Below, piece by piece: positions 1 to 64,000 of a stretch of DNA of 64,000 nucleotides. A model generated the notes under the pieces. That model worked only from the letters and a program-made list of their open reading frames with translations, was not told where the DNA came from and made no database searches. Made by a program: the position numbers and the translations under genes. Location: the NCBI RefSeq assembly GCF_030409335.1, contig NZ_JAUFPN010000153.1:62001-126000 (forward strand). Reading direction: 5' to 3'. Source of the stretch: Paeniroseomonas aquatica. GTDB lineage: Bacteria; Pseudomonadota; Alphaproteobacteria; Acetobacterales; Acetobacteraceae. How positions within the stretch are numbered: position 1 is the first letter of the stretch; the number at the start of each line of letters is the position of its first letter.

Positions 1-82
1 GCCGCATCTCCTGATCGAACAGGATCTGCCGCAGCCGGGACACGTCATGTACCAGGAAGCCGATGCGGAATTCGCTGCTCAT
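1..82 (-). CDS. MarR-family regulator, N-terminal fragment (runs off left edge)
   Basis: Only the first 27 codons are present, read leftward from an ATG at 82. The product begins MSSEFRIGFLVHDVSRLRQ, which resembles the first helix of MarR-type winged-helix repressors. It starts 17 bases beyond the stop of the CoA-transferase gene on the same strand, so the two are probably co-transcribed. MarR proteins often control neighbouring aromatic or acyl-CoA catabolic genes, so it may act on the divergent control region at 1309-1422. The DNA-binding part lies outside the window, so the family call rests on a short stretch. Confidence 0.55.
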   Translation of the reverse strand, partial: MSSEFRIGFLVHDVSRLRQILFDQEMR

Positions 83-99
83 GGCAGCCGGCGGCGGCA

Positions 100-1308
100 T
101 CAGCCCGCGCTGCCCCGGACCGGGCCCAGGACGCCGGCGGCGCGCAGGGCGGCGACCTCGGCCGGGGCATAGCCGTAGCTGGCCAGGACCTCGGCCGAGT
201 GTTCGCCGAGCCGTGGCGGCGGCGTGCCCACCCGGCGTGGCCTGGCATCGAACTGGATCGGCTGAGCCATGGTCTTCAGCGGGCCGAGCGTCGGATGCTC
301 GTAATCCAGCACGATGCCGCGGGCGGCGGTATGCGGATGGGCGAGCATCTCGGCCAGGGTATTCACCGCGGCGCAGGGGATGCCGATGTCGCCGCAGAAG
401 GCGACCCAGGCGGCGGCGGTGCGGGTGGCGACGATCGCCTGGACCAGGGCGACGGTCTCGGCGAAGCGGGCGACGCGGTCGGCATTGGTGCGGAAGCGCG
501 GGTCTTCCGCCAGATCGGGCCGGTCGAGGCCGGTGCAGAATTTGCGCCAGAGGTTGTCGTTGGCGATGCCGATCAGCACCGGGCCATCCACCGCCTCGAA
601 GGCCTGGTAGGGACAGAGGGATTCATGGCCGGAGCCGAACTTCTCCGGCACCGCGCCCTTCTCCCAGAAGATCTGCGCGTTGTAGCCGAGCAGGGCGGCG
701 GCGGTCTCGAACAGGGATACTTCAAGGCGGCAGCCCTGGCCGGTGCGGTGCCGCTCGAGCAGCGCGGCGAGGATGCCGGAGTAGGCGTTCATGCCGGTTG
801 ACTGGTCGATCGGCGAGAAGGGGCTGCGGACCGGGCCGCCGCCGCGCTCACCGGTCATCGCCATGATGCCACTGAAGGCCTGCAGGATCACGTCGTAGCC
901 GAGCCCGCCCTGCAGCGGCCCGGTGCGGCCGAAGCCGGAGATGCTGCAATAGATCAGGCGCGGACTGGCGGCGCGCAGCGGCCCGGCGCCGATGCCAAGG
1001 CGTTCGGCCACGCCGGTCGCGTAGCTCTCGATCAGCACGTCGGCCTGGGCCGCCATGCGCTGTGCGACGGCCTGGCCCTCGGCGGTTTTCAGGTCCAACG
1101 CCAGGCTGCGCTTGTTGCGGTTGGCGCTGAGGTAGACGGCGCCTTCCTGGCCGCCCACGAAGGGAGGCCAGCCACGGGTGTCGTCGCCGCCATCCGGCGA
1201 TTCGATCTTCACCACCTCGGCGCCCATGTCGCCCAGCCACTGGCCGCAGAGCGGGCCGGCGAGAACCTTCGAGAAGTCGAGGACGCGGAGGCCGGTCAGT
1301 GGCTGCAT
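100..1308 (-). CDS. CaiB/BaiF (family III) CoA-transferase
   Basis: The 402-residue product would move CoA between a donor acyl-CoA and a free carboxylic acid in the cytosol, activating a substrate for beta-oxidation-like breakdown. The N-terminus (LTGLRVLDFSKVLAGPL) and the GDMGAEVVKIE segment are classical for family III. Asp168, in SPIDQSTGMN, sits where the catalytic aspartate of formyl-CoA transferase lies (Asp169). The start is the ATG at 1306-1308, matching the usual N-terminus; the open frame continues far upstream but that part is non-coding. There is no Shine-Dalgarno directly before this ATG. A good one (GGGGGAGG) stands 35 bases upstream before a tiny ORF ending on this start codon (see 1308-1343). 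The gene is divergent from the acyl-CoA dehydrogenase operon and likely feeds it. The true substrate cannot be read from sequence. Confidence 0.93.
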   Translation of the reverse strand: MQPLTGLRVLDFSKVLAGPLCGQWLGDMGAEVVKIESPDGGDDTRGWPPFVGGQEGAVYLSANRNKRSLALDLKTAEGQAVAQRMAAQADVLIESYATGVAERLGIGAGPLRAASPRLIYCSISGFGRTGPLQGGLGYDVILQAFSGIMAMTGERGGGPVRSPFSPIDQSTGMNAYSGILAALLERHRTGQGCRLEVSLFETAAALLGYNAQIFWEKGAVPEKFGSGHESLCPYQAFEAVDGPVLIGIANDNLWRKFCTGLDRPDLAEDPRFRTNADRVARFAETVALVQAIVATRTAAAWVAFCGDIGIPCAAVNTLAEMLAHPHTAARGIVLDYEHPTLGPLKTMAQPIQFDARPRRVGTPPPRLGEHSAEVLASYGYAPAEVAALRAAGVLGPVRGSAG

Positions 1309-1343
1309 CAGCGGCGCTGCCCAAGTGCTGGAGCGAAATCCAT
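1308..1343 (-). CDS. Possible 11-codon leader peptide coupled to the CoA-transferase gene
   Basis: Read leftward from ATG 1343 the frame encodes MDFAPALGQRR and stops at TGA 1308-1310. The stop shares one base with the CoA-transferase ATG (TGATG). A strong purine-rich ribosome site (GGGGGAGG) stands about six bases before this small ORF, whereas the CoA-transferase start has none of its own. That suggests ribosomes enter here and re-initiate. It could instead be chance, or the downstream gene could begin elsewhere. No conserved peptide family is recognised. Confidence 0.35.
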   Translation of the reverse strand: MDFAPALGQRR

Positions 1344-1422
1344 GCTTGTCCTCCCCCGGGTTTTGCGGCACGGTCGTACACAAGCGTACCATAAGCAAGC
1401 GCATAAAATGGGAGGAAGCGGC
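1309..1422. promoter_or_regulatory. Divergent control region between CoA-transferase and acyl-CoA dehydrogenase genes
   Basis: These 114 bases separate two divergently read catabolic units and must hold both promoters. A CATAAAAT stretch at 1402-1409 is the most AT-rich part and may be a -10-like element, but it lies very close to the rightward ATG. CGTAC and GTACC copies at about 1386-1390 and 1385-1400 give a weak inverted motif. The MarR-like protein at 1-82 is a candidate regulator. No operator can be assigned confidently. Confidence 0.4.
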
Positions 1423-2574
1423 ATGTTCGACCGGCCGCGGTCCGTGTTCACCGAGGATCACGAGATCTTCCGGCAATCGGTCAGGCGCTTCGTCGAAGCC
1501 GAGCTGGTGCCGCACCACGCCGCCTGGGAGGATGCCGGGATCGTGCCGCGGTCTGCCTGGCGGGCGGCCGGCGAGGCCGGGCTGCTCTGCTGCGACGTGC
1601 CGGCCGAGTACGGCGGGCCCGGCGGCGACTATGGCCATTGCGCCGTGGTGACCGAGGAACTGGCCCGCGCCAACCTCTCCGGCCCAGGCTTCGTCATACA
1701 TTCCGATATGGTGACCACCTACCTCTCGCGCTTCGGCGACGAGGAGCAGAAGCGGCGCTGGCTGCCCGGCATGTGCGACGGCACGCTGGTCGGCGCCATC
1801 GCCATGACCGAGCCGGATGCCGGCAGCGACCTGAAGGGGATCAAGACCCGGGCCGACCGCGACGGCAACGGCTACGTCCTGCGCGGGCAGAAAACCTATA
1901 TCTCGAACGGCCAGAATGCCGATGTCATCATCGTCGCCGCCAAGACCGATGCGGCGGCCGGCGCGCATGGGATCAGCCTGCTGGTGGTCGAGGCCGACAG
2001 CGCCGGCTTCCGCCGCGGGCGCAACCTGAAGAAGCTCGGGATGCATGCGCAGGATACCTCGGAGCTGTTCTTCGACGAGGTGCATGTCCCGGCCGGGCAC
2101 CGGCTCGGCGCCGAGGGCCAGGGCTTTCCGATGCTGATGACCAACCTGGCGCGGGAGCGGCTGGTGCAGGCGGTGCGCAGCAGCATGGTCTGCGAGACGG
2201 TGATCGGCTGGACGGTGCAGCATACCCGCGACCGCAAGGCCTTCGGCCGCACCATCGCGGATTTCCAGAACACCCGCTTCGTGCTGGCGGAGCTGGCGGC
2301 CCGGACCGCTGCGGCGCGCGCCATGACCGATGGCTACATCGCGCTGCAGATGCAGGGCAAGCTCGACCCGATCGAGGCCGGCATGGCCAAGCTGTTCTGC
2401 ACCGACCTGCACTGGGACGTGGTCGATTGCTGCCTGCAGCTGTTCGGCGGTTCCGGCTACATGCAGGAGATGCCGATCGCCCGGGCCTGGGCGGATGCGC
2501 GGATCACCCGCATCGCCGGCGGCGCCGCCGAAGTGATGAAGGACATCATCGGCCGCCGCCTCTACGCGAACTGA
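1423..2574 (+). CDS. Acyl-CoA dehydrogenase
   Basis: The 383-residue flavoprotein would oxidise an acyl-CoA to the 2,3-enoyl-CoA and pass electrons to ETF. The family signature is clear: AMTEPDAGSDL (residues 128-137), the FAD-contacting GQKTYISNG, the DRKAFGR segment and QLFGGSGYMQE. The usual C-terminal catalytic Glu motif (YEGT) is replaced by AGGAAEVM. The base is therefore probably Glu245 in ARERLVQA, the position used by isovaleryl- and long-chain acyl-CoA dehydrogenases. The start at 1423 has GGAGGA seven bases upstream; an earlier in-frame ATG at 1342 lacks a ribosome site and family similarity. It opens a five-gene operon with the thiolase-fold protein 26 bases downstream. Confidence 0.95.
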   Translation: MFDRPRSVFTEDHEIFRQSVRRFVEAELVPHHAAWEDAGIVPRSAWRAAGEAGLLCCDVPAEYGGPGGDYGHCAVVTEELARANLSGPGFVIHSDMVTTYLSRFGDEEQKRRWLPGMCDGTLVGAIAMTEPDAGSDLKGIKTRADRDGNGYVLRGQKTYISNGQNADVIIVAAKTDAAAGAHGISLLVVEADSAGFRRGRNLKKLGMHAQDTSELFFDEVHVPAGHRLGAEGQGFPMLMTNLARERLVQAVRSSMVCETVIGWTVQHTRDRKAFGRTIADFQNTRFVLAELAARTAAARAMTDGYIALQMQGKLDPIEAGMAKLFCTDLHWDVVDCCLQLFGGSGYMQEMPIARAWADARITRIAGGAAEVMKDIIGRRLYAN

Positions 2575-2600
2575 ACAACCAGAGGGGGGATCACGCGCGG

Positions 2601-3785
2601 ATGACCGAGCGCACATTGCGGGGCAAGGTCGCCATCGCCGGGGTAGGCGAGACCACCTACTACAAGCACGGCCGATCGCCCGACGCCGAGTTCAAGCTGG
2701 CGCTGCAGGCGATCATCGCGGCCTGCCGGGATGCCGGCGTCGACCCGCAGGATGTCGACGGCTTCGCCTCCTACGGCAATGACCGCTCCGATGCGCCGCG
2801 GCTGGCGGCGGCGCTGGGGATCCGGGAGCTGCGCTTCTCCAACATGCATTGGGGCGGTGGCGGTGGCGGCGTGGCGGCGGCGGTGGCCAATGCCGGCGCG
2901 GCGGTGCATTCCGGCATGGCGCACTGCGTGATCGCCTTCCGCTCGCTCGCGCAGGGCCAGTTCGCCCGCTACGGCCGTGGGGCGCAGCAGGCGGCCGCCG
3001 CCGGCGACGATGCCTTCCTCGCGCCCTACGGGCTGATGTCACCAGCCCAGCGCTTCGCCATGAAAATCACCCGCTACATGACCGAGCACGGCATCCGCCA
3101 TGAGGCGCTGCGGGCGATCGCCCTGACCTCCTATGCCCATGCACAGACCAATCCGCGCGCGGTCATGGCCGGCCGCCCGCTGGATGCGGCGAAGTACGAT
3201 GCCTCCCGCTGGATCATCGAGCCGTTCCACCGGCTGTTCGACTGCTGCATGGAGAACGACGGCGCCGGGGCGGTGCTGGTGGTGCCGGCGGAGCGGGCCA
3301 GGGACATGCCGCACAAGCCCACCTATTTGCTGGGCGCGGCGCAGGGCGGGCACCACCGCAGCGCGGCGCCGGTGCACAATGCGCCGGACTATGCCTCGGC
3401 GCATTTCCCGACCGTGGCGCGCAACCTCTGGGACATGGCGCAGCTCGGCCCGAAGGACGTGGACGTGCTGCAGGCCTACGAGAATTTCACCGGTGGCGTG
3501 CTGCTCGGGATGCTGGAGCACGGCATGGTCAGGCCGGAGGAGGCTAATGAATTTCTTGTCCCGGAGAACCTGCGCTTCGACGGCGGCAAGCTGCCGCTCA
3601 ACACCAGCGGCGGCAACCTGGCCGAATGCTACATGCACGGCCTCGAGATGGTGAACGAGGCGGTGCGGCAGCTCCGCGGCGATGCCTGCAACCAGGTGAA
3701 GGACCCGCAGGTGGCGATGGTCATCGGCGGGCCGATGGTGACGCCGGTCAGCAGCCTGATCCTTGGCACGGAGGCAACCCTGTGA
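2601..3785 (+). CDS. Thiolase-superfamily protein, Ltp2-like retro-aldolase candidate
   Basis: The 394-residue product belongs to the SCP-2/lipid-transfer branch of the thiolase superfamily. Where thiolases carry the nucleophilic cysteine it has NMHWGGGGGG (81-90), with no cysteine. Tyr293 (LQAYENFTGG) and Tyr344 (AECYMHG) fall at the numbers reported for the catalytic tyrosines of the steroid side-chain aldolase Ltp2 (294 and 344). That enzyme works in complex with a DUF35 protein; here a DUF35 gene follows at once, overlapping by GTGA, then a MaoC hydratase. The likely reaction is retro-aldol cleavage of a 3-hydroxyacyl-CoA rather than thiolysis; this is inference. The ATG at 2601 follows AGAGGGGGGA by about ten bases; the open frame upstream is spurious. 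It could still be annotated as acetyl-CoA acetyltransferase. Confidence 0.88.
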   Translation: MTERTLRGKVAIAGVGETTYYKHGRSPDAEFKLALQAIIAACRDAGVDPQDVDGFASYGNDRSDAPRLAAALGIRELRFSNMHWGGGGGGVAAAVANAGAAVHSGMAHCVIAFRSLAQGQFARYGRGAQQAAAAGDDAFLAPYGLMSPAQRFAMKITRYMTEHGIRHEALRAIALTSYAHAQTNPRAVMAGRPLDAAKYDASRWIIEPFHRLFDCCMENDGAGAVLVVPAERARDMPHKPTYLLGAAQGGHHRSAAPVHNAPDYASAHFPTVARNLWDMAQLGPKDVDVLQAYENFTGGVLLGMLEHGMVRPEEANEFLVPENLRFDGGKLPLNTSGGNLAECYMHGLEMVNEAVRQLRGDACNQVKDPQVAMVIGGPMVTPVSSLILGTEATL

Positions 3786-4225
3786 GCAAGCCCGCCTACG
3801 CCCTGCCGGAAGGCCTGCCCACCCCGGCCCAGGAACCCGTGGCCCTGCCCTATTGGGAAGGCACCCGGGCCGGCAAGCTGGTGATCCAGAAATGCCGCGG
3901 CTGCGGCAAGCATCAGTGGGGGCCGGAATGGGTCTGCCATGCCTGCCATTCCTTCGACCTGGGCTGGGAGGAGGTGGCGCCGCGCGGCCGCATCTACAGC
4001 TGGCAGCGCCCGCACCATCCGGTCCATCCGGCGCTGGAGGGGCATGGGCCCTACATCATCGTCCTGGTCGAATTGCCCGGTGCGGGGAACGTCCGCATGG
4101 TCGGCAACCTGCTGGGCGATCCCGCGCAGGCGGTGACGATCGGCGCCGAGGTGGAGGCGGTGTTCGAGCCGCACGACACCGCGACGCCGCCCTATACCCT
4201 GGTGCAATGGCGCGTGGTGGGCTGA
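3782..4225 (+). CDS. Zn-ribbon / OB-fold DUF35 protein, partner of the thiolase-fold enzyme
   Basis: The 147-residue protein has an N-terminal helix-rich lead, a rubredoxin-like zinc ribbon (C-x2-C-x10-C-x2-C, from CRGC to CHAC, residues about 39-56) and an OB fold starting at GRIYSWQ. DUF35 proteins bind acyl-CoA and serve as obligate partners of thiolase-fold enzymes such as ChsH2-Ltp2. The start is a GTG at 3782 whose last bases form the TGA stop of the preceding gene, which favours one-to-one synthesis of complex partners. Four bases separate its stop from the MaoC start. Its role is inferred from this pairing. Confidence 0.9.
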
Positions 4226-4229
4226 GGCG

Positions 4230-4685
4230 ATGTCAGGACTGTACTTCGAGGAATTCGAGATCGGCCAGCTGTTCCAGCACCGGATGCGGCGGACCATCAC
4301 CGAGGCGGACAACGTCTTCTTCTCGGCGCTGACCCATAACCCGGCGGCGCTGCACCTTGACGAGGAATATTGCCGGACCGAGACCGAGTTCGGCCAGCGC
4401 ATCGTGAATAGCGCCTTCACCCTGGGGCTGATGGTCGGCATCACCGTGGGCGACACGACGCTTGGCACCACGGTCGCCAACCTCGGCTGGGACGAGGTGC
4501 GCTTCCCCAAGCCGCTGTTCCACGGCGACACCATCCGGGTCGAGACCGAGGTGCTGTCGAAGCGGCCGAGCAAATCGCGGCCAGGGCAGGGGATCGTCGA
4601 ATTCCTGCACCGGGCCTTCAACCAGAAGGGCGAGCTGGTGGCGCATTGCAAGCGTTCCGGCCTCATGCTGGGAAAGCCGGCATGA
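4230..4685 (+). CDS. MaoC-family enoyl-CoA hydratase
   Basis: The 151-residue single hot-dog-fold protein ([19 protein letters not shown] at its N-terminus) belongs to the MaoC/mesaconyl-CoA-hydratase-like group that adds water across 2-enoyl-CoA. [19 protein letters not shown] carries the catalytic Asp/His-type hydratase motif at residues about 26-44. It would act on the product of the acyl-CoA dehydrogenase. The 3-hydroxyacyl-CoA it makes is what the downstream lyase or the Ltp2-like aldolase would cleave. Its stop overlaps the CitE-like start by ATGA. Single-domain MaoC proteins commonly pair as homodimers or with a DUF35/MaoC partner. Confidence 0.92.
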
Positions 4686-5584
4686 GCCTGCCGATCCGGT
4701 CCTGGCTCTTCGTGCCGGGCGACAGCGAACGCAAGCTGGCCAAGGGCCGCGACAGCGGCGCCGACGCGCTGATCCTCGACCTCGAGGATTCGGTGGCCCC
4801 CGCGCGCAAGCCGGCGGCGCGGGAGATGGTACCTGACTACCTGCGCGCCCATGCGGAACGGCGGCCGCAGCTCTGGGTGCGGATCAACCCGATCGACGAG
4901 GGCGGCCTCGCCGATGCCGCGGCGGTGGTGCGCGCGGCACCCGATGGGCTGGTGGTGCCCAAGGTGAACGGGCCGGACGACCTGCTGCGGGTCTCCCACT
5001 GGCTGGATGCGCTGGAGGCGCGGGACGGCCTGCCGCCGGGGCGCATCCGCCTCCTGGCGGTGGCGACCGAGACCGCCGCCGCCGTGTTGCGGCTGCCGGA
5101 GTATGCGCGCACGCCGGTGCCGCGGCTGGCGGCCCTGACCTGGGGGCAGGAGGATCTGCCGGCGGCGATCGGCGCGACCGGCAACCTCGATGCCTCCGGC
5201 GGCTTCGCGCTGACCTATCGCTACGCGCGCTCCGCCTGCCTGCTTGCCGCCGTCGCGGCGGGCGCCCAGCCGGTGGATACGCTGGAGCAGGATTTCCGCG
5301 ACGATGCGGCCCTGCGCCTGGCCTGCACGGCGGCCCGACGGGAGGGGTTCACCGGCAAGATCGCCATCCATCCGGCCCAGGTCGCCGCCATCAACGAAGG
5401 CTTCCGGCCGACTGCCGAGGAAGTCGCCTTCGCCCGCCGTGTGGTCGATGCCTTCGCCGCCAACCCAGGCATCGGCACGGTGGGGATGGAGGGACGGATG
5501 CTCGACATGCCGCACCTGCGCCAAGCGCAACGGGTGCTGGCGGCCGATGCCGCCTTCGGCGGTCATGGCATGCCGTCCGCCTGA
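4682..5584 (+). CDS. HpcH/HpaI-CitE-type beta-hydroxyacyl-CoA lyase
   Basis: The 300-residue TIM-barrel protein starts with [17 protein letters not shown], typical of CitE and malyl-CoA or citramalyl-CoA lyases. The family's Mg-binding acids are visible in [18 protein letters not shown] and the ATETAAAVL / [10 protein letters not shown] segments. [15 protein letters not shown] is the conserved C-terminal motif. No citrate lyase alpha or gamma subunits are nearby, so it is a stand-alone CoA lyase that would split a 3-hydroxy-dicarboxyl-CoA into acetyl- or propionyl-CoA plus a 2-oxo acid. It is the last gene of the operon and overlaps the MaoC gene by four bases. The substrate is unknown; citramalyl- or malyl-CoA are possibilities. 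Confidence 0.92.
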
Positions 5585-5674
5585 GCCCCTTCAGCGACGT
5601 GCAGCTTGCCGCGCAATCCCCCCCCCCGACCGGGATCGGGCCATGCCGCGGCAGGCTGGCCGGATCAGCCGTCC
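5585..5674. other. Convergent intergenic region with GC-rich hairpins
   Basis: This 90-base gap lies between the stops of two converging genes. A run of nine C at about 5619-5627 is followed by CCCGA-TCGGG and GGCC.TGCC-GGCA..GGCC inverted arms (about 5626-5662). These could end transcription from either side, but there is no T tract. The evidence is weak. Confidence 0.3.
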
Positions 5675-6640
5675 TCAGTTCGGCAGGGCGCCGGAGGCGC
5701 GTACCAGTTCCGCGACGCGCGGCAGTTCCGCCGCCTGGAAGGTGGCGAACTCCTCCGCCGTGCTGCCGACCGGTTCATAGCCGAGCTGGATCAGCTTCTC
5801 GCGGGTGTCCGGCTGGGCCACGGCGGTGGCGATCTCGGTCGAAAGGCGGGCGATGACCGGGGCCGGGGTGCCGGCCGGGGCGAAGACGCCGAGCCAGCTG
5901 CCGAAGGCGTAGCCGGGCAGTTCCTGTCCGATGGTCGGCGTATCCGGCATCTGTGGCGACCGCTCCGGCCGGCTGAGGCCGAGCGCCCGCACCTGGCCGG
6001 CCCGAACCTGCTGCAGCGCCTCAACCACCGGGGAGAAGATCAGGTCGATGCGCCCGGCCACGAGTTCCGACATGGCCGGTGCCCCGCCGCGGAAGGCGAC
6101 CTGGGTGAAGCGGACCCCGGCCTGCTGCTCGAACAGCACCGCGGCGAAGTGCTGCGAGGTGCCGGAGCCCCCCGTGCCGCAATTCAGGCCGCCGGGCCGG
6201 GACTTCGCCAGGGCGATCAGCTCCGCCACGCTGCGGGCCGGGACGGCCGGATGCACCACCAGCAGCACTGGGCTGAGCACCACCAGTGAGACCGGGGCGA
6301 AGTCCCGCGCGACGTGGAAGGGCAGGTTGCTGAACAGCGCCTGGTTGACCGCATGGGTGCCCATCGAGCCCATGACCAGCGTATAGCCATCGGGCTGGGC
6401 CCGCGCCGCGGCTTCCGAGGCGATGTTGCCGCCGGCACCGGTGCGGTTCTCCACCAGCACGGATTGGCCGAGCGCGGGGGTGATCGCCTGGGCGATGATC
6501 CGGGCGGTGGTATCCGTGCTGCCGCCGGCGGCAAAGCCGACGAGCAAGCGGACCGGCCGATCCGGGGACCAGGGCGGGGTCTGGGCGCGGGTGGCGAAGG
6601 GCAGCGCGAGAAGCGCCGGCAGCAGGCTGCGGCGATACAT
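5675..6640 (-). CDS. Bug/TctC-family periplasmic solute-binding protein
   Basis: This is a 321-residue tripartite-tricarboxylate-transporter receptor of the Bug family: periplasmic Venus-flytrap proteins that bind carboxylates or aromatic acids and hand them to TctA/TctB. A signal peptide ends near AFATRAQ. The family hallmarks follow: WSPDRPVRLLVGFAAGGSTD, GQSVLVENRTGAGG and ARAQPDGYTLVMG. The ATG at 6640 has AGGGAGGATCC upstream. No tctA or tctB gene is in the window, so it must share a membrane partner encoded elsewhere or act otherwise. It lies next to, but faces, the acyl-CoA operon, which hints that it may deliver that operon's substrate. Confidence 0.93.
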   Translation of the reverse strand: MYRRSLLPALLALPFATRAQTPPWSPDRPVRLLVGFAAGGSTDTTARIIAQAITPALGQSVLVENRTGAGGNIASEAAARAQPDGYTLVMGSMGTHAVNQALFSNLPFHVARDFAPVSLVVLSPVLLVVHPAVPARSVAELIALAKSRPGGLNCGTGGSGTSQHFAAVLFEQQAGVRFTQVAFRGGAPAMSELVAGRIDLIFSPVVEALQQVRAGQVRALGLSRPERSPQMPDTPTIGQELPGYAFGSWLGVFAPAGTPAPVIARLSTEIATAVAQPDTREKLIQLGYEPVGSTAEEFATFQAAELPRVAELVRASGALPN

Positions 6641-6762
6641 CCTGGATCCTCCCTTTGGCCAGGGCGTGCGCTGCCTCCGGCCTTGTTGTCGCGGTCGCTG
6701 TCGCGCCGCGAGGGGGCATCCTCGGCCGGTGGCGCGGCCGGTGTCGAGCAAAACGCGTCGGC

Positions 6763-7755
6763 TCAGAAATCCGCCTTGATGCCGGCCTGTTTGATGATGG
6801 CACCCCACTTCGCCTGTTCCCGGGCGAGGTAGGCGTCGCCCTCGGCCGGGGTGTTCACCACCAGGGCGAAGCCGAGCTCGGCGAGGCGCGGCTGCAGCGC
6901 CGGCTCCCGCGCCGCCTTGGCCAGGGCGTCGCGCAGCCGGGCGATGGGGGCGTCGGGCGTCGCCTTGGGAGCCGAGAGCATGGTCCAGGTATAGACGTCG
7001 TAGTCCTTCAGCCGCGGGTCGCTCTCGGCCATGGTCGGCACCTCGGGAAAGGCGGCGAGGCGGTCCTGCACCAGGGAAGCAAGCGGGCGGACGGTGCCGG
7101 CGCGGATATGCGGCGCGGCGCCGGGCAGGTCGGCGAAGACCATCTGGACATTGCCGGCGAGCAGGTCCGCCATGGCCGGGCCGGTGCCGCGATAGGCGAC
7201 ATGGGTCATGCCTGTGCCGGTCATCAGCCGGTAGAGCTCCCCGCCCAGGTGCAGCGGCGTGCCGTTGCCGGCCGAGCCGTAGTTCAGCTTCCCCGCATGG
7301 GCGGCGGCATAGGCGTGGAATTCGGCGATGGTCCGGGCCGGGAAATCAGCGCGGACCACGAGGATATAGGGGACGGTCGCCAGCAACGAGACGACGCGGA
7401 AGGAGGCGGCGCTGTCGAAGGGCACCGGGTCCATGGTCAGCGGCGCCATCATGAAGCTGATGCTGCCCATGAGCACGGTATAGCCATCCGGCTTCGCGGT
7501 CAGGACGCTGCGGGTGCCGATGGTGCTGCCGGCGCCGGCCCGGTTCTCGACCACCACGGTCTGGCCGAGCGCGGCCGACATGCCCGGGGCGATGAGCCGG
7601 GCGGCGATATCCGGCGAGCCGCCGGGCGCGAAAGGCACCACCATGGTCACGGGCCGGTCGGGGTAGGTTCCGCCCTGGGCGCGGGCGAAGCTCGGCAACA
7701 GCAAGGGCGCGGCAAGAAGGGCGCGGCGTGTCGGAGCGGCGTGGGCGGCGGCCAT
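6763..7755 (-). CDS. Bug/TctC-family periplasmic solute-binding protein
   Basis: The 330-residue receptor has a long arginine-containing signal peptide (PTRRALLAAPLLLPSFARAQ), then YPDRPVTMVVPFAPGGSPDIAA and GQTVVVENRAGAGSTIG. The ATG at 7755 follows GAGGAAAC. It precedes the other TctC gene on the same strand with a 122-base gap. The two differ substantially in sequence, so they are not a recent tandem copy and probably bind different ligands. The ligand is unknown. Confidence 0.93.
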   Translation of the reverse strand: MAAAHAAPTRRALLAAPLLLPSFARAQGGTYPDRPVTMVVPFAPGGSPDIAARLIAPGMSAALGQTVVVENRAGAGSTIGTRSVLTAKPDGYTVLMGSISFMMAPLTMDPVPFDSAASFRVVSLLATVPYILVVRADFPARTIAEFHAYAAAHAGKLNYGSAGNGTPLHLGGELYRLMTGTGMTHVAYRGTGPAMADLLAGNVQMVFADLPGAAPHIRAGTVRPLASLVQDRLAAFPEVPTMAESDPRLKDYDVYTWTMLSAPKATPDAPIARLRDALAKAAREPALQPRLAELGFALVVNTPAEGDAYLAREQAKWGAIIKQAGIKADF

Positions 7756-7851
7756 GGGCGTTTCCTCGGCTTTGGCGGAAGCATGCCATGCGGTGCCGCT
7801 CCTCCCCAAGCCTGAGTGGCCCCAACCGAGGGTGGATGATACACTGGAGTC

Positions 7852-9483
7852 ATGTCCGAAGCCCTCGCTGCCTCGCCCGGAGATGCGTCCCTGCTGCACC
7901 GTCTCGGTGCGCTGCGCGATGCGGCGGGGCGGGCGCTGATGGGCCTGTCGCTCCAGCCGGTGGCGGCCAATCTGCGCGGCTTCATCGAAACCGTGGCGGT
8001 CGACAGCTCCGGCGTCGTCTGGGTCTGCGGCTGGCTGGCGAAAGACCAGCCGCTGGAATTCCCGGCGATCCTGTTCGACGGCAGGAAGCACGCGGCGGCG
8101 GTTTCGCTGACCAGCTTTCCCCGCGCCGACCTGCCGGTGCAGGCGCATGCGGTCTTCGGTGCCATCCTGACGGATTGGCGGCCGGGTCCCGGCGAGCTCG
8201 AGCTTTACCTTTTCTTCGGCAAGGACCTGGCTTTCTTCCAACGCGGCCTGAAGCCGGTGCGGGTGCTGGAGACCAGGGCGGCGCTGGAGCAGTTCGAGCA
8301 GATTCGTGCCACCTGCGACCGTGCCACGGCCCTGCCCTTGCAGCGGATGATCACCTCGGCCGAAAGCTGGCTGCCGGATACCGCGCGGGCCGGGGGCAAT
8401 GCCCAGGCGAGCGTCGACCGTATCCTGCTGCTGGGCGGCTTTGGCTGCCTGGTGGAGGGCTGGGCGCTGAGCCCGACCAAGCGCATCGAAAGCTTCGCCT
8501 TGAGATTCGGCGATGTGGTGCTGCGCTCGGAGCCTCTGGCCACCTACCACAAGGCCCGGCCGGACCTGGCCGTAACATTCCCGGATTTCGGGCCGCTGCT
8601 GGAGCGCGCCGGCTTCGTCGCGGCCTTCCGCGGCGTCATCGACATCGACGACATCAGCGAGCCGATCCTGAAGCTGGTCTTCACCGATGGCACCTCGGCC
8701 AACCAGGTTGTCCCGGCCGGGGCGATGCGGCGGATCGGTCATTCGGTGGCACCGGAGGCGGCGCTGGCGCTGTTCCCCTCGCTGCGGCACGAGCGCTTCT
8801 TCGGGGATTTCGCCCGCGCCCTGCAACGCGATGCGCGGGCACGGCTGGGCAGCTGCGAGCCCTGGCGGCTGGCGCCGGCGGAACGGGTGGTGGTGCTTGC
8901 GGTCCCGGCGGACCGCAGCGATGCCTTCCTGCTGGCCGAGCAGCTGCGTCAGGCCGGCCTGGCGAACGTCGGGCTGGTCCTCCTGGCCGAACGGGGCGGG
9001 ATCAGGCCGGAGATCCTGGCGATCTTCGCCGGCCTCGAGGCCAGCCTAGGGCTCCCGTGCAGCCTGCTGTTCGTGGAGGACATACGCTACGCCTTCTACC
9101 TGCTGGCAGAGGCGTTACGGGCGGTGGGGGCAAGACGCTTCGTCTTCCTCGGCCAGGGCGTGTTCCTGGCGCCCGAGGGCTGGCGCACCGCGCTGGCGGC
9201 GTTGGCCGGCGGCGATGAGGGGCTGCATGTCTTCGTCCTGGCGGCGGAGGGTCAGGCGCCGGCCTCAATGTCGGACTGCTTCGCCTGGACAGCGGCGGGT
9301 TTCGCCGCGTTGCTGCCGCAGGTACCCATGGTCCTCGGCGGGCAACCTGACGACCATGGCCTGGGCCGGGCAGGGGCCGCGGCCCGGCGGCATCCCGTCG
9401 CCGGCTGGCGGCTCGGCGAGGTGACGGTCGGCTCGGTGCTGACCGGTTGGGTCAACCAGGTGCTGGAGGCCGGACATGGGTGA
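7852..9483 (+). CDS. Unknown 543-residue protein: two beta-rich 'GW' repeats plus a degenerate GT-A-like domain
   Basis: No named family is recognised. Two related segments are visible. One is at about residues 44-120, centred on VVWVCGWLA and followed by an FDGRKHAAAV strand. The other is at about 190-285, centred on CLVEGWALSPTKRIESFAL and followed by FRGVIDIDD. Similar modules occur beside glycosyltransferases in Rhodospirillales. Residues about 350-480 (ERVVVLAVPADRSDAFLLAEQL, RFVFLGQGVFLAPEGW) recall a family-2 glycosyltransferase core, but the metal-binding Asp pair expected in that last segment is replaced by GQG. It is therefore probably not a working transferase. The ATG is preceded by CTGGAGTC. 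Its end overlaps the GT4 gene by eight bases, so the two products are likely made together and used on one glycan. There is no signal peptide or membrane segment. Confidence 0.75.
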   Translation: MSEALAASPGDASLLHRLGALRDAAGRALMGLSLQPVAANLRGFIETVAVDSSGVVWVCGWLAKDQPLEFPAILFDGRKHAAAVSLTSFPRADLPVQAHAVFGAILTDWRPGPGELELYLFFGKDLAFFQRGLKPVRVLETRAALEQFEQIRATCDRATALPLQRMITSAESWLPDTARAGGNAQASVDRILLLGGFGCLVEGWALSPTKRIESFALRFGDVVLRSEPLATYHKARPDLAVTFPDFGPLLERAGFVAAFRGVIDIDDISEPILKLVFTDGTSANQVVPAGAMRRIGHSVAPEAALALFPSLRHERFFGDFARALQRDARARLGSCEPWRLAPAERVVVLAVPADRSDAFLLAEQLRQAGLANVGLVLLAERGGIRPEILAIFAGLEASLGLPCSLLFVEDIRYAFYLLAEALRAVGARRFVFLGQGVFLAPEGWRTALAALAGGDEGLHVFVLAAEGQAPASMSDCFAWTAAGFAALLPQVPMVLGGQPDDHGLGRAGAAARRHPVAGWRLGEVTVGSVLTGWVNQVLEAGHG

Positions 9484-10741
9484 GTTGACGCCCGGCGATC
9501 CTGGCCGCATCGCGGTGTTGTCGCATGTGCATCCCTCCCTCTCGCGGGGTGGGGCGGAGATCGCGGCGCATACGCTCTTCACCGGGCTGCGGGAGATCGG
9601 CGTCGATGCGATCTTCATCGCCGCCTGCCCGGAGCAGGACCGGGCGCGCTTGCACCTGGGCTCCGCGCATGAGCGCGCGGTGCATGTGGATGCGGGAGGC
9701 TACGATCCCTTTTACCACCTCGCCGCGCCGGATGTGGTGGCGCAGCTGGGGCGCATCGTCGTGGCGGATGGCATCCGGCTGGCGAACTTCCATCACTTCC
9801 TGAACTTCGGGGTGAATGCGCTGCGGGTGCTGGAAGTGCCGGTGGTGCTGACGCTGCACGAGTTCCTGGCCGCCTGCCACCACTCGGGCCAGATGGTGAC
9901 ACGGCCAGCGCGCCACCTCTGCGGAGCGGCAACGCCGGAGGCTTGCGCCACCTGCTTCCCCGAACGCGGTGCCGCCCGCTTCGCAATGCGCCAGCGCCAC
10001 CTGCTCGAGACCTTGGGTGGACTGCGCGGTTTCGTCTCGCCGAGCCATTTCCTGGCGGATCGGATGGCCGGCTGGGGGCTGCCACGGTCCCGGATCGCGG
10101 TCGTCGAGAATGGTCTGCGCGATGCCTCGCCCCCAGCGCCGGCCAAGGCGCCGGGGGATGACCAATGGGTCTTCGGATTCTTCGGTCAGATCAACCCTTT
10201 CAAGGGCGTGGATCTGCTGCTGGAGGCGGCAACGCTGATCGAGGCGGACGCCGCGCTGGCTGGGCGGGTGCGCATCCGCATCCATGGGGTGATGATCGGC
10301 CAGCCGCCGGAGTTCGTGGCACGGTTCCAGGCCGCGGTGGCACGCCACGCCTGCCTCGAGTTCGTCGGGGCCTACGACAATGCCTCGGTCGGTCGGCTGA
10401 TGCGGGACTGCGACTATGTCGTGGTGCCGAGCACCTGGTGGGAGAATTCCCCGATGGTGATCCAGGAAGCCTTCCAGGCCGGGCGGCCGGTGCTCTGCAG
10501 CGACATCGGCGGCATGGCGGAGAAGGTGGTGGATGGGGTATCTGGTCTCCACTTCCGCATCGGCAACCGGCTGGACCTGCTGCGGGCGATGCGGACCGCG
10601 ATGCAGCCGGGGGTCCAGGCGGGGCTCTGCGCCGGGCTGCCGGTGGTGAACGACCGTGTGGCGATGGCGCGGGCCTATCTGGAGGCCTTCGCCGGCTTCG
10701 CGGCTAGCCCGCCCGCCAGCGCGGTGCCATCCAGGCCCTAG
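9476..10741 (+). CDS. GT4-type (group 1) glycosyltransferase
   Basis: The 421-residue GT-B enzyme would transfer a sugar from a nucleotide donor to a surface-glycan acceptor in the cytosol. The N-terminal acceptor domain shows SRGGAEIAAHTLF. The C-terminal Rossmann domain begins at WVFGFFGQINPFKGVDLLLEA (written here in part) and contains the donor-site EX7E motif as ENSPMVIQE. A cysteine cluster (CGAATPEACATC, about 145-158) is typical of a GT4 subgroup that carries a small metal-knuckle insert. Translation is coupled to the unknown gene upstream (ATG inside its last codons). The last 38 bases overlap the converging GGCT gene. Acceptor and sugar are unknown. Confidence 0.92.
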   Translation: MGELTPGDPGRIAVLSHVHPSLSRGGAEIAAHTLFTGLREIGVDAIFIAACPEQDRARLHLGSAHERAVHVDAGGYDPFYHLAAPDVVAQLGRIVVADGIRLANFHHFLNFGVNALRVLEVPVVLTLHEFLAACHHSGQMVTRPARHLCGAATPEACATCFPERGAARFAMRQRHLLETLGGLRGFVSPSHFLADRMAGWGLPRSRIAVVENGLRDASPPAPAKAPGDDQWVFGFFGQINPFKGVDLLLEAATLIEADAALAGRVRIRIHGVMIGQPPEFVARFQAAVARHACLEFVGAYDNASVGRLMRDCDYVVVPSTWWENSPMVIQEAFQAGRPVLCSDIGGMAEKVVDGVSGLHFRIGNRLDLLRAMRTAMQPGVQAGLCAGLPVVNDRVAMARAYLEAFAGFAASPPASAVPSRP

Positions 10742-11027
10742 CCCGCACCGGCCCCTGCCGCGTCGACACCCTGACCGGAACAAGGCGGTAGTCGGCACCT
10801 TCATAGGCAGCCAATCGTGCGAGGGCACTCTCTCCGACGCGGAGGATGGCGCCATCGGTCGCCATCCCCGGTCGTGCCACCAAGGTGGGATAGGGCGTGC
10901 CGCGCAGCCCGACCTTGGCGTAGCCGGGAAGGCGGGCCGGACGCAGCCGGCGGGGCAGACGGGCCTTCCCGCTCCGGCGGACCAGGACCTGGGGATCGAG
11001 CAAGGTGCCGTAGAGGAAGAGCAGCAC
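10704..11027 (-). CDS. Gamma-glutamylcyclotransferase (AIG2/GGCT-like) protein
   Basis: The 107-residue protein opens with LLFLYGTLLDPQVL, the YGTL substrate-binding signature of GGCT-like folds. It also has a conserved acid in LAAYEGADYRLVPV. These small enzymes or binding proteins cleave gamma-glutamyl amino acids to 5-oxoproline or act on related amides. Its start is four bases past the stop of the TctC gene (11032), so it is co-transcribed with that gene. Its 3' end runs 38 bases into the converging glycosyltransferase gene. A 5-oxoprolinase subunit gene (pxpA) lies elsewhere in the window, but no direct link is shown. Confidence 0.85.
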   Translation of the reverse strand: MLLFLYGTLLDPQVLVRRSGKARLPRRLRPARLPGYAKVGLRGTPYPTLVARPGMATDGAILRVGESALARLAAYEGADYRLVPVRVSTRQGPVRARAWMAPRWRAG

Positions 11028-11031
11028 CGGG

Positions 11032-12006
11032 CTACTCGACCTTCATCTGCAGCTCCGCCACCAGCGGCCGGATCTGGGCTATCTGGGCGCGGACGGCTGC
11101 ACCGAAGATCTCGGGCGAATCGCCACCCGGTTCCGCACCGAGCTCGGTGATGCGCCGGACCACCTCCGGATGCTGGGCCGCGGCGGCGATGTTCCGGTGC
11201 AGCCGGGCGATCACCGGCCCTGGCGTGCCGGCCGGGGCGAAGAAACCGTTCCAGCCCAGCAGTTCGACGCCGGGGAAGCCCTGTTCGCGCACCGTCGGCA
11301 CGTCCGGCAGTGCCTTGGCGCGGGTGGCGGCGAGGGTGGCGATGGGGCGCAGGGCGCCCGCGCGGATATTCCCGAGCGAGGAGGAGAGCTGGTCGCCGCC
11401 GAAGTGGATGCGTCCCGCCAGCATGTCCTGCACCAGCGGCGCCGCGCCGCGGAAGGGGATATGGTCCATGGGGATGGCACCGTCGCGCTTCAGCACCTCA
11501 CCCACTAGGTTGATCGTGCTGCCCGGCCCGGTGGAGCCATAGAAGACATCCGAGCGCGGCTTGGCCCAGGCGATGAATTCCTTGAGGTCCCTGGCTGGCA
11601 CCTGGGGACTCACCAGCAGCATCATCGGCACGTTGGCGCCCATGGAAATGGGGGCGAAGTCGCGCTCGATGGAATGCGGCGCACGGCCAGCGAATTCGAG
11701 GGCGGCTGTCGTGCTGCAGAAGGTCAGGTTGTGGAACAGGAGGGTATGGTTGTCGGTGGCCTTGGCAACCACGTCGGCGCCGATCGAGCCGCCGCCTCCG
11801 CCGCGATTCTCGACGACGACGGATTGGCCCAGTGTCTCGGTCAGCCGCTGGGCATAGAGCCGGGCGAGCAGGTCCGTCGTGCCGCCGGCGGGGAAGGGCA
11901 CGATGATGCGGATGGGACGGCTCGGCCAAGCCTCCTGCGCGCCGATCCCGGGGCTGGCCAGCAGGCCGGCGGCGAGGGCCGCCACATGGCGTCTGGTGAT
12001 GGGCAT
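11032..12006 (-). CDS. Bug/TctC-family periplasmic solute-binding protein
   Basis: The 324-residue receptor has an Arg-Arg signal peptide (MPITRRHVAALAAGLLASPGI), then WPSRPIRIIVPFPAGGTTD and the shared GQSVVVENRGGGGGSIGADVV. The ATG at 12006 with AAGGAACG upstream is chosen over an in-frame start at 12033, which has no ribosome site and would delay the signal peptide. It is followed by the GGCT-like gene in one transcript and lies downstream of the histidine-kinase locus. No transporter membrane subunits are nearby. Confidence 0.92.
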   Translation of the reverse strand: MPITRRHVAALAAGLLASPGIGAQEAWPSRPIRIIVPFPAGGTTDLLARLYAQRLTETLGQSVVVENRGGGGGSIGADVVAKATDNHTLLFHNLTFCSTTAALEFAGRAPHSIERDFAPISMGANVPMMLLVSPQVPARDLKEFIAWAKPRSDVFYGSTGPGSTINLVGEVLKRDGAIPMDHIPFRGAAPLVQDMLAGRIHFGGDQLSSSLGNIRAGALRPIATLAATRAKALPDVPTVREQGFPGVELLGWNGFFAPAGTPGPVIARLHRNIAAAAQHPEVVRRITELGAEPGGDSPEIFGAAVRAQIAQIRPLVAELQMKVE

Positions 12007-12033
12007 CCCGGTCGTTCCTTTCCCTGATTGCAT

Positions 12034-14222
12034 TCAGGATGGGGAAGCGCTGGCCCCTGCGTCAATCGGCAGCGCCCGGGCAGCGGGCAGGAGGATCGTC
12101 ATCCGGGTTCCCTGGCCGGGGGCGGAGGCGACCTCCAGCGTGCCGCCATGGGCCTCGACGAAGGCCTTGGCGAGCGGCAGGCCCAGCCCGGCACCCCCGG
12201 TGCGGCGACGCAGCCCCTCATCCAGCTGACGAAAGGGCTCGAAGGCGCGCGGCAGGTCTTCGGTGGCCATGCCGGGCCCCTGGTCGGCAATCCAGATGCG
12301 GAAGCCCTCGGCCGCATCAAAGCTGGTGCCGAGCTCCACCCGCCCGCCATCGGCGGAGAATTCACCGCATTGGCGGCAAGGTTGGCGATGGCTTGGCGGA
12401 GCCTGCCGGCATCGGCCCGCAACGGCGGCACGGCCGGCGACGGCGTTTGCCGATCCAGCCTGATGCCGCGGGAACCGGCGTCCGGCAGCACCAGCCCGGC
12501 CGCCTCGTCGAGCAAGGTCGGCAAGTCGACCTGCGCCTCCGCCAGGGTCAGTGCGCCGGATTCGATCCGGGCCTGGTCCAGCATGGCGTTGAAGACCCCG
12601 AGCAGATGGCGGCCGGCGGCAATCACATGCTCGGCGAATTCCAGCCTTTCCGCCTGAGGCAGCGCCTCCTGCCGAAGCAGTTCGGCAAAGCCGATGATCG
12701 CGTTCAGCGGGGTGCGCAATTCATGCCCCATGGTGCCCAGCAACAGGCTTTTCGCCCGGCTGCCCGCTTCGGCGCGATCCTTCTCGGCGGCGAGCCGGGC
12801 CATCGCCTGGGCGCGGCGGCCGGCTTCCAGCGCAACCGCCGCAAGATCCGCCAGCGAGGCCAGGAAGCCCTGGTCCTCGGCGGTCCAGGGGCGCGGCTCT
12901 CCCGGGCTGCAGGCGGATAGCAGGCCGAGGACCTCCTGCCCGGTCCGGATCGGCGCGGCGAGCATGGCCCCGATGCCGAAGGGGCGGATATAGACCTCCC
13001 GCAAATGAGCGACACGGGGATCGGACATTGCATCCTCGGCCGCGATCTGCCGGTCCGCCATCAGGGCGGTGCTGTAGCTGAGCGGGTACTGCAGCCGTTC
13101 CAGGCGATGCCGCTTGGCGCTGTCTGCCGGCAGCGGCGTTCCCGAGGCATCGACCAGAACCGAAAGCGCCAGATCCTGCTGCGCCGAGTCGAACAGCCAG
13201 ACCCCGACATCGCAGCCGCCCAGCCCCCGGGTGGCGGCAACCGCTATGTCGCCCATCGCGGCGCTGAGGTCTTGCCCTGCCGCGGGCATGGCCGCGGCGA
13301 TCCGGCCGAGCAGTGCCGCCTGATTGTCCCGGTGGGCGGTCCGGTCGGCGATCTCCCGCTCGGTCCGGCGGCGTTCCGAGATGTCTTCGACGATGACCAC
13401 GGCGCCGTCCGGCCGGCCTTCGGCGTCGCGCAGCGGAGCGGTCGAGATCGCCACCGGCAGCCGGCTGCCGTCACGGCGCATCCGCTCGCTCTCGACCCCC
13501 ACCAGCCGCTTGCCGTCCATCGCCCGGAGCTGCCGCGCCGCGCCGATGAATTCGGGTGGAACATGGGGACCGAAGCGGCCGCGCGCCTCTGCCGCGCTCC
13601 AGCCGAAGACCTGTTCTGCCGCCGGGTTCCAGTCGGTGATGATGCCGGCAGGATCGATGGTCATGAGCGGCAAGGGGATCGCTTCCACCAAGGCACGGAG
13701 CCGTGCGGCCAGGCGGGCGTGCCGGTCGGCTAGGCGGTCGATCTCGAGGGTCTGCCGCAGGCTCTCGGCTGCCATCGCGGCCAGATCGCCCAAAGCCGCA
13801 AGGTCGGCCGGATCTACGCCGACGGGACGGGCGAGGGTATCAAGGCAGCACAGGCTGCCGATCGGGTCACCCGAGGCATCGTGCAAGGGGACGCCGACAT
13901 AAAAGCGCAGTCCGGTTGCGCTGGTCACCGCCTCCGATTGGCGGAAGCGGGGATCGTCACGGGCATCCGGTACGACCAGCGGGGCCCGGGCCGCAACCAC
14001 CGCCTCACAGAAGGAGCCTTGCCGCGAGCATCGGCCGGCGGACAGGCCGACCGGCGCATGAACACGGATGGTATCTCCCTCGAGCAGGGTGATCGCGGCC
14101 ATGGGCGCGCCGAGCAGCCTGGCCGCTACCCGCGTCAGCCTGTCGTCCGGGTGGCCAACATTGCCAGCACCCGGCGCGTCCTCATGCGCACGCGTCGGTC
14201 CGGCTCGGCCTTCCGCACCCAT
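12034..14222 (-). pseudogene. GAF-PAS-GAF sensor histidine kinase broken by a one-base frameshift in the ATPase domain
   Basis: Reading from ATG 14222: a GAF domain (about 30-160), a PAS domain (about 170-290, ITDWNPAAEQVFGWS), a second GAF (about 310-460), then HisKA with the H-box GTMGHELRTPLN, His500. The ATPase N-box is reached as IANLAANAVN near residue 620, where the frame shifts. The next part, SADGGRVELGTS, DQGPGM (G1) and GGAGLGLPLAK (G2), continues in another frame to 12034. Restoring one T at about 12358-12362 (AATTC read as AATTTC) gives an intact 729-residue kinase. Uncorrected, the product lacks a working ATP lid and the kinase is dead. A short T run makes either a real mutation or an assembly error possible. 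It is soluble, with no membrane segment, and no response regulator is adjacent. Confidence 0.85.
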
Positions 14223-14307
14223 GACGCATCCTTGCTCTCTGCTGCCAGAGTTAACGATGCGCGTGATGGTTGCAAGCGTCGTGACATCCTGACGCTCGAG
14301 GCTTGCT

Positions 14308-15723
14308 TCAGTGCCCTGCGTTGGCGCCGGAAAAATCGGGCGCCGCCAGGCCGCTGGCCAGCAGCTGCTCGACGAGCTGGGCCTTCAGCCGCTCCAGCCC
14401 GGCTTCGGAGCTGGCTTCGCAACGCGCCACCAGCACGGCCTGGGTATTGGAGGCGCGGAGCAGCCACCAGCCGTCCTCGGTCAGGACGCGGACGCCATCC
14501 ACCGCCTGGACCTTGGCGCCGCTGGCGGCGAGCCGATCCTTCACCTCGGTGACCACGGCGAATTTACGGTCCTCGGCGCAGTCGAAGCGAAGCTCAGGCG
14601 TGTTGATGACCTGCGGCAAGGCTGCTCGCACCTGCGAGACGGTCTCGTTCATACGGGCGACGATGCCGAGCAGCCGTACCGCGGAATAAGGCGCGTCGTC
14701 GAAGCCGTACCATTTGTCGGCGAAGAAGATGTGGCCAGACATCTCGCCGGCCAGCGGGCTGCCGGTCTCGGCCATCTTGGACTTGATGAGGGAATGGCCG
14801 GTCTTCCACATCAGCGGCGTGCCGCCAGCCTTGGTAATCTCGTCGAACAGGACCTGGGAGGCCTTCACGTCGGCGATTATGGTGGCGCCGGGATGGGATT
14901 TCAGGACGTCGCGCGCCAGGATCACCAGAAGCTGGTCGCCGAACAGCACATGCCCCTCGTTGTCCACGATCCCGATGCGGTCGGCGTCGCCATCGAAGGC
15001 GATGCCGAGGTCGGCGCCGGTCCGGGCCACCTCGGTGATCAGCTGCTCGAGGTTCTTGGCCACCGTCGGGTCGGGGTGGTGATTGGGAAAGGTGCCGTCC
15101 ACGTCCCCGTTGATCACGGTGTGCTCGCCCGGCAAGCGGCCGGCCAGCACCTTGGTGATGTCGCAGCCCGAGCCGTTGCCCGGGTCCCAGACCACCTTCA
15201 GCTTGCGGTCGCCGCCGTCGTAGTCCTGCATCACCCGCGCGGCGTAATCCTCGGCCACGTCCACCTGCCGGTCGCTGCCTTCGGTGGAGACCGGGACCAC
15301 GTCGCCCTCGGCCGCCATGCGGCCGATCTCCTGGATCTGCGTGCCGAAGAAGGGCTTCTTGCCGAGCATCATCTTGAAGCCGTTGTAGTCCGGCGGGTTG
15401 TGGCTGCCGGTGACCATGACGGCGCCATCGGCTTCCAGCTTGTAGCCGGCGTAGTAGAGCATCGGCGTCGCCACCAGGCCGACGCGCAGGACCTCGAGGC
15501 CGCAGGCGCGGAGGCCGGCGACCAGCTGCGGCTCCAGATCCGGGGAGGAGAGCCGCCCGTCATAGCCCACCGCCACCTTGGTGCCGCCGCCCCGCGCCAC
15601 GATCGAGCCGAAGCAGCGACCGATGGCGAAGGCATCCTCCGGCTGGAGGGTCTGGCCGATGATGCCGCGGATGTCGTATTCCCGCAGCACGGTGCCGTGG
15701 AACTGATGGTTGAAGACGGACAT
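14308..15723 (-). CDS. pgmG: Phosphoglucomutase/phosphomannomutase
   Basis: The 471-residue alpha-D-phosphohexomutase interconverts glucose- or mannose-1- and -6-phosphates and supplies nucleotide sugars for surface polysaccharide. Its N-terminus ([13 protein letters not shown]) matches the PgmG/AlgC group. The phosphoserine loop is [15 protein letters not shown], the metal loop is [12 protein letters not shown], and sugar specificity comes from GEMSGHIFF. The ATG at 15723 follows a purine-rich stretch. galU lies upstream on the same strand with a 73-base gap holding a hairpin (15744-15766). Together they form a glucose-1-phosphate to UDP-glucose module. Confidence 0.95.
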
Positions 15724-15743
15724 CGGGGAATCCTGCGCGGAGG

Positions 15744-15766
15744 ATGGCCGGGGCGGGCCCGGCCAT
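15744..15766. terminator. Hairpin between galU and pgmG
   Basis: ATGGCCGGG and CCCGGCCAT form a perfect nine-pair stem with a five-base loop in the galU-pgmG gap. No T tract follows on the leftward transcript. It may be a weak terminator, a processing site or an attenuating structure that sets the pgmG level relative to galU. Confidence 0.4.
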
Positions 15767-15796
15767 GACGATTGGTAGGGACGATATAGCGTCGGG

Positions 15797-16672
15797 TCAG
15801 GCGTATCGTTTCATGATATCCCGCATCGCCGGCGCCATGTCCGGCCGGGCCAGGGCGAAGGCGACCTGCGCCTCGAGGTAGCCGGCCTTGTCGCCGCAGT
15901 CGAAGCGCTTGCCCTGGTAGCGGACGCCATGGAAAGGCTGGTGGCCGATCAGCTTGGCCATGCTGTCGGTCAGCTGGATCTCATTGCCGGCGCCGCGCTC
16001 CATCTTGGCGAGGTGGCCGATCACCTCCGGCATCAGCACGTAGCGGCCGATGACGGTCAGGTTGGAGGGTGCCTGGTCGATCGGCGGCTTCTCGACCAAG
16101 CCCTTGACCTCGACCAGGTTGCCGGTACTGGCGCCGGGGTCGATCACGCCGTAGCGGTTGACGATCTCGCGCGGGACCTCCTCGATGGCGACCACGTTGC
16201 CGCCGGTTGCGGCATAGGCATCGGCCAGCTGCTTGGTGCAGGACACATCGCATTGCATGAGGTCGTCGGGCAGCAGGATGGCGAAGGGTTCGTCGCCGAT
16301 GAAGGCCCGGGCGCACCAGATGGCATGGCCAAGGCCCAGCGGGACCTGCTGGCGGGTGGTGACGATGGAGCCGGGAGGCAGCGCCTGGGCGTGGAGCATG
16401 TCCAGCTCCTTCTGCTTGCCGCGCTCGACAAGTGTGCGCTCCAACTCGAAGGCGACGTCGAATTGATCGACCAGCATTACCTTGCCGCGGCCCGTCACGA
16501 AGCAGAATTCCTCGATCCCGGCGGCGCGCGCCTCCTCGACCGCATACTGGATCAATGGCTTGTCCACCACCGGCAGCATTTCCTTCGCCATGTTCTTGGT
16601 GGCGGGCAGGAAGCGGGTGCCGAGACCAGCAACCGGGAAAACAGCCTTCTTGAGCGGCTTCTGAGCGGGCAA
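15797..16672 (-). CDS. galU: UTP-glucose-1-phosphate uridylyltransferase
   Basis: The 291-residue enzyme makes UDP-glucose from UTP and glucose-1-phosphate. The nucleotidyltransferase signature [16 protein letters not shown] (residues about 11-26) and [19 protein letters not shown] are unmistakable. Further conserved parts are [14 protein letters not shown] and the GLVEKP segment. The start is a TTG at 16670-16672 with AGGAGAGG just upstream; no in-frame ATG gives the expected N-terminus. Its neighbour pgmG supplies its substrate. Confidence 0.97.
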
Positions 16673-16804
16673 GGGCCTCTCCTGGTGTAGCTGAAGGGTG
16701 AAGCGCTACGACTGCGCGAAATGCGTGTGAGACATGCCACGCGCCCCGGCCCCGGGCAATGGCCATGCAGGGCAGGGCCTGAGCAGGGCGAGCGCACTGC
16801 CCGG

Positions 16805-17488
16805 TCAGGCCAGGAGCAGGTCCCGGGCCTGATTGATCCGTGCCGCCAGCCAGTCGCTGCCGCCATGGTCCGGGTGGGCGCTCAGCATCAGGCGGCGGTG
16901 GGCGGCGCGGATGGCCTCCGGTCCGGCGCCCTCGGTCAGGCCCAGCACCGCCAGGGCCTCGGCGCGGCTCATCGGGCCTCCGGCTGCGGCCGCGGGTGCC
17001 GCCTCGCGCCAGTCGGGCTGGGCAAGGTCGAGCCATGCTTCCAGCAGCGGAACGCTTTCCGCGTCGGTCGCGCGGCATTCCGCCAGCAGGTCCAGCAACT
17101 CGGCCAAGGTCAGCTCGGCCAGTTCCCGCCCGGCATGGCCACCGCGCAGCACGCGGCCGGACATCCGGCCGGTGGCATGGTCGAGCCGCATGGCGAGGGT
17201 CGCGGTTGAGACCGCGCTCGCGTCCTCCGGCGTCTCCTGCCGGCCGAAGCGGCGGGCGGCGAGCCAGCCTTGGACCCGGCGCCAGGCCAGCGGGGCGACG
17301 AAGGCCAGGGTCCAGATGGATTGCAGGCCCCGTCCCGTCACCAGCATCAGCAGCAGGGCCGCGCCACCGAACAGCGCCAGGAGCCAAAGGCCGGCCTTGC
17401 GAACGGTCGCCGGCGTGGCGGTGGCGAAGACCCGCAGCAACCAGATGACGAAAAGCAGCCCCCCCGTGCCGAGCGCCAGCCAGACCAT
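16805..17488 (-). CDS. Membrane-anchored J-domain protein (TIM14/DnaJ-like)
   Basis: The 227-residue protein has two N-terminal membrane segments (about 2-22 and 32-52), a charged middle region, and a C-terminal J domain from about residue 172 (SRAEALAVLGL). The Hsp70-stimulating tripeptide HPD is present in LSAHPDHGG. The arrangement matches the short membrane DnaJ proteins of alphaproteobacteria related to mitochondrial TIM14/Pam18, which recruit DnaK to the membrane. It starts nine bases after the stop of the VWA-like gene, so the two form an operon. The client is unknown. Confidence 0.88.
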   Translation of the reverse strand: MVWLALGTGGLLFVIWLLRVFATATPATVRKAGLWLLALFGGAALLLMLVTGRGLQSIWTLAFVAPLAWRRVQGWLAARRFGRQETPEDASAVSTATLAMRLDHATGRMSGRVLRGGHAGRELAELTLAELLDLLAECRATDAESVPLLEAWLDLAQPDWREAAPAAAAGGPMSRAEALAVLGLTEGAGPEAIRAAHRRLMLSAHPDHGGSDWLAARINQARDLLLA

Positions 17489-17497
17489 TTCTCTGCC

Positions 17498-18202
17498 CTA
17501 ACCGGCCTGGGGTGCGGGCAACTGCCCGGCAATGCCGCGGGCTGCCGGTCCCGGCAGCCGGGCCAGCGCCAAACGTCCGCCGGCGGCATAGACCGCGACG
17601 GCCCGCAGCAAGTCCCGCAGGGCGGCAGCACTGGCGGCATCGAACGGGACGTAGGCGCCCCTGGATACCTTGGCGATCTGCCGGAAACACTGGGCTGCGG
17701 CAGGATTGCCCCCTTCGTGGAAGGTGAAGACCGGAGTGCCGTGCAGGCCAAGCTGTCCGGCAGCATGGCAGAGCGGATCCACCGGCTCCTCCACCGCATC
17801 GCCGACCAGCACCAAGGCATGGATGCGGTCCTGCTTCGTTGCGGCCAGGGCGTGATCCAGCACCCGCTGGATCTGGGTCTGGCCGCCGAGGCATTGGACG
17901 CCGGTCATCCGCCGGGTCAGCTCGCCGGCATCCGTCAGGAAGGGCGTCGCGGCGAACTCCTGAAAGCCGCGGAAATAGGCGAGCTGCACGGCGAGACCGC
18001 CGAGGTCCCGAGTGGCGGCGAACATCTCCCCCTGCAGCTGGCAGGCGTGGTCCCAGGTCGGTTGGCGGGAAGCGGTGGCATCGATGGCGAAGAGGAGCCG
18101 GCCGCGCCGGCCGCTCGCCGGGCGCACCTGCGGCAGGCTTTCCACCCGGCGGAGGAATTCGGAGACGGCGGTGGGACCCGGCTTGGCAGGCAGGTTGCTC
18201 AT
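17498..18202 (-). CDS. VWA-like (von Willebrand factor A fold) protein
   Basis: The 234-residue cytosolic protein contains a VWA-type Rossmann core: RLLFAIDATASRQPTWD (the MIDAS-like DxTxS, about residues 36-52), GGQTQIQRVLDHAL and HALVLVGDAVEE. The first MIDAS serine of the DxSxS motif is a threonine here. The start is ATG 18202; the frame is open further upstream, but that part looks non-coding and lacks the family N-terminus. It precedes the J-domain gene in an operon, so it may be part of a chaperone-linked or stress-response module. Such proteins are often annotated only as 'VWA domain-containing'. Confidence 0.82.
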   Translation of the reverse strand: MSNLPAKPGPTAVSEFLRRVESLPQVRPASGRRGRLLFAIDATASRQPTWDHACQLQGEMFAATRDLGGLAVQLAYFRGFQEFAATPFLTDAGELTRRMTGVQCLGGQTQIQRVLDHALAATKQDRIHALVLVGDAVEEPVDPLCHAAGQLGLHGTPVFTFHEGGNPAAAQCFRQIAKVSRGAYVPFDAASAAALRDLLRAVAVYAAGGRLALARLPGPAARGIAGQLPAPQAG

Positions 18203-18346
18203 GCCTGGGGAGATGGGCGGGCAAGACGCGGGACGCCAGGGGCAGGACGGCGGGAATGGTCCGAAGCGGCATGGGTTGCGGAAAAAGCCGCGCGGCGCAG
18301 GATGCGGCATGCCACACAGGGGCTGGGACAGGTGACGGAGGCAAGG

Positions 18347-19963
18347 ATGCGGTGGCTCCGCAAGATCGGACTGCTTGGCGCGTGGACAGGGCTGCTGGGC
18401 GTCGGCCTGGCCCTGGCCCAGGTGACGCCTGTCCAGACCAAGCCGCCGGTATTGGCACCAGCCCCGGCGCCCGGCGGCAAGTTCGCCCCCGGTCCGGCAC
18501 CCGACCCCGTGGTGCCGCCACGGCTCGATAAATTCGCCACCCCGCCGGTCATACCTCCGCCCCAGGCACAGGCTCCGGTGCCGCCCGTCGACAAGTTCAG
18601 CGCCCCGCCTCCGGGCGCCTCACCGCCTTCGGCCGCTGTGCCGCAACCGCCACCCCGCTCCCCCCGTACGGCCGCCCCGGCCGAGCCGCCGCCGGCCCTG
18701 CCGGTCCCCACCAACGAGCCGCCGGCGCTGGGCCAGCTGCGGGCTTTGCTCGGCCCCGGGGTGACGCTCACCTATGGCAGTGCCGTGGTCACCAACCCGG
18801 CCACGGGGGCGCTGCGCCTGGCCGATGTGCTGCTGCGCCAGCGGGGCGAGCAGATCGCGGCGGCGGAACTCCTGCTCGACGGCCTGCGCCCGGACGGCAT
18901 CACCAGCGCCACGGCCCAGGGCATGACCCTGACGGCCGAGGACGGCACGGCGACCCTGATCGGCAAGGTCGAGTTGCGCGACCTAGCGGTCACCCGGCCG
19001 GCGCCGGGTGCTCAGCTGCGGCCCGACCAAGTTGCGCTCGGCTATCTGCGGGTGGAGGCCCTGGCGGTCCAGGGCGCCCGGCCGGTGGCGATCACCGAGG
19101 CGGTGGTACAGGACTACCTGCCGGGGCGGGTGGGCCGCGTCAGCTTCGCGGGCCTGGACGTGCTGGTGCCCGAGGCCGGCGTGCTCGACCGGGTCAAGAT
19201 CGCCCGCATTGCCCTGGAAGGGGTCGAACTGCACGCGGTCCTGGCGGCGCTCGCGGCCGGCGACGTGCCGCCACGACCGAATGCCGACTACTCCCTGGCG
19301 ATCGAGGGCATCACCGTCACCCAGGGCGATGCCCGGGTCGGCGCCCTCGGCGCCCTGCGGATGGCCGGGGTCCAGGGCCAGGGCCGGCCGGACACGGGGC
19401 GGGTGACCCTGGAAGGCCTGCGGGTCGAACCCTTCCCGCTGATCGAGGACTGGCTGCGGAAGCTGGGCTATGCCGCGCTGACCGGCGACCTGTCGGCCGA
19501 GACCCGCTTCGATGCGACGGCCGGCCGGCTGGAGCTGATCGGCTTCCTGCTCGGCATCCGGGATGCGGCGGCCATGGGGCTGTCCTTCACCCTGGAAGGG
19601 GTGGGGGCGGAAGCGGCCTCCCGCATGGATTTCCAGGATGCGCGGCTGGCGGCCTTCAGCCTCCGCTACCTCGATCAGTCCTTGCTGGGACGGCTGGCAG
19701 CGGCGGAAGCGGCTACCACGCGGCGGACGGAACGGCAGATCCGCGACGGCTGGGCTACCCAGGCGGCGGGGGCGATGGCCGGTGGTGGCGCCGTCGCACC
19801 GGTGCTCGCCGCGGTGCAGCGTCTGCTGCGGGGCCAGGCGACCGAGGTGACGATCACCGCCGCCCCGCCCAAGCCGGTGCCGGTGAGCGAGTTGCCGCCC
19901 CTGGCCCTTGGGGGGCCGCCGGCGATGCAGCGGGCCCTCGGGATCACCGCGACGGCCCGATAG
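18347..19963 (+). CDS. Exported proline-rich protein with a long beta-repeat (AsmA-like) C-terminal region
   Basis: The 538-residue protein starts at ATG 18347 behind GGAGGC. A signal peptide (WLRKIGLLGAWTGLLGVGLALAQ) is followed by a linker of about 110 residues rich in Pro and Ala. The linker holds three near-repeats of a KF(A/S)xPP unit: GGKFAPGP, LDKFATPP and VDKFSAPP. From about residue 130 the chain is a regular series of beta strands with repeated 'ADVLL / VELRDLAV / ITVTQGDARVGALGAL' patterns, like AsmA or DUF945 proteins that bridge the periplasm. It diverges from the VWA gene by 144 bases. The function is not recognised; an envelope role is likely. Confidence 0.78.
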   Translation: MRWLRKIGLLGAWTGLLGVGLALAQVTPVQTKPPVLAPAPAPGGKFAPGPAPDPVVPPRLDKFATPPVIPPPQAQAPVPPVDKFSAPPPGASPPSAAVPQPPPRSPRTAAPAEPPPALPVPTNEPPALGQLRALLGPGVTLTYGSAVVTNPATGALRLADVLLRQRGEQIAAAELLLDGLRPDGITSATAQGMTLTAEDGTATLIGKVELRDLAVTRPAPGAQLRPDQVALGYLRVEALAVQGARPVAITEAVVQDYLPGRVGRVSFAGLDVLVPEAGVLDRVKIARIALEGVELHAVLAALAAGDVPPRPNADYSLAIEGITVTQGDARVGALGALRMAGVQGQGRPDTGRVTLEGLRVEPFPLIEDWLRKLGYAALTGDLSAETRFDATAGRLELIGFLLGIRDAAAMGLSFTLEGVGAEAASRMDFQDARLAAFSLRYLDQSLLGRLAAAEAATTRRTERQIRDGWATQAAGAMAGGGAVAPVLAAVQRLLRGQATEVTITAAPPKPVPVSELPPLALGGPPAMQRALGITATAR

Positions 19964-20062
19964 CCCTCCGCCCGAGGCGCGACACCAGACCATGGCACGC
20001 GCGGGTCGCCGCGCCTGCCAGGGTGACTCAGGGTCCTGCCAGTGCCGCCCGGCGCCTCCGCC
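19964..20062. other. Convergent gap with possible GC-rich hairpin
   Basis: The 99 bases lie between the stops of the exported protein and malic enzyme. AGGCGCG at about 19976 and CGCGCCT at about 20014 can pair across a long loop. No T tract is present, and nothing else stands out. Confidence 0.25.
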
Positions 20063-22378
<2,316 letters not shown>

Positions 22379-22478
22379 GCTTCGGTCCCCTTCTGGCGCT
22401 ACCCTAGCGGAAAGCGGCGGAGGGCCCAAAGCGGCGCGGCAGACGGCGGCGCATCGGCGTCAGGAGGATTTGGGAAAG

Positions 22479-22564
22479 TGGTGCGGTCGAGAAGATTCGA
22501 ACTTCCAAGGGGTTTCCCCCACCAGCACCTCAAGCTGGCGTGTCTACCATTCCACCACGACCGC
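22479..22564 (-). tRNA. tRNA-Leu (anticodon GAG)
   Basis: Read leftward from 22564, the acceptor arms GCGGTCG and CGACCGC pair perfectly. The D arm contains TGGAATGGTAGAC. The anticodon stem CCAGC/GCTGG encloses TTGAGGT, giving anticodon GAG. A long variable arm typical of Leu follows, and the T arm carries GTTCGAATC. The terminal CCA is encoded (22479-22481). Length and long arm fit a class II leucine tRNA. It ends 100 bases before the malic-enzyme start on the same strand and is divergent from lipB. Confidence 0.97.
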
Positions 22565-22593
22565 AAACCGGGCAGAGGCGGGGCGTATAGCCG

Positions 22594-23256
22594 ATGAATG
22601 CGCCGGGTTCAACGGGCCAAGTGGCGCCCGGCCAGCCGCAATGGGAATTCGCCGCGGCGCCGGTTCCCTATGCCGAGGCGCTGGCCCGGATGGAGGCGCG
22701 GGTCGCGGCGATCCGGGCCGGGACGGCGCCGGAGCTGGTCTGGCTGGTGGAGCATCCCCCGACCTATACGGCCGGGACCTCGGCCACGCCGGAGGGGCTG
22801 GTCGATGCCCGATTCCCGGTCTTCCGCGCCGGGCGGGGCGGGCAATGGACCTACCACGGGCCCGGCCAGGTGACCGGCTATGTCATGCTGGACCTGGCCG
22901 AGCGGGGGCGGGACATCCGCGCCTATGTCCACAGCCTCGAGGATTGGGTGATCCGCACCCTCTGGCGCTTCAGCGTGGTCGGCGAGCGGCGCGAGGGGCG
23001 GGTCGGCATCTGGGTGGCCGACAAGGCGCGGGGAACGGAGGCGAAGATCGGCGCCATCGGGGTGCGGGTGACCCGCTGGGTGAGTTGGCACGGGGTGGCG
23101 CTGAACGTGGACCCGGACCTGTCGCATTTCGGCGGCATCGTGCCCTGCGGCATCAGCCAGCACGGCGTCACCAGCCTGCACGACCAGGGCGTGCTGGCGA
23201 CGATGGAGGAGGTGCAGGCGGCGATGCAGGCCTGCTGGGCCGAGGTTTTCGGCTAG
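22594..23256 (+). CDS. lipB: Octanoyl-(acyl carrier protein):protein N-octanoyltransferase
   Basis: The 220-residue cytosolic enzyme moves octanoate from ACP to lipoyl domains, the first step in lipoate cofactor assembly. Conserved segments are [35 protein letters not shown], the catalytic Lys151 in [10 protein letters not shown] and the acyl-carrying Cys185 in [13 protein letters not shown]. It begins 30 bases from the 5' end of the divergent tRNA gene and has only a weak ribosome site. Its TAG stop is directly adjacent to the stop of mnmA on the other strand, with no spacer. Confidence 0.97.
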
Positions 23257-24333
23257 TCAGGCGGTGCGGCGGATGAAGCCGCCGCCGAGGACGCGGTCGC
23301 CGTCATAAAGGACGCAGGCCTGGCCGGGGGCGGCGATGGCCGGGACCGCGGGCGCCACGCGCAGCAGGCCGCCGGCGACATCCCAATGGGCGGTGGCCGG
23401 CTGCGGGACCTCGCGGGCGCGGAGCTTCACTTGGCAGGCCAGCGGCCCGCTGGGCGGTGGGCTGAGCCAGTTCACCTCGGCAACCTCGATCTGCGCCTGC
23501 GGCAGGGCGGCACGGGGGCCGACCACGACGCGGCGGCGGCCGGGCTCGACGGCCGCGACATAGAGCGGCTGGTCGCCGTCGCGGGAGGCCTGGCCGAGCC
23601 CCCGCCCCTGGCCGACGGTGAAGCGGGCGATGCCGGCATGCTGGCCGAGGACGCGGCCATCGAGGTGGACGATCTCCCCGGCCTCGGCGGCATCGGGGCG
23701 GAACTTCGCCACCACGTCGGAATAGCGGCCCTCCGGGACGAAGCAGATGTCCTGGCTGTCCGGCTTCTCCGCGACCGCGAGGCCGAGGCGCAAGGCCTCG
23801 GCGCGGACGGCGGCCTTGTCGGGATAGCCGCCGAGGGGGAAGCGGCAGAATGCGAGCTGCGCGGCGGTGGTGGCGAAGAGGAAGTAGCTCTGATCGCGGG
23901 CCGGATCGGCGGCGCGGTGCAGCTCGACGCCGGCCGGGCCCTCGACGCGGCGGGCATAGTGGCCGGTGGCGAGGGCCTCCACGCCGAGGTCGCGGGCGAG
24001 GAGGACCAGGTCCTGGAACTTCACCGACTGGTTGCAGCGGACGCAGGGGATGGGGGTCTCGCCGCGGGCGTAGCTATCGGCGAAATCCTGCACCACGGCG
24101 TCGCGGAAGCGGGCCTCGCGGTCCAGCACGTAGTGGGGGATGTCGAGGGTATCGGCCACCCGGCGGGCATCGTGGATGTCCTGGCCGGCGCAGCATGCGC
24201 CGCGCCGAGCGGTAGCGGCGCCGTGGTCGTAGAGCTGCAGGGTGGCGCCGATGACCTCATGGCCTTCGGCCTTGAGCAGGCCGGCGACCACGCTGCTGTC
24301 CACGCCGCCGGACATGGCGACAAGTATGCGCAT
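23257..24333 (-). CDS. mnmA: tRNA-specific 2-thiouridylase
   Basis: The 358-residue enzyme makes 2-thiouridine at position 34 of Lys, Glu and Gln tRNAs, using persulfide sulfur that starts from a cysteine desulfurase. The PP-loop is [16 protein letters not shown]. The two catalytic cysteines are in PIPCVRCN (about residue 97) and [10 protein letters not shown] (about 196). Its start codon overlaps the tenA stop (TGATG), placing it at the end of the iscR-led sulfur operon. This gives it a direct sulfur source from the neighbouring desulfurases. Confidence 0.97.
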
Positions 24334-25025
24334 CAGACTGCGTCCAGGCCCTGCTGCCAGAACCGCTGTTCCAGCCGCGCCGCTTCGGAGAAGGTGGCGC
24401 TCAGCAGGGCGAAGCGGGCCTCGCCGCCATGGCTGACGCCGAGCGCGTCGATCCGCGCCGCAGCGGCGCGGGCCATCGCCTGATAGGCCGGCGCGGCATA
24501 GGCATCGATCCAGCTCTGGTAGGCATTGTCCACCACCTGGCGGCGCGGGTCGGCCATGATGCGCAGCGCCACCTCACCATAGCCCACGGTGCAGGGGGCC
24601 AGCGCCACTTCCAGGTCGAGGATGTCGCCGGCCAGGCCGCGGTCGATGACGTAGCGGGTATAGCTGACGGTCTCCGCGGATTCCGCCGTGCCGCGGACCT
24701 CGGCCTCGGGGATCCCCCACTCCTCGCAGTACTTCAGGTGCAGCAGCGTCTCCGACAGGATGGCACTGATCGAGGCGGTCTTGTCGCGCATCGCCTCGAT
24801 GCTCTCGGCCTTGAAGACCGCCAGAGCCTTGGCCCGGGCGAAATGGATCAGGAACAGATAGTCCTGGATCAGGTAGCGGCGGAAGGCGGGCAGGGGCAGC
24901 GAGCCGTCGGACAGGCCCTGGCAGAAGGGGTGCCAGGTATAGGCTGCCCAATCCGCGGCGCAGGCATCCCGCAGCCTTCGGTACAGGCCGCCCTCGCTGC
25001 CGAAGTCGTCCCAGGCGTCAGCCAC
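24333..25025 (-). CDS. tenA: TenA-family aminopyrimidine aminohydrolase (thiaminase II)
   Basis: The 230-residue all-helical protein salvages the thiamine pyrimidine moiety. The nucleophile is Cys145 in [11 protein letters not shown]. The helix with [17 protein letters not shown] (about 51-67) and the [15 protein letters not shown] region are family marks. The start is a GTG at 25023-25025 inside the end of the ferredoxin gene (eight-base overlap), so translation is coupled. No other thiamine gene or TPP-riboswitch-like leader is seen here, so its presence in a sulfur-transfer operon is unusual; thiazole synthesis also draws on desulfurase sulfur. Confidence 0.94.
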
Positions 25026-25347
25026 CGGCGTTCCGGGTGCCGGCCGGCAGCTTCACCACCAGCCCGTCCAGTTCGTTGGTCATGATGATCTGGCAGCCGA
25101 GGCGGCTGGTCTCCTGCAGGTCGAAGGCGAGGTCGAGCATGTCTTCCTCGTCCTCGGTCGGCGCGGCCAGCTGCTTGAACCAGCTGCCGTCGACGACGAC
25201 GTGGCAGGTGGAGCAGGCGAGCGAGCCCTCGCAGGCGCCCTCGATATCGACGCCATGCTTGTGGGCGATCTCGAGCACCGAAAGGCCGAGCGGCGCATCC
25301 ACCTCGCGCTTCGTGCCGTCACGCTCGACGAAGGTCATCTTGGGCAT
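25018..25347 (-). CDS. fdx: [2Fe-2S] ferredoxin, adrenodoxin type
   Basis: The 109-residue protein has the ISC-type ferredoxin pattern with cluster ligands Cys39, Cys45, Cys48 and Cys85 ([15 protein letters not shown] and SRLGCQI). It provides electrons for iron-sulfur cluster assembly or lipoate and biotin synthases. It starts six bases after the iscS stop and overlaps tenA. No hscA, hscB, iscU or iscA gene accompanies it, unlike the enterobacterial isc operon. Confidence 0.96.
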
Positions 25348-25353
25348 GGTGTC

Positions 25354-26526
25354 TTACTGCTCCGGACGGGCGGCGTGGCGCCAGCCGGCGGCAAGCGCTG
25401 CCGCGGCCCGGTCCACATCCTGCGGCGAGGTAAAGCGGCCGATCCCGATCCGCAAGGTGGCGCGTGCTTCATGCTCCGGCATTCCAAGCGCCTGCAGCAC
25501 ATAGGAAGGCTCGACCGCGGCCGAGGAACAGGCCGAGCCGCTGGAGACGCAGACATCCGGGCTCGCCGCCATGATGGCCTGGGCATCGACCGGGCCGGGG
25601 AAGGTCAGGTTCAGGTTGCCGGAGACCCGCTGGTCCAGGCTGCCGTTCACCCGGACCTCCGGGACCTCGGCCCGCAAGGCGGCGAGGAAACGGTCCCGCT
25701 GGCCGGCGATGCGGCCGCCGTCGAGCATCAGCTCGGTCGCGGCCACCCGGGCGGCCTCCCCCAGGCCCACCACCAGCGGCGCCGCCAGGGTGCCGGAGCG
25801 GAAGCCGCGCTCCTGGCCGCCGCCGGAGAACAGCGGACTGAGCCGGACCCGCGGGCGGCGGCGGACGTACAGCGCGCCGATGCCCTTCGGGCCGTAGATC
25901 TTGTGGCCTGAGAGCGAGAGGAGGTCGGCCTGGATCTCCTCGACGTCCAGCGGGATGCGGCCGGCCGCCTGGGCGGCATCGGTATGGAACAGCGCGCCGG
26001 CCGCCTTGGCGATGGCGCCGATGGCCTCCAGGTCCTGCACCACGCCGATCTCGTTGTTCACCGCCATGACCGAAACCAGCAGGGTACGGTCATCGAGTGC
26101 CTTCCGCAGCAGGTCGAGGTCGGCCAAGCCATCGGGCCGCACCGGCAGCACCACCGGCTCGAAGCCCTCGGCGGCCAGGTCGCGAACCGATTCGAGCACG
26201 CATTTATGCTCGGTCGCCAGGGTGACGATGCGACGGCGGTCGCTGCCCTGGGCGGCGGCAAAGCGGGCGGCGCCCTTGATGGCAAGGTTGTTTGCCTCGG
26301 TGGCGCCGGAGGTGAGGATGACCTCGCGCGCCTCGGCGCCGATCAGCCCGGCGACCTCGGCGCGGGCGGCCTCCACCGCTTCCTCGGCGGCCCGCCCCAT
26401 CGCGTGCTCGACGCTATGGGGATTGGCGAAATTCTCCTCCCACCAGGGCCGCATGGCGGCGAGCACGCGGGGGTCGACCGGCGTGGTCGCATGATTGTCG
26501 AGATAGACCGGGCGGTTCGGGCGCAT
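25354..26526 (-). CDS. iscS: Cysteine desulfurase, IscS/NifS class
   Basis: The 390-residue PLP enzyme converts cysteine to alanine plus a protein-bound persulfide for iron-sulfur clusters and tRNA thiolation. The cofactor lysine is Lys209 in SLSGHKIYGPKG. The persulfide cysteine is Cys333 in SSGSACSSA, on the flexible loop of class I desulfurases. The N-terminus VYLDNHATTPVDP is standard. It follows a second, divergent desulfurase by 17 bases, and ferredoxin follows it by six. Confidence 0.96.
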   Translation of the reverse strand: MRPNRPVYLDNHATTPVDPRVLAAMRPWWEENFANPHSVEHAMGRAAEEAVEAARAEVAGLIGAEAREVILTSGATEANNLAIKGAARFAAAQGSDRRRIVTLATEHKCVLESVRDLAAEGFEPVVLPVRPDGLADLDLLRKALDDRTLLVSVMAVNNEIGVVQDLEAIGAIAKAAGALFHTDAAQAAGRIPLDVEEIQADLLSLSGHKIYGPKGIGALYVRRRPRVRLSPLFSGGGQERGFRSGTLAAPLVVGLGEAARVAATELMLDGGRIAGQRDRFLAALRAEVPEVRVNGSLDQRVSGNLNLTFPGPVDAQAIMAASPDVCVSSGSACSSAAVEPSYVLQALGMPEHEARATLRIGIGRFTSPQDVDRAAAALAAGWRHAARPEQ

Positions 26527-26543
26527 CCCTGCTGTGTGGCCCT

Positions 26544-27614
26544 TCAGGCCGCGGATTTCGAGAGCCGAGCGCGCATGGCTGCCCAGGCGGCGAGGAAACG
26601 CTCGGCGGCATCCTCGGGCGCATTCCAGGGCAGCGAGACCCGGATACCGCAGCCGGCCAAGGGGCCGAAGCCCATGGCCGCGAGCACCGGGCTGCGCGCC
26701 ACCTTGCCCGAGGAGCAGGCGGCCCCGGCCGAAACCCGGATACCGGCGAGGTCGAGGGCGATGACCTGGGTCTCGGCGGGGACACCCGGCAGGATGAGAC
26801 AGGTCGTATTGGGCAGGCGCGGCGCCCCGGCGCCGGCGACGATGGTGTCGGCGCCGGCCTCGATCCGGTCGCGCAGGGCCGCCAGCCGGGCCGGATCCAC
26901 CGGCGCCGAGGCGGCGGCGGCCAGCCCGGCGAGGGCCGGCAGCGGCTCCGTCCCCCCGCGGCGGCCGCGTTCCTGGCCACCGCCGGCGATCAGCGGCGGC
27001 AGTTGCAGTCCCGGGCGGAGCAGCACTGCCCCGGCACCCGGTGGTCCCCCCAGCTTATGACCGGACAGCGCCATCGAATCGAAATCGGTGGGCAGGGGGA
27101 CCCGGCCTGCAGCCTGAACCGCGTCCACGTGCAGCAGGGCGCCCCGCTGGCGGCACAAGGCCGCAGCCGCGCTCAAGGGATGCAGCACGCCGGTTTCGTT
27201 GTTCGCGGCCATCAGGCAGACCAGGGCGGGCCCGCCCTGCAGCAGCGTCGCCAGGACGTCGAGGTCCAGCGTGCCGTCGGCCAGCACCGGGATGACCTCG
27301 GCCTCGGGACCGGCGGCGGCCAGGACGGCCGGATGTTCCGTGCTCCCGACCAGCAGGCGGCGGCCCGGGCGCAGGCCGTGGATTGCCAGCGCATTGGCCT
27401 CGGTGCCGCCGCTGGTGAAGATCACCTCGCCGCTGCGGGCGCCGAAGCGACGGGCCACGGCCTCCCGCGCGTCTTCGAGCCGCCGCCGCGCCGCGCGGCC
27501 CTGGCCGTGCACCGACGACGGGTTGCCCCCCGCGTCCAAAGCCGCCAGGACGGCCGCCCGCGCTTCCGGCCGCAACGGCTCGGTCGCATTGGCATCGAGA
27601 TAGAGGGCGGTCAT
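26544..27614 (-). CDS. Second cysteine desulfurase, NifS-like paralogue
   Basis: The 356-residue PLP enzyme has YLDANATEPLRPEA at its start, the cofactor Lys187 in ALSGHKLGGPPG and persulfide Cys300 in VSAGAACSSGK. It is shorter and clearly different from the neighbouring IscS, so this is an old duplication. One enzyme may serve cluster assembly and the other a dedicated acceptor such as MnmA or thiazole synthesis; this is inference. Its ATG overlaps the iscR stop by ATGA, which ties its synthesis to the regulator. Confidence 0.94.
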   Translation of the reverse strand: MTALYLDANATEPLRPEARAAVLAALDAGGNPSSVHGQGRAARRRLEDAREAVARRFGARSGEVIFTSGGTEANALAIHGLRPGRRLLVGSTEHPAVLAAAGPEAEVIPVLADGTLDLDVLATLLQGGPALVCLMAANNETGVLHPLSAAAALCRQRGALLHVDAVQAAGRVPLPTDFDSMALSGHKLGGPPGAGAVLLRPGLQLPPLIAGGGQERGRRGGTEPLPALAGLAAAASAPVDPARLAALRDRIEAGADTIVAGAGAPRLPNTTCLILPGVPAETQVIALDLAGIRVSAGAACSSGKVARSPVLAAMGFGPLAGCGIRVSLPWNAPEDAAERFLAAWAAMRARLSKSAA

Positions 27615-28123
27615 GGGCCGAGGCCGGGCCCGGCAGGCTCCACCACCGGGCAGTCCCGGCTGGGAACCGCTGCCCGGCCGCGAACATTGCCGGATACCAC
27701 ATCGGCCAGGGAAACATGCGCCAGGAAGAGCCGGATCTGCTCGCCCAGCTCGGACCAGAGGTCATGGGTCAGGCAGCGGTGACCGGCCAAGCATCCTGGC
27801 GCGCCCTCCTCGCAACGGGTTGCTCGCAGCGGCTCATCGACCGCGTCCACGATCGCGGAAACGGTGATCGCATCGGCCGCGCGGGCCAACCGATAGCCAC
27901 CGCCGGGACCCCGCGCGGACGCAACGAGGCCGGCCCGACGCAAATGGCCGAACAACTGTTCGAGATAAGCGACCGAGAGTTGTTGGGCTTGCGCGATATC
28001 CGCAAGCGACACCGGCCTGGATGCTGGTTTTTCCTGGCGGACCGCGGCGCAGCCAGCGTCTTGCCGGGCCGCCAATTCGACCATCGCCATGACGGCATAA
28101 CGACCACGGGTGGAAAGTCTCAT
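27611..28123 (-). CDS. iscR: Rrf2-family iron-sulfur regulator, IscR-like
   Basis: The 170-residue winged-helix regulator starts MRLSTRGRYAVMAMVELA and carries three cysteines at 104, 111 and 117 (C-x6-C-x5-C), close to the IscR cluster site (x5, x5). In this family the cluster-loaded form represses its own operon, giving feedback on iron-sulfur supply. ATG 28123 has AGAGG spaced eight bases upstream; an in-frame ATG at 28141 is possible but poorer. It heads the desulfurase-ferredoxin-tenA-mnmA operon. Palindromes at 28169-28195 and 28214-28222 upstream could be its operators. Confidence 0.93.
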   Translation of the reverse strand: MRLSTRGRYAVMAMVELAARQDAGCAAVRQEKPASRPVSLADIAQAQQLSVAYLEQLFGHLRRAGLVASARGPGGGYRLARAADAITVSAIVDAVDEPLRATRCEEGAPGCLAGHRCLTHDLWSELGEQIRLFLAHVSLADVVSGNVRGRAAVPSRDCPVVEPAGPGLGP

Positions 28124-28168
28124 GCCTTGGACCTCTACCATCAGGCGCGCTGGAGGCGGCTTTCGTGG

Positions 28169-28222
28169 CCTTGATCAAGGAACATGGGGGCCATGCCTTG
28201 AATCCGTTATGAAACTCGGAGT
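28169..28222. promoter_or_regulatory. Candidate IscR operator and promoter region (palindrome cluster)
   Basis: Three inverted repeats lie 46-100 bases upstream of iscR: the perfect 12-base palindrome CCTTGATCAAGG (28169-28180), CATGG-GGG-CCATG (28183-28195) and ACTC-G-GAGT (28214-28222). The last resembles the GACT/AGTC core of type 1 IscR sites only loosely. Self-regulation is expected for IscR, but which element it binds is unknown. Confidence 0.4.
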
Positions 28223-28534
28223 CAGATGCCTATATTCCCGTCATCCTCGGATCCGGGAGCCTGTCCGGGGATATCGACCATGAACCGGAGCCAAAGCTGC
28301 GCGATGTATCCATCCCTGCAAGGGGGCATCGCATCAGTCAGGCTATTTTGTCCGACCATCCTAGTCAACCATTCGGCGGCTGGTGGACAGAACCGGATAT
28401 GGACGGTGGCTGGTGCGGTGCCAGCCAGGACTTCCCCACCAAGCGTCAGTGCGCGCTTGGCCTGTCGGCGGAGCCAGCATTCCCGTCGGCAGCCCAGACG
28501 CGCGCGGCACAACCGGAATTGGACCCACGGGACG
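28223..28534. other. Intergenic region upstream of the alpha/beta hydrolase
   Basis: About 310 bases without a convincing gene. A TTG-initiated 64-codon open frame at 28348-28542 ends on the hydrolase start, but it has no ribosome site and no recognisable product. Base composition drops below the surrounding coding DNA around 28200-28380, consistent with promoter sequence. Nothing else is seen. Confidence 0.35.
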
Positions 28535-29203
28535 ATGCCTGAGGTCATGTTCGCCGGCCCCGACGGCCGGCTTGAAGGCCGCTACCACCATTCGAAGCAG
28601 CCGAACGCCCCGGTCGCGCTCGTGCTGCACCCGCACCCGCTGCATGGCGGGACGATGAACAACCGGGTGACCTACGCCCTCTACCAGCGCTTCCAGTCCA
28701 TGGGCTTCTCGGTCCTGCGCTTCAATTTCCGTGGGGTCGGGCGTAGCCAGGGGCGTTATGACGGCGGGATCGGGGAAATCTCGGACGCGGCCTCCGCGCT
28801 CGACTTCCTGCAGGCGGTGAACCCTAACTCGCATAGCCTCTGGGTCGCCGGCTATTCCTTCGGCTCCTATGTCGGGATGCAGCTGCTGATGCGGCGGCCC
28901 GAGATGGGTGGCTTCGTGTCCATCAGCGCGCCCGCCAGCCACTACGACTTCGGCTTCCTCGCCCCATGCCCGTGCAACGGCCTGATTCTGCACGGTGCGG
29001 CGGATGAGCTGGTGCCGGAATCCTCGGTGAAGAAGCTGGTCGACAAGCTGAATACCCAGCGTGGCATCACCATCGACTACCGGGTGATGCAGGGCGCCGG
29101 CCACGTCTTCACCCCCGAGGAGACCGAGCGGGTGGTGGATATGGCCGAGGACCATGTGAACAGCCGGATGAACCGCAGCCGGATGGCTCTGGCCGCCGAT
29201 TGA
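28535..29203 (+). CDS. Alpha/beta hydrolase (CocE/YfhR-type, family with HPHPLHGG motif)
   Basis: The 222-residue serine hydrolase has the oxyanion-region motif VLHPHPLHGGTMNN, the nucleophile elbow GYSFGS (Ser108), the acid in HGAADELVP and the histidine in GAGHVF. This compact group is widespread in alphaproteobacteria with no defined substrate. The start at 28535 gives the family length, and a clear intrinsic terminator follows (29227-29257). It is divergent from iscR across about 410 bases and seems to be transcribed alone. Confidence 0.9.
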   Translation: MPEVMFAGPDGRLEGRYHHSKQPNAPVALVLHPHPLHGGTMNNRVTYALYQRFQSMGFSVLRFNFRGVGRSQGRYDGGIGEISDAASALDFLQAVNPNSHSLWVAGYSFGSYVGMQLLMRRPEMGGFVSISAPASHYDFGFLAPCPCNGLILHGAADELVPESSVKKLVDKLNTQRGITIDYRVMQGAGHVFTPEETERVVDMAEDHVNSRMNRSRMALAAD

Positions 29204-29226
29204 GTTCTACCAGGATTTGCGGGATC

Positions 29227-29257
29227 AAAGGCCGGCGGGGTGACCCGTCGGCCTTTT
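29227..29257 (+). terminator. Rho-independent terminator after the alpha/beta hydrolase
   Basis: AAGGCCGGCGGG pairs with CCCGTCGGCCTT (one G-T step) around a short loop, followed by TTTT. It sits 24 bases past the hydrolase stop and before the next gene, so it separates two transcripts. Confidence 0.8.
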
Positions 29258-29279
29258 CCATGTCTGGGGGAAACTGAGA

Positions 29280-30230
29280 ATGACCACCCGCCGCCTGTTG
29301 CTGACCACCCCCGCGCTGCTGCTGCCGGGCACCGCCCGGGCCGAATTCCCGGACAAGCCGCTGACGATGGTGGTCGCCTTCGCGGCGGGGGGCGGGACCG
29401 ACCTGGCCGCCCGCACCCTGGCCCGTTACATGGAAAAGGACCTGGGCCAGCCCGTGGTGGTGGTGAACCGGCCCGGGGCCGGCGGCGAGATTGGCTTCGC
29501 CGAGCTGGCACGCGCCAAGCCGGACGGGCTGACCATCGGCTTTATCAACACCCCGCATATCGTCACCCTGCCGATCGAACGGCGCACGCGCTTCCGGCTG
29601 GAGGACTTCAGCCCGATCGCCAATATCGTCGATGATCCCGGCGCCCTCTACGTCCTGACCGACAGCCCCTATCGCAGCCTCGCCGACCTCATCGCCGCAG
29701 CGAAGGCGGCACCGGAGACGATCAGCTACGGCACGACCGGCATCGGCTCGGACGATCACCTCGCGGTCATGGCCTTCGAGCGGCAGGCCGCAGTCAGGCT
29801 GCTGCATGTTCCCTATGGCGGCAGCGCCCAGGTGAAGCAGGCGCTGCTGGGCCGGACCATCGCGCTCGGCTCGATGAATGTGGCGGAAGGGGTCCAGGAA
29901 AGCCGGCAGGGGCTGATGCGGATGCTCGGCCAGATGGGCGAGCACCGGACCGAGGTGGCCGGCGACGTCCCGACCTTCCGCGAGGCCGGCTTCGACGTGG
30001 TCGAAGGCTCGATGCGCGGCATGGCGGCGCCGGCTGGCATGCCGCGTCCGGTGCTGGAGCGGCTCTCGCTCGCGGTGCGGCGGACCGTGGACAATCCGGA
30101 GTTCCAGGCCAATGCCGTGCAACAGATGCTGCCGCTGCGCTTCCTTGGCCCGGATGCCTATCTCGCGGAGCTGATGGCGCTGCGGGTGAGGTACCAGGCA
30201 CTCTGGGCCGAGCATCCCTGGCGGGAGTGA
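29280..30230 (+). CDS. Bug/TctC-family solute-binding protein, sister of the 32652 gene
   Basis: The 316-residue periplasmic receptor has a short signal peptide ending at GTARA, then FPDKPLTMVVAFAAGGGTD and GQPVVVVNRPGAGGEIGFAELARA. It closely matches the receptor at 32652 throughout and shares the unusual ending LW-x-HPWRE. The two look like duplicates. pxpA follows, overlapping through GTGA or starting at an ATG six bases on, so the bound ligand may be an oxoproline-like or other lactam acid; that is inference from position only. Confidence 0.93.
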   Translation: MTTRRLLLTTPALLLPGTARAEFPDKPLTMVVAFAAGGGTDLAARTLARYMEKDLGQPVVVVNRPGAGGEIGFAELARAKPDGLTIGFINTPHIVTLPIERRTRFRLEDFSPIANIVDDPGALYVLTDSPYRSLADLIAAAKAAPETISYGTTGIGSDDHLAVMAFERQAAVRLLHVPYGGSAQVKQALLGRTIALGSMNVAEGVQESRQGLMRMLGQMGEHRTEVAGDVPTFREAGFDVVEGSMRGMAAPAGMPRPVLERLSLAVRRTVDNPEFQANAVQQMLPLRFLGPDAYLAELMALRVRYQALWAEHPWRE

Positions 30231-30235
30231 GCGCG

Positions 30236-30955
30236 ATGGCCACGATCAACTGCGACATGGGCGAGGGCTTCGGCCTTTATCGCATCGGCGCCGACGCGGC
30301 GCTGATGCCGCTGATCGACGTCGCCAACGTCGCCTGCGGCTTCCATGCCGCCGACCCGGTGCAGATGCGCGCGACGGTGCGGCTGGCCCGCGCGCATGGG
30401 GTCGCGGTCGGCGCGCATCCCTCGCTGCCGGACCTGCAGGGCTTCGGCCGGCGGGAGATGGCGATGGGGCGGGAGGAGCTGGCGGCCTGCCTGATCTACC
30501 AGATCGGCGCGCTGTCGGGCTTCCTCGCGGCGGAGGGGATGACCCTGCATCACATCAAGCCGCATGGCGCGCTCTATGGCATGGCGGCACGGCTGGAGCA
30601 TGTCGCGGCGGCGATCTGCGACGCGGCGGACGTGTTCCGGGTGCCGATCTTCGGATTGCCCGGGACCCTGCACGAGACGCTGTACCCGGCCCGCGGCCAT
30701 CGCTACGTGGCCGAGTTCTATGCCGACCTCGACTACACCGATGCCGGCGGCCTCATCATCACCCGCGAGCATGCGCCGGTGGATCCGGCCGAGGCGGCCC
30801 GGCGCTGCCGCCGGGCGGTGCGGGACGGCCGCGGGACGTCGATCGGCGGCGTCGACATCCCGGTCGGGCGCGACAGCGTCTGCATCCATTCGGACACGCC
30901 GAATGCGGTCGCGGTTGCCGAGGCGGTGCGGGCGGCGGTGCGTCCCGGCGAATAG
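30236..30955 (+). CDS. pxpA: 5-oxoprolinase subunit A (LamB/YcsF family)
   Basis: The 239-residue protein starts ATINCDMGEGFGLYRIG and contains the metal-binding and catalytic motifs VACGFHAADP, VGAHPSLPDLQGFGRR and HHIKPHGALYG that define PxpA. PxpA works with PxpB and PxpC to open 5-oxoproline to glutamate using ATP. Neither partner is next to it, which is unusual. The ATG at 30236 has GGGAG eight bases before it; an in-frame GTG at 30227 overlapping the receptor stop is an alternative. It is transcribed with the TctC receptor. Confidence 0.92.
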   Translation: MATINCDMGEGFGLYRIGADAALMPLIDVANVACGFHAADPVQMRATVRLARAHGVAVGAHPSLPDLQGFGRREMAMGREELAACLIYQIGALSGFLAAEGMTLHHIKPHGALYGMAARLEHVAAAICDAADVFRVPIFGLPGTLHETLYPARGHRYVAEFYADLDYTDAGGLIITREHAPVDPAEAARRCRRAVRDGRGTSIGGVDIPVGRDSVCIHSDTPNAVAVAEAVRAAVRPGE

Positions 30956-30991
30956 GAGGGAAGTCGCCCAGGCTGGCCTTGCTGCGGCTGC

Positions 30992-32032
30992 CTATTGCCA
31001 AAGCCAGGACATCAGCATCCCGCCCTCGGTCCAGGGCCGGTTCAGTCCGCGTTCCATGCCGAGCACCTTGCCCGGCCCGCGGTCGAAGACCTCGCCGTAA
31101 TTGCCGACCTGCCGCACCACCTCGAAGGCCCAGCCGGCGGGAAGCCCCCAGCCGGTGCCGACGTTCTCGGTGAGGCCGAGGAAGCGGCGGATCTTCGGGT
31201 CGGTGGTCGTCGCGCGGATCTCGGCCACGTTGGCCTGGGTCAGCCCCATTTCCTCCGCCTGGATCAGCGCGAAGACCGCCCAGCGGGTCAGCGCCGCCCA
31301 TTCGGCGTCGCCGTTCCGGACCAACACGCCGTGCGGCTCCTTGAAGACTAACTCCGGCAGCAGCACGAGGTCCGCCGGGTTCGGCGCCGCGGCGCGGTTG
31401 CCGGAGAGGTTGATCATGTCGTTGCTGATGGCATCGCAGCGTCCGGCCTGGAAGGCGGCCTGGATGGTCGGCGGCGTGTCGAAGGGGATGGTGGTGATGC
31501 GGATGTTCTTCTGCCGCGCCCAGTCCGCCAGGTTGCGCTCGATCTCGCTGGCGAGCATCGCGCAGAAGGTGGCGCCGTCGAGCTGCGCCGCGCTGGTGAT
31601 GTTCAGCCGGCGATGCACCAGCACGCCCTGGCCGGTGAAGAAATGCGGCACGGTGATGGTCAGGCCGAGCTGGCTGTCGCGGGCCAGGGTCAGCGCCGTG
31701 GTGCGCGACAGCAGATCCACCTCGCCGGATTGCAGGGCGGTGAAGCGGGTCGCGGTGGTGGTCGGGATCAGGCGGGCCTTGCCGGCGTCGCCGAACATCG
31801 CGGCCGCCACTGCGCGGCAGATGTCCACGTCGAAGCCACGCCAGATGCCCTGGGCATCGGGCTGCGACATGCCGGCAAGGCCGGTGGATACGGCGCAGCG
31901 CACTTCGCCGTTGCGCTTCACCGCGTCGAAAGTGCTGCCGGCCTGAGCGGGGGCCGCAAGGCCCAGCAACACCGCTCCCACGATCGCCAGGGGGCTGGAT
32001 GTCCCTGCCCAACCTGCCAGGATATGCCGCAT
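30992..32032 (-). CDS. Periplasmic amino-acid-binding protein (AapJ/BztA-like ABC receptor)
   Basis: The 346-residue protein has a signal peptide cleaved after GLAAPAQA. The family-3 binding-protein core follows: STFDAVKRNGEVRCAVSTGLAG, GIWRGFDVDICRAVAAA and SGEVDLLSRTTALTLARD. It belongs to the general L-amino-acid receptor group. The ATG at 32032 (GGAGAA eight bases upstream) fits the signal peptide; ATGs at 32050 and 32116 are less likely. No permease or ATPase gene is present, so it must pair with a transporter encoded elsewhere. It converges on pxpA. Confidence 0.92.
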   Translation of the reverse strand: MRHILAGWAGTSSPLAIVGAVLLGLAAPAQAGSTFDAVKRNGEVRCAVSTGLAGMSQPDAQGIWRGFDVDICRAVAAAMFGDAGKARLIPTTTATRFTALQSGEVDLLSRTTALTLARDSQLGLTITVPHFFTGQGVLVHRRLNITSAAQLDGATFCAMLASEIERNLADWARQKNIRITTIPFDTPPTIQAAFQAGRCDAISNDMINLSGNRAAAPNPADLVLLPELVFKEPHGVLVRNGDAEWAALTRWAVFALIQAEEMGLTQANVAEIRATTTDPKIRRFLGLTENVGTGWGLPAGWAFEVVRQVGNYGEVFDRGPGKVLGMERGLNRPWTEGGMLMSWLWQ

Positions 32033-32108
32033 CACCCGTTCTCCGGTCATGCCGTGACCGTGACGAGCATGGCGCCGCGGCGGCCCGGCCGCCAAGGGGA
32101 GGATGCGC

Positions 32109-32555
32109 ATGACCATCCGGATTCGCGCGGTGGAACAGCCGGATCTGCCGCTTCTGCTCGCACTCTACCGGCATCTGAGCACCGAGGCGCCGCCGGAGCC
32201 GGAAGCGGCGGCGCGGAGCTGGCAGGCACTGCTGGCCAATCCAGCGATTACCATCTTCCTCGGGCAGCGCACCGGGGAGCCCATTTGCACCTGCACGCTG
32301 GTCATCACGCCCACCCTGACCCGGGCGGCGCGGCCCTTTGCCCTGATCGAGACTGTGGTGACCCATGTCGACCGCCAGGGGCATGGTCGGGCGGTGCTGC
32401 GCACCGCACTCGACGTCGCCTGGGCGGCGGATTGCTGAAAGGTGATGCTGCTCACCGGCCCGAAGCAGGATTCGACCATGCGCTTCTACGAGGGCGCCGG
32501 CTTCCGCCTTGGGGAAAAGACCGGCTTCGTCGCCTGCCCTGTAGGCCTCGCGTGA
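32109..32555 (+). pseudogene. GNAT acetyltransferase interrupted by an in-frame TGA
   Basis: From ATG 32109 (AGGGGAGG upstream) the frame encodes an acetyl-CoA-binding GNAT fold: IRIRAVEQPDLPLLLALY, ITIFLGQRTGEPICT and the pyrophosphate-loop region VDRQGHGRAVLRTAL. It meets TGA at 32436-32438 just after DC. The same frame then continues with KVMLLTGPKQDSTMRFYEGAGF and ends at 32555. This is exactly the normal GNAT C-terminus, where a tyrosine or tryptophan is expected at the stop. A single base change (such as TGG to TGA) explains it. The truncated product lacks the last strand and helix and is probably inactive. Confidence 0.85.
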
Positions 32556-32651
32556 CGCGGCGCCCGCGCTGCCGTTGCAATAGCCGAGCCGTCATGGTCC
32601 GATCCCGTCCAAGGAGCCGCACAGAGAAGCGGATACCGGGAGGATCGTCCG

Positions 32652-33608
32652 ATGGACCGACGCACCCTGCTTGCCGGGCTGGTGGGTTTCCCGCTTGCCA
32701 CCCCCGCGCTCGCCCAGAGCTTTCCCGACCGGCCGCTCAGCATGGTGCTGGCCTTCCCGGCCGGGGGCGGCACCGACGTGGCAGCGCGGCCCCTGGCCCG
32801 GATCATGGAGAAGTACCTCGGCCAGCCCGTGGTGGTGACCAATCGCCCCGGCGCCTCGGGCGAGATCGGCTTCACCGAACTCGCCCGTGCCAGGCCGGAC
32901 GGCTATACGATCGGCTTCATCAACACGCCCACCATCGTCACCATCCCGATCGAGCGCCCCGCGACTCGCTTCCGGCTGGATGACTTCGCCCCGGTGCTGA
33001 ACATCGTGGACGACCCCGGCGCCATCTGGGTGCTGCCCGACAGCCCGATCCGCACGGTCGCCGACCTTGTGGCGGAAGCGAAGCGGCGCCCCGGCCAAGT
33101 CAGCTACGGCACCTCCGGCATTGGCTCGGACGACCACCTGGCGGTACTGGCGCTCGAGCGGGCGACCGGGACGAAGTTCCTGCACATCCCCTTCGCCGGA
33201 GGGGCCCCGGTGCGCACCGCCACCCTGTCGAAGCAGATCGACTTGGCGGTGACGAACATCGGCGAGGCAATCGGCGACTTTCGTCAGGGAATGTTCCGGC
33301 CGATCGGCCAGATGGGTCCCACCCGCTGGCCGGTGATGGCGGATGTCCCGACCTTTCGGGAGCAGGGCTTCGATGTGGTCGAGGGCTCGATGCGAGGCCT
33401 GGCGGCACCGGCCGGTCTGCCGCGCCCGGTGCTGGACCGGATCGTGGACGCCGCCCGCAAAGCGGTGGCGGATCCCGAGTGGCAGGCGGTTGCAACGCAG
33501 CTCGCCTTGCCGCTCCGCATCCTCGGCCCGGATGAGTACCGCGCCGAGCTGGTGACCATGAAAACCCATTACGAACAGCTCTGGGCCGTCCATCCCTGGC
33601 GGGAATAG
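32652..33608 (+). CDS. Bug/TctC-family solute-binding protein, sister of the 29280 gene
   Basis: The 318-residue receptor begins MDRRTLLAGLVGFPLATPALAQ (signal peptide), then FPDRPLSMVLAFPAGGGTD. It shares with the 29280 product the segments IGFINTP, GTSGIGSDDHLAV, DVPTFRE and the terminal HPWRE. The two genes lie 3.4 kb apart in the same orientation and flank pxpA, an amino-acid receptor and the broken GNAT gene. A strong hairpin follows at 33618-33648. The ligand is unknown. Confidence 0.93.
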   Translation: MDRRTLLAGLVGFPLATPALAQSFPDRPLSMVLAFPAGGGTDVAARPLARIMEKYLGQPVVVTNRPGASGEIGFTELARARPDGYTIGFINTPTIVTIPIERPATRFRLDDFAPVLNIVDDPGAIWVLPDSPIRTVADLVAEAKRRPGQVSYGTSGIGSDDHLAVLALERATGTKFLHIPFAGGAPVRTATLSKQIDLAVTNIGEAIGDFRQGMFRPIGQMGPTRWPVMADVPTFREQGFDVVEGSMRGLAAPAGLPRPVLDRIVDAARKAVADPEWQAVATQLALPLRILGPDEYRAELVTMKTHYEQLWAVHPWRE

Positions 33609-33617
33609 TCAAGGCGG

Positions 33618-33648
33618 CTTCCCAGGATGCCGCCAACGTCCTGGGAAG
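33618..33648. terminator. Bidirectional hairpin terminator between converging genes
   Basis: CTTCCCAGGA and TCCTGGGAAG form a perfect ten-pair stem with an 11-base loop, ten bases past the TctC stop and eight before the stop of the converging YqaA-like gene. No long T tract is present, but position and symmetry fit a shared terminator. Confidence 0.65.
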
Positions 33649-33655
33649 GGCCAGG

Positions 33656-34234
33656 CTACAGGAACTTCAACGCGACGAAGCCCAGCACGATGGCGGCGGC
33701 GGCGCCGGTGGTGACCAACGTCAGGCGGCGCTCGATGAAGTCGCGGATCGGCGGCCCGAACCGCCGCAGCAGGAAGGCGAGCAGGAAGAAGCGCGCGCCG
33801 CGGGTGACGATGCTGGCGACGAGGAAGACGACGAAGCTGAAATGCGCCGCGCCCGAGGCGATGGTGACGATCTTGTAGGGGATCGGCGTAAGCCCCTTGA
33901 TGAGGATCACCAGCGCGCCCCACTGGTCGTACCAGCCCTGGAAGCGGATCATCGCATCGGCATAGCCGTAGGCCGCCAGCACCGGCGCCGCCAGCGCGTC
34001 GAACAGGAAATAGCCGATGATGTAGCCGAGTATGCCGCCGAGCACCGAGGCCACGGTGCAGATCCCGGCATAGCGATAGGCCATCTCCGGCCGGGCGACG
34101 CACATCGGGATGAGCATGGCGTCGGGCGGGATGGGGAAGAAGCTGCTCTCGGCGAAGCTGACGCCGGCGAGATAGGCCGGGGCCCGGCGATGGGCCGCCA
34201 GCGCCAAGACGCGGTCATAGAGTGCACGCAGCAT
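33656..34234 (-). CDS. YqaA-family (DedA/SNARE-associated) membrane protein
   Basis: The 192-residue inner-membrane protein has FAESSFFPIPPDAMLIPM near its N-terminus, the acidic-proline re-entrant motif of the DedA superfamily, and a second re-entrant GLTPIPYKIVTIASG. About five membrane segments are visible. DedA proteins help flip polyprenyl-phosphate or phospholipid carriers and maintain membrane potential. The YqaA branch has no assigned substrate. The ATG at 34234 follows AGGGGACC. It appears to be a single gene. Confidence 0.92.
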   Translation of the reverse strand: MLRALYDRVLALAAHRRAPAYLAGVSFAESSFFPIPPDAMLIPMCVARPEMAYRYAGICTVASVLGGILGYIIGYFLFDALAAPVLAAYGYADAMIRFQGWYDQWGALVILIKGLTPIPYKIVTIASGAAHFSFVVFLVASIVTRGARFFLLAFLLRRFGPPIRDFIERRLTLVTTGAAAAIVLGFVALKFL

Positions 34235-34413
34235 CAATGGTCCCCTGGGAGCAACGCAGGGGCCTTCGCACGCCCTCGCCTCAGGCGCAATTCACGGGAC
34301 CATGGCCACGCACCACAAGCATGTGGGCGACAGGTTGCCATGCGCCTCGCGCGGTTGTCGGCAGGTGCCCTGCGATGCTCTCATGTCAGCGGATTGTGAG
34401 GAGATGACCCGCC

Positions 34414-35658
34414 ATGGCTGGACCAATCGCGCCCGGCGTCAAGGTCGGAGTCGGGCTGCTGCTGGCCTGTGGCGTGATCACCGCTGCCCTGGCCATGGGC
34501 CTGCGCCAGAGCCTCGGGCTGTTCCTGGCGCCGATGACCCAGGCGCAGGGCTGGAGCGCCAGCGGTTTCGCCTTCGCCATTGCCCTGCAGGTGCTGGTCA
34601 ACGGGCTGACCCAGCCGCTTTGGGGCCAGATGGCGGACCGCATCGGCGGGCGCACCGTCATCATGATCGGCGCCAGCCTGCAGGTGGTGGCGCTGGTCGG
34701 CATGGCCTTCTCGGACAGCCTGTTCTGGTTCACCTTCTTCGCCGGGGTGGTCATGGGCTGCGCGGTCTCGGCCGCCGGGATGCCGGTGGTGATGGCCAGC
34801 CTGACCCGGCTGCTGCCGGAGCGGCTGCGGGGACGGGCGACCGGGCTCGGGACCGCCGGTTCCTCCTTCGGGCAGTTCCTGGTGGTTCCGCTGGTCGCCT
34901 TCGGCATCTCGGGCGCCGGCTGGCAGGTGGCGATGCTGGTCATCGCGGGCGTCTCCCTGCTGATGATCCCGCTGGCACTGCCGTTGAACGACCAGGCGGC
35001 GAAGCCCGTGGCAGGTGCCCCGGCCGAGGAGAAGGCGGGCGTGGCGCTGCGCCGGGCCCTTGGCGACCCGACCTTCTGGTTCCTGTCCTTCGGCTTCTTC
35101 GTCTGCGGCATGCATGTCAGCTTCATGGCGGTCCACCTGCCGGGCTTCGTCGCCAGCTGCCACCTGCCGCTCGGCGTGGGCGCGGCCGCCATCAGCCTGA
35201 TCGGGCTGTTCAACGTGGTGGGGTCGCTGACCGCCGGGGAGCTGTCCAGCCGATGGAAGCGGCGGGAGCTGCTGGTCATCATCTATGCCGCGCGCGGGGT
35301 GCTGATGGGCGGGTTCCTGATGGTGGACAAGACCACCACCTCGGTCCTGGTCTTCTCCGCGATCATGGGGCTGCTCTGGCTGTCCACGGTGCCGCCGACG
35401 GTCGCGCTCTGCGCCCGCAATTTCGGCACCCGCTGGCTGGCGACGATCTTCGGGCTGGTCTTCCTCGGCCACCAGATCGGCGGCTTCACCGGCGCCTGGC
35501 TGGGCGGCGTGATCTTCGACCGGACCGGCAGCTACGACCAGATGTGGCTGGTCTCGGTGATCGCCGCCTTCGGTGGGGCCTTCTTCTCCTCGCTCTGCCG
35601 GGACGGGCCGGCGGCGCAGGCGCCGGCGCGGCCGATCGGGCGGGTGGCCGAGGCCTGA
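34414..35658 (+). CDS. Major facilitator superfamily transporter (monocarboxylate/OFA-like)
   Basis: The 414-residue protein has twelve predicted membrane helices with the cytosolic loop motif GQMADRIGGRTV between helices 2 and 3 and PERLRGRATGLGTAGSSFGQ in helix 4-5. This places it with MFS carriers for monocarboxylates such as the oxalate:formate group. A charged central loop lies at about residues 190-215. The start follows GAGGAG. It is divergent from the yqaA-like gene and converges on the TonB receptor with only ten bases between stops. The substrate is unknown. Confidence 0.92.
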   Translation: MAGPIAPGVKVGVGLLLACGVITAALAMGLRQSLGLFLAPMTQAQGWSASGFAFAIALQVLVNGLTQPLWGQMADRIGGRTVIMIGASLQVVALVGMAFSDSLFWFTFFAGVVMGCAVSAAGMPVVMASLTRLLPERLRGRATGLGTAGSSFGQFLVVPLVAFGISGAGWQVAMLVIAGVSLLMIPLALPLNDQAAKPVAGAPAEEKAGVALRRALGDPTFWFLSFGFFVCGMHVSFMAVHLPGFVASCHLPLGVGAAAISLIGLFNVVGSLTAGELSSRWKRRELLVIIYAARGVLMGGFLMVDKTTTSVLVFSAIMGLLWLSTVPPTVALCARNFGTRWLATIFGLVFLGHQIGGFTGAWLGGVIFDRTGSYDQMWLVSVIAAFGGAFFSSLCRDGPAAQAPARPIGRVAEA

Positions 35659-35668
35659 CGCCGGTCTG

Positions 35669-37723
35669 CTACAGGCTGGCGGCGACGGTGAAGCGCAGGG
35701 CCAGGGGCTCCGCCGGGTGGAAGTGGCGATCCTCCACGCCGCCGCCCGGTTCCCCCGGCAGGCGGGAGGCATAGAAGTAGTCGATCTGGCTCGCCTTGCT
35801 GTCGAACAGGTTGAAGGCGTCGAGTTGCATCCGCAACCCATTCTCGAAGCGATAGCCGAGGCGGGCATTGACCAGGGCGGTGGCGCGGGACTGCTGGCTG
35901 TTGTCCTCGGTCAGCGGCCGGGCACCGAAGTAGCGCAGCCGGGTGGTGCCGAACCAGCCGATGCCCTCGTCCACCGTCATCCCGGCCGCCAGCACGAGGT
36001 TGGGGGCGCCCGGGATGTAGCGGCCGGCCGGGTCGTCCTCGGTAAAGCGCGCCCGGGTCGCCGCGACGTCGAGATCGAAAGCCAGCCAGGGCCTCGCCTG
36101 ATAGCGGTTGGTCCATTCCAGGCCGATGCGGCGGCTGGCGCGGCTTGGCTCGGTGGTGCCGGCATCGCCGAGGAACAGGATCTCGGAGCCAAGGGTCAGG
36201 ACGAAGGCCGCGAGGCGGGATTCGAGCCCCGGCACCACCCGCGTGGCGAGGCCGATTTCCGCCCCCCTGGCCCGCACCAAAAGGGGCACCCGGGACAGCG
36301 GCGTCAGCCGATCCGTGGGATCGACCCGGATGGTGGCGCCGCGCAGGTCGTTGCTGTGGAAGCCGCTGCCGGCATTGACGAAGAATTCGGTGGCGGACCA
36401 GGGTCCGAGCACCAGGCCGGCCTTGGGGCTGGCGATCCACTCGCCCGCGGCGCCGGAGTTCAGGGCGGTGTCGCTGCGCACCCGGCCGCCGACCCAGTCG
36501 GTCCGCAGCCCGCCGGTCAGTCGCAGCCGATCCGCCAATTGCCAAGTGGTATCGGTGAAGACGCCGAGGCTGTCCTGCTGCACGGCGTCGCTCCGCACGG
36601 TGGCGAGCGGCGTGCGCGCCACGGTGCGGACCAGGGCGAGGCGGCTGTCGTCGTGCCGGAGCTGCAGGCCGACGCGGGTGACCGCCGCGCGTCCGGCCAG
36701 CGTCCAGGGGACAGTGTGGGACAGCTCGCCGCCGAGGATCCAGCGGCGGTCACGTTGGTTGAACTGGTCGCCATTCTCCGGGTCATCGAGGAAGTAGGTG
36801 AAGTTGCTGCCGAGGTCGAGGGTCGAGCGGATGGCATAGGCGCCGACCCGCGTCGTGCCGTGCTCGCCGCTGCGCGCCCAGCGGCCGGAGAGGCTGTAGC
36901 GCTCCGCCCGGCCGCCATCGGTCGGGTCCAGGGTGCCGAAGCGGTCGACCAGCCCTGCCGAGACGGCCCGGGCGGGGAGCTGGTCCGTCGCGTGCCAGCG
37001 GTTGGCATAGCCCATGGCGGTGAGGGAGAAGCCGTCGTCGGCAGTGCCCTCGGTGTAGCGCAGCATCCCGGTCAGGCGCCGCAGCTGGTCGGGGCGGCGC
37101 CAGGGGCCGTCGTAGGTCGCCACCTCGCCCGCAGCCAGCAGCACCCCGTTGCCGAGCGGCCGGGAGCCGGCGACGACGCCGCGCCAATAGCCGAAGCTGC
37201 CGGCCGTCGCCTGCAGCAGCGGGCGGTCGAGCTGGTTGGCCAGCTCCAGCCGCAGCGAGCCGGCGGTGGCGAAATCGCCGTCATCGGCGAAGTAGGGGCC
37301 CTTGCGGACCTGCAGGCCGCCCAGCAGCTCGGGGATCAGGAAGTTCAGGTCGGCATAGCCCTGGCCATGGGCATGGGTGCGCATGTTGACCGGCATGCCG
37401 TCGACGCTGATGGCGATGTCGGTGCCATGGTCCAGGTTGAAGCCGCGCAGGAAATACTGGTTCGCCTTCCCCTCGCCGCTGTGCTGGGTGACGATCAGGC
37501 CGGGGGCGGCTTCCAGCGCCTCCCCGATGCGGCCCAGCGGGCGGGCGGCGATGTCGCCCGCGTTGACCCGCACCTCGCTGGCCGTGGCGGACGGCACTAC
37601 CGGGGCGGTGACGACCAGGGCCGGCAGGCTGCCCTCCTGCGTCTGGGCCACGGCGAGGCCGGAGGCCGCCGCCATCACCCCGGCCGCCAATACGCCTGCA
37701 CCGATCCAGGGCCGTCCCGCCAC
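35669..37723 (-). CDS. TonB-dependent outer-membrane receptor, probably for nickel
   Basis: The 684-residue protein has a signal peptide ending near GLAVAQ, a plug domain (about 40-160) with VTQHSGEGKANQYFLRGFNLDHG, and a 22-strand barrel to the C-terminal RFTVAASL. The plug motif HGQGYADLNFLIPE with His residues is characteristic of receptors linked to nickel or cobalt uptake. It starts from a GTG at 37723 behind GAGGATT. It is divergent from nikR across 97 bases that hold an inverted repeat, so nickel-repressed expression is likely. No nik ABC or NiCoT permease is adjacent. Confidence 0.92.
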   Translation of the reverse strand: MAGRPWIGAGVLAAGVMAAASGLAVAQTQEGSLPALVVTAPVVPSATASEVRVNAGDIAARPLGRIGEALEAAPGLIVTQHSGEGKANQYFLRGFNLDHGTDIAISVDGMPVNMRTHAHGQGYADLNFLIPELLGGLQVRKGPYFADDGDFATAGSLRLELANQLDRPLLQATAGSFGYWRGVVAGSRPLGNGVLLAAGEVATYDGPWRRPDQLRRLTGMLRYTEGTADDGFSLTAMGYANRWHATDQLPARAVSAGLVDRFGTLDPTDGGRAERYSLSGRWARSGEHGTTRVGAYAIRSTLDLGSNFTYFLDDPENGDQFNQRDRRWILGGELSHTVPWTLAGRAAVTRVGLQLRHDDSRLALVRTVARTPLATVRSDAVQQDSLGVFTDTTWQLADRLRLTGGLRTDWVGGRVRSDTALNSGAAGEWIASPKAGLVLGPWSATEFFVNAGSGFHSNDLRGATIRVDPTDRLTPLSRVPLLVRARGAEIGLATRVVPGLESRLAAFVLTLGSEILFLGDAGTTEPSRASRRIGLEWTNRYQARPWLAFDLDVAATRARFTEDDPAGRYIPGAPNLVLAAGMTVDEGIGWFGTTRLRYFGARPLTEDNSQQSRATALVNARLGYRFENGLRMQLDAFNLFDSKASQIDYFYASRLPGEPGGGVEDRHFHPAEPLALRFTVAASL

Positions 37724-37735
37724 GTCGAATCCTCA

Positions 37736-37748
37736 TACAAATCTTGTA
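37736..37748. promoter_or_regulatory. Candidate NikR operator (TACAA-N3-TTGTA)
   Basis: A perfect inverted repeat with arms TACAA and TTGTA lies 13-25 bases before the TonB-receptor start and about 75 before nikR. A partial second copy, ACACAATTCTTG, follows within 15 bases. Known NikR sites are longer spaced palindromes (GTATGA-N16-TCATAC in E. coli). CCTCATAC at 37731-37738 supplies one matching half-site. Confidence 0.5.
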
Positions 37749-37820
37749 AATCGTCACACAATTCTTGCGGGAGCCGCAAGCCCTGGTGCATCCTGCGTGC
37801 AGGGCCGGGGGGGCGAGGGC

Positions 37821-38279
37821 ATGGAGCGGGTGACCATCACCATCGACGAGGCGCTGCTCGGCACCATCGACCGGCTGGTCGCCCGGCGCGGCTATGCCAG
37901 CCGGTCCGAGGCGGTGCGCGACCTGGTGCGGGAGGCGGTGGACCGGGAGGCCGGGGATGACCCCGCCGCGCCCTGCGTCGCCACGCTGAGCTACGTCTAC
38001 GACCATGGGGTGCGCGACCTGGCCCGAAGGCTGACCCGCTCGCATCACGACCACCACGACATCGCCGTCGCCAGCATGCATGTGCACCTGGACCATGAGG
38101 CCTGCCTGGAAGTCGCGGTGCTGCGCGGCCCGACCGGCGCGGTGCGGCGCTTCGCCGATGCGGTCACCAGCCAGCGCGGCGTCCGCCACCACAGCCTGCA
38201 TCTGGTCCCGGTGCAGGAGGAGGCGGCAGGCCACGACCATGGGTCCGGGCCGCATGTCCATCCGCATACCCATGCCTGA
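37821..38279 (+). CDS. nikR: Nickel-responsive ribbon-helix-helix repressor
   Basis: The 152-residue regulator has an N-terminal ribbon-helix-helix (VTITIDEALLGTIDRLVARRGY) and the C-terminal ACT-like nickel domain. The four nickel ligands fall at exactly the E. coli numbers: His76, His87, His89 and Cys95 (HHDHHDIAVASMHVHLDHEAC). The last 15 residues (HDHGSGPHVHPHTHA) form an extra His-rich tail that could buffer metal. The start at 37821 follows GCGAGGGC. With nickel bound it should repress the divergent TonB receptor. Confidence 0.96.
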   Translation: MERVTITIDEALLGTIDRLVARRGYASRSEAVRDLVREAVDREAGDDPAAPCVATLSYVYDHGVRDLARRLTRSHHDHHDIAVASMHVHLDHEACLEVAVLRGPTGAVRRFADAVTSQRGVRHHSLHLVPVQEEAAGHDHGSGPHVHPHTHA

Positions 38280-38354
38280 GGCCGGCCCGAAGCCCGGTGC
38301 AAGCGGCCCGCGGCCGCGCTAGCCTGCCGCCACGGCCGCGATCAGGAGACCCGC

Positions 38355-38399
38355 ATGACAGCAGCGATGCACCGATTCCCTGGCCTCGGCCGGCCATGA
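38355..38399 (+). CDS. Possible 14-codon leader peptide coupled to the PTE-like gene
   Basis: ATG 38355 follows CAGGAGAC and encodes MTAAMHRFPGLGRP. Its TGA (38397-38399) overlaps the start codon of the next gene (ATGA). The large gene has no ribosome site of its own, so re-initiation after this mini-ORF is plausible. The same layout occurs at 1308-1343. No conserved peptide is recognised and chance is possible. Confidence 0.35.
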   Translation: MTAAMHRFPGLGRP

Positions 38400-39445
38400 G
38401 CCGCCTGACGCGCGAGGCGCTGCGCGGCCGGGCCCAGACGGTGCTCGGGCCGGTGGATCCGGCGCTGCTGGGGCCGACGCTGATGCACGAGCACCTGATC
38501 TGGGACATCCGCAGCCCGGCGATGCGGGCCGATCCCGACCAGGGCGAGGAGATCACGCTCTGCAATTGCTTCGCCATCAACTACGGCCGCAAGCGCAAGG
38601 CCCCCGGCAACCTGCGCTTCCGCTGCGAGCCGACCGCGGTCGCCGAGCTGGCCGCGATGCGGACGGCGGGCGGGCGGACCATGGTGGAGCTGACCTGCGG
38701 CGGGCTGGACCCGGACCCGGCGGCGCTGGCCCGGCTGGCCGAGGCGGCCGGCATCCATATCGTCATGGGCTGCGGCCACTACGTGCACGAGTACCAGGAC
38801 CCAGGAAACCAGGACCGCAGCGCCGAGGACTTCGCCCGGGAGATCGTCGACCAGGTGCAGGTCGGCGCCTGGGGCACGGCGGTGCGGGCCGGCATCATCG
38901 GCGAGATCGGCTGTCAGGCGCCCTGGACCGCGCAGGAGCAGCGGGTGATGGCCGGGGCGCTGCTCGCCATGGCGGAGACCGGCGCGGCGGTGAACGTGCA
39001 TCCCGGACGCGACCCGGACCAGCCGCAGGAGGTGGCCGATTTCGTCCGCTCCCATGGCGCGGATCCCGGCCGCGTCATCCTCAGCCACATCGACCGCACG
39101 ATCTTCGACGAGGCACGGCTGCTGCGCCTGGCGGATTCCGGAGTGGTGGTGGAATTCGACCTGTTCGGGCAGGAGGCGAGCTATTACGGGCTGTCCGATA
39201 TCGACATGCCGAACGATGCCATCAGGCTGCGGCTGATCCGTGCCCTGATCGCCCGCGGCCATCTGGAGCGCGTCGTGATCAGCCACGACATCTGCTACCG
39301 CACCCGGCTGACCCGCTGGGGCGGCCATGGCTATGGCCACATCTTCGAGAACGTCCTGCCGCTGATGGCCGCCCGCGGCTTCACCGAGGCGGAGATCGCC
39401 GCCATCACGGTCGGCAACCCGCGCCGGCTGCTGACCTTCGTCTGA
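38396..39445 (+). CDS. Phosphotriesterase-family metal-dependent hydrolase
   Basis: The 349-residue amidohydrolase-superfamily barrel begins with TVLGPVDPALLGPTLMHEHL, the HxH metal motif of the family. GIIGEIGCQ gives the bridging-ligand strand, NVHPGRD and LSHIDRT the next histidines, and VVISHDICYRTRL the final aspartate. In the aryldialkylphosphatase group most members are lactonases or phospho-sugar hydrolases rather than true phosphotriesterases. The start at 38396 gives the standard N-terminus. It is followed 103 bases later by a PLP aldolase-like gene on the same strand. The substrate is unknown. Confidence 0.9.
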   Translation: MSRLTREALRGRAQTVLGPVDPALLGPTLMHEHLIWDIRSPAMRADPDQGEEITLCNCFAINYGRKRKAPGNLRFRCEPTAVAELAAMRTAGGRTMVELTCGGLDPDPAALARLAEAAGIHIVMGCGHYVHEYQDPGNQDRSAEDFAREIVDQVQVGAWGTAVRAGIIGEIGCQAPWTAQEQRVMAGALLAMAETGAAVNVHPGRDPDQPQEVADFVRSHGADPGRVILSHIDRTIFDEARLLRLADSGVVVEFDLFGQEASYYGLSDIDMPNDAIRLRLIRALIARGHLERVVISHDICYRTRLTRWGGHGYGHIFENVLPLMAARGFTEAEIAAITVGNPRRLLTFV

Positions 39446-39453
39446 CCTACGGC

Positions 39454-39495
39454 ATCAGGGCCGGGGCTGGACGCGGCGCCGGCCGGGCCTGACGA
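39454..39495 (+). terminator. Possible hairpin after the PTE-like gene
   Basis: TCAGGGCCGG and CCGGGCCTGA pair with one mismatch across a loop of about 20 bases, just past the stop. There is no T tract, so termination is uncertain. Confidence 0.35.
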
Positions 39496-39548
39496 TGTGC
39501 GCCACATCCCGCCGTCGACCGCGGCGCCATCGAACCGGAGCACCCCTG

Positions 39549-40655
39549 ATGCTGCAACCGCCGCCCGCCGCCCCCGGCATGCCCGAGGACGAGATCGACA
39601 CGCCCGCCCTGGTGCTCGACCTCGACGCCTTCGAGGCCAACCTCGACCGCATGGCCGGCTTCCTGACCAATTCCCCGGTCAAGCTCCGCGCCCATGCCAA
39701 GACCCACAAGTCGCCGGTGATCGCCCGGCTGCAGATAGCGCGCGGCGCCATCGGCCAATGCGTGCAGAAGGTGGCGGAGGCCGAGGCCCTGGCCTGGGGC
39801 GGCATCCCGGATATCCTGGTCAGCAACCAGGTGGTCGGTGCCGCGAAGCTGGCTCGCCTGGCCGCCTTGCAGGGCATCAGCAAGGTCGCCGTCTGCGTCG
39901 ACGACGCGGTGCAGGTCGGGGCGCTGGAACAGGCCGCGGCGGCGGCGGGCACCCGGCTGACGGTGCTGATCGAGATCGACTGCGGCGCGTCCCGCTGCGG
40001 GGTCCAGCCGGGGCCGGCGGCGGTGGAACTGGCGAAGGTCATCGCCGCCAGCCCGCATCTGATCTTCGGCGGGCTGCAGTCCTACCACGGCAGCGCCCAG
40101 CACAAGCGCGGCCCGGAGGAGCGGGCCGCCGCCATCGGCCATGCCGCCGAGGTCACCCGCCGCACGGTCGAGCAGTTGGCGCAGCAGGGGCTGGGCTGCG
40201 CCATCGTCGGCGGCGGCGGGACCGGTACCTTCGAGAATGAGGTGGCAAGCGGCGTCTATACCGAGATCCAGGCGGGATCCTATGCCTTCATGGATGCCGA
40301 CTACGCCCGCAACGAGCAGCCGCCGCCGTTCCGCCAGAGCCTGTTCGTGCTGGCGACCGTCATGAGCCGGGCGATCCCCGGCGTCGCCGTGGTCGATGCA
40401 GGGCATAAGGCGGTGGCGATCGACAGCGGGCTGCCGCTGGTACACGGCCGCCCCGGCCTGCACTACGTCGGGGCCTCGGACGAGCATGGCAAGCTGCTGG
40501 TCGAGGATGGCGCGGCGCCGCCGCTGGGGGAGAAGCTCCGGCTGGTCCCCGGCCATTGCGACCCGACGGTGGACCGCTACGATTGGTATGTCGGGGTGCG
40601 GAAGGGCCGGGTCGAATGCCTGTGGCCCATCACCGCCCGTGGCGGCATGGGCTGA
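39549..40655 (+). CDS. DSD1-family PLP enzyme (D-threonine / 3-hydroxy-D-aspartate aldolase-like)
   Basis: The 368-residue fold-type III enzyme has the N-terminal IDTPALVLDLDAFEANLDRM and the cofactor lysine in RAHAKTHKSP (about residue 56). The C-terminal metal site PGHCDPTVDRYDW is as in D-threonine aldolase and D-serine dehydratase. The group cleaves or dehydrates beta-hydroxy-D-amino acids with PLP and a divalent metal. Other genes of the 3-hydroxyaspartate cycle (bhcA, bhcB, bhcD) are not adjacent, so D-threonine aldolase-type activity is equally likely. The ATG at 39549 is preceded by GGAGCACC. Confidence 0.9.
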   Translation: MLQPPPAAPGMPEDEIDTPALVLDLDAFEANLDRMAGFLTNSPVKLRAHAKTHKSPVIARLQIARGAIGQCVQKVAEAEALAWGGIPDILVSNQVVGAAKLARLAALQGISKVAVCVDDAVQVGALEQAAAAAGTRLTVLIEIDCGASRCGVQPGPAAVELAKVIAASPHLIFGGLQSYHGSAQHKRGPEERAAAIGHAAEVTRRTVEQLAQQGLGCAIVGGGGTGTFENEVASGVYTEIQAGSYAFMDADYARNEQPPPFRQSLFVLATVMSRAIPGVAVVDAGHKAVAIDSGLPLVHGRPGLHYVGASDEHGKLLVEDGAAPPLGEKLRLVPGHCDPTVDRYDWYVGVRKGRVECLWPITARGGMG

Positions 40656-40691
40656 CGCCGGCGGCGCCGAGCCTTCGCCGGCCCGATTGGG

Positions 40692-41831
40692 TCAGCGGCG
40701 ATTCGGGCCGGTGGCCTTCGGGCGGCCGGGCCGGGCCGACGGAGCCTGGACGGCCCGCGCCGGGGCGCGCACGTAGCCGCGGCCGGAGTCGCCCTGCTCG
40801 ATGCGGGAGGCAGCAGCCGGCGGACGGGCGTTCCGGGTGGTGACGGTGCGCAACAGCGAGGGCCGGGCAGCCAGGGCCTGGGGAGCCGCGCGCGCGGCGC
40901 GGGCCGCGACCTGGGCCTTGGACGGGCTGGCGGCAAGCTGCGGCCGCGGCTGGGCCCGAGCCGCCCGCACCGGCGCGGCCTGGGCCGCCGCCATCATCGG
41001 CGGCAGGCTCCGGTGCACGGTCGGTGCCACGCCCATCTGCATGAAGCCTTGATCCAGCAAGGCCATCATGTGGCGATCGCGCTCCCGCCCGGTGCGGCCG
41101 CCGAAGACGGCCGCGATCAGGCGCACCCCATCCCGCTGGGTGCTGGCGACCAGGTTGAAGCCGCTGTCGTTCACGTAGCCGGTCTTGATGCCGTCGGTGC
41201 CTTCGTATTCCTGCAGCAGCCGGTTGTGGTTCCAATGGGTCCGGCCGCGGAAGACGAAATGCGGCGTCGAGAAGAAGCTGTAGCGGCTGGGATGGTCCTG
41301 CATCAGCCGGCGGCCGAGCAAGGCCATGTCGCGCGCGGTGGTGACCTGATCCAGGTCCGGCAGGCCGGAGGCATTGCGGAAGGTGGTGCGCGTCATCCCC
41401 AGGGCCCGGGCCCTCAGGGTCATCATCTGGGCGAAGCGTTCCTCGGAGCCGCCGCCGAGGTATTCGCCCAGCGCCGCCGCAGCGTCATTGGCGGATTTGG
41501 TGACCAAGGCGAGGATGGCCTCCTCCACCGTCAACATCATGCCGGCGGTGAGGCCGAGCCGGGACGGCGGCATGGAAGCGGCATTGCCCGAGACCCGGAT
41601 GACGCTGTCGAGGGTGGTGCGACCGTCCCGCAGGGCCTCGAAGGCCAGGTAGACGGTCATCATCTTGGTGAGGGAGGCCGGGTAGCGCTGCTCGTCCGGA
41701 TTGGCGGCGATAAGTGTATTGCCGCTGCGGGCATCGGTCACGATGGCAGAGTATCGTTCGCTGCCGATCTGGGCTTGCGCTTGCGCAGCGAGCCAAACGG
41801 ATAGTGCCAGGCCAAGGCCCAGGCGCGACAT
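40692..41831 (-). CDS. D-alanyl-D-alanine carboxypeptidase (PBP5/6 class) with basic tail
   Basis: The 379-residue exported enzyme trims the terminal D-Ala of peptidoglycan stem peptides. A signal peptide ends at AQAQAQ. The penicillin-binding triad is present: SLTK (Ser53-Lys56), SAN (113-115) and KTG (216-218). After about residue 285 the usual beta-sandwich and amphipathic anchor are replaced by an Ala-, Arg- and Pro-rich tail of about 90 residues, probably for cell-wall binding. The ATG at 41831 lacks a ribosome site. A TTG at 41846 with GGGGGG upstream would add LRIRA to the signal peptide and may be the true start. Confidence 0.94.
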   Translation of the reverse strand: MSRLGLGLALSVWLAAQAQAQIGSERYSAIVTDARSGNTLIAANPDEQRYPASLTKMMTVYLAFEALRDGRTTLDSVIRVSGNAASMPPSRLGLTAGMMLTVEEAILALVTKSANDAAAALGEYLGGGSEERFAQMMTLRARALGMTRTTFRNASGLPDLDQVTTARDMALLGRRLMQDHPSRYSFFSTPHFVFRGRTHWNHNRLLQEYEGTDGIKTGYVNDSGFNLVASTQRDGVRLIAAVFGGRTGRERDRHMMALLDQGFMQMGVAPTVHRSLPPMMAAAQAAPVRAARAQPRPQLAASPSKAQVAARAARAAPQALAARPSLLRTVTTRNARPPAAASRIEQGDSGRGYVRAPARAVQAPSARPGRPKATGPNRR

Positions 41832-42262
41832 GGCACGGATCCGCAAGATCGAAGCCCCCCGACACGCAGCCTGCCCCCGCAAGCTGTCGAATCCCAGGCA
41901 TCCTAGCGACGACGAAGTGGCCTTGTCCACCGGAATGGAAGCGGAACACTGAGACTGCAAAGGGTTAGGGGGGTATACTCGGAAACTAATCTTAAGCAGT
42001 TCAATCATTCGTAGTGATTGTGACAAATCCCGAGTGCCGGCGACGGCCAGCGCCCGTGCGTTGCGACGAGCAGAGTCGATGACACCGCTGACGCAGACCC
42101 AAAGCTGACGGTTTGCTGCGCTGCAAAAAACTCTTGCAATGTGCGTTATATTCGTCTTAAAGCATGCCATGCTGCAGTGCAGCAAATCGGTCGAGCCTGA
42201 CGCCGCAGGGTGGGGGCCACGCCCGAGCCAGGGTCTCAGGGCCCCTTTCGAGGAGATAGACC
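41832..42262. promoter_or_regulatory. Divergent regulatory region between dac-like and phasin genes
   Basis: This 431-base region is less GC-rich than its neighbours. It holds the inverted repeat CAATCA-N7-TGATTG (42002-42020) near the carboxypeptidase side, with GTATACT at about 41972-41978 as a -10-like element on either strand. Two TGC/GCA palindromes and a possible promoter lie on the phasin side (listed separately). No gene is supported inside it. Confidence 0.5.
42112..42184. promoter_or_regulatory. Two PhaR-like operators flanking the phasin promoter
   Basis: TTTGC-N6-GCAAA (42112-42127) and the perfect repeat TGCTGC-AGT-GCAGCA (42170-42184) bracket a possible promoter (TTGCAA at 42134-42139). 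The second contains CTGC-N3-GCAG, the core reported for the alphaproteobacterial PHB-responsive repressor PhaR at phasin genes. Binding would block transcription until polyhydroxybutyrate titrates PhaR. Confidence 0.65.
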
Positions 42263-42784
42263 ATGACGGCAATGTCCGAGCCCAAAGCGGCTGACGTGAA
42301 GAAGCTGGTGAATGATGCGGCTGCCTCGGGCGCCGCCAAGACCCAGAAGCTGATTGGAACGGGCGCCGCGCAGGCGCAGATGACGGTGGAGAAGAGCATG
42401 GACCAGGCGAGCAAGGCGACCGACGGCATGATGAAGGCGGCCGAGCAGGCGGCGGAATTCAGCCGCGGCAATGCCGAGGCCTTCACCAAGGCGACGCAGG
42501 TCTATTTCGCCGGCGTGCAGGACCTCAGCAAGCAGACTATGGCGCTGATGCAGGGTCTGAGCGAGCACGCGATCGCCAGCGCCAAGGCGCTGTCCACGGT
42601 GAAGAGCCTGAAGGAGGCCACCGAGATCCAGACCTCCTATACCCGTACCGCGATCGAGAAGACGATGTCCGAGGCGACCAAGCTGCAGGAAGCCTCCCTG
42701 AAGCTGGTCGAGGCGTCCTTCGCGCCGATCTCCGCCCGCATGACGCTGGCGGTCGAGACCATGTCTAAGCCGATCGCGGCCTAA
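42263..42784 (+). CDS. Phasin-family polyhydroxyalkanoate granule protein
   Basis: The 173-residue protein is almost wholly amphipathic helix without cysteine or tryptophan. It has the phasin core from about residue 60 (AEQAAEFSRGNAEAFTKATQ, YFAGVQDLSKQTMALMQGL) and ends MSKPIAA. Phasins coat PHA granules and control their size. The start ATG 42263 has AGGAGATAGACC upstream. PhaR-like sites lie directly upstream and a GC-rich hairpin follows. No PHA synthase gene is in the window. Confidence 0.92.
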   Translation: MTAMSEPKAADVKKLVNDAAASGAAKTQKLIGTGAAQAQMTVEKSMDQASKATDGMMKAAEQAAEFSRGNAEAFTKATQVYFAGVQDLSKQTMALMQGLSEHAIASAKALSTVKSLKEATEIQTSYTRTAIEKTMSEATKLQEASLKLVEASFAPISARMTLAVETMSKPIAA

Positions 42785-42830
42785 GCCAAACGTCTCGCCC
42801 GTCGGTCAGAAGACCGGCGGGCCAGGCTTC

Positions 42831-42885
42831 GGGGCCCGGCTCCGGCATTCTCCGCGTTGCGGGGCGTGCCGGGCCGGGCCCTTCT
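42831..42885 (+). terminator. GC-rich hairpin after the phasin gene
   Basis: GGGCCCGG followed by CTCCGGCA pairs with TGCCGG and GCCGGGCCC, giving a long stem with small bulges, then CTTCTC. It begins 47 bases past the stop and probably ends the phasin transcript. Confidence 0.55.
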
Positions 42886-43087
42886 CGTTAGGGCAAATCG
42901 CCCTGCCTGGCTCGACTAGCTTCTGGTAACCCTTCCCCTGCTAGGGTGGGGCAACCATATCTTCCCCAGATCCCCGCTGGGCACTTCACCTTGCGCCTTC
43001 GGGGGCGATATCCTGTCCGGCAGGCCGGGTCATTCCGGCGTACCAGGATACCCGCAGGCGGGTGCAGGCCTGCCCACCAGGAACTTC

Positions 43088-43480
43088 ATGAGCGATCAGG
43101 ACAAGCGGATTATCGGAGCGGAACAGGGCGGATCGGGTCCCGACGGGGCGAATCCCCCTGGCGGGACGACGCCTGGGGACACCACGCCCAATACCGGCGT
43201 GGTCGTGAAAACCCGGACACGCACCAAAAAGCCGGCCATGTACAAGGTGTTGATGCTGAACGACGATTACACGCCGATGGAATTCGTCGTCCACGTCCTC
43301 GAACGGTTTTTCCAGAAGAACCGGGAGGAAGCCACCCGGATCATGTTGCACGTGCACCGGCGTGGGGTCGGGGTCTGCGGCGTCTACACCTATGAGGTGG
43401 CCGAGACCAAGGTGACCCAGGTGATGGACCTGGCCCGCCAGAACCAGCACCCCTTGCAGTGCACGATCGAAAAGGAATGA
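43088..43480 (+). CDS. clpS: ATP-dependent Clp protease adaptor
   Basis: The 130-residue adaptor delivers N-degron proteins to ClpAP. After a flexible, Gly- and Pro-rich N-terminal arm of about 45 residues comes the folded core, [20 protein letters not shown]. The ligand-pocket residues are in [10 protein letters not shown], and the [21 protein letters not shown] helix-strand (in part) completes the fold. The arm is longer than usual. clpA follows on the same strand 257 bases away, beyond a hairpin. Confidence 0.97.
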
Positions 43481-43493
43481 TCGCACAAGGCGT

Positions 43494-43520
43494 CCTGCCC
43501 GGTGCATCCTGACGGGCAGG
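43494..43520 (+). terminator. Hairpin between clpS and clpA
   Basis: CCTGCCCG pairs with CGGGCAGG around an 11-base loop, 13 bases after the clpS stop. There is no T tract. It may lower read-through into clpA and make the two genes partly independent. Confidence 0.5.
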
Positions 43521-43637
43521 GCCGAAGGTGCTGGTGGTGGCGTGAGGGGCTGTTACCAAAAGGTGTTGGCACCCCGCCGAATGGGGGGCTCGCCCAGCGG
43601 AGGGGGAAGACCCAGCTTTCGGTCCAGCTTGGTTCTA

Positions 43638-43664
43638 TCCGACGGTGTTTATTTGTCCGACGGT
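43638..43664 (+). repeat. Direct repeat TCCGACGGT x2 in the clpA leader
   Basis: Two exact nine-base copies begin 18 bases apart (43638 and 43656), just before a TTTTTT run, about 75 bases upstream of the clpA start. The spacing places both on nearly the same DNA face, as for a regulator or half-site pair. No known site was recognised. Confidence 0.45.
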
Positions 43665-43736
43665 TTTTTAGGGGAAACCCGCCCTCGTGTCCGGATGTTC
43701 CTGGCATGTTGGGTTCCAACGGGGAGCGTCTTGAGC

Positions 43737-46103
43737 ATGTTGTCCCGCAATCTCGAGCAGACGCTCCATCGCGCCCTCGGCCTCGCCAATGAGCGTCGGC
43801 ATGAATACGCGACATTGGAGCACCTGCTTCTCGCCCTGACCGACGACACCGATGCGGCCACCGTGCTGCGGGCCTGCGGTGTCGACAACGAGAAGTTGAA
43901 GCGCGACCTGACCGAATTCTTGGACAAGGATCTGGCCGGGCTGGTGACGGAGCGGGCCGGGGATCCGAAGCCCACCGCCGGCTTCCAGCGGGTGGTCCAG
44001 CGGGCCGCGATCCATGTTCAATCATCGGGCCGGGATGAGGTGACGGGCGCCAATGTCCTGGTCGCCCTCTTCTCCGAGCGCGAGAGCCATGCGGTTTATT
44101 TCCTGCAGCTGCAGGACATGACCCGGCTAGATGCGGTGAACTTCATCAGCCATGGCATTGCCAAGGCTCCGGGCCGCACCACGAACCGGCCGGTGCAGGG
44201 CACGCCGACCGCCTCCTCCAACCCGTCCGGTCCCTCCGAGGAGCCAGAGAAGGAGGAGAAGCCGCGGGGTGGTCGCAGCCAGGATGCGCTCTCCAATTAC
44301 TGCGTGAACCTGAACAAGAAGGCTGCGGCCGGGAAGATCGATCCGCTGATCGGCCGTGATCAGGAGATCGAACGGACCATCCAGATCCTCTGCCGCCGGA
44401 CCAAGAACAACCCGCTCTATGTGGGTGATCCGGGCGTGGGCAAGACCGCCATCGCCGAGGGTCTGGCCAAGCGCATCATCGAGGGCGACGTCCCCGAGGT
44501 GCTGGCGAAGTCGACCATCTACGCGCTGGACATGGGCAGCCTGCTGGCCGGTACCCGCTACCGCGGCGATTTCGAGGAGCGGCTGAAGGCCGTAGTGAAC
44601 GAGCTGGAGCAGCAGCCCGGCTCGATCCTGTTCATCGACGAGATTCATACCGTCATCGGTGCCGGCGCGACCAGCGGCGGCGCGATGGATGCCTCCAACC
44701 TGCTGAAGCCGGCCCTGGCCCAGGGCACGCTGCGTTGCGTGGGGTCCACGACCTATAAGGAATACCGCAACTACTTCGAGAAGGACCGCGCCCTGGTGCG
44801 GCGCTTCCAGAAGATCGACGTGAACGAGCCGTCGGTCGAGGATGCGGTCAAGATCCTGACCGGGCTCAAGACCAACTACGAAAAGCACCACAAGGTCCGC
44901 TACACCCCCGAGGCCATCCGGGCGGCGGTGGAGCTGTCGGCCAAGTACATTCATGACCGCAAGCTGCCGGACAAGGCGATCGACGTGATCGACGAGGTCG
45001 GTGCCTCCCGCATGCTGCAGCCCGAGGGCAAGCGGCGGAAGACTGTCACGTTGAAGGATGTCGAGGAGATCGTAGCGAAGATCGCCCGCATCCCACCCAA
45101 GTCGGTTTCCAACGACGACAAGGAGACGCTCCGCACCCTGGAGCGCGACCTGAAGTCCATGGTCTTCGGCCAGGAGAAGGCGATCGAGGCGCTGTCTTCG
45201 GCCATCAAGCTGTCCCGGGCCGGGCTGCGCGATGCCGAGAAGCCGATCGGCAACTACCTGTTCAGCGGCCCGACCGGCGTCGGCAAGACCGAGGTGGCCA
45301 AGCAGTTGGCGAAAACCCTCGGCATCGAGCTGATCCGCTTTGACATGTCGGAATACATGGAGCGGCATTCGATCAGCCGGCTGATCGGCGCCCCGCCGGG
45401 TTATGTGGGCTTCGACCAGGGCGGGCTGCTGACGGACAGCATCGACCAGCATCCGCATGCAGTGCTGTTGCTCGACGAGATCGAGAAGGCGCATCAGGAC
45501 CTTTACAACATCCTGTTGCAGGTGATGGACCACGGCAAGCTGACCGACCACAATGGCAAGACGGTCGATTTCCGCAACGTGATCCTCATCATGACCACCA
45601 ATGCGGGGGCCTCCGACATGGCCAAGCCGGCGATCGGCTTCGGCCGGGAGGCGCGCAGCGGCGAGGATACTGATGCGATCCAGCGGATGTTCACGCCTGA
45701 GTTCCGCAACCGTCTGGATGCGGTGGTGCCCTTCGCCGGGCTGACGCCGGAGATCGTCGGTCAGGTGGTCGAGAAGTTCGTTATGCAGCTGGAGGCCCAG
45801 CTGGCCGACCGGAATGTCACGATCGAGCTGTCCTCGGCGGCCAAGGAGTGGCTGGCGGAGCGTGGCTACGACCCGCTGAACGGCGCCCGGCCACTGGCGC
45901 GCGTCATCCAGGAGTACATCAAGAAGCCCCTGGCCGAAGAGCTGCTGTTCGGCAAGCTGGTCAAGGGTGGCTCGGTCAAGGTCAACCTGCGGGATGGCTC
46001 CCTGGCCTTCGATTACCTGGAAGCGGCCGCCCCCGCCCTGCCGAAGCCTGAGGAAGGCCCCGGCGATGGCGAGGCGGAGAAGGAGCCGGAGGCGGTGGAG
46101 TAG
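43737..46103 (+). CDS. clpA: ATP-dependent Clp protease ATP-binding subunit ClpA
   Basis: The 788-residue unfoldase forms the hexamer that feeds substrates to ClpP. It has the N-terminal double Clp_N repeat ([18 protein letters not shown], residues 1-145) and a charged linker (about 155-190, rich in Glu, Lys and Pro). AAA-1 has [13 protein letters not shown] and [17 protein letters not shown]-2 has [15 protein letters not shown] and [13 protein letters not shown]-terminal sensor-2 region with [10 protein letters not shown] follows. ClpA rather than ClpB is indicated by the missing coiled-coil M domain. The start is chosen at 43737 for the family N-terminus. Confidence 0.97.
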
Positions 46104-46129
46104 GCATTCCGCCGCACCCGACGGATACT

Positions 46130-46160
46130 ATGGGCGCAGGGGGCATCCCCCTGCGCCCAT
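46130..46160. terminator. Perfect 14-base-pair hairpin between clpA and the AhpD-like gene
   Basis: ATGGGCGCAGGGGG (46130-46143) pairs perfectly with CCCCCTGCGCCCAT (46147-46160) around a CAT loop. It begins 27 bases after the clpA stop and ends 20 bases before the next start. There is no T tract. It may terminate clpA transcription or shield the 5' end of the downstream mRNA. Confidence 0.6.
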
Positions 46161-46180
46161 TGCAATTCGGGGGAGCGAAC

Positions 46181-46534
46181 ATGACTGGGATCAAGGACTG
46201 GGACGCCTACAACACCACCACCCGTGCGCGGGGTAAGGAGTTGAGCGGGCTCCATCCGGAGCTGGTGAAGGGTTTCGGCGCCTTGGCACGTGGCGCTGCC
46301 ACGACCCAACACCTCGATGCCAAGACGCGGGAGCTGATCGCCCTGGCTGTCGCCGTCACCACCCGCTGCGACGGCTGCATCGACGCGCATGTGCGGAAGG
46401 CCAAGGTCGCCGGCGCCAGCAAAGCGGAGATGGCGGAGGCGCTGGGCGTGGCGATCGCCCTGAATGCGGGTGCCGCCTTCACCTATTCGCTGCATGTCCT
46501 GGATGCGGCAGGCGACGAGACCGCTGCCGAATAG
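46181..46534 (+). CDS. Carboxymuconolactone decarboxylase / AhpD-like protein
   Basis: The 117-residue all-helical protein carries the AhpD redox pair CDGC followed by IDAHVRKAK in the conserved order C-x2-C-x3-H, at residues about 65-72. The N-terminal DWDAYNTTTRARGKEL and LDAKTRELIALAVAVTTRCDG segments match the carboxymuconolactone-decarboxylase-like family. AhpD-type members are peroxidase-supporting disulfide reductases. The role here is probably peroxide or alkyl-hydroperoxide defence rather than aromatic breakdown. It follows clpA after a strong hairpin. Confidence 0.9.
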   Translation: MTGIKDWDAYNTTTRARGKELSGLHPELVKGFGALARGAATTQHLDAKTRELIALAVAVTTRCDGCIDAHVRKAKVAGASKAEMAEALGVAIALNAGAAFTYSLHVLDAAGDETAAE

Positions 46535-46554
46535 CAACCGGTAGCCAGGTCCTG

Positions 46555-46677
46555 TCAGGCTTCCGCTTCTTCAGGCAGCCGTGATTGCCCTTGCGGGATG
46601 AAGGCGCGCAGCTCCGACATCCCGATGGCATCGGGCCGGAGCCGACGCACCGCGGCGATGGCGATACCTGGCGCCAT
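46555..46677 (-). pseudogene. Possible gene remnant (40 codons)
   Basis: The 395-base stretch between the AhpD-like and Nudix genes has no full gene. From ATG 46677 leftward, a 40-codon frame with GC-rich third positions ends RAFIPQGQSRLPEEAEA, which looks like a real protein tail. Four codons upstream is an in-frame TAG, and other frames continue without resemblance to any family. It may be the decayed end of a lost gene. Confidence 0.3.
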
Positions 46678-46929
46678 GCTCCAACTCCGCTACTGGTTGG
46701 CGATGGAGGTGTCGGTGCGGCCAAGCCCGCTGGCGGGCGCCTCGACCAGTGGCGGTGGTCCAGCACTGGCCCAGGCCACCAGGAAGCAGGTCCCGGTGGC
46801 TGCATGCGGAGATGGCGACACGGGGACACTGTCTCGACCGCATCCAGAGGCATCGGCGTAAGGGTCGCGCCCCGTTTCAGGGCGGCCGTCAGGTCGCGGC
46901 CGGGGCCCCCAGGCGTCGTGCGTCGATGA

Positions 46930-47382
46930 TCAGGGTGACGGTGCCGAAAGCTGGAGCATCAGCGTGACCAGCCCACCTTCTTCCACGGCCATGGCCGCTT
47001 CGGATAGGGTGAACCAGCGCCGTTCCCGCTGCGACTTCTCCGGCCAGTCCTCCAGCAACCGATCGACCGCCAAGGGAAACACCTCGACGTCGCAGGTGAC
47101 GGTGACACCGTTGTCCAGCCGCTTGGGATAGGTGTAGGCACCGATCGACGCCGTGCCAATCCGGCCGATGATGCCGGCCTCCTCGAAGGCCTCCTGCGCC
47201 GCCTGCTCCGAGCCTCGTCCGGGCTTTTCCGTCCAGCCCTTCGGCAACACCCAACGCTTCGTCTCGCGGCTGGTCACCAGCAGCACGTGCGTCTCGCCGT
47301 CCCGTTCCTGGAAAGGAAAGGCGGCACACTGGCAGCCTCGCTGCAATGAACGGGCTTTGGCAGGCTTACGCTTATTGGGCAT
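46930..47382 (-). CDS. Nudix (MutT-like) hydrolase, DIPP type
   Basis: The 150-residue protein contains the Nudix box GWTEKPGRGSEQAAQEAFEEAG (residues about 57-78, key E-x2-E-E glutamates present) within AAFPFQERDGETHVLLVTS...KRWVLPKGW, the diphosphoinositol-polyphosphate or diadenosine-polyphosphate group. These hydrolyse nucleoside-diphosphate-X compounds. The start at 47382 is preceded by no clear ribosome site; in-frame starts upstream are non-family. It lies 89 bases downstream of upp on the same strand. It could act on a URC-pathway intermediate, but that is only a positional guess. Confidence 0.9.
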   Translation of the reverse strand: MPNKRKPAKARSLQRGCQCAAFPFQERDGETHVLLVTSRETKRWVLPKGWTEKPGRGSEQAAQEAFEEAGIIGRIGTASIGAYTYPKRLDNGVTVTCDVEVFPLAVDRLLEDWPEKSQRERRWFTLSEAAMAVEEGGLVTLMLQLSAPSP

Positions 47383-47471
47383 GATTGCGTGGGTATTCAA
47401 CCTCTTGGATCTGCAACCCCTATCTGTGACAGAAACAATCCGAGTCGTCCAGACATCTGGCTCCATCGAGA

Positions 47472-48101
47472 CTATTTGGTGCCGAACATCCGGTCGCCTG
47501 CGTCGCCGAGCCCTGGGACGATGTAGCCATGGCTATCAAGATGGCTGTCGATGGAGGCGGTCCAGATCGGCACCTCCGGATGGACGCCGTGGAAGCGCTC
47601 GATCCCCTCGGGGGCCGCGAGCAGGCAGACCAGCCGCAACTCGTGGCAACCACGCTCCTTCAGCCGGTCCACCGCGGCCACCGCGCTGTTCGCCGTGGCC
47701 AGCATTGGGTCCAGCACGATGACGAGGCGTTCGGCCACATCGGGCGGCGCCTTGAAGTAGTATTCAACCGCCTGCAGGGTCTTTGGGTCGCGATAGAGCC
47801 CAATATGGGCGATCCGGGCCGATGGGACCAACTCCAGCATGCCATCGACGAAGCCCATGCCGGCGCGGAGGATGGGGGCGAAGACCAGTTTCTTGCCCGC
47901 CAGGATCGGTGTCTTCATCGTGGCCAGCGGGGTGGCGATCTCCACCTCCTCAAGCGGCAGGTCGCGTGTCACCTCATAGGCCAACAGCATGCCGATTTCG
48001 TTCAGCAGGCGGCGGAAGCCCTGGGTGGACCGCTCCGCGCTGCGCATCAGCGACAGCTTGTGCTGGACCAGCGGGTGACGGACGACATGGACTTGCCTCA
48101 T
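47472..48101 (-). CDS. upp: Uracil phosphoribosyltransferase
   Basis: The 209-residue enzyme makes UMP from uracil and PRPP. The PRPP loop is [14 protein letters not shown] (about 125-138) and the uracil-binding C-terminal segment is [32 protein letters not shown] is the standard N-terminus, so ATG 48101 is the start. It follows the URC4 gene by 11 bases. In the yeast URC pathway the matching step is Urc6, which converts uracil to UMP before ring opening, so here upp may be catabolic and not just salvage. Confidence 0.96.
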
Positions 48102-48112
48102 GACCGGGTCCT

Positions 48113-49318
48113 TCAAAACAAGGTGCCATCGCTGGCGATGATCAAAGGCGGGCCCCCATCGGCGCGCCGCTCCGCCGCCAGGCGCCGGCCGGCCCACCAG
48201 CTGCCCCCTTCCAGCACGCGGGCAAGGGGGAAGGCTTCGGCCGTCATGCCGAGCCGGTCGCGTACCAGGGGGGCCAGGGCATCCAGCAGGGCGACGGTCA
48301 GCGCCCGCCAGCCGACGATCAGCGGCGAGCCCGGCGCATGCTCCCGCGCCGCATCTTCGGGATCGACCAGGCGAATGACGCCGAGGTCGAGGAAGAGCCC
48401 GCCATTGCGATACTCCGGCAGGCCGGTGAGGGCATCGATTCCGCTGACGCGCAGGCCTGCTGCCTCCAGCGGTTCGATCAGCGAATAGGCCAGCCATTGG
48501 GACAGCTTGTGGAAGGGCACCAGCCCATCCGCGGCGTCGATGCCGGGGTGGCGCCAGCAGTCGCCGAGGTTCACGCCGCCCAGGGTCTCCCGCCCCGGCC
48601 AGATGCCGCCGAGGTGGTGCAAGATCGCCAGCAGGATGGCCCGCGCCGGAAGGATGCCGGCATCGGCCTGCGCCGCCAGATGATCGAACAAGCCGCCGGG
48701 ACGGCCGGCGAAGACCGTGGGGGCCGCAGCGACGACGCCGCCCAGGCGGCGGAGCAGGGCAGCGCGCCCTTCCAGGCCGATGAGCGGGTTGCCGGGCCCG
48801 ACCTGGAACCCGGTGGCGAGATCGTCTGCGGTGAGGCCGGCGAGGCGGGCGGCATCGGCCCGCGGGCTGCGGCGATCGGTGGCGAAGGCGCCAGCGGTGA
48901 ACATGGCGAAGCTGGCGACGGCAAGCCCTTCCGAACGGGCGAACTCGCGGCCGGTGCCGCTCTCCCGGTAGCGCCAGGCCATGCCTGCGCCGGCATCGAG
49001 CAGGACGGAGGTGATTGCGAGGTCGAAGGCCATGCGGGGATCACGCGCCTGCACCGCAGCCCAGCGGTCGATACCGCCGATGGCGAAGTGGCGCCAGCGG
49101 GCGTGGAAGGGCACCTCCAGGCTTGGGTAGTTCTGCCGGATCACCGCGGTGACGAGGTCGGCGGCAGCCGGCAGACGGGCGAGGTCCAGGCTCCAGCCGG
49201 CCAACCGCCCTTCCTGGGCGAGGGCGAAGAGTTCGCCGCAGCGCTGGCGCACGGCCTCCGGTGTCAGCAGGCGGCCAGCCAGGGCCCGGTCGCCCTCGGG
49301 TTCCGAAACGGTGCTCAC
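48113..49318 (-). CDS. URC4/urg3 family (DUF1688) protein
   Basis: The 401-residue protein belongs to the DUF1688 group named after yeast Urc4, essential for uracil breakdown by the URC route but of unknown reaction. Family segments are [11 protein letters not shown] (GTG start), [34 protein letters not shown]-like and [19 protein letters not shown]. The start is a GTG at 49316-49318 overlapping the stop of the cyclohydrolase-like gene by four bases, and upp is 11 bases downstream. No known catalytic motif is visible. Confidence 0.93.
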
Positions 49319-50574
49319 ATGCTGTCCATGGGCCGGCCGATGGTGCGGGCCAGTTCGGCCTCCGTCGGGGCATCGGGGGCGAAGTAGCCGGCGGCCTTCT
49401 TCGCCTCCATCTCCACCGAGGCATCGAGCGGGATGCGGTCGGCCGGGATCGGGACCCGCTCGCCGATATCGATGCCCTGGTCCACCATCGCCTCGTACTT
49501 CATATTGGACATCGAGATCAGGCGGTGGATCTTCGTGATGCCGAGCCAGTGCAGCACATCCGGCATGAGCTGCTGGAAGCGCGCATCCTGCACGCCAGCG
49601 ACGCACTCGGTGCGCTCGAAGTAGGTCGCCGCCTGGTCACCGCCCTCCTGGCGCTTGCGGGCGTTGTAGACCAGGAATTTGGTGACCTCGCCGAGGGCCC
49701 GGCCTTCCTTGCGATTGTAGACGACAAGCCCAACCCCGCCATCCTGGGCCGAGCGGATGCTCTCCTCGATCCCCTGGATGAGGTAGGGGCGGCAGGTGCA
49801 GATGTCGGAGCCGAACACATCCGAGCCGTTGCACTCGTCGTGGACGCGGCAGGTGAGGGGCACCTTGCGGTTGGCCAGGTCGTGGGGCTCGCCGAAGATA
49901 TAGACGGTGATGCCGCCCACGGGCGGCAGGAAGACCGCGAGGTCAGGCCGCGTCACGAGCTCTGGATACATGCCGGCGGTCTGCTCGAACAGGGTGCGCC
50001 GGAGCTCATGCTCGGAGGTGCCGAAGCGTTCGGCGATCCCCGGCAGCCACCAGACCGGATCGATGGCGGCCTTGGTGACGGATACGTCGCCGCCCCGGTG
50101 CAGCACCCGACCGTCGGGCTGCAGGCTGCCGGCCTCGATCAGGGCATTGAGCTCGGCCATGTTCAGCCGCGCCTTGGTGATGGCGATGGTCGGGCGGATG
50201 TCGATTCCCTCGCCGATCGCGTCGCCGAAGGCCTCGCCCACCACATGGCCCCAGGGATCGAGCGAGACGATCTTCCCCGGCTCCGACCACTGCGGATAGG
50301 GGCCGATATCGGTCACCGGCTGGGTATTGGCCAGGTCCGGCCGTTGCAACGGGGAGAGGGTACCGGCGGAGACCGCCAGGGCCCGGTACAGGGAATAGGA
50401 GCCTCCGTGCGTCCCGATGACGTTGCGGTCGGCCGGGCGCGTGACCGAGCCGATGACCGGGCCCCGCTCGGCCGCCGTGGGGGCCGCCCAGCGCAGCGGC
50501 CAGCGATGCGCCTGCGGCTCCGGGTGCGAGGTCAGGCGGATATGGCGCGGGGCGTTGCTGCTCATGGATCCCAT
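49315..50574 (-). CDS. GTP cyclohydrolase II-like protein of the URC1 type
   Basis: The 419-residue protein has the RibA fold in its second half. The zinc site C-x10-C-x-C is in CRVHDECNGSDVFGSDICTC, NRKEGRALG holds the substrate arginine, and the helix KRQEGGDQAATYFERTE follows. Unlike riboflavin RibA (about 200 residues) it carries an N-terminal domain of about 200 residues (RWPLRWAAPTAAERGPV, GHVVGEAFGDAIGEGI). That is the architecture of Urc1, thought to open the uracil ring at the nucleotide level. It is followed by URC4 and upp with overlapping or short gaps. The start may be 50574 or 50565. Confidence 0.92.
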   Translation of the reverse strand: MGSMSSNAPRHIRLTSHPEPQAHRWPLRWAAPTAAERGPVIGSVTRPADRNVIGTHGGSYSLYRALAVSAGTLSPLQRPDLANTQPVTDIGPYPQWSEPGKIVSLDPWGHVVGEAFGDAIGEGIDIRPTIAITKARLNMAELNALIEAGSLQPDGRVLHRGGDVSVTKAAIDPVWWLPGIAERFGTSEHELRRTLFEQTAGMYPELVTRPDLAVFLPPVGGITVYIFGEPHDLANRKVPLTCRVHDECNGSDVFGSDICTCRPYLIQGIEESIRSAQDGGVGLVVYNRKEGRALGEVTKFLVYNARKRQEGGDQAATYFERTECVAGVQDARFQQLMPDVLHWLGITKIHRLISMSNMKYEAMVDQGIDIGERVPIPADRIPLDASVEMEAKKAAGYFAPDAPTEAELARTIGRPMDSM

Positions 50575-50690
50575 CGGTTACGGGTGCGTGGTTAAGCTTG
50601 GCCGGATGTTGTGTCGCATCAAGGGTAAAGCGTCGGTTGCCCCATCCGGCCCCTGCGTCTTTACTCGCTGCAACATGAGGGGGGCATCCC

Positions 50691-51836
50691 ATGGCAGGCG
50701 CCCTGGATGGGCTGGTGGTGCTGGATCTGACCAGTTTCCTGTCGGGCCCTTATTGCACGATGCTGCTGGGAGACATGGGCGCCGACGTCATCAAGGTCGA
50801 GCGGCCGGATGGCGGGGATGATGCCCGTCGGATGCCGCCCTTCGTCGACGGCCCCCGGGGACCCGCGAGCGCCCCGTTCGGCATCTGGAACCGCAACAAG
50901 CGCAGCATCGCGCTCGATCTGAAGGCGCCGGCCGACCTCGACATCGTGCGGCGGATCGCGCTGCGGGCCGATGTGCTGGTTGAGAACTTCCGCCCGGGCG
51001 TGCTGGCGCGGCATGGCCTCGGCTGGGAGGCGATGGCCGAGGCGAATCCGCGGCTGGTCTACGCCAGCATCTCCGGTTTCGGCCAGACCGGCCCCTGGGC
51101 GGCGCATGGTGGCCTCGACATGATGGCCCAAGGGATGTCCGGCCTGATGGCCGGCAACGGGCCGCCGGACGGGGAGCCCTACCGGCTGCCGGTCGCCATC
51201 ACCGACGTGACCTCCGGCATGTATGCCGCAATCGCCGTCCTCGGAGCCCTGCAGGCGCGGCAGCGGACCGGGCTGGGGCAGCGGATCGACCAGTCGCTGC
51301 TCGAGGCTGGCCTGTCGCTCGGGGTCTATGAGGCGGCGCATGTCTTCTCCCAGGGCACCAAGCCGCCGCGGATGGGCCAGTTGCACCGCGGCTCGGCGCC
51401 TTATCGGGTGTTCCGGACGCGGGATGGCTGGATCACCCTCGGCGCTTCCAAGGAGAAATTCTGGCGGGCCCTGTGCGGGATCATCGGCCTGCCGGAATTG
51501 GCCGAGGACCCGCGCTTCGCGGTGAATGCCAAGCGCGTGGCGAACAATGCGGCGCTGATCCCGCTGATCCAGGCACGGCTGGAGGCGGCGGACAACGCTC
51601 ACTGGCTGACAGCGCTGGGCGAGGCCGGCATCCCCTGCGAGCCGGTGCTGTCCTATGATGAGGCGCTTGCGCATCCCCAGGCCCAGGCCCGCGGCGTGGT
51701 GGTCGACGGCGCCGACGGGAAGCCGGCGCTGGCGCCGCCGCTGCGGCTCGGTGGCACGCCGGCGAGCCTGCGGCGGCCGGCGCCCACCCTTGGCGAACAT
51801 GACGCGGAGATCCGCGCCTGGCTGGCCGAGGGGTAG
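50691..51836 (+). CDS. CaiB/BaiF (family III) CoA-transferase
   Basis: The 381-residue protein has the family N-terminus ALDGLVVLDLTSFLSGPYCT, the GDMGADVIKVE segment and the catalytic aspartate in PVAITDVTSGMYA (about residue 170). It is related to but clearly distinct from the CoA-transferase at 100-1308. It is divergent from the URC operon by 116 bases and followed 89 bases later by a TRAP receptor, which suggests uptake and CoA activation of one acid. The ATG at 50691 follows GAGGGGGG. Confidence 0.93.
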   Translation: MAGALDGLVVLDLTSFLSGPYCTMLLGDMGADVIKVERPDGGDDARRMPPFVDGPRGPASAPFGIWNRNKRSIALDLKAPADLDIVRRIALRADVLVENFRPGVLARHGLGWEAMAEANPRLVYASISGFGQTGPWAAHGGLDMMAQGMSGLMAGNGPPDGEPYRLPVAITDVTSGMYAAIAVLGALQARQRTGLGQRIDQSLLEAGLSLGVYEAAHVFSQGTKPPRMGQLHRGSAPYRVFRTRDGWITLGASKEKFWRALCGIIGLPELAEDPRFAVNAKRVANNAALIPLIQARLEAADNAHWLTALGEAGIPCEPVLSYDEALAHPQAQARGVVVDGADGKPALAPPLRLGGTPASLRRPAPTLGEHDAEIRAWLAEG

Positions 51837-51925
51837 CGGCCACGGTCTGGCCTTCGGCGGCGCCGCATGCGTAACTTCCCGGCGTCAGCCCTCGGGAAAA
51901 GAGGGCAGCCCAGGGAAGGATCCTC

Positions 51926-53017
51926 ATGAATCGTCGCCGCATCATCGCCAGCGGAGCCGCCGGCATTGCGGGCGCTTCCGCGCTCGCCGCCCCCAACCTC
52001 GCCTCCGCCCAGCCGCGCATCCGCTGGCGCTGCCCGAACAGCTTCCCGAAGACGATCGACACGCTCTATGGCGCCGCCGAGATCATCGCGCGGCGGGTGC
52101 GGGAGATGTCGGACGGCGCCTTCGAGATCACCGTCTCCGGCCCGGGCGAGATCGTGCCCGGCCTGCAGATCCTGGACGCGGTCGGACAGGGCTCGGTCGA
52201 GTGCGGCTTCACCTCCAGCCTCTTCTACTTCGGCAAGGACCCGAGCCTCGCCATCAGCACGACTTTGCCCTGGGGCATGGCGAGCCGGGGGATGTTCGCC
52301 TGGCTGAATTACGGCGGCGGCCGGGACCAGCTGCGCGAGGTGTTCCGCGACCAGGGCGTCGTCGCCATCCCCGCCGGCTGCACCGGCGCCCAGATGGGCG
52401 GCTGGCTGAAGAAGGAGATCAAGACGCCGGAGGATCTGCGGGGCCTCAAGTTCCGCATCGCCGGCCTCGGCGGCAGCGTGATGGCGAAGCTCGGGGTCAT
52501 CCCGCAGCAGATCGCGCCCTCGGACATCTACCCGGCGCTGGAGCGGGGGGTGATCGACGGCGCCGAATACATCGGCCCCTATGACGACGAGAAGCTCGGC
52601 TTCGGTCAGGTGGCGAAGTACTACTATTACCCGGGCTTCCAGGAGATCGCGCCGAGCTCCGACCTGCTGATCAACCAGCGCGCCTGGGACGGGCTGCCGA
52701 AAGCCTACCAGTCCATGCTGGAGGTCGCCTCCGCCGAGGCCTGGGCCGCCACCGCAGCGAAATACGACGTGCTGAACCCGCCGGCGCTGCGGCGGCTGAT
52801 CGCGGGTGGCACCCAGCTGCGGCCCTACCCGCGGGAGGTGATGACGGCGCTCTACCGCGCCGCCCAGGAGCTGTATGCCGAGATCGGCGCGCAGAATGCG
52901 CGGTTCAAGCGCATCCACGAGCATTGGGACAAGTTCCGGCTGGAGCAGGTCCAGTGGTTCCGCGTCGCCGAGGACAGCGCGGCCAATTTCGTCGCGGTGA
53001 CGACGTCGCAGCGCTAG
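51926..53017 (+). CDS. TRAP transporter periplasmic receptor (DctP family)
   Basis: The 363-residue protein has a twin-arginine-like signal (MNRRRIIASGAAGIAGASAL) followed by the DctP fold: IRWRCPNSFPKTIDTLYGAAE, KTPEDLRGLKFRIAG (hinge strand with the ligand-binding arginine) and GVIDGAEYIGPYDD. Receptors of this kind bind organic acids, often keto acids, for DctQM-type membrane subunits, which are not nearby. It follows a CoA-transferase gene and may deliver that enzyme's substrate. Its stop is ten bases from the converging GMC gene. Confidence 0.93.
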   Translation: MNRRRIIASGAAGIAGASALAAPNLASAQPRIRWRCPNSFPKTIDTLYGAAEIIARRVREMSDGAFEITVSGPGEIVPGLQILDAVGQGSVECGFTSSLFYFGKDPSLAISTTLPWGMASRGMFAWLNYGGGRDQLREVFRDQGVVAIPAGCTGAQMGGWLKKEIKTPEDLRGLKFRIAGLGGSVMAKLGVIPQQIAPSDIYPALERGVIDGAEYIGPYDDEKLGFGQVAKYYYYPGFQEIAPSSDLLINQRAWDGLPKAYQSMLEVASAEAWAATAAKYDVLNPPALRRLIAGGTQLRPYPREVMTALYRAAQELYAEIGAQNARFKRIHEHWDKFRLEQVQWFRVAEDSAANFVAVTTSQR

Positions 53018-53027
53018 CCGCAACCCG

Positions 53028-54665
53028 TCAGGCGGCCGCCGCCGCCTGACGCCCGAGGATGAGGTCCGCCGCCTTCTCCGCGATCATCAGGGTGGTCGCA
53101 TAGGTATTGGCCGAGGGCATGCTCGGCATGATCGAGGCATCGACCACGCGCAGCGCCTGCATGCCATGGACCAGAAGACGGTCGTTCACCACGGCGGTGG
53201 GGTCGGTCTCCGGTCCCATGCGGGCGGTGCCGATCAGGTGGTAGGTCGTGCTGCCGTTCTTCTTGGCGAAGTCCAGCAGCTCGTCGTCCGATTCGACCGA
53301 GGGTCCGGGCAGGGTCTCAGCCTCGAGGAAGCGGCCCAGCTCCGGCGTGTTCAGCATCCGCCGCAGCAGCCGCATGCCGCCGAGATGGACCCGCACGTCC
53401 ATCGCATCCGAGAGGTAGTTCGGGTTGATCTCGGGATCCTCGAAGACATTGGTGCTGCGGGCCTTCACCCAGCCATGGCTTTCCGGCCGGTGCTGCCAAG
53501 CGCCGGCGGTGACGCCGGGGTAGTCGTCCAGCACGTAGACCTTGCCCTCGGCATAGCTGCCGGGGGTGAAGACGCATTGCAGGTCCGGCGCGTCGAGGCC
53601 CTCGAAGCTCTTCCAGAAGACATGGACGTGGGAGGGGGCGGTGGCCAGGATGCTCGGCCGCTTCAGCCCCCAGCGGGCGACCTGCAGGCCGAGGTTCAGG
53701 CCACGGGCTAGGCCGTTCAGGGTCTCGGTGCCCGGCTTGGCCCGCATCACGAAACGTGAGGCATAGTGGTCGCGGAAATTGGCGCCGACGCCGCGCAGGG
53801 CCTGCACCACCGGGACGCCGAGCTGGCCGAGCAACTCCGCCGGGCCGACGCCCGAGATCTGCAGCAGCCGCGCGGTATTGACCGTGCCGGAGGAGAGGAT
53901 GACCTCGCGCCGGGCCATCACCTGCTTCGCCGGCGCCCCGGGCGCGGTGACGTAGCGGATGCCGGTGGCGCGCTTGCCCTCGAACAGGATTGCGCTGGCC
54001 CGCGCATTGGTGCGGACCTCGAGATTGCGGCGGGACCGGGCCGGCTTGAGGAAGGCGGTGGCGGCCGAAACCCGGCGGCCGTTCTGGATGGCGCGCTGGA
54101 AATAGCCGACGCCGGCCTGGTCGCCGCTGTTGTAGTCGGGGTTGCGGGGGATCCCCATGCCGACGCAGCCGGCGATGAAGGCCTCCGAGATCGGGTTGAT
54201 CCAATCCATGTCGGTCACCGGGATGCCGCCCTCGGAGCGGCCCCGGTTGTCCTCGCCGAAGCCGACGCGGTTCTCGCTGCGGCGGTAGTAGGGCAGGCAG
54301 TCCTGGTAGCCCCAGCCGCGGTTGCCGCGCTGGGCCCAGTGGTCGAGGTCGGCGGGCTGGCCGCGGTTATAGATCATCCCATTGACCGAGGAGCCGCCGC
54401 CCAGGGTGCGCCCCTGGGTCGTGGCGATCCGCCGGCCGCCGGTCATCGCCAGGGGCTCGGTCTTGAACTGCCAGGTGACGCCGGGATCGGCCAGGGTCTT
54501 GATGAAGCCCGCCGGGATATGGATCCAGGGATTGCGGTCGGGCGGGCCGGCTTCCAGGACGCAGACCGTGGCGGTGCCATCCGCGGTCAGCCGGTTGGCG
54601 AGGACAGAGCCGGCGGCACCCGAGCCGACGATGACGTAGTCGAAGGTGTCGGCATCCGGTGGCAT
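53028..54665 (-). CDS. GMC-family FAD oxidoreductase (choline/alcohol dehydrogenase-like)
   Basis: The 545-residue enzyme has the N-terminal FAD dinucleotide motif DYVIVGSGAAGSVLANRL and the GMC signatures TLGGGSSVNGMIYNRG and EVILSSGTVNTARLLQ. The C-terminal catalytic pair is His in STTYHLIGTARMG and the His/Asn site in SMPSANTYAT. Such enzymes oxidise alcohols (choline, aliphatic or aryl alcohols) in the cytosol or membrane. It starts 24 bases past the stop of the hydratase gene and is the last of a leftward catabolic run from 57735. The substrate is unknown. Confidence 0.94.
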   Translation of the reverse strand: MPPDADTFDYVIVGSGAAGSVLANRLTADGTATVCVLEAGPPDRNPWIHIPAGFIKTLADPGVTWQFKTEPLAMTGGRRIATTQGRTLGGGSSVNGMIYNRGQPADLDHWAQRGNRGWGYQDCLPYYRRSENRVGFGEDNRGRSEGGIPVTDMDWINPISEAFIAGCVGMGIPRNPDYNSGDQAGVGYFQRAIQNGRRVSAATAFLKPARSRRNLEVRTNARASAILFEGKRATGIRYVTAPGAPAKQVMARREVILSSGTVNTARLLQISGVGPAELLGQLGVPVVQALRGVGANFRDHYASRFVMRAKPGTETLNGLARGLNLGLQVARWGLKRPSILATAPSHVHVFWKSFEGLDAPDLQCVFTPGSYAEGKVYVLDDYPGVTAGAWQHRPESHGWVKARSTNVFEDPEINPNYLSDAMDVRVHLGGMRLLRRMLNTPELGRFLEAETLPGPSVESDDELLDFAKKNGSTTYHLIGTARMGPETDPTAVVNDRLLVHGMQALRVVDASIMPSMPSANTYATTLMIAEKAADLILGRQAAAAA

Positions 54666-54689
54666 GCAGGCGTCCTCGTCAGGAAAAGC

Positions 54690-55481
54690 TCACGCTATAA
54701 ACCGAACCGCGATGCTGCCAAGCACCCCGAAGTCGATCTCCACCGCATCGCCGGCCTGGATCTCGAGCGGAACCATGCAGGTGCCGGTGGTGATGTAATG
54801 CCCGGCCGCGAGGGTCACATCCTGCGCCGAGAGCTCATTCGCCAGCCAGGTCAGGGCGATGCGCGGATCGCCCAGGACATTGGCGCCGGAACCCTCGCGC
54901 CGGAAGCGATCGCCCACCCGGGCCGTGGCGGGATGGGCGGCCAAGTCCAGCTCGCGCCAATCGGCCGTGGTGGCCGGGCCGAAGACGAATTGGTTGGCGC
55001 AGGCATTGTCGGCGATGATCTGCGGACCGCCGGCCGAGACCACATCCTCGAAGCGGCTGTCCGGGATCTCGATGCCGAGGTGCAGGGTGCCGACCGCGGC
55101 CATGACCTCGGGCACCGTATAGGGCGCAGTGCGAGGCGGCAGGTCGCGGGCCAGGCGGAAGACGAATTCCGGCTCGGCCACCCGCATGGCATTGGCGCCG
55201 AGCGGCACCGCCACGCCCGGCGCGAGCAACTGGCTAACCAGCACCCGGCCGGCGATGGGACCATCGAGGCCGATATGCGCCTGGCCCGCGGCGCTGGTCG
55301 CGGCGATCTTCCAGCCGGCCTGCGGGCGGCCGTCCCGCGTGCCCAGCCGTGCCTGGATGGCATAGCCTTCCGCCCGGTTCTCCGGCCGCAGCACCGGCGG
55401 CAGCGCCGGCAGGCGACGGCCCTCGCGCCAGTGTTGCCATAGCAAGGCGGCCGCGGCTTCCATTCGCCCATCGTCGAGCAT
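54690..55481 (-). CDS. 2-keto-4-pentenoate hydratase / fumarylacetoacetase-fold decarboxylase family
   Basis: The 263-residue protein has the MhpD/HpcG pattern: RAEGYAIQARL, WKIAATSAAGQAHIGLDGPIAG (in part), AEPEFVFRLARDLP and HLGIEIPDSRF, which supply the Mg-binding glutamates. The family hydrates 2-oxo-4-pentenoates or decarboxylates oxalocrotonate in meta-cleavage pathways. Three ATGs in a row start at 55487. The third (55481) is best spaced from GGGGAGGA and is chosen. No ring-cleavage dioxygenase lies nearby, so the pathway is not set. Confidence 0.9.
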   Translation of the reverse strand: MLDDGRMEAAAALLWQHWREGRRLPALPPVLRPENRAEGYAIQARLGTRDGRPQAGWKIAATSAAGQAHIGLDGPIAGRVLVSQLLAPGVAVPLGANAMRVAEPEFVFRLARDLPPRTAPYTVPEVMAAVGTLHLGIEIPDSRFEDVVSAGGPQIIADNACANQFVFGPATTADWRELDLAAHPATARVGDRFRREGSGANVLGDPRIALTWLANELSAQDVTLAAGHYITTGTCMVPLEIQAGDAVEIDFGVLGSIAVRFIA

Positions 55482-55546
55482 CATCATTCCTCCCCATGGT
55501 CGGTCGAGCGGACCGCGCTTGGTGGCGCGTTAGGCCGCTGTCCCGT

Positions 55547-56572
55547 TCAGTTCGGCGTGGCTTCGAATCCTGCAAGCACGATCTTGCCGACGACGCGGCC
55601 CGCCTCGACCGCGGCATGGGCCCGCCGCAGGTTCGCCGCGGTGATGCTGCCGTACTGCGTGGCCGGGCCGGGCCGGATGGTGCCCTGGTCGAGCAGGGTG
55701 GCCATCTCGGTCAGGATCTCGTGCTGGCGCTGCATATCCGCGGTGCGGAACATCGGCCGGGTGAACATCGCCTCCCAATGGATGGAGACGCTCTTGAACT
55801 TCACCAGCCGGAGGTCGAGCGGCTCCGGGTCGTCGATCAGGCCGAAGCGGCCCTGCGGCGCGATTAGCCTGGCGATCTCGGCCCAGGCGGCGGCATCGGT
55901 ATGGGTGGAGAAGACGTAGCGGATCGGGCCGAGCGCCTTGGCCTGGGCAGCCAGCGGCCTGGTGTGGTCCAGCACGTGATGGGCGCCGCGGGCCCGCACC
56001 CATTCCGCGCTTTCCGGCCTTGAGGCGGTGGCAATGACCGTCAGCCCGGTGAGGACCCGGGCCAGTTGGATGGCGATCGAAGGCACGCCGCCGGCGCCGC
56101 CGAGGATCAGCACCGATTCGCCGGCCGTCCGGTCGCGCGGGATCGCCAGCCGGTCGAACAGCATTTCCCAGGCGGTGAGGGTGGTCAGCGGCAAGGCTGC
56201 CGCCTCCGCATGGCTGAGCGAGGCCGGCTTGTGGCCGACGATCCGCTCATCGACCAGCTGCAGCTCGGCGTTGGAGCCCGGCCGGTCCAGCACCCCGGCA
56301 TAGAAGACGGCATCGCCGGGACGGAACAGGGCGCAATCGGGACCGACCGCCTCGACCACGCCGCTGGCATCGTAGCCCAGCACCATCGGCTTGTCGGGCG
56401 AGGCGTCGAAGACCGCGCGGCTCTTGGCGTCGCGCGGATTGACCGAGACGGCCTGCACCCGCACCAGGAGGTCCCGGCCGAGCGGCGGGCCGGGGTCCGG
56501 CAGGACCAGATCCTGCAGCGCGGCCGGATCGGCGATCGGCAGGCCTTTCGTCGTATAGCCGACGGCCTTCAT
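55547..56572 (-). CDS. Zinc-free quinone-oxidoreductase-like alcohol dehydrogenase (MDR superfamily)
   Basis: The 341-residue protein has the MDR N-terminal GroES-like domain (LVRVQAVSVNPRDAKSR), ENDQ-type VLGYDASGVVEAVG and the NADPH loop ILGGAGGVPSIAIQLA. It lacks the structural-zinc cysteine cluster. This matches the ZADH/QOR2 group that reduces quinones, enones or acryloyl compounds. Its ATG overlaps the stop of the epoxide hydrolase gene by four bases, so the two are co-translated. Confidence 0.92.
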   Translation of the reverse strand: MKAVGYTTKGLPIADPAALQDLVLPDPGPPLGRDLLVRVQAVSVNPRDAKSRAVFDASPDKPMVLGYDASGVVEAVGPDCALFRPGDAVFYAGVLDRPGSNAELQLVDERIVGHKPASLSHAEAAALPLTTLTAWEMLFDRLAIPRDRTAGESVLILGGAGGVPSIAIQLARVLTGLTVIATASRPESAEWVRARGAHHVLDHTRPLAAQAKALGPIRYVFSTHTDAAAWAEIARLIAPQGRFGLIDDPEPLDLRLVKFKSVSIHWEAMFTRPMFRTADMQRQHEILTEMATLLDQGTIRPGPATQYGSITAANLRRAHAAVEAGRVVGKIVLAGFEATPN

Positions 56573-57735
56573 GGCGTGGCCTCCCGCAGGCTGCGGAAGA
56601 AGGCGGCGATCTCGCCGGCGAGGGCTTCGGGCTGTTCCATGGCGGCGAAGTGGCCACCCTTGGCCATCGGCGTCCAGCGGCGGATATCGGTATAGGTCTG
56701 CTCCGCGATGCTGCGCGGCGGCCGCCGGATCTCCTTCGGGAAGGCGGCATAGCCCATGGGGACATCGACGGTGCGTCCCTCCGGGATGGGCCAGGAGCCA
56801 TGCGCCCGGGCGTAGTAGGGCCAGAAGGATGCGCCGATGCAGCCGGTGAACCAGTAGAGCGCGATGTTGGCGAGCAGCCGGTCGCGGGGATGGGCGGCTT
56901 CGACATCGCCGTCGCAATCCGACCAGGCCCGGAACTTCTCCACGATCCAGGCGGCGAGACCGGCCGGGCTGTCGCTGAGGCCGAAGGCGAGGGTCTGCGG
57001 GCGGGTGCCCTGGATCCACTGGTAGCCGGTCTCCTCCTTCAGCCAGATGGCGACGTCTTCCGCGTAGCGGGCCTCCTCCGGCGTCGGGTTGGCGGGCGGC
57101 GGCTGGTCCGGCTTCAGCGACAGCAGGTTGAGATGGATGCCGAGCAGCTTCTCCGGATGCGCCACGCCCAGTCGGGAGGCGGTGAAGCCGCCCCAGTCGC
57201 CGCCCTGGGCGCCGAAGCGGGGATAGCCGAGCACGCCGGTCATCAGATGGGCGAGGCAATCCGCCACGGCCTCGATCGAGAAGCGCGGCTGTCCCGGACG
57301 GAAGGAAAGACCGTAGCCGGGCAGCGAGGGGGCGACGACGGTGAAGGCATCCGCCGGGTCGCCGCCGAAGCGGGCTGGGTCCGTCAGGCGCGGGATGATG
57401 TCGAGGAATTCGAAGACCGAGCCGGGCCAGCCATGCATCAGCAGCAGCGGCGTCGGATCGGGGCCGACCCCGGGGACATGCAGGTAGTGCAGGTCGATCC
57501 CGTGCAGCGGCACGGTGAATTGCGGGAAGGCATTGAGCCGGGCCTCCTCGGCGCGCCAGTCGAAGCCGTGCTGCCAGTGGTGGAGCAGGCCCTGGAGGTA
57601 GCCGACATCGGTGCCGAAGGCCCAGGCCTCGCCCGGGGCCTGATCGGGCAGGCGGGTGAGGGCGAGACGAGCCTTGAGATCGGCGATCGCTGCATCGGGG
57701 ACGGCCAGGCGGAAAGGCTGCGGCTGCGGCGTCAT
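56569..57735 (-). CDS. Epoxide hydrolase (microsomal type, EHN plus alpha/beta hydrolase)
   Basis: The 388-residue enzyme has the EHN N-terminal lid (FRLAVPDAAIADLKARLALTR) and the oxyanion motif LLMHGWPGSVFEF. The nucleophile aspartate is in GAQGGDWGGF, and a C-terminal histidine is in KGGHFAAMEQPE. It would open an epoxide to a diol through an ester intermediate. The ATG at 57735 follows GGAGGATT. It leads the leftward run epoxide hydrolase, MDR reductase, hydratase, GMC oxidoreductase. A TctC receptor gene diverges from it. Confidence 0.94.
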   Translation of the reverse strand: MTPQPQPFRLAVPDAAIADLKARLALTRLPDQAPGEAWAFGTDVGYLQGLLHHWQHGFDWRAEEARLNAFPQFTVPLHGIDLHYLHVPGVGPDPTPLLLMHGWPGSVFEFLDIIPRLTDPARFGGDPADAFTVVAPSLPGYGLSFRPGQPRFSIEAVADCLAHLMTGVLGYPRFGAQGGDWGGFTASRLGVAHPEKLLGIHLNLLSLKPDQPPPANPTPEEARYAEDVAIWLKEETGYQWIQGTRPQTLAFGLSDSPAGLAAWIVEKFRAWSDCDGDVEAAHPRDRLLANIALYWFTGCIGASFWPYYARAHGSWPIPEGRTVDVPMGYAAFPKEIRRPPRSIAEQTYTDIRRWTPMAKGGHFAAMEQPEALAGEIAAFFRSLREATP

Positions 57736-57862
57736 GGATTGAATCCTCCGCCGTCCAGGCGAGCGCGGCCAGCGGGGCGCGTCAAGACCGTGCCGGGCCT
57801 GCCGTATTGACGGGGCAGCGTCCGGCATCGCCAATACGCGGCCTGACGGGAAGGACAACGCC

Positions 57863-58834
57863 ATGAAACGCCGCCACATGCTGGGGGCCGCCGGCCTGCT
57901 ATTCGGCACGCGCCATGCCGTGGCGCAGGAGGAGTGGCCCAGCCGCCCCGTCACCATCCTGGTGCCCTTCGCCCCGGGCAGTTCCTCGGACATCATCGGC
58001 CGCGCGGTGGCCCAGGGCATGCAGCAATCCCTGGGCAAGCCCGTGGTCGCGGAGAACCGGCCGGGTGCGACCGGGGAAGTCGGGGCGCGGGCGGTGATCC
58101 GCAGCGCCCCGGATGGCCACATGCTGATGCATGCGCCGATCAGCACCTGGGCCATCAACGTCGCCCTGCGGCCGAACCTGGCCTATGACCCGGTGACGCA
58201 GCTGACCCGCATCACCCAGACGGTGCGGACCCCGAATGTGCTGGTGGTGCATCCCGGCCAGGTGCCGGCGAAATCCCTGCCAGAGCTGCTCGACTGGCTG
58301 AAGGCCAATGGCGACAAGGCGGCCTACTCGACCAGCGGCATCGGCTCCTCCGACCATCTCACCATGGAGATGTTCAAACAGGCGACCGGGACCACCGCGG
58401 CCCATGTGCCCTATGCCGGCGGGGCACCGGCGACGACCGACCTGATTGCCGGCAACGTGCAGCTGTCCTTCCAGAACCTCGGCTCGATCGCGCCGCAGAT
58501 CCGCGATGGCCGGGTGCGTCCCATCATCATCACGAGCGATGCCCGCAACCCGCTGCTGCCGGAGGTGCCGACCGCCGAGGAAAGCGGCCTCCACGACTTC
58601 GTGGTCTATTCCTGGCAGGGCTTCGGCGGGCCGGCGGGGATGCCGGCGCCGTTGGTGACCCGCATCCATGCTGCGGCGGTCGCCGCGCTGCGGGTGCCGC
58701 AGACCGAAGCGCGGCTGCGCGAGAATGGCTTCGAGGTGGTCGGCAGCAGCCCCGAGGAATTCGCCGCCTTCCAGCAGGCCGAAATCAGCCGCTGGAAGCG
58801 GGTGGTCACCCAGGGCGGGATCACCGCCGACTGA
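57863..58834 (+). CDS. Bug/TctC-family periplasmic solute-binding protein
   Basis: The 323-residue receptor has a signal peptide ending RHAVAQ, then WPSRPVTILVPFAPGSSSDIIG and GKPVVAENRPGATGEVGARAV. It differs from the two sister receptors at 29-33 kb. It diverges from the epoxide-hydrolase operon across 127 bases and likely supplies its substrate or a related acid. Its stop abuts the stop of the converging DUF393 gene with no spacer. Confidence 0.93.
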   Translation: MKRRHMLGAAGLLFGTRHAVAQEEWPSRPVTILVPFAPGSSSDIIGRAVAQGMQQSLGKPVVAENRPGATGEVGARAVIRSAPDGHMLMHAPISTWAINVALRPNLAYDPVTQLTRITQTVRTPNVLVVHPGQVPAKSLPELLDWLKANGDKAAYSTSGIGSSDHLTMEMFKQATGTTAAHVPYAGGAPATTDLIAGNVQLSFQNLGSIAPQIRDGRVRPIIITSDARNPLLPEVPTAEESGLHDFVVYSWQGFGGPAGMPAPLVTRIHAAAVAALRVPQTEARLRENGFEVVGSSPEEFAAFQQAEISRWKRVVTQGGITAD

Positions 58835-59278
58835 TCAATCGGCGATCGGCGGCCGGCCCAGGAGCTTGAGGGTCAGCCGCCGTCCGGCCACCATCGCGGG
58901 ATACAGGAATTTCCCGAGCCTCGGCCGGCTGAAGACCAGCCGGTTCAGCTTGTTGAAGGCACCATCCTCGCTGCCCAGCATGGCCAGGACATGCAGCGCA
59001 TCGGCGCCGTGGTACAGGCGCCCGTTCCACTTCACCGCCATGCCATTCTCGAGGCTGAGGCCGCGTGCCTTGACCTCGGCCACCACCGGATGGTCGGAGC
59101 GCGCATCGATCATGTGAACCTTTTCCGCCAGCTGGCGGATGCGGTAGAGCATGACGTAGCGAGTGCAGAACGGGCACAGGCCGTCATAGACCACGAAGAT
59201 TTCGCGGGCCGACGGATCCGCGGCGGACTGGCCCGTCGGGGCCGGGCGCATCGCGCCCGGCGTGGTGTCAGCGGACAT
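58835..59278 (-). CDS. DUF393 thiol-disulfide oxidoreductase
   Basis: The 147-residue thioredoxin-like protein opens its core with FVVYDGLCPFCTRYVMLY. The redox pair is CPFC (about residues 35-38), typical of the DCC/DUF393 family. FVVYDG is the strand that positions it, and DARSDHPVV follows. In many bacteria DUF393 genes sit beside HTTM membrane proteins. Here its start lies inside the last 11 bases of such a gene, so both are made together. A disulfide-handling partner of the membrane protein is inferred. Confidence 0.9.
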   Translation of the reverse strand: MSADTTPGAMRPAPTGQSAADPSAREIFVVYDGLCPFCTRYVMLYRIRQLAEKVHMIDARSDHPVVAEVKARGLSLENGMAVKWNGRLYHGADALHVLAMLGSEDGAFNKLNRLVFSRPRLGKFLYPAMVAGRRLTLKLLGRPPIAD

Positions 59279-60920
59279 CGAAGCGGTACTCGTCGCGCTT
59301 CTTCACATCCCGGACGAGCTGGCCGTCGCGGAGCGTGAGGCAGACCGACTCGACGACGTATTTATAGCCCACGATATCCTCGATGTTCAGCCGGTTGAAC
59401 TCCCGGAACATCCAGGGGTTCGGCTGCATGTGGTGAGGGTAGAAGTAGTAGAGGTTGTCGTTCTTGATATAGGGATGGCGCAGCATGAAGCTATGGGTGT
59501 CGCGTACCAGATGCTCCATGTCCTTCAGCGTCGCGCCCGTCGTCTGCACCTCGGCGGTCCTGGGGCCGCAGGAAGTGGCGTCGTGCCAGTCGTTCAGGTT
59601 CAGATTGTTGCCGCCGATGCGGAAGTTGAAGTGGCCTTCCGGCACGTAGGTGGCGGCCTGAGCGATGGTGTAGGAGTAGATCCCGTAGTAGACCTGCGGC
59701 ACCCACACGTCCCGGCCATCCCGCGTCACCGCGTAGAACTGTGGGCTGGCGAGTTTGGCGCCGTCCAGCCAACCGAGCCAGTTGGTATAGAAGATGGTGT
59801 GGCCGAACATCACGGTCAGCACGCAGACCAGCTTCATCATCGAGGTGATCTCATTCTCCTTCAGCCGCCAGGCCGAGGTGTAGATGATGAGATTGACCGC
59901 GATCCAGAAGTGGAACAATGCGCCAAGCGTCATGTAGACGCCGATGTGAAAGATATCGAACAGCAGCGTGAAGAACAGCAACCAGCGAACCCGAAGGATG
60001 GCCAGGGGGGCGAGCAGCTGCGCCGCGAGCACGAAGAAATTGAAGGCTAGGCCGAAGGTCGAAATGGTGTCCCAGCTGAACTGCAGCAGGGAGGGGAACA
60101 TGGCCAGCGGGTTGTCGCCCCGCTCCGTGCCGATGACGATGGCCGTCTGCGTTGGATTCTGCAGCAACCAGGTCCAGGGTGCAGGCCCACCCGCCATCAG
60201 CTTGGCGACGCCGGAGCAAAAGTAGTTGCCGAGATGGGCGCCGACGATGACCGCCCAGACCAGGTTGGTGGCCTTCTGCCGCAGGACATCCGGCGGCATG
60301 TCCGCCATCATGGACCTGAGGGTCGGAAACCGGTTCAGGGTCCAGTCGCTGGTGGCGACGACCGCGATGACACCCCCGAACACGGCGAAAACGCCGGCGT
60401 CGAGCATCGACAGGAAATCCGTGTCGGACACCCAGATGCCCGCGGCCGGCCCTATCAGGAGCCGAAAGGCCACATAGTAGATGAACAGCGGCATCAGGAA
60501 GATCGGCCGCCACAGCGACGCGAAGCCGGCAATGACCGCGATCAGCGCGCCCCAGCGAAAGAACAGGGTATGCTCGTTCGCTGCGCCGAAGATGATGTTG
60601 GGCGCGGGCGGTACGGGGCCAAAGGCATCGAACAGGACCTGGACCAGCACCACGACACCGATGCCGCGCAGGATGGCGCGCAGCAGGCGCGGCACGTCGG
60701 CATAGCGGACACCGACGAAAGGCAGGGCGGCGACGCAGCAGAAGACCACCAGCGCGAAGCCATGCAGCTCCGACTGGCCGGAAGCGTAGAAGGTCACCTT
60801 CTTCGCCGCACTGAAGCCGACCAGCGCCAACAACAACAGCAGGAAGGGCAAGGAGACCGCAACCGAAGGGATGCGGAGCGCCTGGGGGCGGAGCCTCGAC
60901 GAATACACCGATCTCTCCAT
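59268..60920 (-). CDS. HTTM-like polytopic membrane protein (vitamin K-dependent gamma-carboxylase related)
   Basis: The 550-residue protein has about ten to twelve membrane segments between residues 15 and 400 and a soluble C-terminal part of about 140 residues (RIGGNNLNLNDWHDATSCG, DNLYYFYPHHM, FREFNRLNIEDIV). Residues about 230-370 (AHLGNYFCSGVAKLMAGGP, FDIFHIGVYMTLGALFHFW) match the HTTM fold of gamma-carboxylase-like proteins. The catalytic carboxylase lysine and epoxidase residues cannot be confirmed. It overlaps the DUF393 gene. It is followed in the genome by glycosyltransferases, so a cell-envelope role is plausible. The ribosome site is weak. Confidence 0.82.
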   Translation of the reverse strand: MERSVYSSRLRPQALRIPSVAVSLPFLLLLLALVGFSAAKKVTFYASGQSELHGFALVVFCCVAALPFVGVRYADVPRLLRAILRGIGVVVLVQVLFDAFGPVPPAPNIIFGAANEHTLFFRWGALIAVIAGFASLWRPIFLMPLFIYYVAFRLLIGPAAGIWVSDTDFLSMLDAGVFAVFGGVIAVVATSDWTLNRFPTLRSMMADMPPDVLRQKATNLVWAVIVGAHLGNYFCSGVAKLMAGGPAPWTWLLQNPTQTAIVIGTERGDNPLAMFPSLLQFSWDTISTFGLAFNFFVLAAQLLAPLAILRVRWLLFFTLLFDIFHIGVYMTLGALFHFWIAVNLIIYTSAWRLKENEITSMMKLVCVLTVMFGHTIFYTNWLGWLDGAKLASPQFYAVTRDGRDVWVPQVYYGIYSYTIAQAATYVPEGHFNFRIGGNNLNLNDWHDATSCGPRTAEVQTTGATLKDMEHLVRDTHSFMLRHPYIKNDNLYYFYPHHMQPNPWMFREFNRLNIEDIVGYKYVVESVCLTLRDGQLVRDVKKRDEYRFDVR

Positions 60921-60955
60921 GACAAATGGCGATGGAAGTTGCTAGCCGGGGAAAT

Positions 60956-61873
60956 TCAACCCGGCCGCGATGTGTTTGGCATTAATGGACGGCCAGAGGC
61001 GACTCCGGCAAGCCAACGATCGCGATAGCGGATGCGAAGCCGCCGTGGCGAGGGCGGCAGGAATGCCAGGCCACGGGCGGCCAGGCGATAGGCAACGAGA
61101 CGGACCAACAGGCCGAGCGAAAGCGATTTGGCGTAGTTGCGGCCCTCGCCGACGCCGTACCGAAAGGCGCGATCCAAGATCCATCGCTCCTCCATCTGCT
61201 CCGGCCGGATGATGTGCCGGACCCGGGCGTCCGCCGCGAACCAGCCGCGATGGCCGGCGGTGCCGAGGCGACGCAGCAGTTCCGTCTCGCTGCCCATGGC
61301 ATACATTGGGTTTGTGCCGTCGGGGCCGACATGCTCGCCAAAGCGGGTGCCTGCCGCGAAGATGGCGCTGCGGACGGCCATGTTGGGCCCGAAGATGTCG
61401 GCATGGTCGCAGGGGCCGCTCGCCCGCCGCTGTTGCGCATAGAGCACGCTGAACTCGACGGCCTGCTCGGAGAGCCAGAGGGGAGGGGGACTCGGCCAAT
61501 CCGGCAGCACCGTGCCGCCGAAGAGATCGGCCTCCGGATGGGCATCGGCCGCTGCCCGGAGCTGCACCAGCCAGTCCGTGTCCGGCAGCACGTCGTCGTC
61601 GGTGAAGACGGCGAGGTCCCCACGAAGCTCAGGCAGTGCCAGGTTGAGGGCGCGGTTCTTGCCAGGCGTGGGACAGGACAGCAGGGTCAGCGGCAACAGG
61701 TGACTGAAGCCCGCTATTACGGCCGCGGTGCCGTCATTGCTGCCGTTGTCGACGATCACCAGCTTCCAACCGGAATGCGGGGCCGTGAGGCCCGCAAAGG
61801 CGTTCAGCACGCGCGGCAGGGCCTGTGCACGGTTGCGCGTCGAAAACACAACCGTCATCGAGGGTTCGGTCAC
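60956..61873 (-). CDS. Family-2 glycosyltransferase
   Basis: The 305-residue GT-A enzyme has TVVFSTRNRAQALPRVLNAF, IVDNGSNDGTA (nucleotide-binding Asp) and the metal-binding FTDDDVLPDTDWL. A large loop with HADIFGPNMAVRSAIF is typical of dedicated surface-glycan transferases. It starts from a GTG at 61871-61873 overlapping the stop of the upstream GT2 gene (GTGA), so the two are co-translated. No membrane segment is seen. Sugar and acceptor are unknown. Confidence 0.92.
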   Translation of the reverse strand: MTEPSMTVVFSTRNRAQALPRVLNAFAGLTAPHSGWKLVIVDNGSNDGTAAVIAGFSHLLPLTLLSCPTPGKNRALNLALPELRGDLAVFTDDDVLPDTDWLVQLRAAADAHPEADLFGGTVLPDWPSPPPLWLSEQAVEFSVLYAQQRRASGPCDHADIFGPNMAVRSAIFAAGTRFGEHVGPDGTNPMYAMGSETELLRRLGTAGHRGWFAADARVRHIIRPEQMEERWILDRAFRYGVGEGRNYAKSLSLGLLVRLVAYRLAARGLAFLPPSPRRLRIRYRDRWLAGVASGRPLMPNTSRPG

Positions 61874-62988
61874 TGCGGCGGCTCCGCGGCTTCACGGGCC
61901 CGGGCGCCGATATCGAGGGTCGGGATGACAGGCTGCCCGCCGGGTTGCAGCAGGGCCCGCCAGATCCGCTGCGGCAAGGTCCGTTTGCGTTGCTCCCCCA
62001 TCAGTGCCATGCGGGTGAAACCACGGGCATAGGCGAGACGCCAACGGAGCCCCAGAAGCACGGTGCTCTGCTTCGGCAGCAGCGAGGCTGGAAGGGTGAG
62101 GACCTCGACGATCAGGCGGCGCGGCAACTCCTTCCACACCGTCTGCGGTGCACCAAGGATGCGGCGGGTTGCAACGGCTGAGGCGCCTTGCCAATAGAGC
62201 CGGTCCAGCAGCCACTCCGGGCACATGCGGACGGCCTGGATCTGGTGGCGCACCAGGACCCGGCTGTCATACCAGGCGGAAAACCCGCGGTCCTGGAGCC
62301 GCCAACCGACCTGCACATCTTCGTCCGACAGCAACAACCTGCCGAAGCGGCCAAGCCGTTCGGCAAAGCCTCCCATCTCCAGCAACGGCTGGCGCTGGAC
62401 GACCATGTTGACGCCATAGGGCTCGAGACCGGCAGGGACCGCCGTGGTCCGGAACTCGCCGCGGCCCTCCCATTCGATGATCGAGAGAACGCCCCGGAGG
62501 TCCTGCGGCCACCAGCCCGGCAGCGGAGCCTCCCAGACCGGCAGCACCCGGCCTCCGAGCACGCCCGGCCAAGGCCGCTGTTCGGCCAGCACGCGCTGGA
62601 TCTGCTCGATCCAGTCCGGCATCGCCAGCCCGTCGTCGTCGATGTAGGCGATGAAATCCGCCGTGCTGGTTGCCGCACCGTAATTCCTGGCAGCGCTCGC
62701 GCCCGGGCGATCGATGCGCAACAGTTTTGCGTTCGGCATGGTTGCGACCAGCACGCCAAGCTCTACGTTGACATCGGCGCTGCTGCAGCTATCGACGACG
62801 ATGATATCGAAGGCGTCCAGCCCCACGGTCTGCTGCCGGAGGCTCTCCAGGCAGGAGCGGACGTAGTGGGGGCGGTTATGCGTCACGATGCAAGCGGTGA
62901 CGCTCGGTACCTGAACCAGGGTGGCCGGATCCGAGGATCGGACCGGTGCCTGGGGCATGTCGTCCTGGGTGCTCGCCGCGGTGTGCAT
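61870..62988 (-). CDS. Family-2 glycosyltransferase
   Basis: The product is about 372 residues. The GT-A core shows VTACIVTHNRPHYVRSCLESL, IVVDSCSSADVNVEL and AYIDDDGLAMPDWIEQI (metal-binding DDD). A C-terminal region (about 270-345) has helices with an RWRLAYARGFTRMALMG-type membrane-associated segment. Two ATGs, 62994 and 62988, are in frame; the second has better spacing from GGTAGG. It is co-transcribed with the following GT2 gene. A divergent HAD-UbiA gene across an AT-rich gap suggests a shared glycan pathway. Confidence 0.92.
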   Translation of the reverse strand: MHTAASTQDDMPQAPVRSSDPATLVQVPSVTACIVTHNRPHYVRSCLESLRQQTVGLDAFDIIVVDSCSSADVNVELGVLVATMPNAKLLRIDRPGASAARNYGAATSTADFIAYIDDDGLAMPDWIEQIQRVLAEQRPWPGVLGGRVLPVWEAPLPGWWPQDLRGVLSIIEWEGRGEFRTTAVPAGLEPYGVNMVVQRQPLLEMGGFAERLGRFGRLLLSDEDVQVGWRLQDRGFSAWYDSRVLVRHQIQAVRMCPEWLLDRLYWQGASAVATRRILGAPQTVWKELPRRLIVEVLTLPASLLPKQSTVLLGLRWRLAYARGFTRMALMGEQRKRTLPQRIWRALLQPGGQPVIPTLDIGARAREAAEPPQ

Positions 62989-63279
62989 TCGCATCCTACC
63001 CTGGGGGACTTGCTGTCAGAATAGTGGTCGTTGCCACAAAAACGGAAGATGTCCAGGGAACCTTGACGGGGGCGAAGCAGTCACGTTGCGTAGCGTTTTG
63101 ATATCGGACGCGCCATGACGCATAAGGTGCATCAACATAAGGTGAAAAACAACCTTTTGGTTTGCGCCCCAGCCGCCGCAATTCATTGCAAAACGCTTTC
63201 TTTCTCTCACGCCAATGGCACTATCGCAGCCCCGGACGAAATGGGATTTTGCCCTGCGGCACGAGGATCAGTTCCTGCC
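62989..63279. promoter_or_regulatory. AT-rich divergent region with direct and inverted repeats
   Basis: The stretch is markedly richer in A and T than the rest of the window. CATAAGGTG occurs at 63121-63129 and 63136-63144, 15 bases apart. AACC-TTTT-GGTT lies at about 63154-63165. They sit between the leftward GT2 gene and the rightward HAD-UbiA gene and probably include both promoters or a silencer-type binding site. No named motif is recognised. Confidence 0.45.
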
Positions 63280-64000
63280 ATGCATGCTGTAGACAAGATC
63301 AAACCATACCCTGCCGCAAGTGCTCCGCTGCCGCTTGCGGTGGACCTTGATGGCACCTTGGTCGCCACCGATACATTGCATGAGGGTCTGGTCGCGGCCT
63401 TGATGCACGCACCTACCAGTGTTCCCTCGCTGTTGCGATCGCTGCCGCAGGGGCGTGCGGCCTTCAAGCGGCGTGTCAGCCGGCAGATGCCGGCCGACGC
63501 GACCAGCCTGCCGGTGCGCCAGAATTTTCTCGACTGGCTGCGCGTGGAGCATGCGGCTGGCCGTGAGTTGCATCTGGTGACCGCGGCCGACCAGTCGATC
63601 GCCGATGCCGTGGCGGCGCATGTCGGGTTGTTCCGCAGTGCCACCGGGAGCGATGGCACCCGGAATCTGCGAAGCGAGGAGAAGGCGCAGTTCCTGCAGA
63701 ACGCCTTCCCCGGAGGCTTTGCCTATGCTGGCGACAGCCATCAGGATCTGCCGGTATTCGCAGCGGCGCAGGATATCGTCCTGGTGAATGCAAGCCCGTC
63801 GACCGCTGCTGCGGCACGGGCCATCAACCCGCGCATCATCGCAGAATTCCCGCCCCAGGCCGACCGGTTGCGGACCTGGATCGGGGCGTTGCGGATCCAT
63901 CAATGGTCCAAGAACGTCCTCGTGCTGGTGCCCCTGGCACTCGGCCACAAGCTCGGCGACCCGACCGCGATCATCCACAGCTTGTTAGGGATGCTGCTGC
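63280..64000 (+). CDS. HAD phosphatase-UbiA prenyltransferase fusion, 5' part (runs off right edge)
   Basis: At least 240 codons are present. An N-terminal HAD phosphatase shows LAVDLDGTLVATDTLHEG (motif I), a lysine in RSEEKAQFLQ and YAGDSHQDLPVFAAA (motif IV). A linker follows, then the start of a UbiA-type membrane prenyltransferase (LRTWIGALRIHQWSKNVLVLVPL). Such fusions are linked to polyprenyl-phosphate pentose synthesis: the UbiA part would make decaprenyl-phosphoryl-5-phosphoribose and the HAD part would remove the phosphate. The start ATG 63280 is chosen; an in-frame ATG at 63241 also exists. The membrane half lies outside the window. Confidence 0.88.
   Translation, partial: MHAVDKIKPYPAASAPLPLAVDLDGTLVATDTLHEGLVAALMHAPTSVPSLLRSLPQGRAAFKRRVSRQMPADATSLPVRQNFLDWLRVEHAAGRELHLVTAADQSIADAVAAHVGLFRSATGSDGTRNLRSEEKAQFLQNAFPGGFAYAGDSHQDLPVFAAAQDIVLVNASPSTAAAARAINPRIIAEFPPQADRLRTWIGALRIHQWSKNVLVLVPLALGHKLGDPTAIIHSLLGMLL

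Follow-up and report, generated by a model that had tools for sequence, protein, structure and literature searches.

Introduction

In the vitamin K cycle the membrane enzyme that is reduced by thiols is the epoxide reductase VKOR and not the carboxylase, and the carboxylases that have been characterised act on proteins. The human vitamin K-dependent gamma-carboxylase (GGCX; PF05090 and PF22777) has a cytosolic N-terminus and a lumenal C-terminus and is stabilised by a disulfide between C99 and C450 (PMC5343777). A search of openly accessible papers found nothing that links DCC proteins (DUF393) to HTTM proteins, the family to which the carboxylases belong in PF05090.

In this study we describe a DCC gene that overlaps the gene of a polytopic membrane protein in Paeniroseomonas aquatica. 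Both lie in a stretch of 64,000 nucleotides, referred to below as the window. A sequence-only reading of this DNA had proposed that the two proteins may form a redox pair. We compare the pair with its homologues in other genomes, with GGCX and VKOR, and with other DCC genes that adjoin HTTM-type genes.

Results

An overlapping gene pair

The polytopic membrane-protein gene occupies positions 59268-60908 of the minus strand and is followed on that strand by a DCC gene (58835-59278) coding for a thiol-disulfide oxidoreductase of 147 residues that lacks a signal peptide. The two genes share 11 bp (59268-59278, minus strand), ATGTCCGCTGA, which contain the stop codon of the polytopic gene as well as the DCC start. 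The sequence-only reading had placed the start of a CPFC protein within the last 11 bases of a polytopic protein of 550 residues; both open reading frames and the overlap are confirmed, while the length probably has to be revised. The polytopic frame was originally delimited at 59268-60920, which gives 550 residues from an ATG at 60920. The GTG at 60908, giving 546 residues, appears more likely to be the start, since the relatives at L007, L008 and L009 begin there behind a GGAG-like, Shine-Dalgarno-like sequence.

The DCC protein scores 39.4 bits against PF04134 in a profile search, above the curated cut-off of 27.8, and its gene is the only match to this family found in the 6.5 Mb genome. 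It shares the YDGxCPFC motif and the size of other DCC proteins and is set apart from them solely by its genomic partner. A tripartite tricarboxylate transporter receptor gene (57863-58834, plus strand) is convergent with the DCC gene, with ends that abut exactly (58834/58835), and probably has no relation to the pair.

Conservation of the pair

Homologues of the membrane protein occur at 12 further loci (13 with the window), with identities to the window protein of 21-83%. The DCC gene directly follows and overlaps the membrane-protein gene in 13 of 13 loci, and at each of them the DCC reading frame begins upstream of the membrane-gene stop codon; the overlap thus exceeds chance expectation. 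Its extent is 11 bp, with the ATG at -11 and the position kept, in all eight Acetobacteraceae loci, as compared to 14 bp in L027, 8 bp in L028 and 4 bp in L020, and it measures 26 bp in L019 and 47 bp in L014 if the first DCC start is used. The CPFC active-site motif (59165-59176, minus strand, in the window) is invariant in all 13 DCC proteins. Both the coupling of the two genes and their co-occurrence across genomes, on which the proposal of a joint role depended, are therefore borne out. A mirror-tree correlation of r 0.95 between the membrane and DCC proteins is not counted as evidence because shared ancestry alone suffices to give such a value.

The host resembles Belnapia, a Belnapia MAG (L006) being its closest named relative. 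The membrane protein is rare, being present in 4 of 299 genomes of the order, in 2 of 398 genomes of a phylum sample and in 5 of 385 genomes of a class sample, where one of the five is a protein that has no DCC partner. Extra copies were added through targeted searches beyond these samples, and the order-wide searches around G868 and around G831 covered one genome each. The plasmid and phage records searched yielded no relatives. An IMG/VR contig (L026, 4914-6970), matching L020:8841-10897, carries the pair between prophage lysis and tail genes on the strand opposite to its neighbours, an arrangement suggestive of cargo that alters the host surface.

Family assignment and predicted fold

Searches of the membrane protein against Pfam and NCBIfam models gave no family match, PF05090 gave none at E <= 1, anti-phage defence models gave none, and sequence searches of the PDB found no relative. 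Alignment with carboxylases by hhalign gave P 0.078 (10 rows) and 0.54 (13 rows), values that are not significant and do not improve on an unrelated flippase control (0.69), and hhalign comparisons with rhizobial and short HTTM sets were also not significant.

An AlphaFold2 model computed from 13 sequences reached a mean pLDDT of 88.3 and a pTM of 0.89; from five close relatives the pLDDT was 36. When the best 1000 chains by Foldseek were aligned to this model with VIA-align, the 11 top PDB rows were all GGCX, with Z values of 9.8-11.0 on a scale where about 11 is reachable by chance among helical bundles. These alignments cover 304-338 residues at an rmsd of about 8 and place model residues 10-546 onto GGCX residues 41-491; the next best structure is otopetrin (Z 8.2). 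Foldseek itself gave no PDB match at E <= 0.001, and GGCX was absent among the 50 matches listed. Judged from this model, the membrane protein likely, though not provenly, adopts the GGCX fold of a transmembrane core and a lumenal domain, and within the carboxylase fold it likely stands as a new and divergent branch. The resemblance to HTTM and gamma-carboxylase proteins noted earlier is thus upheld by the predicted fold and not by sequence.

Conserved residues of the membrane core

H225 (60234-60236), K236 (60201-60203; K240 in the 550-residue numbering), which lies 11 residues further on, and H321 (59946-59948), all encoded on the minus strand, are invariant in the 13 sequences. K236 aligns with GGCX K218, the catalytic base of that enzyme, and H321 aligns with GGCX H287. 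In the hhalign alignment to bacterial carboxylases, itself not significant, the lysine that is invariant among them is matched by K236, and their FH motif by H321. These carboxylases match GGCX at E 6e-77, so that their lysine counts as K218 and their histidine as H287, and the residue offsets K236/K218 and H321/H287 agree with the ranges of the structural alignment. In contrast, the K154/N159/H160 segment of GGCX (DKxxxxNH) has no counterpart; NH occurs in none of the 13 sequences and the likely equivalent in the window protein reads SDTDFLSM. The GGCX-specific C-terminal extension is missing as well.

Topology, soluble domain and cysteines

In all 13 sequences the loops presumed to lie on the inner side are denser in lysine and arginine. 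This bias gives an N-in/C-out topology with about 11 transmembrane helices, as in GGCX, so that the C-terminal soluble domain (residues 377-546; 59271-59780, minus strand) is predicted to be periplasmic together with both of its invariant cysteines. The sequence-only reading had regarded about 140 residues of this region as an extra; the domain instead spans about 170 residues and sits at the position of the carboxylase lumenal domain.

Each of the 13 proteins has exactly two cysteines in this domain, C447 (59568-59570, minus strand; C451 in the 550-residue numbering) and C523 (59340-59342, minus strand; C527) in the window protein. Both are invariant, they are the only invariant cysteines of the family, and they most likely form a structural disulfide. 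A distant homologue at L029 (G831; hhalign P 5e-11), a single case, has no DCC gene within 20 kb and no cysteine in its soluble part, so that both are absent there. The membrane core contains no invariant cysteine across the 13 sequences, and a VKOR-type invariant membrane CxxC was thus not found. Signal peptides are absent from the N-termini of all 13 DCC proteins, and the C-terminal end of these proteins is a basic stretch that we read as amphipathic. Lacking a signal peptide, the DCC protein is probably cytosolic, on the side of the membrane opposite to the invariant cysteines.

The envelope-glycan setting

A family 2 glycosyltransferase gene (60956-61873, minus strand) lies directly upstream of the polytopic gene and overlaps a second one (61870-62994, minus strand) by 4 bp. 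Next to these, the window breaks off within a HAD-UbiA phosphoribosyltransferase-like gene (63115-64000, plus strand). L007-L009 have retained this gene together with the glycosyltransferases. The glycosyltransferase neighbourhood that had been pointed out at this locus is therefore real, and glycan genes are also present at L014, L019 and L027. For example, L014 has the pair intact, lacks the two glycosyltransferases seen in the window and has a glycosyltransferase, a flippase and an acyltransferase next to the pair, while the neighbours in L027 are glycosyltransferases, Wzx, Wzz and polysaccharide export genes and L019 has a neighbouring glycosyltransferase. Counting L034, described below, five separate lineages (window, L014, L019, L027 and L034) have genes for glycosyltransferases, flippases or capsules as neighbours. 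Such genes are not beside every locus, as L020 is located in a prophage and the 5.6-kb contig of L028 shows none.

The region beyond the window end codes for HAD-UbiA (536 bits), DprE1-like (404 bits) and DprE2-like (164 bits) proteins, the latter two scores both being below cut-off, and a Wzx-like flippase. This series (window 63115-64000 and L011:1116-6296) suggests that Acetobacteraceae have a polyprenyl-phosphate pentose pathway, which is known from mycobacteria.

DCC genes beside other HTTM and carboxylase genes

Two true carboxylase homologues, one on Paracoccus albus plasmid p1 (WP_271073465.1) and one in G535, have a divergent DCC neighbour. They resemble the window pair in having an HTTM core, a lumenal-type domain and an adjacent DCC gene. 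Unlike the window protein, they match PF05090 at 248-257 bits, their genes diverge from the DCC genes, the coding regions in P. albus do not overlap, and the protein at L030 lacks the conserved cysteine pair.

An overlapping HTTM-DCC pair is also found in Sulfitobacter indolifex, where an HTTM gene overlaps the DCC gene by 4 bp (WP_007121460.1/WP_007121461.1 operon). This HTTM protein has only 274 residues. The operon is a three-gene unit (L038:2698-4318) that includes a protein of 155 residues containing two cysteines and a single hydrophobic stretch; going by order and length, this protein may be the soluble domain in separate form. A comparable arrangement occurs on Novosphingobium plasmid pLA5 (L034:2509-4369), where a 151-residue soluble-domain-like protein precedes a weakly similar, HTTM-like membrane protein of 207 residues (P 0.0007) whose gene is overlapped by a DCC gene, beside capsule genes. 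Eight rhizobial plasmids carry a 490-residue HTTM relative (P 1.3e-4 to carboxylases), a membrane protein outside any Pfam family, beside a convergent DCC gene (L037:3761-6047 and L044:3695-6687). However, HTTM genes on three Bacteroidota plasmids and in G352 have no DCC neighbour, and the DCC genes at L036, L039 and L040 have no HTTM neighbour. The HTTM-DCC association is thus frequent but not universal.

Discussion

The glycan neighbours, the carboxylase-like predicted fold and the overlapping DCC gene together suggest a two-part envelope-modifying enzyme. A coupled redox and modification pair is likely, and as the best explanation of the conserved, overlapping genes and the conserved residues we tentatively favour, at somewhat less than an even chance, one functional unit in which a divergent carboxylase-fold enzyme and a cytosolic DCC protein carry out the modification of an envelope glycan that is exported, or of its lipid carrier. 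The first part would be related by fold, at a distance, to the vitamin K-dependent gamma-carboxylases and would combine a membrane core that buries a lysine base with a periplasmic C-terminal domain; the second would be a DCC thiol oxidoreductase produced with it through translational coupling. The lysine would act on the glycan or carrier at the periplasmic side, probably together with oxygen and a reduced quinone as it does in carboxylases. The DCC protein would probably provide or control reducing power at the cytosolic face, affecting the redox state of a quinone or cofactor or the assembly of the enzyme, and would not pass electrons to the periplasmic cysteines. Such a unit would differ from GGCX in its translationally coupled DCC gene and its glycan neighbourhood.

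An alternative that we regard as unlikely, although it fares best among those considered, is that the target of the membrane protein is a peptide that is secreted or exported, in the manner of SdpB or linaridin HTTM proteins, and that the glycan genes are mere neighbours. The protein substrates of characterised carboxylases are in keeping with this alternative, as is a faint resemblance of the S. indolifex HTTM protein to SdpB (E 0.034). HTTM genes additionally occur in peptide clusters, crdG of the corynaridin cluster being an example (PMC9927463). However, an unsystematic look identified no precursor-peptide gene beside the pair, and the glycan genes recur across unrelated lineages. Still less probable is a DCC protein that serves only as a folding or quality-control helper without a catalytic role, for example by guarding core cysteines in the cytosol prior to insertion. 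Co-translation and a cytosolic location are compatible with such a helper, but CPFC is invariant in 13 of 13 proteins even though the core cysteines are not conserved.

Least probable is direct reduction of the cysteine pair by the DCC protein during catalysis, as thioredoxin-fold proteins reduce VKOR: the soluble-domain cysteines do accompany a DCC gene in 13 of 13 proteins and are lacking in the L029 homologue that has no DCC gene nearby, but cysteines and DCC protein are predicted on opposite sides of the membrane, the core has no invariant cysteine and hence no DsbD-like relay, and the L030 carboxylase homologue adjoins a DCC gene yet has a lumenal-type domain without cysteine. The electron path from the DCC protein to the membrane enzyme that the sequence-only reading had envisaged is thus weakened in its simplest form, which would cross the membrane without a visible relay, and direct thiol transfer is unlikely. 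The vitamin K cycle that inspired it does not offer the intended parallel, as its thiol-reduced enzyme is not the carboxylase. A membrane redox system plus a thiol protein is a likeness to VKOR and its thioredoxin-like partner in concept, whereas the membrane partner here has a predicted carboxylase fold and not a VKOR fold.

The glycan- or carrier-modifying unit may have a wider counterpart. The recurrence of DCC genes beside HTTM-type genes suggests that DCC proteins are partners of HTTM-type enzymes. It is conceivable, if doubtful at present, that several HTTM lineages share a recurrent bacterial two-part system, made up of a carboxylase-fold membrane protein and a cytosolic DCC protein dedicated to it, in which carboxylase-type strong-base redox chemistry is directed at envelope polysaccharides or lipid carriers and not at proteins. 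To our knowledge, the role of the bacterial relatives of vitamin K carboxylases is largely unknown, and we likewise know of no function for DCC proteins. The pair provides a concrete and genetically tractable test, as it is small and strictly conserved, keeps the catalytic lysine, and comes with a defined redox partner in a glycan setting.
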